Source: Lysobacterales bacterium
Lineage (GTDB): Bacteria; Pseudomonadota; Gammaproteobacteria; Xanthomonadales; SZUA-36
Length of the DNA: 35,931 nucleotides
Direction of reading: 5' to 3'
Assembly: GCA_009692275.1 (NCBI GenBank)
Contig: SHZL01000002.1
Span: 1-35,931 of the forward strand
The notes under the pieces are model-generated. The model did no database searches. It was not told where the DNA came from and saw only the letters and a program-made list of their open reading frames with translations. Positions 1-35,931 of the stretch are shown in pieces; the first letter of the stretch is position 1, and every line of letters starts with the position of its first letter. The position numbers and the translations under genes were made by a program.

Positions 1-2
1 CA

Positions 3-1571
3 TCAGGCATTCCTGTTCCGGAAATTTACGTCCTGGAGCAGGAGGCTGGAATCAATGCCTTTGCTGCCGGTTACACACCGGCTGATGCAGCCATAACTGT
101 CACCCGCGGAACCCTGGAAAAGCTCAGCCGCGAGGAGTTACAGGGCGTTGTTGCACATGAATTCAGCCATATCCTCAATGGGGACATGCGCATCAATATC
201 CGCCTCATGGGGGCCCTGTTTGGCATACTCTTGCTGGCGATCGCAGGTCGGCGAATCCTCATGCACAGCCATTTTGGCCGATCGCGGGATAAAGGAGTCA
301 TCGCTATTTTTCTCATGGCTTTCGGGCTGATGGCAGTGGGCTACCTTGGCCAGTTTTTTGGCCGCTGGATCAAAGCGGCCATTTCCAGGCAGCGCGAATA
401 CCTGGCAGATGCTTCCGCCGTGCAGTTCACCCGCAATCCCGATGGCATCTGCAGTGCGCTAAAGAAAATTGCCGTTGTCAGTGGGGGTTCTCACCTCGCT
501 GCGGATACAGAGGAAATCAGTCACATGCTGTTTGGAGATGGGCGGCAAATGTTCCTGTTTTCAACGCATCCGCCATTGCTTGATCGCATCCGCCGCATTG
601 AGCCGCGCTTCCAGGCCGAAGATCTTGAGCGCCTTGCGGCCAGCATGGCCCGCAACGAGTCCGGTCCGGGGCAGCGGCAGGAATCCCCTGCGCTGGCAGC
701 AGGCGGCGCGGCAGGCGCCGCAAATACAACTCGTACAGCCGGTATGGAAATTGGTGGATTGATCAAGCAGATTGGCCAACCCGCGTGGGAGCGCATCCTG
801 ATGGCTGCAACATTGGTTGCTTCCATCCCCGACCACGTCAGGCAGGCAGCACAGTCACCGGAATGGGCGCCCGAGGTGCTGTTTTATTCCATGCTCGATG
901 CGCAGGCCGAAATCAGGGAGCAGCAACTGCTGCGAATAGCTCAACGCATGGGCGCTGACAGCGAAGGCCAGGTTCGCGGCCTGCTCAAGGCCGGAGGTGT
1001 GCCCACTTCGGCGCAGCGCTTACCCCTGCTTGACCTGGCTTTCCCGGCACTGAAAAGGCGGCCGCCAGAGTTTGTGTCACGCGTTCTGGCCACGGTGCAG
1101 GACCTCCTGCAGGTGGATGGCCGTGTTGAGGTCTTTGAATACCTGCTGGCGCGGATCATCACCCAGCACCTGTGGGAGTCGCAGAACCCGCACCGGGCGG
1201 TCCTGTCCGGCAGCCTGCCTCTGGGCCGCTGCATGCCGCAGGTTTCGCGTGTGCTTGCCATACTCGCGATGCATGGGCATGCAGCAAGGGCAGAGGCAGA
1301 ACTGGCATATCGGGCCGGAATGAAATGCCTGGCTGTTCAGGATAGCGCTGACATGCCGGCGACCGCTGACTGGGTGCTGTCGCTGGACGCGGACCTGCCG
1401 AAGCTGGACCAGTTGCGCGCTGCTGACAAGCAGCAACTGGTAAGCGCGTTGTTGTCGACTACGATGTACGACGACCGGTTCGAGCCCGCCGAACTGGAAC
1501 TACTCAGGGTAATCTGTGGCCTGGTTCATGTTCCCTTGCCCATGCTGAGTGGACAATCCCCGGAATCCTGA
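3..1571 (+). CDS. M48 family metallopeptidase (HtpX/Ste24-like), 5' end outside window
   Basis: Frame of ORF 186..1571 stays open upstream to the window edge and encodes ...TRGTLEKLSREELQGVVAHEFSHILNGDMRINIRLMG, which contains the HExxH zinc motif (HEFSH) typical of M48. Confidence 0.9.
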   Translation, partial: SGIPVPEIYVLEQEAGINAFAAGYTPADAAITVTRGTLEKLSREELQGVVAHEFSHILNGDMRINIRLMGALFGILLLAIAGRRILMHSHFGRSRDKGVIAIFLMAFGLMAVGYLGQFFGRWIKAAISRQREYLADASAVQFTRNPDGICSALKKIAVVSGGSHLAADTEEISHMLFGDGRQMFLFSTHPPLLDRIRRIEPRFQAEDLERLAASMARNESGPGQRQESPALAAGGAAGAANTTRTAGMEIGGLIKQIGQPAWERILMAATLVASIPDHVRQAAQSPEWAPEVLFYSMLDAQAEIREQQLLRIAQRMGADSEGQVRGLLKAGGVPTSAQRLPLLDLAFPALKRRPPEFVSRVLATVQDLLQVDGRVEVFEYLLARIITQHLWESQNPHRAVLSGSLPLGRCMPQVSRVLAILAMHGHAARAEAELAYRAGMKCLAVQDSADMPATADWVLSLDADLPKLDQLRAADKQQLVSALLSTTMYDDRFEPAELELLRVICGLVHVPLPMLSGQSPES

Positions 1572-1579
1572 GTACGGCT

Positions 1580-3142
1580 TCAGAGTTCTGCGGCAAATTT
1601 TTCGGCAATCATGATGGTAGGCGCATTGGTATTGCCGGATACCAGGCGTGGCATGATCGAAGCATCAACCACGGACAGCCCTGCAAGCCCCCGCACATTG
1701 AGACTGGAATCAACTACAGCCAGGTCATCCATTCCCATCTTGCAGGTGCCGATCGGGTGATAGATGGACTCCGCTTTCTTGCGGATAAAATCAAGCAAGT
1801 CCGCGTCGGACCTCAGTGCTGCTCCGGGATAAATTTCATCACCCACTGCATCACTGAAGGCAGGCTGGGCAAAAATCTCACGTGACAGGCGGGCGCACTC
1901 GATCATCATGGTGCGGTCGTACCCGGTACCGAGATATCGTGGTTGCAATGCGGGAGCATCTGCCGGATTGGCAGAATGCAGGGAAATTTCGCCGCGGCTT
2001 TCAGGCTGAAGGGCACAGGCGTGTATTGTCATGCCGTGGCCGGGGAGTTTGTTGCGGCCATGGTCGTCCAGCAGGGCCGGCACGAAGTGCATCTGGATGT
2101 CCGGTCTGCTGTCGGTCGCGTGCCTGCTGGTAATGAAGCCACCTGCCTCGGCAATGTTGGAGCTGCCGGGGCCCCTGCGGTCAAACAGGTAACGCAGGGC
2201 GACGGCCCAGTCATTGAGCTGGTCATAGGTCAGCGCTGTATGGCTTTTTACCAGGGTGCAAATATCCAGGTGATCCTGCAGGTTCTTGCCGACACCCTCA
2301 AGCGCAAGCTGGATCTTGATATCATGCCGTTTCAGCTCAGCCGCCGGCCCAATGCCGGAAAGCATCAGCAGGTGAGGGGAATTGATGGCGCCAGCAGCAA
2401 GAATGATGCGACCACCCGTATCCCTGTCATGGACAGCACCATGGCGGTACTGGATGCCAACTGCCCGTCTGCCATCGAGCACAATCCGTTCAGCCAGCGC
2501 GCCCGTGCGGATCGTGAGGTTAGTCCTTCTCGAGGCGGGCTTCAGGTAGGCGACCGCTGCACTGCACCGACGGCCCTTGCGCTGGGTCACCTGGTAGAAG
2601 CCAAAGCCGCGCTGATTTTCCCCGTTGAAGTCAGCGTTTTCAGCGTGGCCGGCTTGCTGTGCGGCTTCGAGAAATACTTTGGAAAGCGAGTTGCTGTGGC
2701 GCAAGTTCTGGACGCTGACTGGGCCGTCAATCCCATGGAACCTGGAAGGGCCGTTTTCCTGGTCTTCTGAACTAATGAAATAAGGCAGGACAGATTCGTA
2801 GTCCCAGCCTTTGTTACCGGCCCCCGCCCAGGCATCGTAATCCCGGCGGTGGCCGCGACAGTAACACATGGCGTTGATCGAACTGGACCCGCCGAGCACA
2901 CGCCCCCGTGGCCAGTAGAGCCTGCGGCCATTCAACCCTGGCTGGGGCTCGGTTTCATACGACCAATTAAGGCTTTTCAGCTTTACCAGCCGGGCGAGAC
3001 CGGCCGGCATATGGATGAACGGATGCCAGTCGCGCCCGCCTGCCTCAAGCAGAAGAACACGGTTGTTGGGGTTGGCGCTCAACCGGTTGGCCAGAACACA
3101 GCCGGCGGATCCGGCGCCTATGATAATGAAATCGTATTCCAT
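1580..3142 (-). CDS. GMC family oxidoreductase (choline dehydrogenase-like)
   Basis: N-terminal FAD motif DFIIIGAGSAGCVLANRLS, GMC signatures (RGRVLGGSSSINAMCYCRG; AAGAINSPHLLMLSGIGP) and C-terminal YHPIGTCKMG...NTNAPTIMIAEKFA. Confidence 0.95.
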   Translation of the reverse strand: MEYDFIIIGAGSAGCVLANRLSANPNNRVLLLEAGGRDWHPFIHMPAGLARLVKLKSLNWSYETEPQPGLNGRRLYWPRGRVLGGSSSINAMCYCRGHRRDYDAWAGAGNKGWDYESVLPYFISSEDQENGPSRFHGIDGPVSVQNLRHSNSLSKVFLEAAQQAGHAENADFNGENQRGFGFYQVTQRKGRRCSAAVAYLKPASRRTNLTIRTGALAERIVLDGRRAVGIQYRHGAVHDRDTGGRIILAAGAINSPHLLMLSGIGPAAELKRHDIKIQLALEGVGKNLQDHLDICTLVKSHTALTYDQLNDWAVALRYLFDRRGPGSSNIAEAGGFITSRHATDSRPDIQMHFVPALLDDHGRNKLPGHGMTIHACALQPESRGEISLHSANPADAPALQPRYLGTGYDRTMMIECARLSREIFAQPAFSDAVGDEIYPGAALRSDADLLDFIRKKAESIYHPIGTCKMGMDDLAVVDSSLNVRGLAGLSVVDASIMPRLVSGNTNAPTIMIAEKFAAEL

Positions 3143-3237
3143 TCGTTGGCGTATTGGTGGGACTCAGCATGATAACCAAATAAGGCCAAGGCGCAAGCTG
3201 TGAGCGCGGGGAGACTGCGTTCAAGTCATAATGGGCA

Positions 3238-4545
3238 ATGCCTGTTGAGTCTGGAAAACCGGGACGAAAGAGCGTTCTTGAGCGCCTGGTCACCGTTGCG
3301 CACGATGAATGGCCCCGTCTCGTTCTGGCATTCCTGTATTTCTTCTTCCTGCTGGGCGGGTACTTCATGTTGCGCCCCATTCGCGGAACCGTTGCCGCCA
3401 ACAACAGCGACGATTTGCCCTGGCTGTACACCGCGACGTTCCTCACAATGATTGCGATCGTACCCCTGTTTGGGTTTCTGGTAGCGCGCTTTCGACGCAG
3501 CCAGTTCATCCCCGCCATTTACCTGTTTTTCATCAGTAACCTGGTGTTGTTCATCGTTACGTTCACCGGTGCCGAACCGCCAGCCTGGGTGCAGCAGGTT
3601 TTCTACGTCTGGCTCAGCGTGTTCAACCTGTTTGTGGTGTCGGTATTCTGGAGTTTCATGACCGATATCTTTCGTCCGGGACAGGCCCAGCGGTTGTTTG
3701 GATTCATCATGGCCGGGGGGAGCCTGGGCGCCGTGATTGGCCCCAGGCTGACGGTGGGACTGGTGAATGCAAACGGTGTGACCGGGGTCATGCTTGTTTC
3801 CCTGGTTTTCCTGGTCGCGGCTACCGTCCTGGCCATCAGCCTGGGACGGTATGACCTCAAAGTCACGCACGCACGGGCGGAAGCAATCGGTGGCGGAGTA
3901 TGGGAAGGAGCGGTTCGTGTTTTTCGATCCCGCTACCTGCTTCTTGCGTGCCTGTTGTTGCTGCTGCACAACCTGGCATCGACCTTCCTGTATAACGGCC
4001 TGGCCGTATTGGTTGATCAGAATGTGGCGGGCTTCGACCAGCGCACGATCTTTTTTGCCTGGACTGATTTCATCGTCCAGATCATTGCATTCATTTTGCA
4101 GTTCTTTGTTACATCGCGACTGGTCAATAGCCTCGGCATGCCCAAGACCCTGGTGCTGGTGCCCGCGCTGCTGGCGGGAGGGTTTGTCATTCTCGGCGGC
4201 AGCCTGGGCCTGGTGTTGTTTACTGCCGTTGGCGTTGTGCAGCGGTCACTGAACTACGGAATTCTCGGACCAACCAAGGAAATGCTGTTCACCGTAGTCG
4301 ACCGCGAAGCCCGGTATAAGAGCAAGAACTTCATTGACACGGCAATCTATCGGGGCAGTGATGTGGTTGCCAGTTGGGTGTTCAAAGGCCTCATGAGCGC
4401 CGGACTCCCGCTGGCCCATGTCGCCTGGGCTTATGTGCCGGTCATGGGACTGTGGGCCTGGGCTGCATGGAAGCTGGGCGCCAAATATACCGGGCTGCGG
4501 GCGGGCATCGCTGGAGACGACTCTTCGCAGCAGCGGCCCTGCTGA
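3238..4545 (+). CDS. MFS-type / NTP-NDP exchange-like membrane transporter
   Basis: 435 aa with about 12 hydrophobic segments; motif ...FFFLLGGYFMLRPIRGTVAANN... resembles ATP/ADP-translocase-like MFS proteins. Confidence 0.75.
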   Translation: MPVESGKPGRKSVLERLVTVAHDEWPRLVLAFLYFFFLLGGYFMLRPIRGTVAANNSDDLPWLYTATFLTMIAIVPLFGFLVARFRRSQFIPAIYLFFISNLVLFIVTFTGAEPPAWVQQVFYVWLSVFNLFVVSVFWSFMTDIFRPGQAQRLFGFIMAGGSLGAVIGPRLTVGLVNANGVTGVMLVSLVFLVAATVLAISLGRYDLKVTHARAEAIGGGVWEGAVRVFRSRYLLLACLLLLLHNLASTFLYNGLAVLVDQNVAGFDQRTIFFAWTDFIVQIIAFILQFFVTSRLVNSLGMPKTLVLVPALLAGGFVILGGSLGLVLFTAVGVVQRSLNYGILGPTKEMLFTVVDREARYKSKNFIDTAIYRGSDVVASWVFKGLMSAGLPLAHVAWAYVPVMGLWAWAAWKLGAKYTGLRAGIAGDDSSQQRPC

Positions 4546-4553
4546 ACTGAGCA

Positions 4554-5387
4554 TCAATGGGTCAGCGGGTAGAAACAGGGCCCGTCAGGGCTCTCGAGTT
4601 TCCTCACTGCGCAGCCATACAGACGTTCCAGGCTGGATTCGTTTAACAGCTCTCCAATGCTCCCTGCTGTCCACTCACCGTTGCCATAGAGCATCAGCAC
4701 GTGGCTGCAGTAGCGTGCCGCGAGGTTGACATCATGCAGTGCTGCAATCGCGGCGCCCTGGGCTTGCACGCTGAGCGCGCGGATCATTCCCATGATAGAG
4801 ACCTGGTGACGTAGGTCGAGATGATTCGTTGGCTCATCCAGCAACATGATGCGGGGTTCCTGGACCAGCAGTGTGGCAAATGCCACTCGCCGGGCTTCTC
4901 CTCCCGATAGTCCAGTAACGCTGCGTTCAGTGAGGCCACTCAAATCGGCCGCGTTCAGGGCTGCAATGGCTTTGGCGATGTCTTCCTGGCCCTCCCGCTG
5001 CCAGTAGCCCAGGTGCGGGTGCCTGCCGGTCAGTGCGGTTTGCAGCACGCTGGAATCAAAAACGTACGCGGTATGCTGTTGTAGCATGCCTATGTGACGG
5101 GCCAAAACGCGGCGTGGTAATTGGTCGATGCTGATACCATCAAGCAGCACCGCCCCGACATCCGGCGCGCGCAGGCCGGCAAGGCATTTTAGCAAGGTAG
5201 TTTTACCGCTGCCGTTGGCGCCGAGCAGCCCCCAGAAACTCCCGGGCTCCAGGGTGAAATTGAACCCCCTGACGATGCTCACTCCAGCGATGCTCAGGTC
5301 AAGGCTTTTACATGCCAGGCGGTTCATTGCCAGGTTGTTCATTGCCAGGTTGTTCATTGTCCGGTGGTTCATTGCCAGGTTGCTCAT
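4554..5387 (-). CDS. ABC transporter ATP-binding protein (FecE/BtuD/HmuV-like)
   Basis: Walker A GANGSGKTT, signature LSGGEARRV, Walker B RIMLLDEPTNHLD; next to a FecCD permease. The N-terminus is built of pentapeptide repeats (MSNLA MNHRT MNNLA MNNLA MNRLA). Confidence 0.92.
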   Translation of the reverse strand: MSNLAMNHRTMNNLAMNNLAMNRLACKSLDLSIAGVSIVRGFNFTLEPGSFWGLLGANGSGKTTLLKCLAGLRAPDVGAVLLDGISIDQLPRRVLARHIGMLQQHTAYVFDSSVLQTALTGRHPHLGYWQREGQEDIAKAIAALNAADLSGLTERSVTGLSGGEARRVAFATLLVQEPRIMLLDEPTNHLDLRHQVSIMGMIRALSVQAQGAAIAALHDVNLAARYCSHVLMLYGNGEWTAGSIGELLNESSLERLYGCAVRKLESPDGPCFYPLTH

Positions 5388-5448
5388 TGCCAGGTTGCTT
5401 ATTGCCAGGTTGCTTATTGCCAGGTTGCTTATTGCCAGGTTGCTTATT
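5314..5448. repeat. 15-bp tandem repeat, about 9 units (consensus GCCAGGTTGYTYATT on + strand)
   Basis: Read directly: 5314-5328, 5329-5343, 5344-5358, 5359-5373 (degenerate), 5374-5388, 5389-5403, 5404-5418, 5419-5433, 5434-5448. Confidence 0.97.
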
Positions 5449-6427
5449 GTTTCAGTTTTGCCCGATTCAACAACAGCAGGAAAAGCGGGACGCCAAGCAG
5501 GGCGGTGATTACGCCCACAGGCAATTGCTCGGGGGCAATAACCGTGCGGGCCAGCGTATCGGAAATTACCAGGAAAATTCCGCCAAAAAGGGTCGCGGCC
5601 GGTAGCAGCATGCGATGGTCAGACCCAAGCATAAGCCGGGTCAGGTGCGGCACGATCAGGCCGACAAAACCAATGTTTCCGGCGATGGATACCGCACTCG
5701 CCGTGAGCACGGAGGCCAGCAGGTAAATAAGCCAAAGCAGTCGCTGGGTTGGTTCACCCAGCAGCCGCGCTGTTGTTTCGCCCATGGCAAGAACATTCAG
5801 GCTGCGCGCCAGGCCCAGGCAAATGAGGAACACCAACGCGAGGACAAGCAGGGCCCAGGAAGGGGTGGTGGCATATCCCAGGTCGCCCATCAGCCAGAAA
5901 AGCATCCCGCGCAAGCTGCTGTCGTTGCCCAATGACAGCACTAAACTGATCAGTGCAGCCCAACCGGAGGCGGTAACAACGCCAGTGAGCAAAAGCCGTG
6001 TAGTACTCCAGGGGCCTTCCCCCCTGGCCAGTCCAAACACCAGCAGGATGGAGACCAGCGAACCCGACAAGGCAAGCAGTGGAGTGAATGCGCTGGCAAC
6101 GCCGGCAGTCATGCCCAGCAAGGACGCGAAAGCAGCGCCCCCGGAAACACCCAGGATGTAAGGGTCAGCCAAGGGGTTACGCAGCAAGACCTGCATCAGG
6201 CAACCGGATAGTGACAACAGGGCGCCCACGGTCCAGGCGGATAATGCCCGCGGCAGGCGCAAACGCCAGAGCAAATCGCCCTGGTCTGCGCCGGGGTGAA
6301 GCAGTGCCTGCGCCCATTGATCCAGGGTCATTGATACCGAACCCGTTGCGGATGCCAAAAGCACAGCAAGAACCGAGGCCAGGAGCAATGACAGGATGAG
6401 CCATCGTTTTAACGCTGTTGGCATCAT
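5444..6427 (-). CDS. FecCD/BtuC family ABC transporter permease
   Basis: 327 aa with FecCD motifs: LRLPRALSAWTVGALLSLSGCLMQVLLRNPLADPYILGVSGGAAFAS and GFVGLIVPHLTRLMLGSDHR. Confidence 0.93.
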   Translation of the reverse strand: MMPTALKRWLILSLLLASVLAVLLASATGSVSMTLDQWAQALLHPGADQGDLLWRLRLPRALSAWTVGALLSLSGCLMQVLLRNPLADPYILGVSGGAAFASLLGMTAGVASAFTPLLALSGSLVSILLVFGLARGEGPWSTTRLLLTGVVTASGWAALISLVLSLGNDSSLRGMLFWLMGDLGYATTPSWALLVLALVFLICLGLARSLNVLAMGETTARLLGEPTQRLLWLIYLLASVLTASAVSIAGNIGFVGLIVPHLTRLMLGSDHRMLLPAATLFGGIFLVISDTLARTVIAPEQLPVGVITALLGVPLFLLLLNRAKLKQ

Positions 6428-6536
6428 GGAAAAGAAACGATTAACATTCCTGAGTAGAAGCCAAACAAAGTAACATCACACATTCCGGCAGGCAACAAGC
6501 CTCTCGGAACGGCTGCATGTATTCACTGGAAGAAGT

Positions 6537-7040
6537 TTGATGATCGATCCCGACGGCTATCGCCCCAACGTTGGCATAGTACTAATGAACAACGAGCGCC
6601 AGGTATTTTGGGCGCGACGGGTGAACAGCGATGGTTGGCAGTTCCCGCAGGGTGGTATGAATACAGATGAGACTCCGCTGGAGGCCATGTACCGGGAACT
6701 GCACGAAGAGACCGGGCTGTTGCCTCTGCACGTGGAGTTATTGGGCAGCACGCCCGGCTGGTTGCGTTACCGCTTGCCCAAGCGATTCCAGCGACATTTC
6801 AGCAAGCCTCTGTGCATAGGCCAGAAGCAGGTCTGGTTCTTGTTGCGGTTCCTGGGCAACGATTCTGCCTTCAGCTTTAACGCCAATGATGAACCTGAAT
6901 TCTGCGATTATCGCTGGGTAGACTTTTGGTACCCGGTGGATAATGTCATCACGTTCAAACGGCGGGTTTACAAGAAAGCGCTGGCACTGCTGGAGCCTTT
7001 GGCGGAAAATCCCCGCTTTGAGAGCACAGGCAATCCCTGA
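6537..7040 (+). CDS. rppH: RNA pyrophosphohydrolase (Nudix)
   Basis: [16 protein letters not shown]...[28 protein letters not shown] (Nudix box), [21 protein letters not shown]; matches the RppH pattern. Confidence 0.95.
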
Positions 7041-7046
7041 TAACCC

Positions 7047-7598
7047 ATGTCCAGCCAAACCAGCCAACCGTGCACCTTTGAGAGGGATTGTGAAGTCGTC
7101 ATGATTCCTTCCGGTGATGTGGTCAATATGCCTGCGGGCACTGCCGGTTACATTACCCAGGCGCTGGGCGGAAGCTTCACCGTTTTCGTGGATGGCAACC
7201 TGTTCCGCGTGGCGGGGATTGATGCCGACGCGATCGGCAGGGATTTGGTGCTGCCCCCGAGCCTGCCGGAAAACGCTACCAATGATGACGTCGAAAAGCT
7301 GCTGTGGAAGCAGTTAAAGACCTGTTACGACCCGGAAATCCCGGTAAACATCGTTGACCTCGGGCTGGTTTACAGCTGCAATCTTGAGGTTCAGGAGCAG
7401 GGGGGACGGCTGGTTACCGTCGAAATTACGCTGACGGCACCGGGGTGTGGCATGGGGGACATTCTCGTGGACGATGTTCGATCCAAGTTGCAAATGGTGC
7501 CAACAGTTGACCGGGTGGATGTTACATTGACTTTTGACCCGCCATGGAACCACAGCATGATGTCTGATGTGGCCAGGCTGGAAACAGGTATGTTTTGA
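7047..7598 (+). CDS. sufT: Putative Fe-S cluster assembly protein SufT (DUF59/MIP18 family)
   Basis: LWKQLKTCYDPEIPVNIVDLGLVYSCNLE...TLTAPGCGMGDILVDDVRSKL...VDRVDVTLTFDPPWNHSMMSDVARLETGMF is SufT-like. Confidence 0.88.
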   Translation: MSSQTSQPCTFERDCEVVMIPSGDVVNMPAGTAGYITQALGGSFTVFVDGNLFRVAGIDADAIGRDLVLPPSLPENATNDDVEKLLWKQLKTCYDPEIPVNIVDLGLVYSCNLEVQEQGGRLVTVEITLTAPGCGMGDILVDDVRSKLQMVPTVDRVDVTLTFDPPWNHSMMSDVARLETGMF

Positions 7599-7603
7599 GG
7601 GTT

Positions 7604-7632
7604 AGCCGGGTGCAATCCCGGCTCTATTTTTC
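7604..7632. terminator. Rho-independent-like hairpin between convergent sufT and apbE
   Basis: AGCCGGG-TGCAAT-CCCGGCT stem-loop followed by CTATTTTT. Confidence 0.65.
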
Positions 7633-8679
7633 ATGCGACAGGACAATGGCCTGCCGGTCACCGGTCAGTTCGACTCTTTCCAGCATTTCCGGTGTTGCGT
7701 AGATTTGTCCGCTTGCATCGGTCAGTAACACCATTTTTATGTCCAGCGCGTGTGCAAGATCTGACCACGCTGACAGCCCGGCGACCACAAATGCCGTTGC
7801 CGCAGCATCAGCCAGCCAGCCGTCCTTGCCCACGACCGTTGCCGACATGACTTCCCTGGCTGGGCGCCCTGTGGCCGGTTCAATGATGTGTGCATAACGC
7901 TCGTTGTTTGCGGTTTCGAGATAGCGCTCGTAATTTCCGGAGGTAAATACAGACTCGTCTGCGCGGATTTCCAGCGCGCCCAGGACGCCACCCAGGGGGT
8001 TTTTTATTGCGATTCGCCACGGCCTGCTTCCCTGGGTGCCGTCAGCCCTGAGGTCGCCGCCGGCATTGACTATGGCATTTTGCACGCCCAGTCGTCTCAG
8101 CTCCGCACCGGCTATATCCAGCGTAAACCCTTTGGCGATACCACCGAAGTCCAGTTGCACTGCCGCGTTACGGGAGTACAGACCATCCGGTGTTAGTTCA
8201 ATGTCAGAAGTAGAAGGATGCCGCGCAACCAGCGTTGCCAGTTGCTCCCCGTTAGGCACTGGTCCATGCATCGGGAAGTTCGACGTATGAAACCCCCAAA
8301 GCCCGATCAGCTCCCCGATTGCGGGATTGAACCGTCCGCCGGTTTGTTTTTCAGCTTGCTGCGAGAGCCTGATCAATTCAAGCATTTCGGCATCAACCTT
8401 GATGGGTTTACCCGCGGCAAATGCTGCATTGATGGCCGTAAGCTGGCTGGGTTCCCATGCGTGCCAGTCCCGGTGCATTTTCTGGAAGCGGCCCTGCAGC
8501 AGGGCAAAGGCCTGATTGGATAGTTCCTCACTGGCGCCGGCAATGGACACCTGGACCATGGTGCCGAACACATAGAATTCGGCTTCGTGGACTGTAGATC
8601 GTCCACAGCCGGCAAGCAGCAGCAGGGCAGCCACGAACACGGCCGCCAATACAGGGGTTTTTACGGGACGCAATTGCAC
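7624..8679 (-). CDS. apbE: FAD:protein FMN transferase (ApbE family lipoprotein)
   Basis: Lipobox LLLLAGCG; FGTMVQVSI; LDFGGIAKGFTLD; VNAGGDLRADG; typical ApbE motifs. Confidence 0.93.
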   Translation of the reverse strand: MQLRPVKTPVLAAVFVAALLLLAGCGRSTVHEAEFYVFGTMVQVSIAGASEELSNQAFALLQGRFQKMHRDWHAWEPSQLTAINAAFAAGKPIKVDAEMLELIRLSQQAEKQTGGRFNPAIGELIGLWGFHTSNFPMHGPVPNGEQLATLVARHPSTSDIELTPDGLYSRNAAVQLDFGGIAKGFTLDIAGAELRRLGVQNAIVNAGGDLRADGTQGSRPWRIAIKNPLGGVLGALEIRADESVFTSGNYERYLETANNERYAHIIEPATGRPAREVMSATVVGKDGWLADAAATAFVVAGLSAWSDLAHALDIKMVLLTDASGQIYATPEMLERVELTGDRQAIVLSHEK

Positions 8680-8707
8680 TTTTTTAATCGCGCTTGCGGC
8701 GCTGGTT

Positions 8708-10447
8708 TCACGACAAATCTGCAGTAACCCGGTGGCATTGTTCCATTAGTGCTGCGGGGGTCCGGCTGCCATAGGAATCCAGGTAATCGCTGATATTCGC
8801 CATCTCGGCCAGCCAGTCCTTCGTATTCACCTCCAGCAAGGCCTGCAGGGTGGCGGTCGGGATCCCCAGTCCTTCCAGGTTGAGGCTGCTTTGGTCCGGA
8901 ACCATGCCTATGGCGGTCTCAACTGCTGCGGCCTTGCCGCTGCAGCGCTGAATGATCCAGTCCAGAACACGCATGTTCTCGCCAAACCCCGGCCACATGA
9001 ACGAGTGGTCCGTGTCTTTGCGGAACCAGTTCACATGAAAAATTTTCGGCAGTTGGTCAGGGCGTTGGCCAAAACTCAGCCAATGCGTCCAGTAGTCAGC
9101 AAAGTTATAGCCGCAAAATGGCAGCATGGCCATTGGGTCACGGCGCACAGTTCCTACGGCGCCTGTTGCCGCTGCAGTTGTTTCAGAAGCCATTGCTGCG
9201 CCCAGCAACACACCGTGCCCCCATGATTTGCTTTCCAGGACCAGCGGAACAAGGCGCTCCCGGCGGCCGCCAAAAATTATCGCTGATATGGGTACACCCT
9301 CGCTCGCTTCAGCTTTTTCAGAATAGGAAGGACAGCGCGAACTGGATACCGTGAAGCGGGAATTGGGGTGGGCCGCCGGCCCCTTCGAGGGGTCATAAGG
9401 CCGGCCCTGCCAGTCGGTCACCGGGCGGTTTGAGTCTTTGCCTTCCCACCAGGGCTGGTTATCAGCCGTTAAGCCCACATTGGTGAAGATGGTGTCCTTG
9501 TGCAGCATGGCCATTGCATTGGCGTTGGTCTCCTGGCTTGTGCCGGGAGCCACCCCAAAAAACCCTGCTTCCGGGTTAATGGCCCAGAAGCGCCCATCAT
9601 CGCCCAGCCTCATCCAGCAAATATCGTCCCCAATGGTCCACACTTTCCAGCCTGGATAACTTGCCGGTGGAATGAGCATGGCGAGGTTGGTTTTTCCACA
9701 GGCGGAAGGGAATGCGGCAGCGATGTAATGCACTTCGCCCTGCGGATTTTCAACGCCCAAAATCAACATGTGCTCCGCCAGCCAGCCCTCAGACCGGGCC
9801 TGGTGGCTGGCTATGCGCAGCGCGTGACACTTCTTTCCGAGGAGTGCATTGCCACCGTAACCGGAACCGAAACTCTGGATTTCCAGGCTCTCAGGAAAGT
9901 GCATGATGAAGCGGCGCTCCGGGTCAAGAGTGCCAATTGAGTGCAAACCCCTGACGAAGCGGCCTTCCTTCTCGATACGGCGCAAGGCCGGGTTGCCCAT
10001 GCGTGTCATCAAGCGCATGTTGACCACCACGTAGGGGCTATCGGTGATTTCGACTCCACAACGTGAAAGCGGAGAATCTATCGGGCCCATGCAGTATGGA
10101 ATCACGTACAGGGTGCGGCCTTGCATGCAACCGGAGAACAATTCGTTCATGCGGGCACGGGCAGCAGATGGCTCCATCCAGTTGTTATTGCGGCCTGCGT
10201 CTTCTTTGTTGGACGTGCAAACAAAGGTCAGTTGCTCTACGCGGGCAACGTCGGCGGGATCGGACCGGTGCAAGTAACAACCGGGATGAGTTTCCTGGTT
10301 CAGTTCTATCAGGCCACCGGTTTTCAGCTGTTGTTGAATCAGCTCGCGGTTTTCTTCTTCCGTACCTGTACACCAATGCACGGAATCGCATTGGGTCAGG
10401 GCGGCAACCTGGTCTACCCAGGATTGCAGCTGCGCAAGTCTGGTCAC
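8708..10447 (-). CDS. pckG: Phosphoenolpyruvate carboxykinase (GTP)
   Basis: FPSACGKTNLAML P-loop, FTVSSSRCPSYSEKAEASEGVPISAIIFGGRR, FCGYNFADYWTHWL; GTP-dependent PEPCK. Confidence 0.96.
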   Translation of the reverse strand: MTRLAQLQSWVDQVAALTQCDSVHWCTGTEEENRELIQQQLKTGGLIELNQETHPGCYLHRSDPADVARVEQLTFVCTSNKEDAGRNNNWMEPSAARARMNELFSGCMQGRTLYVIPYCMGPIDSPLSRCGVEITDSPYVVVNMRLMTRMGNPALRRIEKEGRFVRGLHSIGTLDPERRFIMHFPESLEIQSFGSGYGGNALLGKKCHALRIASHQARSEGWLAEHMLILGVENPQGEVHYIAAAFPSACGKTNLAMLIPPASYPGWKVWTIGDDICWMRLGDDGRFWAINPEAGFFGVAPGTSQETNANAMAMLHKDTIFTNVGLTADNQPWWEGKDSNRPVTDWQGRPYDPSKGPAAHPNSRFTVSSSRCPSYSEKAEASEGVPISAIIFGGRRERLVPLVLESKSWGHGVLLGAAMASETTAAATGAVGTVRRDPMAMLPFCGYNFADYWTHWLSFGQRPDQLPKIFHVNWFRKDTDHSFMWPGFGENMRVLDWIIQRCSGKAAAVETAIGMVPDQSSLNLEGLGIPTATLQALLEVNTKDWLAEMANISDYLDSYGSRTPAALMEQCHRVTADLS

Positions 10448-10471
10448 TGTGCGTTCCTCACTGGTGGCGCC

Positions 10472-11077
10472 TCACGGGGTGCCAGATGGTATGAGAGTGG
10501 CAATGACGTGTTCGATGTACGCGTCAAATTCTTCACTGCTCAGGTTCGGGGTTTGATGCTGGCGTTGCAGTTGCAGGTAACCAAGATAGACCGAATACGT
10601 CAACCTCGCCTGGTTACTCGCCTGACCCTCGGGCATTCCCATTTCGCGGAAGGCCGCTGACAGGTGCGCCATGCGTCGATTGGCGACCCGTTCCAGGACG
10701 GGTTCTACTTGTGGATGGCCTGCTGCCGCGCACAGGGCGCTGTAGACTTCGTGGGTCAGCTTTTCTTTTCCCACCCGGCGAAAAAATGAAATCAGGCGAT
10801 CACGTGGCTGATCAATTTCTCCCAGTGACTTGCTGAGATTCCGCGCATCGTGTTCTTCCCAGCGCTGCAAGGCCTGTTCCAGCAGGGATTCGCGATTGGG
10901 AAAATGCCAGTAGAAGCTGCCCTTGGTGATTCCCATGCGCCGCGCCAGTGGTTCTATGGCCACTGCTTGCACGCCTTTTTCCGCAATCAACTCGACCGCT
11001 GCTTGCGCCCAGTCGGCCGCTGATAGCGTAGCTCTTTCGTTCTTGGGCGTTGTCTTTGCTGCTGCTCTGGCCGTCAT
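10472..11077 (-). CDS. TetR/AcrR family transcriptional regulator
   Basis: N-terminal HTH AVELIAEKGVQAVAIEPLARRMGITKGSFYWHFPNRESLLEQAL. Likely start MTARAAAK... overlaps the upstream gene's stop (ATGA); the ORF track extends further, to 11113. Confidence 0.88.
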   Translation of the reverse strand: MTARAAAKTTPKNERATLSAADWAQAAVELIAEKGVQAVAIEPLARRMGITKGSFYWHFPNRESLLEQALQRWEEHDARNLSKSLGEIDQPRDRLISFFRRVGKEKLTHEVYSALCAAAGHPQVEPVLERVANRRMAHLSAAFREMGMPEGQASNQARLTYSVYLGYLQLQRQHQTPNLSSEEFDAYIEHVIATLIPSGTP

Positions 11078-12876
11078 GCGTTGCCCTCCTGAACCATCAG
11101 CTTCTCCCAGCATTGCATAAGTCTGCTCTCCAATTCCCGGGTGAAGCTGCTCGCATCCATCAGGGGCGAGGACAACATACGCTGTCGCAAACCCGTGCGC
11201 AGCGCGACCAGTTGTTCCGGGTTGCCGGCCAGCCCGATGGCAGCGCGGATGTACCCGCTTGCGCTGTTCTCCACCAGGGACCCCAGCCCCAGACCGGCCA
11301 ACAGGCTTGCTCCGACCCTCGACCTGTGATCCTTTCCGGCCCTGCTAACTACCGGGACTCCCATGATCAGGCTCTCGCAGGTCGTAGTTGTACCATTATA
11401 GGGAAAACTATCCAGGGATATGTCTACCCGCGCGTAAGTTTCCAGGTGGCTTTGCTTGTCCGCGACAACACCCAACAGTTCAACCCGCCCGGCGTTGATG
11501 CCAAGTTGTGCGAAGGCAGCCAAAATTTCCTGTCCTGGTGCTGCGTACCCCAACGCAATATTTTTCAGCAGGAGGCGTGAGTCCTTCACTCCGTGCAAGA
11601 TTTCAGCCCAGGTGTGTAACAAGGCCGTATTGAGTTTCGCCATGCTATTGAATGAACCAAACGTGATATAGCCTGATTTCAGGCTGGGAGATGGAGCGAC
11701 ATCGGGCAAGTTCCCGCCGGGCTGGTACACCGAAAATGCGCCTGGCATGTGCAACAGTTTCTCACTGCACAGTTCCCGGGCATCATCCGGTGGGTCGGTT
11801 ACCTCGTCCACGATGCGGTAATCCACGGACTGCAAACCCGTGGTGTTGGGGTAGCCGATCCAGGTCATTTGCAGGGCAGCGGCACGCATCGCCAGCACGA
11901 CCAGCCGGTTACCCTTGGTGTAGCCATTGAGATCAATGAGGATGTCAATGCCATCAGCCATGATGGCCGAACGCAAGGCGGCATCAGGCAAGGCCTGAAC
12001 AAAATGGAACTGCTTTACCAGCCTTTGCGCCCGGCGCGTGGTTTCATCCACCTGCTCATGGTTGTAGTACAGGTAGACCTCAAAGCGGTTCCGGTCATGG
12101 TGTTCCAGTACCGGCAGGATGAAGTGCGCTACCGGGTGGTTTCTGCAATCTGACGACAAATACCCGATGCGCAGCGGGCGATTGCTGTCGCGGCTGGTGT
12201 TGAATACCTGGGTAAATACCTGGGCGGGCTGGCGCAAGTGCTGCTCCAGCCAGGCGCCGCAATCCCGGTGGGCCTGGGCAATGTCGCGGGCAGTGGCAGA
12301 TGTGCTGTAGTTGAGCGAAAAAACAGAGTTCATTCGCGCGAGGATGTTGTCCGGATTCAAAGCCAGCGCTTGGTGGAATAGCTGAATCCGCCGATCGCTC
12401 CCGGTGAAGTTGGCGAGGGCAGCACATCCGAGGTTGTACCAATTGTCGCTGAAGTTGACCGCATGCGCTGATGGGGGAGAACTGAACGCATCCGGTGCTT
12501 TGGCTTCCCATGCCAGCAGGCTGCGCTCCAGCAGTTCCAACTCGGCCGTGCACGCGTACATGCCTGCTTGCTGTAGCTGCCTTGAGCCCGGGTACTCGCC
12601 TGCAGCGGTCTCACAGGCCTGAGCCGCTGCTGCAACATCCAGTGCTGCCTCGCCGTCCGCGGCGTTTGCAGAAAATGCAGGGTCACTCAGCCGTATGGCT
12701 TCCTTGTAGGCACTGACGGCCAGCTCCAGTTGTCCCGAAAGCTGCAACCGCACCCCTTCGAAATACTGTGCATTGGGCCGGGCCTGTGCTGTCCCGGCGG
12801 GCGGCGCCAGCAGCCCATGGCAATGCTTGAACTTCTTGCCGCTGCCACAATGGCAAGGCGCGTTTCGGGCAGTCAT
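11074..12876 (-). CDS. SEC-C zinc motif + O-GlcNAc-transferase (SPINDLY/OGT)-like glycosyltransferase
   Basis: N-term MTARNAPCHCGSGKKFKHCHG is a SEC-C motif; C-term RPLRIGYLSSDCRNHPVAHFILPVLEHHDRNRFEVYLYY...DILIDLNGYTKGNRLVVLAMRAAALQMTWIGYPNTTGLQSVDYRIVDEVTDP is the OGT C-terminal domain. Confidence 0.88.
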   Translation of the reverse strand: MTARNAPCHCGSGKKFKHCHGLLAPPAGTAQARPNAQYFEGVRLQLSGQLELAVSAYKEAIRLSDPAFSANAADGEAALDVAAAAQACETAAGEYPGSRQLQQAGMYACTAELELLERSLLAWEAKAPDAFSSPPSAHAVNFSDNWYNLGCAALANFTGSDRRIQLFHQALALNPDNILARMNSVFSLNYSTSATARDIAQAHRDCGAWLEQHLRQPAQVFTQVFNTSRDSNRPLRIGYLSSDCRNHPVAHFILPVLEHHDRNRFEVYLYYNHEQVDETTRRAQRLVKQFHFVQALPDAALRSAIMADGIDILIDLNGYTKGNRLVVLAMRAAALQMTWIGYPNTTGLQSVDYRIVDEVTDPPDDARELCSEKLLHMPGAFSVYQPGGNLPDVAPSPSLKSGYITFGSFNSMAKLNTALLHTWAEILHGVKDSRLLLKNIALGYAAPGQEILAAFAQLGINAGRVELLGVVADKQSHLETYARVDISLDSFPYNGTTTTCESLIMGVPVVSRAGKDHRSRVGASLLAGLGLGSLVENSASGYIRAAIGLAGNPEQLVALRTGLRQRMLSSPLMDASSFTRELESRLMQCWEKLMVQEGNA

Positions 12877-12980
12877 CTATTGGGCCAGCTACCGGGGGAG
12901 ACTGGGATTGTTGCGGTCTGTCACGTATCTGTCAATTTCCACCCCCGCCGCTCCGGTATGCGAGGCCCTGACGCCAGGCA

Positions 12981-13009
12981 TTGACGTAGGTCAAACATTT
13001 TTCCATACT
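12981..13009 (+). promoter_or_regulatory. Predicted sigma-70 promoter for fadE
   Basis: -35 TTGACG (12981-12986), 17-nt spacer, -10 CATACT (13004-13009). Confidence 0.55.
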
Positions 13010-13058
13010 GTGGCGTATGGTATTTTTGGGTACCACGGCTTTTAAAGGGAGAACTATC

Positions 13059-15521
13059 GTGCTTACACTCATGATTCTGGCATTGTCTGCAGTGTCCATC
13101 ATTTGCGCCTTTTATGGCGCCCGGTTGATGGTCTGGACGATTGCCCTGTTTGGGACCATCGTGCTGTTTGTCGGCGCCTTGTCCACTCCAGGCTTGCTTG
13201 TGTCCTTGTGCCTGCTTGCCCTGGTTGCCGTGCCGCTCAACTACCGTCCGTGGCGATCGCGCTACTTAAGCGTTCCCCTGCTTCGGCAGTACCAAAGTAT
13301 GATTCCAACCATGTCCGAGACCGAGCATACGGCCCTGGCGGCGGGCACGGTGGGCTGGGAAGGGGAGTTATTTGCCGGCAAGCCGGATTGGAAGAAACTG
13401 CTGGACATTCCCTTCCTCGAATTGAGCGTGGAAGAACAGGCATTCCTGGACGGCCCGGTGGAAGAGTTATGTGACATGCTCAACCAATGGGAAGTTACTC
13501 ACCGCGATGCCGACCTGAACCCTCAAACCTGGGAATTCCTCAAGAAAAACAAATTTTTCGGCATGATCATTCCCAAGAGTTATGGTGGCCTGGGTTTTTC
13601 CGCGCTGGCTCATCGTGCGGTCTTGCAGAAAATTTCCTCGGTTTGCCCCGTGGCAGGTTCGCACGTGGCGGTTCCGAACTCGCTGGGCCCGGGCGAATTA
13701 CTGGTGCACTGCGGCACTGAAGAACAAAAAGCCTATTACCTGCCGAGGTTGGCACGAGGTGAGGAGATTCCCTGCTTTGGCCTGACCGGGCCTACTGCCG
13801 GATCAGACGCCACCTCTATCCCGGACTACGGCATCGTGTGCAAGGGGGACTTCAAGGGCAAATCGGTAGTCGGCATCAAGCTCAGCTTTGACAAGCGCTA
13901 CATCACCCTGGCACCGGTTGCCACCCTGATTGGCCTCGCCTTCAGGTTATATGACCCAGACGGCCTGCTCGGTGCCCGCAAGGACCTGGGAATCAGCCTT
14001 GCGCTGGTGCCGCGCAACACGCCGGGCCTGGTCATAGGCACGCGTCACCTGCCATTGAATGTACCCTTTCAAAACGGACCCCTGCGGGGCAAGGATGTGT
14101 TCGTTCCGCTGGACGCACTCATCGGCGGTGTTGAATCGGCAGGACATGGCTGGCGCATGCTGGTTGAATTGCTCTCGGTCGGCCGCGCCATCTCATTGCC
14201 CTCCTGTGCAACGGGCGGACTGAAGATGGCTGCGTTCGCCGTGGGTGCTTATGCGCGCATCCGTAAACAATTCAATGTCCCGATCGGCCGGTTTGAGGGG
14301 ATTGAAGCTCCGCTGGCAAGGATTGCTGCCAATGCATATTCAGGTTCTGCGCTTTCCCGCATGACTGCAACGGCCGTGGACCTCGGCGAGAAGCCAGCGG
14401 TACCCTCGGCCATAGCCAAGTACCACACCACGGAAAAAGGCCGGGAAGTCATCATTGATGCCATGGATATTCATGGTGGGAAGGGCATTATTCTTGGCCC
14501 GCGCAACTACCTTGGCCGCGCGTGGCAGGGCATGCCCATCTGGATTACGGTAGAGGGCGCTAATATCCTGACCCGGAGCATGATGATATTTGGCCAGGGG
14601 GCCATACGTTGCCACCCTTACCTGCTGCGCGAAATGGAAGCCGTGGGAATTGCGGACCCGGTAAAGCGCATCGACCTGTTTGATAAGCTGCTGTTTGCGC
14701 ATATCGGCTATTCCATTCGCAACGCAGTGCGCAGCCTGGTCCTGGGAATGAGTTTTGGCAAATTTGCTGCCGTACCGAGGGATAGACGCACGGCAAAGTA
14801 TTACCAGAAACTGTCGCGGTATTCAGCATCACTGGCTTTGGTTTCCGAGGCTGCAATGCTTATGCTGGGGGGCAAACTCAAACAGAAGGAGCACCTGTCT
14901 GCCCGCCTGGGTGATGTGCTCAGCCAGTTGTACATCTGCTCGGCCATGCTCAAACGTTATGAAGCCATCGACCGGCCAGCGGCGGACCAGGCCATCCTGG
15001 CATGGGCATTTCATGACTCTATTTACAAAATTCAGCTGGCCTTGCAGCAGGTGCTGGACAATTTTCCCAACCGCGCCATGCGTGTGCTGTTGCATGTTCT
15101 GGTTTTTCCGTTTGGACGCCGGGAGCGCATGCCGGGCGACCGGCTAACCCACAAGGTTGCGCAACTGTTGCTGGCGCCATCTGATACCCGCGACCGTCTC
15201 ACCCACGGCATCTACAAGTCTGCCCGCACCGGGCATCCTGTAGGCCTGATGGAGGAGGCGTTGCCGCAGGTCATTGCGGCCGAACCCCTGGAACGCAAGT
15301 TGCTCAAGGCACTGAAGAGCGGTGAAATCGAGGGCATCACCTGGGACCAGCAACTTGAGGCGGCGGTTGCCCGGGGTATCCTCAGTGCGCCGGAGGCGGA
15401 AATCATGATTCGGGTCAGAGCCCTGGTGATGGAAATCATCGCGGTTGATGAATTCCACAGTGAAGACATTCGCCTCGGGCAGCAGCTGGATTCCAGGCTG
15501 GGTCAACAGCACGCCGCCTGA
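13059..15521 (+). CDS. fadE: Acyl-CoA dehydrogenase FadE-type
   Basis: Two N-terminal hydrophobic segments, then an acyl-CoA dehydrogenase domain (FGMIIPKSYGGLGFSALAHRAVLQKISS...CFGLTGPTAGSDATSIPDYG...DIHGGKGIILGPRNYLGRAWQGMPIWITVEGANILTRSMMIFGQGAIRCHPY). GTG start at 13059 preceded by AAGGGAGA; the track's ATG at 13017 would lie at the predicted transcription start. Confidence 0.93.
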   Translation: MLTLMILALSAVSIICAFYGARLMVWTIALFGTIVLFVGALSTPGLLVSLCLLALVAVPLNYRPWRSRYLSVPLLRQYQSMIPTMSETEHTALAAGTVGWEGELFAGKPDWKKLLDIPFLELSVEEQAFLDGPVEELCDMLNQWEVTHRDADLNPQTWEFLKKNKFFGMIIPKSYGGLGFSALAHRAVLQKISSVCPVAGSHVAVPNSLGPGELLVHCGTEEQKAYYLPRLARGEEIPCFGLTGPTAGSDATSIPDYGIVCKGDFKGKSVVGIKLSFDKRYITLAPVATLIGLAFRLYDPDGLLGARKDLGISLALVPRNTPGLVIGTRHLPLNVPFQNGPLRGKDVFVPLDALIGGVESAGHGWRMLVELLSVGRAISLPSCATGGLKMAAFAVGAYARIRKQFNVPIGRFEGIEAPLARIAANAYSGSALSRMTATAVDLGEKPAVPSAIAKYHTTEKGREVIIDAMDIHGGKGIILGPRNYLGRAWQGMPIWITVEGANILTRSMMIFGQGAIRCHPYLLREMEAVGIADPVKRIDLFDKLLFAHIGYSIRNAVRSLVLGMSFGKFAAVPRDRRTAKYYQKLSRYSASLALVSEAAMLMLGGKLKQKEHLSARLGDVLSQLYICSAMLKRYEAIDRPAADQAILAWAFHDSIYKIQLALQQVLDNFPNRAMRVLLHVLVFPFGRRERMPGDRLTHKVAQLLLAPSDTRDRLTHGIYKSARTGHPVGLMEEALPQVIAAEPLERKLLKALKSGEIEGITWDQQLEAAVARGILSAPEAEIMIRVRALVMEIIAVDEFHSEDIRLGQQLDSRLGQQHAA

Positions 15522-15730
15522 GGTCTGCTGCTCGATATCACCCGGCTGGTTCCGCACGATCTGCGGCTTTTGCCGCAGCTACGTGCTCCGCGCATAATTC
15601 TATGATACCCATCAACAATTGAACTGAGGCTGCTTAAGCCCTTCCCGGCAATGCATGCCGCTGGACCGCCTCGGGAACCATTTTCCCGGGCGCGTTTAAA
15701 CCATTTCTTGGGAATCCCGTCTGATACGTC

Positions 15731-16414
15731 ATGGGAGGAGTCGCCAGGGTGAAAGCGTGGAGCGCGGCGAACACAGGCCACGACGAGGACCAGAACCTGG
15801 TTACGTTGGCGCTTGGCGGTGACGTTCCGGCATTTGAGTCGCTGTATCGCCGTCATCGTGACCGCGTACATGGCCTGGTGTGGCGTCTGTGCGGATGCAA
15901 CCAGGCGCTTGCGGAGGACGTGTTGCAGGAGACATTTGTGCGGGCCTGGACCAAGTTGCATTTGTTTCGTGGCGAAAGCCTGTTTGGCACCTGGTTACAC
16001 CGCCTGGCGGTAAATGTTGCGCTGAGTGATCGCCGCATTCGAGTTCGCCGGGCGAGGTTTGAATCCAGCCGCGATGAAACGGCGGAGCGGACAGCAAGCG
16101 GTCATCGTGATGTTCATGCCGCGGATCACCGGGACCTGGAAAGGGCGATCGCCGGGTTGCCCGAGCGCGCCCGCCTCACTGTTGCGAGCATGAGTGGTGA
16201 CGTCCGGTTGCAACTCCCCTCCGGGCAACAGGCAGAATACACCGCACAAACCTTCAGTGGCGACATTGAGTCGGGTTTTGGTGAAGTATCAGGGAATTCC
16301 CGCGGACCGGGCCACTCCCTGTCATTGCATGCGGGCGACAACGGAGCCACCATCCAGATTGAAAGCTTCAGCGGTGACATCAACATCACTGGCCCCAATA
16401 TCACTGCGCCTTGA
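15731..16414 (+). CDS. Chimeric ORF: ECF sigma factor region 2 fused in frame to the C-terminal part of a DUF4097-type protein
   Basis: N-term FESLYRRHRDRVHGLVWRLCGCNQALAEDVLQETFVRAWTKLHLFRGESLFGTWLHRLAVNVALSDRR (sigma-70 region 2), DLERAIAGLPERAR (start of region 4), then abruptly LTVASMSGDVRLQLPSGQQAEYTAQTFSGDIESGFG...IQIESFSGDINITGP (DUF4097 SGD repeats). Confidence 0.82.
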   Translation: MGGVARVKAWSAANTGHDEDQNLVTLALGGDVPAFESLYRRHRDRVHGLVWRLCGCNQALAEDVLQETFVRAWTKLHLFRGESLFGTWLHRLAVNVALSDRRIRVRRARFESSRDETAERTASGHRDVHAADHRDLERAIAGLPERARLTVASMSGDVRLQLPSGQQAEYTAQTFSGDIESGFGEVSGNSRGPGHSLSLHAGDNGATIQIESFSGDINITGPNITAP

Positions 16415-16749
16415 GTTTCGGCCCCCTCACGACCCCTCACTCCCCCAGGTCTCGCCCGATCTCCTGCTTGCGACTGTGTACGGCTTTATTCGTACTTGAA
16501 AGCTTTACTGCGCCGCAAGCTCTCATCAACTGGGCCGTGATTCATGCGTAAAAGCGTGTTAATTCGCCGTTAATAAAGACTTTCCAATCCATTATGATTG
16601 GTGATACTATCCCGCCAAGCTCGGAATTAGCATCTGCTTGACCTGTGTCTGTTGACCTAAATCTGCTGATCTGTGGCAATGCCATCTCGAATCCGGGTTG
16701 ACTTGGGTTAAAAGACAATACAAACCAGAATAAATTTTGGAGATTTTTC

Positions 16750-19731
16750 ATGACAAATAACCGTAATCCTCTGTACCAGGCACTGCAGTACGCGCTGGTT
16801 CCTGGCGCAATGGCGAGCTTCGCTCTCGCCTCGTCAACTGTTTTCGCACAGGACAGTGGTGACGAAGAAAGTAGTACCCTTGAGCGTGTCCAGGTAACCG
16901 GTTCACGCCTCGTCCGCATGGACATCGAAGGCGCCAATCCGGTAACCGTATTGGATCGTGATGATATTGCCCGCACTGGCGTAACGGACCTCGGTAATCT
17001 GCTGCAGGACCTGCCGATGATGAGTGGCTCGCCCACTTCAACCCAGCGCAACAACGGTGGTAGCGGCCAGGTAGCCGTCGATATCCGTGGTATGGGTACC
17101 AACCGCACCCTGGTTCTGGTTAACGGCAACCGCCTGCCTTCGCTGTTCAACGACTTCTCGGTCATCCCGGTGGTCATGGTAGAGCGCATCGAAATTCTTA
17201 AGGATGGTGCTTCGGCCGTGTACGGCGCCGATGCCGTGGCTGGCGTGGTCAACATCATCACCCGCCGTGATTTCCAGGGCGCAGAAGTCCAAGGCCAGAT
17301 GGGCCAAAGCTTTGATTTGGGCGGCATGAACTACTCCACCAGTTTTATCACGGGTGGCAATTCAGATCGCGGAAATTTCGTGATCGGTGCGGAATACGTA
17401 CGGCAGGAATCTATCCTGCTGGCCAAGTACAAAGAAGACTTCTTAAAGACATCGGTTACGGTGTATGACCCGGTGGGTTTCCATGAGTTCGGATTCCAAG
17501 AAGGTCCGGGTGTTGATGGAGACGGCAATGGCATCGTTGACTGGATCACCTTGGGATCAAGCCGCCGTGCGAATGGCAGATTTACCATTGCCGGTATTGC
17601 TGGGTCCAAAACGATTTGTACGGATTCAGCAACGGGTGGCGCCTCGGTCACTGACTATGGCCCGGCCAATGGTGTTTGCGGTCCGGCTACGTATGATTAT
17701 GCACCCACCAACTACATGCAAACGCCCTACGAGCGCAGCAGTTTCTTCGGCCAGGCCGACTACGAGCTGTTTGACAATGTAACGGCCACCTTGGAAACGC
17801 GATTCGCCAACCGCAGTTCGTCCCAGCAACTGGCGCCCACACCCTACGACTCGCGTTTCGACCCGAGCTATGCCAGTGTCGTGCCTGGCGTGGTCGTGCC
17901 TGCTAATAACTACTACAACCCGTTCGGCGCCGACATAACCCAATGGCGCCGTCGCATGGTGGAAGACGGGCCTCGCCTGTTTGAGCAGATCGTCCATGAA
18001 TGGCAGATTATTGCCGGACTGACCGGTGATATCGGCGACTCCTGGACCTGGGATTTGAGCTACAACTACGGCCAGAATGACCGTTCCGACACAGATTATG
18101 GCCAGTACAGCGGTTCTCGTCTGGCCAAAGCCATGGGTCCCTCCTTTCTTGACCCGGCGACTGGCCGGGTAACCTGTGGCACGCCAGGTGCCCCGGATCC
18201 GGATACGGCTTGTGTTCCACTGAATATCTTCACCAACCCGGTCAGCAATCCCATTACCGAGGATATGCTGAACTACATAGGGGTTCCTTTGAATGATCGC
18301 TCCCAAAACGTTCGCCAGGTTACCAACCTGACGTTTATGGGTAACGCCTACGAACTGCCGGCCGGCCCCCTGGGCGTCGCCGCTGGTTTTGAGCGACGTT
18401 CAGAGGCTTACCAGTACATACCTGATTCCGGCAAGGCAACCGGGGCTGTGACCGGCAATGTCGGCATGGGCACCAAAGGGCAATATAACGTTGATTCCTT
18501 CTTCGGCGAAGTCAATGTTCCGCTGCTGTCAGGGGTCACGGGAGCTGAAATGCTGGAAATCGGTGTCAGTGCCCGTTACGACGATTTCTCAATTTTCCCC
18601 TCGTCCACGACCTGGCAGTTCGCGTTTCGCTGGAAACCGGTTAACGACCTGTTGATCCGGGCAACCGCGGGTAACGTGTACCGCGAGCCGAACGTCTCCG
18701 AGCTGTTTGGCGGTATTGGCGACAACTTCCCCACGACATCCGACCCATGTTCAGGCCAGGGTGGTACCCCGGGCTGTGAGGATGTTCCTGTCGGCTATGT
18801 GCAAAGCGACTCGCAGTCACGTACCCGCGCTGGCGGTAATATCAACATTACCCCGGAAGAGGGCGATACGTTCACTACCGGCTTGGCCTGGACTCCGGAA
18901 TTCGCGGACGGTTTCAGCATGACGCTCGACTATTGGAAGATCAAGATCGATGACGCCATCAACATTCCATCTGTCAACGTGGTGCTGGCGGGCTGCTACA
19001 ACGGAGCCGTGCCTGAATACTGCGACGATATCGTGCGATTTGGACCGGAGTCTCCGGATTACGGTGGACTGGATTACACGCTCACCCTGGTGCAAAAAGT
19101 GGGCCCCGAATCGGCTTCAGGTATTGACTGGCAGATGAACTACAGTAGGGATACCGACATTGGTCTGTGGGATTTCGGTTGGTATGGCACCTACAACCTC
19201 TCGCGTGAACAGCTTACCCTGAAGGATTTTGACGGTGATGGCCTGTACTCGGCTGAAATTGCCGACTCCGTGGGACAGTATGAACACCGGTCACTGGGCG
19301 GGTCAGCGTCCTATCCCGAGTGGCGCTGGATGTTCAATACGGACTGGTCCCTGGGTGACTGGGGTGTGAGCCTGAGTATTGAATTCATCGACGGCGTAAC
19401 CGAATGTGGCAGCCCCAATGCGGATGCGACATACCTCACTATGTATTGCCCGGACGATCCGCAGATCGTGAGCATCGACCCGGCTGATACCTACCAGAAA
19501 ATTCCGCTTATCGACCGTGCCTGGATCAATACCACCAAGGACAAGTACTACGTTGACCTCGTGGGTCATTACACGGTGCCGGTTTGGGGTACGGAGAGTT
19601 CGGCAGTTATCACCAACCTGTTTGACGTAGCTCTGCCGTTCCTGAACTACGGCTTCAACGCCACGACGGACTCAGACACCTATCGTGCTTTTGGACGGTC
19701 CTGGTTCCTCAACGTGACTCACAGCTTCTGA
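16750..19731 (+). CDS. TonB-dependent outer-membrane receptor
   Basis: Signal peptide, TonB-box-like ERVQVTGSRL, plug domain (ILKDGASAVYGADAVAGVVNIITRRDF), C-terminal beta-barrel ending ...FGRSWFLNVTHSF. Confidence 0.95.
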   Translation: MTNNRNPLYQALQYALVPGAMASFALASSTVFAQDSGDEESSTLERVQVTGSRLVRMDIEGANPVTVLDRDDIARTGVTDLGNLLQDLPMMSGSPTSTQRNNGGSGQVAVDIRGMGTNRTLVLVNGNRLPSLFNDFSVIPVVMVERIEILKDGASAVYGADAVAGVVNIITRRDFQGAEVQGQMGQSFDLGGMNYSTSFITGGNSDRGNFVIGAEYVRQESILLAKYKEDFLKTSVTVYDPVGFHEFGFQEGPGVDGDGNGIVDWITLGSSRRANGRFTIAGIAGSKTICTDSATGGASVTDYGPANGVCGPATYDYAPTNYMQTPYERSSFFGQADYELFDNVTATLETRFANRSSSQQLAPTPYDSRFDPSYASVVPGVVVPANNYYNPFGADITQWRRRMVEDGPRLFEQIVHEWQIIAGLTGDIGDSWTWDLSYNYGQNDRSDTDYGQYSGSRLAKAMGPSFLDPATGRVTCGTPGAPDPDTACVPLNIFTNPVSNPITEDMLNYIGVPLNDRSQNVRQVTNLTFMGNAYELPAGPLGVAAGFERRSEAYQYIPDSGKATGAVTGNVGMGTKGQYNVDSFFGEVNVPLLSGVTGAEMLEIGVSARYDDFSIFPSSTTWQFAFRWKPVNDLLIRATAGNVYREPNVSELFGGIGDNFPTTSDPCSGQGGTPGCEDVPVGYVQSDSQSRTRAGGNINITPEEGDTFTTGLAWTPEFADGFSMTLDYWKIKIDDAINIPSVNVVLAGCYNGAVPEYCDDIVRFGPESPDYGGLDYTLTLVQKVGPESASGIDWQMNYSRDTDIGLWDFGWYGTYNLSREQLTLKDFDGDGLYSAEIADSVGQYEHRSLGGSASYPEWRWMFNTDWSLGDWGVSLSIEFIDGVTECGSPNADATYLTMYCPDDPQIVSIDPADTYQKIPLIDRAWINTTKDKYYVDLVGHYTVPVWGTESSAVITNLFDVALPFLNYGFNATTDSDTYRAFGRSWFLNVTHSF

Positions 19732-19753
19732 TGTATTTGGGCTGAAGAAAGAC

Positions 19754-19787
19754 AAAAAAGGCCCCGCCGTTGTGCGGGGCCTTTTTT
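19754..19787 (+). terminator. Rho-independent terminator downstream of the TonB-dependent receptor
   Basis: AAAAAAGGCCCCGC-CGTTGT-GCGGGGCCTTTTTTT perfect stem with poly-T; A-tract makes it potentially bidirectional. Confidence 0.93.
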
Positions 19788-19805
19788 TGGTGTGCCTTAA
19801 CACCC

Positions 19806-21284
19806 TCAAGCGCGATACAAGGAATGCTCCCGCAAGGTGGTGCGCATTAGCCACTTTTGGCCGAGCTGTACAGGGCAGCCGTGATGCAGTGATTGAGCAT
19901 CCGGTGTGCCTGCAGGTGTAACGTTAAAGTGCAGGGTTGCCATCCCGGTTTCATACACGACGGACAGCCCGGAATGGTCATACACCGTTTCACCACCGGC
20001 TTCAGGCGCCTGTAGGCACAGCAGGAATGTGACCAGGCGCTGTCCGCTGAAATCCTTCAGCACCTTGCGGTTACGTTCAATTTGCTCCTGGCTGAAAAAG
20101 TCCACATGGGAGTGGTATTCCTCGCCCGGTTCATAGGCAATGATGGAACAGGGTTCAATCGTGTCCACGGTGTGTGCGCAATGCTGCGCAATGCGGCGCT
20201 CCACCGTGCGCACGACAGCATCCGAAACCAGGGCCCCCAGCGGGCATCCGCGGCCCGTGAATTGCGAGTTCTCAGTCAGCCCGGCGAGTGTCTTGCCGGT
20301 GTACTGCTCCGGTTGGGCCAGCGCTCCCCTGGCCACGTAGATCAGGTGGGCACATTCCTCCCGGGTCGCAAAGTTTCGACATATGGTTACCCGTGGGCTT
20401 TGCGCCAGTTGTTCCCAGCGCAGCGCTGGAGATGCAACAGCAGCTTGTGCGCCAGCCTTTACGGTCAGTCGCCCCAGCCCATCCAGGTGAATCCCGGGAT
20501 GACCCAGGGAGGCAAAATGAGATTCCACCCTGGGGATGATGGGTTTACGCGAGAAGTCTATGGTGATTCCTTCTTGCAGGAGTTGCTGCAACAGGGGCCT
20601 GGCAGCAGCATGATTCTGCTTTAACGCGGCGTACCAGGTTGACGCGGATTGGCCACATTCGCTGTCTGGCGCCAGTGCGTCGGCCGCGTGCAAAGCATCA
20701 GGATAGCCCGCGTCATTGGCACGGAGCAGCAGGGCGCGGGCAAATCCCGCATCACGAGTCACACCTGCTCCCAAGGCAAAGCGCAAGCCCAGCGAGTAGT
20801 AGGCGGGTGGATAAGCCAGGGTGCAGGCTCGGGCAAATGCGCTCGCGGCTTCAGTTTCTGTATGGTCCTCGCCATACAGGTAAGCCACATCCCATGCGGC
20901 GCGTTGGAAACCAACATCCGCCAGGCCTTGCAGCAGGGTAATGGCTTTGGCGCGGGAATAAGGCACACCCAGTCCGCGCAGATGCAGGTTTGCCAGCCGA
21001 TCAATGGCGGGCGCAACTCCGGCGCTTGCTGCGCGTTCCAGCCAGCGGGCGGCTTCGGCATGGGCGCCGGGCAGTGCTGTGGCCTGGATGTAATAAACCC
21101 CCAACAGCCACTGGGCTGCGGCACCATGGGATCCCTCAGCAAGCCCCAGCAGTATGTTCAGCCCCCGCTGGCACTGGTCCGAATCTGCCGGGAATTCAAT
21201 TAAGTGGTTCGCCAACTCCATGCGGGCATGGCTATTCCCGCTGAGCGCGGCCCGTTCGAGTGCTGCTAAATCGGCCCCGGGCAT
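19806..21284 (-). CDS. Sel1-repeat + prolyl-4-hydroxylase-type 2OG-Fe(II) oxygenase
   Basis: Sel1-like repeats (AARWLERAASAGVAPAIDRLANLHLRGLGVPYSRAKAITLLQGLADVG) then a P4Hc domain with HxD (YHSHVDFF), distal His (SLHHGCPV) and KWLMRTTLRE. Confidence 0.88.
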   Translation of the reverse strand: MPGADLAALERAALSGNSHARMELANHLIEFPADSDQCQRGLNILLGLAEGSHGAAAQWLLGVYYIQATALPGAHAEAARWLERAASAGVAPAIDRLANLHLRGLGVPYSRAKAITLLQGLADVGFQRAAWDVAYLYGEDHTETEAASAFARACTLAYPPAYYSLGLRFALGAGVTRDAGFARALLLRANDAGYPDALHAADALAPDSECGQSASTWYAALKQNHAAARPLLQQLLQEGITIDFSRKPIIPRVESHFASLGHPGIHLDGLGRLTVKAGAQAAVASPALRWEQLAQSPRVTICRNFATREECAHLIYVARGALAQPEQYTGKTLAGLTENSQFTGRGCPLGALVSDAVVRTVERRIAQHCAHTVDTIEPCSIIAYEPGEEYHSHVDFFSQEQIERNRKVLKDFSGQRLVTFLLCLQAPEAGGETVYDHSGLSVVYETGMATLHFNVTPAGTPDAQSLHHGCPVQLGQKWLMRTTLREHSLYRA

Positions 21285-21510
21285 AAAAGTCGATAGTTCC
21301 CTTGTCCGCGATTGCGCGATGAGTGTTTCAAGAATATCTGCTTGGTGTGGCAGTATACCTGAAAGAAATAGGCTCCCGTCCGGTGCAAAGCCCTGGTGGA
21401 ATTGAGGGAAGAAAGAAGGGCTATACTATGGGCATCCCCTGAACCGGGCAGCCCCGGAACGGGACTGGAAACAGCAAACGGTCTTTAACGCAGCAGCAGT
21501 CTCGATCTGA

Positions 21511-22476
21511 ATGAAACTTCCACGTGAATTTATCCAGCTTCTGCTTACTTTTGATGCAGAAAGAATGGCGGATGAAGTTCGGGCTTTGCCCGAAAGCGCC
21601 TGGCAGGCGCACCCTACGGGTTACCCGGGAAATCGTGCCGTGCCCCTGGTATCCGTGCGGGGAGAACAAAATGACCTTTTTGCCGGGCCTATGGCCGCCA
21701 CTTCCTGGCTGAAGCAGTCACCCTACCTGTGGCAGGTGCTGGCAAGCTTCCAGACCGTGTTCGGGCGCTCGAGGCTGATGGGGCTTGCCGGTGGCAGCGA
21801 GGTTCCCATTCACAGCGACGTTAACTACCACTGGTATTCACGGGTCCGAATCCACATACCCGTGATTACCTTCCCTGAGGTAAGGTTTTATTGTCATGAC
21901 CAGTCCGTTCACATGGCCGCTGGCGAGGCGTGGGTTTTTGACAATTGGAAAATGCATCGCGTAGTTAATCCGACGGAGCATTTCAGAGTGCACCTGGTGG
22001 CTGATACCGTTGGCTCGTCGCTGTTCTGGAACATGATCCAGGAATCACTGGACAGCAAGAGCCATGAGCTGACCAGGCGATTGCTTGCGTTCAACCCTGA
22101 TGCAGCGCCCAAGCTCAAATTGGAACGAATCAATGTCATGGACGTGATGCACCCGGTTGAAATGGAAGTGCTTGCGGAAGACTTGTTGGCCGATCTGCTT
22201 GCGTCAACTGCTGAAAACAACACAGCCGAGGCAGTGCAGCGATTTGTCGCTTCAGTGCGCGGACTTTACCAGGACTGGAAATGCCTGTGGGCCATGTTTG
22301 GCGCCGATGCAGCTGGCTGGCCACTATATGAACGGCGGCGTAATCGAACACTGCGGGAACTCTACTCGATCAAAACTCCGCTGGTGCTGCACAGCACGGG
22401 CGTCGCTGCAACGCCTGCAATGAAAGCCCGGGTGCTTGGGTCTTGCTTGAGCACGCCTCTTCCTGAAACGATTTGA
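21511..22476 (+). CDS. Aspartyl/asparaginyl beta-hydroxylase-family protein
   Basis: GSEVPIHSDVNYHWYSRVRIHIPV...MAAGEAWVFDNWKMHRVVNPTEHFRVHLVADTVG matches the Asp/Asn beta-hydroxylase (PF05118-type) pattern. Confidence 0.85.
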   Translation: MKLPREFIQLLLTFDAERMADEVRALPESAWQAHPTGYPGNRAVPLVSVRGEQNDLFAGPMAATSWLKQSPYLWQVLASFQTVFGRSRLMGLAGGSEVPIHSDVNYHWYSRVRIHIPVITFPEVRFYCHDQSVHMAAGEAWVFDNWKMHRVVNPTEHFRVHLVADTVGSSLFWNMIQESLDSKSHELTRRLLAFNPDAAPKLKLERINVMDVMHPVEMEVLAEDLLADLLASTAENNTAEAVQRFVASVRGLYQDWKCLWAMFGADAAGWPLYERRRNRTLRELYSIKTPLVLHSTGVAATPAMKARVLGSCLSTPLPETI

Positions 22477-23249
22477 ACTCCCAGGCAAAGATTCGCATTG
22501 TCCACCACATGGCGCGTACCGGTGGCACGGTGATCTGCCGCTGCCTGGCCTCAATGAAGAGCGTGGTACTGCTGAGCGAAATTCATCCCCTGGGCACACA
22601 AACGTTCAACCCGGTGCACCAGGCACACGCGTGGTACGGCTTGCTCAACAAGGAGGATCTGGATTCCGCTCGCAGCGGCCGCCTGAGCTTTCTCGAAACC
22701 ATTGAACTCATCTCACGACGCTGCAGCGAACAAAACAGGATCCTGGTGTTGCGCGACTGGAGTCACCTGGATTACACCGGTGTACCGTTTACCCAACCAG
22801 GCTACCGTTCCCTGCTGGCCGAAAAGCTTCAAGCCTCTTTTGCATTGGTTCGATACTCCACGGTACGCCATCCCCTGGACCAGTGGCTGAGCGTGGCGCA
22901 GCAACCGGTATTCCGGGAGAGGTTGGGGCCAGCGCGGTTCCTGCGGGGCGCCAGCCGCTTTGCCGAAGCTGCGGTGCGGACAGGATTTATGCGATTTGAG
23001 GATTTTACCCGCGACAATGATACGGCCCTGCGACAACTGTGTGCCGGGCTGGAACTTGAGTTCGACTCCGGATACCGGGAAAAATGGCCGGCTTACACCC
23101 GTGTTACCGGCGATGTACTGCCGGGGCGCGGCAGCGGCGCCCACATCACACCCTTGCCGCGCCAGGCTATGGATGAAAATGACAGGCGCAGGTTTTGCTC
23201 GCTGCCGCAGTACCAGGCCATCATCAACAAGCTCGGCTATGGCGAGTGA
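22473..23249 (+). CDS. Sulfotransferase-like P-loop protein
   Basis: N-term HHMARTGGTVICRCLASM resembles a sulfotransferase 5'-PSB loop; later STVRHPLDQWLSV resembles the 3'-PB region. TTG start overlaps the upstream stop (TTGA). Confidence 0.68.
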   Translation: MNSQAKIRIVHHMARTGGTVICRCLASMKSVVLLSEIHPLGTQTFNPVHQAHAWYGLLNKEDLDSARSGRLSFLETIELISRRCSEQNRILVLRDWSHLDYTGVPFTQPGYRSLLAEKLQASFALVRYSTVRHPLDQWLSVAQQPVFRERLGPARFLRGASRFAEAAVRTGFMRFEDFTRDNDTALRQLCAGLELEFDSGYREKWPAYTRVTGDVLPGRGSGAHITPLPRQAMDENDRRRFCSLPQYQAIINKLGYGE

Positions 23250-23324
23250 AGTCTTTGGAATTTCCCTGAGCATGGGTGGTGGCAGGTATAATTGCTGCGA
23301 TGCAGGTTCATGGCAGATTGTGTG

Positions 23325-23918
23325 ATGGAAGATTTTTTTGGCATCTATGACAAGGCTCTGAACGCCGAACTATGCCAGGATATTGTGCAGCGCTTTGAAA
23401 ATGACCCGCGCAAGTCTCGTGGAAAAGTGGGTGAGGGTCGCTATCGTCCGGATTTCAAAGGCACGATGGAAATTGATCTTGCCGACATCCGCCATGGCTG
23501 GGAGGACGTGATCAACACCGTCAACCAGAGCCTGATGTTCTATTTACGGCAATACATGAAAAAATGGACTGAGGCGTTCAAATCGGTCGAAGTGCACCAC
23601 GAGGGGTTTCGCGTAACCCGTTACAATCCCGGCGAGCAATTTGATTGGCATTCGGACAACATCGGTGGCACCTACACCCGGGTGATGACGGCGATGTGGT
23701 ATTTGAACACGGTGGAAGAAGGCGGCGAGACGGATTACAAATGGATGGGGCGGGCAATCAAGCCGCTGGAAGGCCGGCTGATAATTTGCCCGGTGGGTTG
23801 GCCCTATTTTAATCGTGACAATCCACCCGTTTCAGGCCCCAAATACACCATCATCACCCAGTTGCATCAACAGCGCCGGGTGCAGAAGCCCGTAAGCTCT
23901 TCAAGCACTGCCGTTTAA
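23325..23918 (+). CDS. 2OG-Fe(II) oxygenase-family protein (distal His apparently substituted)
   Basis: VTRYNPGEQFDWHSDNIGG...RVMTAMWYLNTVEEGGETDY...GRLIICPVGWPYFNRDNPPVSGPKYTIITQL. HxD present. Track start is 23292; ATG at 23325 (MEDFFGIYDKAL) is the more plausible start. Confidence 0.83.
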   Translation: MEDFFGIYDKALNAELCQDIVQRFENDPRKSRGKVGEGRYRPDFKGTMEIDLADIRHGWEDVINTVNQSLMFYLRQYMKKWTEAFKSVEVHHEGFRVTRYNPGEQFDWHSDNIGGTYTRVMTAMWYLNTVEEGGETDYKWMGRAIKPLEGRLIICPVGWPYFNRDNPPVSGPKYTIITQLHQQRRVQKPVSSSSTAV

Positions 23919-23968
23919 AGCGCGGCAGATAAGCAGGTCCCGGTGAATTACGTAACGGAGCGAGACCT

Positions 23969-25003
23969 GTGATCGATCTCACCTCGCCGGACTGGTTACT
24001 TGCGGGCTTCGACCAAGGGCGGGAACTGTTCCAGTTCGCCCGGGTTTCACGCCAGACCTACCGCGATTCATCCTTCCTGGATCATCGCATCAAACCGATG
24101 CCGGAACGCGTGACAACGGCCACCGGCAGTGAGGTCGATTTGACCCTCGGCAAACTGGCTGGCCGCCGGGCGGCCTATGTTTTTCACACGGCTTTTTGTG
24201 CTTCCACCCTGTTGGCTCTCTGCCTTGATCACCCGGGCCGGGCGCTGGTTTTGCGGGAACCCAAGGTACTTGCACGCCTTGGTGCGTTGCAACGGGACAC
24301 ACCCTCTGCTGGTTCAGTGCAGATGGGGCGACTGAAACAGCGTGTTTTCGGATTGCTGGACCGCAGCTACGAGGGGGAGGTCGTGGTCATCAAGCCGTCG
24401 AATTTCGCCAATTCGCTGGTGCAGGACGTGCTGGATGAAAGGTCCGGTGCTGGCGCGCAACACCAATGCCTTTTGCTAAGCAATGGTTTGCGCAACCTGA
24501 TCATTTCAATACTCAAGAATGAGCCCGAGGCGCGGGAACGAATGCCCGTGTTCCTGGAGGCCCTGCTCAGGGACAGCGATTACCTTGAGCGCGCCGGCCT
24601 GCCTCCATTGGAATCTCTGGACTTGCTGCAGCAAAGCACAGTGTTCTGGCACTGCCAGCGGCATTTCTTCCAATGCATCAAGAGTCCGTCCGGCAGCCGG
24701 CAAGTGCTGCCGGTAAGCATGGAGACATTTTTACTCCGGCCTTTAGACACGCTGCTTGCGATCAATGAGTTTCTGCAACTCGGTTTGAGCGAAGCGCTCT
24801 TGAATGAAGTTGTAGTACGGGGCGCATTCCGTCAGCACTCCAAGACCGGCGCGGGGTATGGCCCGGAGCAGCAACATTTGGAAGCGCAAGCCATTGCACA
24901 ACGGCATGATGCTGAAATTCGCCGCACCATGAAATGGGCCACACTTTTGTTGCGCGCCATGCCCGTTGAACCGTTTTCGGACGACGAAGAAGGATTCGCC
25001 TGA
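23969..25003 (+). CDS. Sulfotransferase-like protein (divergent)
   Basis: AAYVFHTAFCASTLLALCLDHPGRALVLREPKVLARL resembles the 5'-PSB region of a sulfotransferase-like family (HTxFCxSTLLA...LREP). Confidence 0.58.
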   Translation: MIDLTSPDWLLAGFDQGRELFQFARVSRQTYRDSSFLDHRIKPMPERVTTATGSEVDLTLGKLAGRRAAYVFHTAFCASTLLALCLDHPGRALVLREPKVLARLGALQRDTPSAGSVQMGRLKQRVFGLLDRSYEGEVVVIKPSNFANSLVQDVLDERSGAGAQHQCLLLSNGLRNLIISILKNEPEARERMPVFLEALLRDSDYLERAGLPPLESLDLLQQSTVFWHCQRHFFQCIKSPSGSRQVLPVSMETFLLRPLDTLLAINEFLQLGLSEALLNEVVVRGAFRQHSKTGAGYGPEQQHLEAQAIAQRHDAEIRRTMKWATLLLRAMPVEPFSDDEEGFA

Positions 25004-25008
25004 GCCTG

Positions 25009-25029
25009 TAAAAATTGCCCTTTCAGGGC
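25009..25029 (-). terminator. Intrinsic terminator-like hairpin overlapping the stop codon of the downstream minus-strand gene
   Basis: On the minus strand: GCCCT-GAA-AGGGC followed by AATTTTTA; the TGA stop (25025-25023) sits within the stem/loop. Confidence 0.6.
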
Positions 25030-25721
25030 TGGTCCTGCCATCTGAAACTGCAGTTCGCCGCCACGGTGATGCGCGCAGACGTGCCAAAATAGGGCGTCAC
25101 TTCATGTTGCACGAATGAAGGGAACACCAGCAGGTCGCCCGGCCTCATTTCGTAGTTTATGGAGCCAACATGGTGGGGTTTTTTCCAGTTCTCGTTCCCC
25201 GGATCACGGTACATGTTGGCATTGGTCCTGGGATCCTTGAAATTGAGCACTCCGCCTTTGGGCATAGCAGCGGCTTGCTCGCCGGGATCTACCATGTATA
25301 CCGCCGACCAGGAAGCATTGGGATGCGTATGGCTGGAAATGTACCCGCCAAAATGCGTGAGGTGATACCAGGCATCCGTTATGACCTTCAGTCGGTCGCA
25401 CTCCTCGATTGAGTACCCGTTGGTTGCAGTGACCGCATGCACGATGCCGTGCAGGAAAAACATCTTCAATTCCTGTATGGCCCGGTTCGGGTCTTTGAAC
25501 AAATCGAACGAGCTTTCGAATATCCGCACCTGGTTGCTGGGGATGTACTCCGGGTTGCGGTACTTCTCCCCTTCTGACTCCTGCGCAAGAATGAATTTTT
25601 TCAGCTCAGTGTTGAGCAGACCCGGCTGCGGATAACGCGACGAAAATACCGGTGTGGAAAAGTCTCCCCAACCAGTAATTTCGGGTTTTGCTGACGGGTT
25701 TGATGCTGGCGGGTTCGACAT
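25023..25721 (-). CDS. Putative 2OG-Fe(II) oxygenase, TIGR02466-like
   Basis: AWYHLTHFGGYISSHTHPNASWSAVYMVDPGEQ...GVLNFKDPR...MRPGDLLVFPSFVQHEVTPYFGTSARITVAANCSF. Confidence 0.83.
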   Translation of the reverse strand: MSNPPASNPSAKPEITGWGDFSTPVFSSRYPQPGLLNTELKKFILAQESEGEKYRNPEYIPSNQVRIFESSFDLFKDPNRAIQELKMFFLHGIVHAVTATNGYSIEECDRLKVITDAWYHLTHFGGYISSHTHPNASWSAVYMVDPGEQAAAMPKGGVLNFKDPRTNANMYRDPGNENWKKPHHVGSINYEMRPGDLLVFPSFVQHEVTPYFGTSARITVAANCSFRWQDQP

Positions 25722-26031
25722 CCAGTCACATGCTCCTCTGCCTGGTCAAACTTTCAAGGCTATGCAGCCAACTGTCAAGCACTGATTGCGGCCATTCTTA
25801 ACTTCCCGGCCTGGAATGGAACCTGCAGTCGCGGTCGAAGCCGGCCGCAGGCGACCGGTCAGCGTTGCACAAACCGGACGAAGCTTGTACATTTGGACTG
25901 AGGCCGCCGCGCGCCTTTGCACCTGTAGTACACATGACAGGATTTATTAAATGCCAGTGCGGTGGCCAGCCTGACCGGGGCTTTGTAACAAAGTCTTATG
26001 CCGGTTGGCGCCTGCACAAGGGGGGACCCAA

Positions 26032-27285
26032 ATGCAGGGCAGGTCTTTTCAATCGTTCAGCCCCGGATCACTTTCCCGCTTTTTGGCCCGGGCTCTGTTT
26101 TTCTGCCGTACCCATATTTTTTCTGCTACGCCAGCTCCAGAAAGTACATCGGCCCTTGGCCTGGACTTGCTCAGGCATGAACTGCGCACACCGGTTACCG
26201 GGATACTGGGCATGTGCGAACTTCTGCAAAAATCGGAGCTGACGGGCGAACAGTTCCAACTGGCCAGCGCGGTGCAAGAGTCTGGTGAACAACTACTCAG
26301 GCTAATTTCCGGGATGGGCTCGGGGTTTGGCTCCCGGTTTGGCTCGGGGTATGACATCGGCAGTCCTGCAACGGTGGAGGGTAGCCAGGCCGGGAAGCAA
26401 GTCTTGAATGGCGGTATCCTGATGGAGCAAGTCATCCGCGCACATTGGCCCGCTGCTCACAGGAAGGGTATCGGCCTTTTTCTGCACTATGATCATCGTT
26501 TGTCCGCGTGCTGGCATGCGGACATTGTTTGCCTGCGACAGTTGCTGGATAACCTCTTGGCCAATGCCATCAAGTTTACCCACCAGGGATACGTGCTTGT
26601 GGAAGTTTTGCAATCGCGGCTCAATTCCTCGGGGCGTGCGGATGTGGAACTGAAAATAAGTGACACCGGCATTGGCATTGCGCAGCGGGATGCCCGCCGG
26701 ATTTATTCCGTTCGCGAGCAGGGCAGTGGGGACATTGCTGACCGTTTTGGTGGTTCCGGCCTGGGTTTGTATGTCTCCAGTCGTATGGCTGCCGTGCTGG
26801 GGGGGTGCATTACGCATGAATCACCGGGATATGGCAGAACCTGCTTCCGCGTAGCTCTCCCGGACCTTGCCGACCCGGGAACTGAGGATTTCGGTCGCCT
26901 GCAGCCCGGCTTGCTGAAGGATATGAAATGCCTGCTGGCAATGAGGCCGCCGCAGGCTGCGGTAGTAGAGCAGCTGTTGCTGCGCATTGGAGTGCAGGTA
27001 ACCTTAAATGCTGAGCCGCGGGACGCCAGGATTCCGGCCGGAGCAGACGTCGTTATTTGTGACCAGGTGTTATTGCATGAAGCCAACGACTGCGCCGAAG
27101 GCGCCTCAGGCCAAAGCACCCTCCTGTTGCTTTCTCCTCTGTATGCGCCCAATGCGGCCACTTTCGACGCCACGCAGGGGGGGGCTGCTGCTACAGAGCT
27201 GCCTCAACCCGTCCTGCGTTCAAACCTGGAGCCCTTGTTGCTGCGCGTGGCCTTACAGCGCAAGCTGCAAAGCGGGGCCCTTTGA
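26032..27285 (+). CDS. Histidine kinase (HisKA + HATPase) with degenerate receiver-like C-terminus
   Basis: H-box LLRHELRTPVTGILGMCELLQ, N-box LRQLLDNLLANAIKFTHQG, G-boxes SDTGIGIA and FGGSGLGLYVSSRMAAVLGG; C-term about 110 aa resembles a REC fold lacking the phospho-acceptor pattern. ATG at 26032 follows AAGGGGGG; the track's 26005 start is non-ATG. Confidence 0.82.
   Translation: MQGRSFQSFSPGSLSRFLARALFFCRTHIFSATPAPESTSALGLDLLRHELRTPVTGILGMCELLQKSELTGEQFQLASAVQESGEQLLRLISGMGSGFGSRFGSGYDIGSPATVEGSQAGKQVLNGGILMEQVIRAHWPAAHRKGIGLFLHYDHRLSACWHADIVCLRQLLDNLLANAIKFTHQGYVLVEVLQSRLNSSGRADVELKISDTGIGIAQRDARRIYSVREQGSGDIADRFGGSGLGLYVSSRMAAVLGGCITHESPGYGRTCFRVALPDLADPGTEDFGRLQPGLLKDMKCLLAMRPPQAAVVEQLLLRIGVQVTLNAEPRDARIPAGADVVICDQVLLHEANDCAEGASGQSTLLLLSPLYAPNAATFDATQGGAAATELPQPVLRSNLEPLLLRVALQRKLQSGAL
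26317..26352. repeat. 12-bp tandem repeat (3 units) encoding Gly/Ser/Phe linker
   Basis: ggctcggggttt / ggctcccggttt / ggctcggggtat, encoding GSGF-GSRF-GSGY within the kinase. Confidence 0.85.
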
Positions 27286-27319
27286 ATGAGACCCTGAGAA
27301 TTGAGACCCTGGGAAGGGG

Positions 27320-28378
27320 TTAGTGAAAGGACGGGCTAAGCTCCCAGACGGTATTGACCAGGGCTTGCAGGTGGTCCGGGTCTACATCGGGGGTAATACC
27401 GTGGCCCAGGTTGAACACGTGCCCGGAACCGTGGCCATAGCTGCTCAGTACCTGGCTGGCCTCGTGCCGAATCACTGCGGGGGCCGCCAGCAGCACCGCA
27501 GGGTCCATGTTGCCTTGCAAAGCAACTCTCTGCCCGACCCGGGAGCGAGCTTCAGCCAGTGACATGGTCCAGTCAAGGCCCAGGGCATCACAGCCCGTGC
27601 CTGCCTGGGCTTCCAGGTGCGCATTGCATCCTTTGCAAAACAGTATTACCGGCACGCGCCTGCCTTCATGTTCCCGCTTCAGCCCAGCGACAATCCGCCC
27701 CAGGTAGCGCACGGAAAACTCCTTGAATGCATCGGCCGACAGCACTCCGCCCCAGGTGTCGAAAATCTGTACCACCTGGGCGCCGCTTTCGATCTGCGCA
27801 TTCAGGTAGTCAGTTACCGTGTCAGCGAGCTTTTCAAGCAGCAGGTGCGCCAGCGCAGGCTGGTCGTAAATCAGTTTCTTGATCTTGCCGAAAGACTTGC
27901 TCGGTCCCCCCTCGACCATGTAGGTCGCCAGGGTCCAGGGACTCCCGCTGAAACCGATCAATGGAACCCGGCCGGCCAGTTCATGCCGCACCAGCCTGAT
28001 TGCGTCCATGACATAGGCAAGTGATTCATGGACGTCCGGTCGCGGAAGATTGCGAATGTCTGACCCGGTTTGCAGGGGTTTCCTGAACTTTGGACCCTCG
28101 CCCTCGGTGAAATAAAGACCAAGGCCCATGACGTCAGGGATGGTGAGGATGTCAGAGAAGATAATGGCTGCGTCCAGGTTAAACCGGCGCAGCGGTTGCA
28201 GGGTGACTTCGCATGCCAGTTCCGGGGTTTGGCACAGTTGCAGGAAGCTACCGGCCTGGGCCCTGGTCCTGAGGTATTCCGGCAGGTAACGCCCGGCCTG
28301 GCGCATCACCCACAGTGGCGTCCGATCCACCTGCTCCCGGAGCAGGGCCTTGATGATCAGGTCATTGGTAAGTTCCAT
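27320..28378 (-). CDS. hemE: Uroporphyrinogen decarboxylase
   Basis: [27 protein letters not shown]...[29 protein letters not shown]...[16 protein letters not shown]. Confidence 0.97.
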
Positions 28379-28399
28379 CGTTTTGGTCCTTGGTTGGGA

Positions 28400-29515
28400 T
28401 CAGGCGCGCGGGCGAAGCGGGCGGCACAGTTCAATTGCGGCCGCCATTTCTTCATGGGTTGACTCGGCATCAACCAGCGCTTTTCCGGTCCTTTCCAGCA
28501 AGATGAGCCTGGGGCCGCTAGCCACTGCTTTTTTGTCCAGTTCAAGTGCTGCTATCATCGCTGCGCCGCTCACCGACTCCGGCAATTCAACCGGGAGGTC
28601 AAAATCCTGCAATAGCTTGCCGATTCGATGCGCGACGCCGGTGGGACATAATCCGCGTAATTCACTCAGGCGGGTGGCGATGGTCATGCCAATCGCCACC
28701 GCCTCTCCGTGGAGAAACTGGCGATAGCCCGTTAATGTCTCGAGCGCATGGCCAAAACTGTGGCCGAAATTGAGAATGGCCCTGATCCCCGCTTCTTTTT
28801 CATCCGCGGAAACGATTTGGGCCTTGTTTTCCACGGAACGACGAATGAAATACTGCAAGACAGCGGCTTCACGAGTTTTGATGGCCTCCTTATTGCTTTC
28901 CAACCAACCAAACAGGGCGGGATCCATGATGGCCCCGTACTTCACGACTTCAGCCATGCCGGCATTGAATTCGCGATCCGGCAGGGTGTCCAGCGTGGCC
29001 GTGTCAATGACGACCGCGTCCGGTTGATGAAAAGCGCCAATCAGGTTCTTGCCAGCCGGGTGGTTAATTCCCGTTTTGCCGCCGATGGAGGCGTCAACTT
29101 GCGCCAACAAGGTGGTGGGTACCTGCACAAAATGAATCCCCCGCATGTAACTGGCTGCGGCAAACCCCGTGATGTCGCCAACCACCCCGCCACCGAGCGC
29201 TATGGCGGTTGTGTCGCGGCGCGCATGCATCGCCACCAGGCAATCGATGATTCCGGACCAGGTTTCCCGGGTCTTGTGGTGCTCGCCATCCGCAATGATG
29301 TGCACGGAGACGTCCCGCCCGTGCAAGGCTGCTTGCAGCTGGTGGACATACAAGGGAGCAACAACTTCGTTGCTCACGATCAGCGTTTTCCCGCGGCCAA
29401 GGTGGCGCCTCCACACCTCGGGATCAGAAATAATTTTGTGCCCAAGGTAGACCGGGTAGCTGCTCCCGGCAGGTTTAACCCGGATGGTTTGCATGTCAGG
29501 CTGGATGACTTTCAT
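28400..29515 (-). CDS. aroB: 3-dehydroquinate synthase
   Basis: IADGEHHKTRETW...ALGGGVVGDITGFAAASYMRGIHFVQVPTTLLAQVDASIGGKTGINHPAGKNLIGAFHQP...ILNFGHSFGHALE...HGEAVAIGM. Confidence 0.97.
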   Translation of the reverse strand: MKVIQPDMQTIRVKPAGSSYPVYLGHKIISDPEVWRRHLGRGKTLIVSNEVVAPLYVHQLQAALHGRDVSVHIIADGEHHKTRETWSGIIDCLVAMHARRDTTAIALGGGVVGDITGFAAASYMRGIHFVQVPTTLLAQVDASIGGKTGINHPAGKNLIGAFHQPDAVVIDTATLDTLPDREFNAGMAEVVKYGAIMDPALFGWLESNKEAIKTREAAVLQYFIRRSVENKAQIVSADEKEAGIRAILNFGHSFGHALETLTGYRQFLHGEAVAIGMTIATRLSELRGLCPTGVAHRIGKLLQDFDLPVELPESVSGAAMIAALELDKKAVASGPRLILLERTGKALVDAESTHEEMAAAIELCRPLRPRA

Positions 29516-30045
29516 ACATGGCCCATGTGTTGGCAGATCAATTCGTTAATCTGGGTTATGGTGCTGTCAATGTTGCGATTCTTCACGGGAAATACGAGGT
29601 CCGCCACGGATTCGTACAAGGGATTCCTGATTTCCGCCATTTCACTGAGTGTGCGTTCTTTGTTCATGTCCTGTAGCAAGGGCCTTGACCGGTCCCTGCG
29701 CAGTCTCTCCATTTGTTGCCTGACGGTGATGCGCAGATAAACCACGACGCCGCTGTTCTTCAAGAGCTCACGGTTGGTTGCGCTTAAAACAGCACCGCCG
29801 CCGGTGGCGACCAATACACCTTCCCGTGCGCACAGTTCTTCCAGCATACGGGTTTCCCGCGTGCGGAAGCCAACTTCTCCTTCAATTTCGAAGATCAGGT
29901 TGATTTTGGCGCCGCAGCGGGCTTCGATTTCCTGGTCGCAATCATGAAACTCCAGGTCCAGTTTACGCGCCAGGCGGCTCCCGATGGTCGTCTTCCCGGA
30001 ACCCATGGGGCCCACCAGGTATATGTTTTTCTTGCCCGGAGTCAT
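29512..30045 (-). CDS. aroK: Shikimate kinase
   Basis: NIYLVGPMGSGKTTIGSRLARKLDLEFHDCDQEIEARCGAKINLIFEIEGEVGFRTRETRML...LVATGGGAVL. Confidence 0.96.
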   Translation of the reverse strand: MTPGKKNIYLVGPMGSGKTTIGSRLARKLDLEFHDCDQEIEARCGAKINLIFEIEGEVGFRTRETRMLEELCAREGVLVATGGGAVLSATNRELLKNSGVVVYLRITVRQQMERLRRDRSRPLLQDMNKERTLSEMAEIRNPLYESVADLVFPVKNRNIDSTITQINELICQHMGHV

Positions 30046-30130
30046 CGTCGCGGACTAGACCAGGCGTGCATGCGGTGTGAACATTGGGTACCATGGCGGA
30101 ACCTTTTTGACTCCTGTGTCTCCATTCCTG

Positions 30131-30652
30131 ATGATTCGATTTTTCATATTGTTCACCGTTTTGCTTGTTGGCCTGTTCACGCTGGAGATTCTACAGCCGG
30201 CGGAAAAGCACGTCATCCTGCCATTTACTTCATTTGTTGCCGATGTCAGTGTTTGGCTCATCCAGTTTTTTGATGATGGCGTGGTGGCCAAGGCAAATGT
30301 CATCAAAGACTCTGTTAGTGGTTTTGGCGTCCGGATTGAGCGTGGGTGTAATGGCGTGGAAGCCATGATCATCCTGTTTGCGGCCATTTTTGCTTTTCCG
30401 GCGCCCATGAAGAACAAGTTGATGGGGTTTGTCGTAGGGTTCTTCGCAATCCAGATCCTGAATCTGCTTCGAATAGTCAGCCTGTTTTACCTGGGACAGT
30501 GGAACCAGGTGGCATTTGAATGGTTCCACCTTTACCTCTGGCAGGCTTTGATCATCATGGACGCGTTGGTAGTGTGGCTGATTTGGCTACGCACCTTGCC
30601 CCAGGCGAAGTTGCGGCGCGAACGAGAGGCTGCGACCCAAAAGGACGCCTGA
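30131..30652 (+). CDS. xrtH: Exosortase H-like (archaeo/exosortase family) membrane protein
   Basis: Multi-TM protein with the exosortase catalytic pattern: Cys in IERGCNGVEAMIIL, Arg in QILNLLRIVSLFYLG, His in FEWFHLYLWQALIIM. ATG at 30131 (MIRFFILF) preferred over the track start 30077. Confidence 0.8.
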   Translation: MIRFFILFTVLLVGLFTLEILQPAEKHVILPFTSFVADVSVWLIQFFDDGVVAKANVIKDSVSGFGVRIERGCNGVEAMIILFAAIFAFPAPMKNKLMGFVVGFFAIQILNLLRIVSLFYLGQWNQVAFEWFHLYLWQALIIMDALVVWLIWLRTLPQAKLRREREAATQKDA

Positions 30653-30670
30653 CGTGCGGAGAATTCCCCG

Positions 30671-31288
30671 ATGAAGAGTAAGGCTGTGGAATCAGCCGAT
30701 ATCCTGCCTTTGTCGCAGGAAATTATTGACCGATTCAACCACGCAATGCATGCGGCCCGCGCAGTCGGCGAGCCTGAGCCCACTGCCATGGTACTGGCGA
30801 CGAGTGACGGGGAAGGGTTAGTCACCACGCGGACGGTCTTGCTCAAAGCCCTGGACCCGGACGGGTTTGTGTTTTTTACCAATACCACCAGCCGAAAAGG
30901 CCAACAACTGCAGGTCTGTCCCAGGGGGGCGGCGACTTTTCTGTGGAAAACCATCGAGAACCAGGTGCAACTGGAAGGCCCGGTTAGCCGGGTCAGTGAC
31001 GCGGAAGCGGATGCGTACTTCTCCACCCGTGACCGCGGTAGCCAGATCGGTGCGTGGGCGTCCCTGCAGTCCCAGAAGCTCGACAGCCGGGAAACGCTGG
31101 AGTGCAGGGCCGTGGAGTTCGAACACAAATTCGAGGGTAGGGAAGTATTACGTCCGGCGCACTGGTCAGGATTTCGTCTGCAGCCGGAAAGCGTGGAATT
31201 CTGGCAAGGCCGGAAGTTTCGCCTGCATGACCGATTGAAATACAGCCAGGCGAACGGTCAATGGGTGACGCAACTCCTTTATCCCTGA
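30671..31288 (+). CDS. pdxH: Pyridoxamine 5'-phosphate oxidase
   Basis: EPTAMVLATSDGEGLVTTRTVLLKALDPDGFVFFTNTTSRKGQQL...RPAHWSGFRLQPESVEFWQGRKFRLHDRLKY...LYP. Confidence 0.96.
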   Translation: MKSKAVESADILPLSQEIIDRFNHAMHAARAVGEPEPTAMVLATSDGEGLVTTRTVLLKALDPDGFVFFTNTTSRKGQQLQVCPRGAATFLWKTIENQVQLEGPVSRVSDAEADAYFSTRDRGSQIGAWASLQSQKLDSRETLECRAVEFEHKFEGREVLRPAHWSGFRLQPESVEFWQGRKFRLHDRLKYSQANGQWVTQLLYP

Positions 31289-31299
31289 AGCGCTCTGTT

Positions 31300-31746
31300 C
31301 TAGTCGGTATAGAACTGCTGGCGAAAGCTCAATTCAAATGGCTTGGGTTCACCCTCAACCTGGACGCTTACAGTGAAATTGTACGTTTCCATGTTGGCAA
31401 TCGGTAATTCGCCAATATAATAAACCGCGCCTTCCCCTTCCTCGATTGCCCGCATTTCAACCGTGCGGCGCTGACCCGTCAGGTTAATGGAGTTTGTCGT
31501 TACGGTCGCATGCACCGGGGTGCCATATTCGCTGGTGCTCTTGTCCAATACCGTAATGTTTATCACCGCCCGGCTGGAAGAGCGTTTTATTCCGTATCCC
31601 TGTGCTACTTGCGCCGGGAGCAAATTGGCATTGATGGCGTTGTAGTGAATTGCGTACTTCCCGAATGTTTCTGATTGTTGGGCAAAGCAGGTATTGAATT
31701 GGAGCAGCAGGCTGCTGAAGAGCAGGAGTGAAAGCAGACGATGCAT
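31300..31746 (-). CDS. DUF4426 domain periplasmic protein
   Basis: Signal peptide, then FGKYAIHYNAINANLLPAQVAQGYGIKRSSSRAVINITVLD, DUF4426-like. Confidence 0.75.
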   Translation of the reverse strand: MHRLLSLLLFSSLLLQFNTCFAQQSETFGKYAIHYNAINANLLPAQVAQGYGIKRSSSRAVINITVLDKSTSEYGTPVHATVTTNSINLTGQRRTVEMRAIEEGEGAVYYIGELPIANMETYNFTVSVQVEGEPKPFELSFRQQFYTD

Positions 31747-31832
31747 GTGATTTCTCCCGGGTCAATGGTGCAAACAGCAGAAGAAGCGACCGCAAGGGCG
31801 ATGACATTGCCACGAAGGTTAAACCGGTCCGG

Positions 31833-32374
31833 TTACCATCCTAGCAGAAGAATCAGGAATCGTAGCCCGATCAGTGCAAACAAAGGCGAAAGGTCAATCC
31901 CCGCAATGGGAGGAATAATCTTGCGAATCGGCCTGAGGCCAGGCTCAGTCAGCTGGAATAACAGCGGAACGAAAGGATGTCGCAGGCCCTGTCCCAGCCG
32001 GCTCAGGAATACTGCAGCATGATCAGGAAGAAATAGGTCATCAGCAACGTCATGAGCAGCTTCACCGCGGCGAAAAGCATGATTTGCTGCCACTGCATAC
32101 CAGCCGATCCAAATTGGCCGACCAGCCAGGCGCCCAGCCACTCCAGTACGTACATCAGGATGACGGATGCTGTATCCAGGCGCCCAATGGAGGGAACAAA
32201 CCTGCGCAACGGCAGCAGGACTGGATTCGTGACTTTGACCAGGAACTGACATACGGGGTTGTAGAAATCGGCCCGCACCCATTGCAACAGCAAGCGCAGC
32301 AGGACAGCGGCGACATAAAGGTCGATCAGGGTACCGACGAGATAACTTATCGCATTGGCTCCGGAGCCACTCAC
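31833..32374 (-). pseudogene. yggT: YggT family membrane protein, disrupted by a frameshift near 32010
   Basis: N-terminal half in ORF 32003..32374 (…TYFFLIMLQYS*); C-terminal half in a different frame (…VFLSRLGQGLRHPFVPLLFQLTEPGLRPIRKIIPPIAGIDLSPLFALIGLRFLILLLGW*) ending at 31833. Confidence 0.8.
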
Positions 32375-33216
32375 TTTCCAGGCCCCCGCGCTGCAGCAGC
32401 CAGCGATAATTCATTACCCCGCCGCTCGGCTGCTGCTGCAGCGGCGTACACCAGTTCCTTGAACTTGCCATCTGCGAAAGCGTTGAGTGCAGCCTGGGTG
32501 GTCCCGCCAGGGGAGGTCACGCGCTGGCGCAATTCCGCGGCGCCAACAGTAGTCGATTGCCCGGAGGTGGATTGTTTGAGCATCGCCCCCGCCCCGATAC
32601 AGGTGCATTCCGCCAGTTTGTGCGCGACATCTTCCTTCAATCCAAGGCGGACTCCGGCCTCCGCCAGCGCCTCCGTCAGCAGGAAAAAGTAGGCTGGGCC
32701 GCTACCCGACACCGCTGTCACGGCATCCATCAATGTTTCATCATCCACCCACAGCACCTCTCCGGCCGCATGCAGAATACGCTCAGCCTGGTCGCGGTGG
32801 TGTGGCCGACAATGCTCGCCCGCGCACAGCACGGAAATGCCTTCTCCAACCAGGGCGGGCGTATTGGGCATGGAACGGATGATGACTTGCCTGGGGCCTA
32901 ATTGCTGGCTGATGGCAGCGATGGTTGCGCCAGCGGCAATGGACAGCACCAGTTGGCCGGGCTCGATAGTCCCGGACAGTTCAGACAAGACCGCCGGCAA
33001 GACCTGGGGTTTCACCGCAAGAACAATGACGTCCGCCCCCTGGGCAACACTCGCTGCACTGCTGGATACGAAGACATCAAAGCTGGACTGCAGACGTGCC
33101 CTGGCTTCCTCGCTGGGCTCGGCCACCCGAATAGTCAAGCCCTGCTCCACTTTTTTGCTCAGCCCGCTGATCAGGGCTGTTGCCATATTTCCTCCACCGA
33201 TAAATGCTATCAACAT
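32371..33216 (-). CDS. proC: Pyrroline-5-carboxylate reductase
   Basis: MLIAFIGGGNMATALISGL...IRSMPNTPALVGEGISVLCAG...AVSGSGPAYFFLLTEALAEAGVRLGL...VTSPGGTTQAAL. Likely start MLIAFIGG at about 33216; track ORF extends to 33261. Confidence 0.95.
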   Translation of the reverse strand: MLIAFIGGGNMATALISGLSKKVEQGLTIRVAEPSEEARARLQSSFDVFVSSSAASVAQGADVIVLAVKPQVLPAVLSELSGTIEPGQLVLSIAAGATIAAISQQLGPRQVIIRSMPNTPALVGEGISVLCAGEHCRPHHRDQAERILHAAGEVLWVDDETLMDAVTAVSGSGPAYFFLLTEALAEAGVRLGLKEDVAHKLAECTCIGAGAMLKQSTSGQSTTVGAAELRQRVTSPGGTTQAALNAFADGKFKELVYAAAAAAERRGNELSLAAAARGPGK

Positions 33217-33257
33217 GTTGTTATCAAGCTCTTGGGTAAGTGCGGTAATTCCCGGGC

Positions 33258-33941
33258 TCATGCCCGGGGGCCAAACAAGTCGGTTCCAATCCTGACCATG
33301 GTACTTCCCGCCGCCACGGCAAGCTCGAGATCTGCAGACATGCCCATGGACAGGGTGTCCACGGGCAGGCCTTCATCCCGCAACTGGTCGAACAGACGCT
33401 TTACGTTGCGGAAGCTTTGCAGGGTCTGGTCGGGTGTACTGCTCGCCCTCGGAATAGCCATCAGCCCGCGTAGCGACAGACCCGGCAATGCACTGGCCAG
33501 TCGGGCGAGTTGCAGCACTTCATCGGGGTTTGCGCCGGATTTCTGCTCTTCGCGATCAATGTTGACCTGTATACATACATTAAGCCTGGGCATGCCGCCG
33601 GGGCGCTGTCGCGACAATCGCGAAGCAATTTTTTCCCTGTCGATACTCTGCACCCAACTGAAACTATTGGCGATTTCCTGGGTTTTGTTGGATTGGACCG
33701 GGCCGATGAAGTGCCATTCCAGGGCCAGGTCCTGCAACCCAGCCTGTTTTTCCAGGGCTTCCTGCAGGTAATTTTCCGCAAACGCGAACTGGCCCGCTGC
33801 GTGGAGTTGACGGATGGCAGCGACGGTCTGGCGCTTGCTGACCGCCAGAATCCTGACCTCGGTTACCGGTCGTTGCACTTTCGCACAGGCACCGGCAATC
33901 CTTGCATTAATACTCTCAAGTTTAGCTGTTAAGTCATTCAT
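33258..33941 (-). CDS. yggS: YggS family pyridoxal phosphate-binding protein (PLPBP)
   Basis: ILAVSKRQTVAAIRQLHAAGQFAFAENYLQEALEKQ...LEWHFIGPVQSNKTQEIA...LRGLMAIPRAS...LSMGMSADLELAVAAGSTMVRIGTDLFGPR. Confidence 0.96.
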   Translation of the reverse strand: MNDLTAKLESINARIAGACAKVQRPVTEVRILAVSKRQTVAAIRQLHAAGQFAFAENYLQEALEKQAGLQDLALEWHFIGPVQSNKTQEIANSFSWVQSIDREKIASRLSRQRPGGMPRLNVCIQVNIDREEQKSGANPDEVLQLARLASALPGLSLRGLMAIPRASSTPDQTLQSFRNVKRLFDQLRDEGLPVDTLSMGMSADLELAVAAGSTMVRIGTDLFGPRA

Positions 33942-34065
33942 CTTGCAGGGAGACTATGCATTGATCTATCGTAGAGGCTGTGCGTTGTGCAAATGGAATG
34001 TGCGCTGCGCACATCGGCGTTGTGTCCCGTATTGTAGCGTGACAGGTTGGAATCAAGGAGAGATC

Positions 34066-35103
34066 ATGGATATTGCAGAACTGCTGGCCTTTACGGTTAA
34101 AAACAATGCTTCGGATTTGCACCTCTCGTCCGGCTTGCCACCGATGATTCGTGTCGATGGAGATATTCGCCGATTGACGCTTCCCGCGATTGACACGCCC
34201 CAACTCAGCGAGTTGCTCTACAGCACCATGAGCGACCAGCAAAGACGTGATTTCGAGGCCAATCTGGAAGTCGACTATTCCTATGGCGTCGCCGGGCTGG
34301 CGCGGTTCCGCGTCAATTGCTTTCACCATGACCGCGGTGTGGGTGGCGCCTTCAGAACGATTCCCGACGCTGTATGGAAACTGGAAGACATCGGCGCTCC
34401 GCCGGTTTTTCGCGAAATTATTGACATCCCCCGAGGCCTGATTCTGGTAACTGGCCCGACGGGTTCCGGAAAATCCACAACGCTTGCAGCTATGATTGAC
34501 CACCTCAACTCCTATGTGGAGGGTCATGTCCTGACCATCGAGGACCCCATTGAATTTATTCACAAGAGTAAGCGTTGTCTCATCAACCAGCGCGAAATCC
34601 ACCGCGACACGCATGGATTCAACCAGGCATTGCGAGCATCCCTGCGCGAAGACCCGGACATCATCCTGGTCGGCGAAATGCGCGATATCGAAACCATCCG
34701 GCTGGCTTTGACTGCTGCAGAAACCGGCCACCTGGTCTTTTCCACCTTGCACACCAGTTCAGCCGCCAAGACCATCGACCGCATCATCGACGTGTTCCCG
34801 GCGGGTGAAAAATCCATGGTTCGTTCCATGCTGTCGGAGTCTTTGCGCGCTGTCATTGCCCAGACCTTGTTGAAGAGGGTAGGAGGTGGGCGGGTCGCGG
34901 CCTGGGAAATCATGGTGGCCAATCCCGCGATACGTAACCTCATACGCGAGGACAAGATCGCGCAGATGTACTCTGTCATCCAGACCGGGCAGAACCTAGG
35001 TATGCAGACTCTTGACCAGGCGCTCAATGGCCTGGTGAGCAGAGGCATCATTACGCGACAGGAAGCGAGTCGCAGAGCGGTCGATAAGAAGCAGTTCCAG
35101 TAG
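34066..35103 (+). CDS. pilT: Type IV pilus twitching motility ATPase PilT
   Basis: MDIAELLAFTVKNNASDLHLSSGLPPMIRVDGDIRRL...GPTGSGKSTTLAAMIDHLN...EDPIEFIHKSKRCLINQREIHRDTHGFNQALRASLREDPDIILVGEMRD; AAGGAG RBS upstream of ATG 34066. Confidence 0.97.
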   Translation: MDIAELLAFTVKNNASDLHLSSGLPPMIRVDGDIRRLTLPAIDTPQLSELLYSTMSDQQRRDFEANLEVDYSYGVAGLARFRVNCFHHDRGVGGAFRTIPDAVWKLEDIGAPPVFREIIDIPRGLILVTGPTGSGKSTTLAAMIDHLNSYVEGHVLTIEDPIEFIHKSKRCLINQREIHRDTHGFNQALRASLREDPDIILVGEMRDIETIRLALTAAETGHLVFSTLHTSSAAKTIDRIIDVFPAGEKSMVRSMLSESLRAVIAQTLLKRVGGGRVAAWEIMVANPAIRNLIREDKIAQMYSVIQTGQNLGMQTLDQALNGLVSRGIITRQEASRRAVDKKQFQ

Positions 35104-35113
35104 GAGTTTTCCC

Positions 35114-35931
35114 ATGAGTATCGTAGACGGCTGGCTCAAACAACTTCATGAAGAAGTGGGTTCGGATTTATTTGTCACGGTTGCTGCACCTCCATGCATC
35201 AAGGTGAATGGAAAGATCCGCCCCATTTCCACGGATGTGCTCAAAGCCTCGGATACCAGCGAAATCGTTTTCAGCCTGATGTCGGAGCGCCAGAAAAACG
35301 AGTTCATTCAAACCAATGAATGCCAGTTTGCATACGCCCTGGATTCGGAAGTCAGGTTCCGCGTCAGTGCGTTCTTCCAACAAGGTAACATTGGCATGGT
35401 GTGCCGCAGGATCGAGAGCCGCATTCCTGGGTTTGAAGAATTAGGTTGTCCCGATGTAATGACTGAACTGGCCCTGCAGAAGCGCGGCATTATTCTGTTC
35501 GTTGGCGCCACCGGCACGGGTAAGTCCACATCCATGGCAGCCATGATGGGCTATCGCAACCAGCGCATGACCGGCCACATCATCACTGTTGAAGATCCCA
35601 TTGAGTATGTGCACAAGCATGGCAAGAGCCTGGTGACGCAACGCGAAGTGGGTATCGATACGGAGTCTTTCGAAGTTGCGCTGCGCAATACCTTGCGCCA
35701 GGCTCCCGACGTGATCCTTATTGGCGAGGTGCGTACGCGTGAAGCCATGGAACATGCAATCACGTTCGCGGAAACAGGTCACCTGGTGCTGTGTACGCTG
35801 CATGCCAACAATGCCAACCAGGCGCTGGACCGGATTATTCATTTTTTCCCCGAGGACTTTCGCGAGCAATTGTTACTTGACCTCTCGTTCAACCTGAAAG
35901 CTACCATTGCTCAACAGCTGATTCCTTGCAT
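35114..35931 (+). CDS. pilU: Type IV pilus ATPase PilU (3' truncated by window)
   Basis: MSIVDGWLKQLHEEVGSDLFVTVAAPPCIKVNGKIRPIS...GATGTGKSTSMAAMMGYRN...EDPIEYVHKHGKSLVTQREVGIDTESFEVALRNTLRQAPDVILIGEVR; directly after pilT; frame open to the window end. Confidence 0.95.
   Translation, partial: MSIVDGWLKQLHEEVGSDLFVTVAAPPCIKVNGKIRPISTDVLKASDTSEIVFSLMSERQKNEFIQTNECQFAYALDSEVRFRVSAFFQQGNIGMVCRRIESRIPGFEELGCPDVMTELALQKRGIILFVGATGTGKSTSMAAMMGYRNQRMTGHIITVEDPIEYVHKHGKSLVTQREVGIDTESFEVALRNTLRQAPDVILIGEVRTREAMEHAITFAETGHLVLCTLHANNANQALDRIIHFFPEDFREQLLLDLSFNLKATIAQQLIPC

Follow-up and report, generated by a model that had tools for sequence, protein, structure and literature searches.

What are four oxygenases and two sulfotransferases doing beside an outer-membrane receptor? 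The question is raised by positions 16750 to 25721 of the window, that is, of the whole 35,931-nucleotide stretch of DNA analysed here, which belongs to the genome of a Lysobacterales bacterium, assembled from a metagenome to 2.2 Mb and 66% completeness. An earlier note on this DNA placed here a TonB-dependent receptor (TBDR), four proteins of the 2-oxoglutarate (2OG) oxygenase type and two sulfotransferase-like proteins; Pfam, NCBIfam and profile searches find all of them in place. It went on to propose a coordinated pathway of hydroxylation and sulfation, adding that it knew of no function assigned to the combination, and our search of the open-access literature likewise found no description. 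We report that the association of these genes is real, conserved and apparently undescribed, and we consider what the enzymes may modify.

Genes and active sites of the locus

The TBDR (993 amino acids, 16750-19731, plus strand) matches the Pfam Plug and barrel domains with 79.7 and 89.5 bits, both above the cut-off. P4H (492 amino acids, 19806-21284, minus strand) joins Sel1 repeats to a P4H-like 2OG-Fe(II) oxygenase domain of the 2OG_Oxy_3 type (PF08238 and PF13640, above cut-off). Four plus-strand genes then stand in tandem. They encode AspH, of the Asp/Asn beta-hydroxylase family (Asp_Arg_Hydrox, PF05118; 321 amino acids, 21511-22476; 50.6 bits, cut-off 22.6); the PAPS sulfotransferase-like ST1 (258 amino acids, 22473-23249); OXY3, a 2OG-Fe(II) oxygenase (2OG_Oxy_3, PF13640, 36.5 bits; 208 amino acids, 23292-23918); and the divergent sulfotransferase ST2 (344 amino acids, 23969-25003). 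The gaps between them are -4, 42 and 51 nt, AspH and ST1 overlapping by 4 nt, and because of this tight spacing we take the four to be an operon. T2466 (232 amino acids, 25023-25721) lies, like P4H, on the opposite strand; it scores 64.9 bits against TIGR02466 (cut-off 62.5) and 66.9 bits against 2OG-FeII_Oxy_5 (PF13759).

Are ST1 and ST2 sulfotransferases at all? Neither reaches the Pfam sulfotransferase cut-off: ST1 scores 14.4 bits against 27, and ST2 has no match. ST1 does carry the 5'-PSB and 3'-PB motifs for PAPS (RTGGTVICRCL and VRHPLDQWLS). When family profiles built in the present analysis were compared with the PDB, the top match for ST1 was the CurM sulfotransferase (E 1.4e-7), and ST2 matched the structures of STF1, CurM, SULT1A1 and TPST (best E 9.8e-8). 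Aligned by hhalign, the two families reach 81-97% probability against verified sulfotransferase profiles, including 95% for ST2 against one verified domain, and less than 1% against an oxygenase profile. We conclude that both are real but divergent sulfotransferases whose catalysis is predicted from sequence. A PAPS kinase is encoded in the same genome.

The oxygenases differ in their iron and 2OG sites. H101, D103, H149 and R159 of AspH are invariant in a 15-sequence alignment, so that its HxD motif, distal His and Arg are all kept, and P4H has HxD at 393 and His at 467/468. OXY3 has an intact HxD and an incomplete HxD...H triad: its distal iron-binding position is Asn174 (codon AAT at 23811), as against His in 25 of 26 sequences, the window's alone having Asn. 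The window's OXY3 thus probably lacks a complete iron site; it may be inactive or altered, or Asn174 may be an assembly error. The TIGR02466 family, T2466 and its homologues included, has an HxH motif (HNHP or HTHP) where HxD is expected, and its metal site may therefore be formed by three histidines.

Two neighbouring features deserve mention. An ECF sigma gene adjoins the TBDR, as it also does in loci L032 and L067. In the window this reading frame (15731-16414) holds sigma region 2 only, which runs on into the C-terminal end of a DUF4097 protein. In L032 and L067 the two parts seem to be separate genes, the first and the third of a complete set of three next to the TBDR, so the window has probably suffered an internal deletion. 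Some 4 kb before the TBDR on its upstream side, at 11074-12876, is a SEC-C, TPR and GT41 (OGT-like) glycosyltransferase, which we dropped as a cassette member after seeing no relatives of it in other annotated loci.

Linkage of hydroxylases and sulfotransferases across bacteria

Lack of conserved co-occurrence was one of the points on which the earlier note said its proposal would fall. We find the three partners, hydroxylase, sulfotransferase and TBDR, side by side again and again across taxa and in many arrangements, and the first two are repeatedly fused. When the AspH alignment was run against 85,462 species genomes, it gave 80 loci in named genomes, spread over Gamma-, Alpha- and Betaproteobacteria and Planctomycetes. 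In 41 of these a sulfotransferase domain is fused to the AspH homologue, in 33 a separate sulfotransferase gene is found no more than 1.5 kb away, and in 6 there is neither, giving 74 of 80 with one or the other. The sulfotransferase may be upstream, downstream, convergent or fused, a variety that is hard to explain by a single accident passed on by descent. Pfam checks of representatives find PF05118 and PF13469 in single proteins, two of which also contain DUF4915. A TBDR is present at a distance of about 6 kb or less at no fewer than 35 of the 80 loci (32 by a broadened TBDR profile plus L210, L223 and L168 by Pfam; a narrower profile, which missed divergent receptors, gave 24) and is absent within 6 kb at more than half, some of which end at contig edges.

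Several of these loci are more elaborate. Steroidobacteraceae and their allies have a recurring fixed cassette of TBDR, TPR-sulfotransferase, OXY3, TPR-AspH, AspH::ST and small AspH. In Asticcacaulis biprosthecium the TBDR is followed consecutively by a PF03567 sulfotransferase, a small AspH, a TPR-sulfotransferase and AspH, and each enzyme gene overlaps the next or is separated from it by 3 nt. Locus L219 groups a TBDR with P4H, OXY4, ST2, TPR-AspH, AspH::ST, TPR-ST, OXY3b and OXY5.

Is this linkage a general property of the PF05118 fold? The 20 PF05118 loci taken as controls turned out to form two groups, of which the 12 LpxO-like loci are the true control; none of the 12 has a sulfotransferase or TBDR nearby. 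Members of the second subfamily, about 190 amino acids long, have a sulfotransferase in 24 of 28 loci, and in 20 of the 28 a TBDR accompanies it; these loci come mostly from the window's own family and are counted, as elsewhere, with profiles built from the loci themselves and Pfam checks of representatives. The triad of small AspH, sulfotransferase and TBDR is likely to be the core of the system.

Clustering is also far above chance for the window's other enzymes. Among 100 relatives, pairs within 12 kb number 8 for OXY3 and TBDR (0.14 expected), 7 for ST2 and TBDR (0.14), 5 for T2466 and TBDR (0.15), 6 for OXY3 and P4H (0.06) and 6 for T2466 and P4H (0.11); the expectation assumes uniform placement, and the p-values are optimistic because related genomes are not independent.

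The window's exact set of six enzymes is another matter. The earlier note had asked whether all six accompany TBDRs across taxa; we saw this set in the window only and found no second example. Its nearest relative, in genome G009 of the same family, keeps T2466, ST2, OXY3, ST1 and TBDR in conserved order beside hemE and has two additions, a gene resembling methyltransferases and one for another small, ST33-like protein; AspH lies elsewhere in that genome, and P4H has no match in it. Other genera of the family carry a different cassette at the hemE site, made of TPR-sulfotransferases, ST2 and a 2OG oxygenase, to which L032 adds a methyltransferase and a TBDR. From these differences in content we take the site to hold a modular, variable cassette.

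Together, the AspH/sulfotransferase fusions, the TBDR linkage, the small-AspH triad and the clustering far above chance lead us to read the window as an elaborated version of a recurrent module of TBDR, hydroxylase and sulfotransferase. The recurrent linkage and the fusions lend partial support to the coordinated pathway first suggested; the parts that hold less well are P4H and T2466, which have family members with no TBDR nearby, and OXY3 with its doubtful iron site.

The substrate of the enzymes

What would such a module modify? TPR domains are fused both to hydroxylases and to sulfotransferases, which suggests polypeptide substrates. At L047, L048 and L147, in the window's genome and in G009, an AspH and sulfotransferase pair stands directly 3' of genes labelled secDF-like from a reading of their sequence. 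For both reasons we favour a polypeptide destined for the cell envelope, and among such polypeptides we suspect the receptor next door first of all. In an AF2 model of the L167 fusion (pLDDT 90; pTM 0.54, which leaves domain placement unsure), the predicted N-terminal half resembles cis-Pro-4-hydroxylase and human AspH, and the predicted C-terminal half resembles CurM, TPST1/2 and heparan 3-O-sulfotransferases.

Our preferred reading, held at somewhat less than even confidence, is that the locus is an elaborated TBDR, PF05118 hydroxylase and PAPS sulfotransferase module for hydroxylation and then O-sulfation of a polypeptide. Since 2OG and PAPS are cytosolic, the enzymes most likely act in the cytosol. 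The hydroxylases would place a hydroxyl group on side chains (Asp/Asn, perhaps Pro), and the sulfotransferases would then O-sulfate these before export, an order suggested by the gene fusions. The likeliest substrate would be the cognate receptor, possibly another surface protein, with the additional oxygenases and sulfotransferases making further marks. Such marks might affect the choice of ligand, or might protect the cell against phages or bacteriocins for which the receptor is the target. The narrower claim, that bacteria write hydroxy-O-sulfate marks on an outer-membrane TBDR by means of a hydroxylase and a sulfotransferase, often in one polypeptide, we consider doubtful, if a serious possibility.

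The receptors themselves give a mixed answer. Among the window receptor's 40 closest TBDRs, 18 have a sulfotransferase or 2OG gene within 6 kb; among 31 distant ones only 3 do (Fisher p 0.0015). In the TBDR tree the window's clade has seven members, all cassette-linked if both receptors of the G009 locus are counted, one of them not being within 6 kb; outside this clade the cassette label switches at least 15 times. Comparison of the receptors found no residue clearly specific to those with a cassette. The best Asn/Asp candidates (N102, N321, D633 and D959) were rejected as such marks, being weak and confounded by descent. At L049, L050, L052, L053 and L190, AspH::sulfotransferase fusions (one with DUF4915) lie beside giant beta-helix, DUF4347 or Calx-beta adhesin-like proteins, which in the first four loci take the place of a TBDR; these giant neighbours are possible candidate substrates. 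Modification of a polypeptide is made less secure by the lack of a clearly cassette-specific residue, by these adhesin neighbours, by the loci, more than half, with no TBDR within 6 kb and by the finding that the best-scoring solved relative of the hydroxylase acts on free L-proline.

That last result also speaks for the main rival to receptor modification. The enzymes could instead decorate a small ligand, either a secreted peptide or a compound derived from amino acids, which would serve as metallophore or signal and be taken up again by the cognate receptor. Sulfated methanobactins are the precedent: their operons can contain genes for a sulfotransferase and an ECF sigma factor together with a TBDR (PMC3621798). 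The ECF genes beside the TBDR in the window, L032 and L067 fit this account. We nonetheless think it rather unlikely: MbnB (PF05114) was not found in the 66% complete genome, a look through the gaps of the locus found no short ORF shared with G009 that could encode a precursor, and a Pfam scan saw no peptide synthetase at the locus. The failure to find MbnB or such an ORF makes a methanobactin system in particular less likely.

It is improbable that the targets are nutrients or toxic compounds taken up from outside and treated as in drug metabolism. Hydroxylation followed by sulfation is a known order of detoxification, and TBDRs import diverse compounds; however, the TPR fusions point to polypeptides, and a Pfam scan finds no catabolic genes in the cassette. 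Least probable is that TBDR loci merely collect accessory genes with a shared place and no shared pathway, for although P4H and T2466 relatives can be far from TBDRs, cassette content varies and the label changes often on the receptor tree, the repeated fusions in varied arrangements, the empty LpxO-like controls and the family-wide triad argue against it.

If the preferred reading of hydroxylation and then sulfation is right, an uncharacterised pathway is present in many proteobacteria, among them cultured members of Asticcacaulis, Brevundimonas, Steroidobacter and Colwellia. In many carriers it is tied to receptors through which nutrients, but also phages and bacteriocins, enter the cell. 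The pathway would yield either a modification of a new kind or sulfated ligands of a new class. The hydroxylase-sulfotransferase fusions offer a direct, testable handle.

Comparison with known systems

The locus resembles methanobactin (mbn) operons, with their MbnS sulfotransferase and TonB-dependent transporter, in uniting a sulfotransferase and a TBDR with an ECF sigma gene nearby. It differs in having 2OG oxygenases, relatives with hydroxylase-sulfotransferase fusions, and neither MbnB nor a precursor peptide that we could find. Unlike TBDR loci with SapC or tryptophan halogenase, it shows neither SapC nor PF04820 among the ten neighbours scanned. Its hydroxylase shares the PF05118 fold, the HxD...H motif and the Arg with human AspH, L-proline cis-4-hydroxylase and LpxO, and its TPR-fused relatives resemble human AspH in particular. 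Unlike the LpxO-like controls, the hydroxylases described here occur in fusion or linkage with PAPS sulfotransferases and TBDRs. The sulfotransferase half of the fusion has the predicted fold of the tyrosylprotein sulfotransferases TPST1/2; unlike them, the sulfotransferase here is linked to a hydroxylase.
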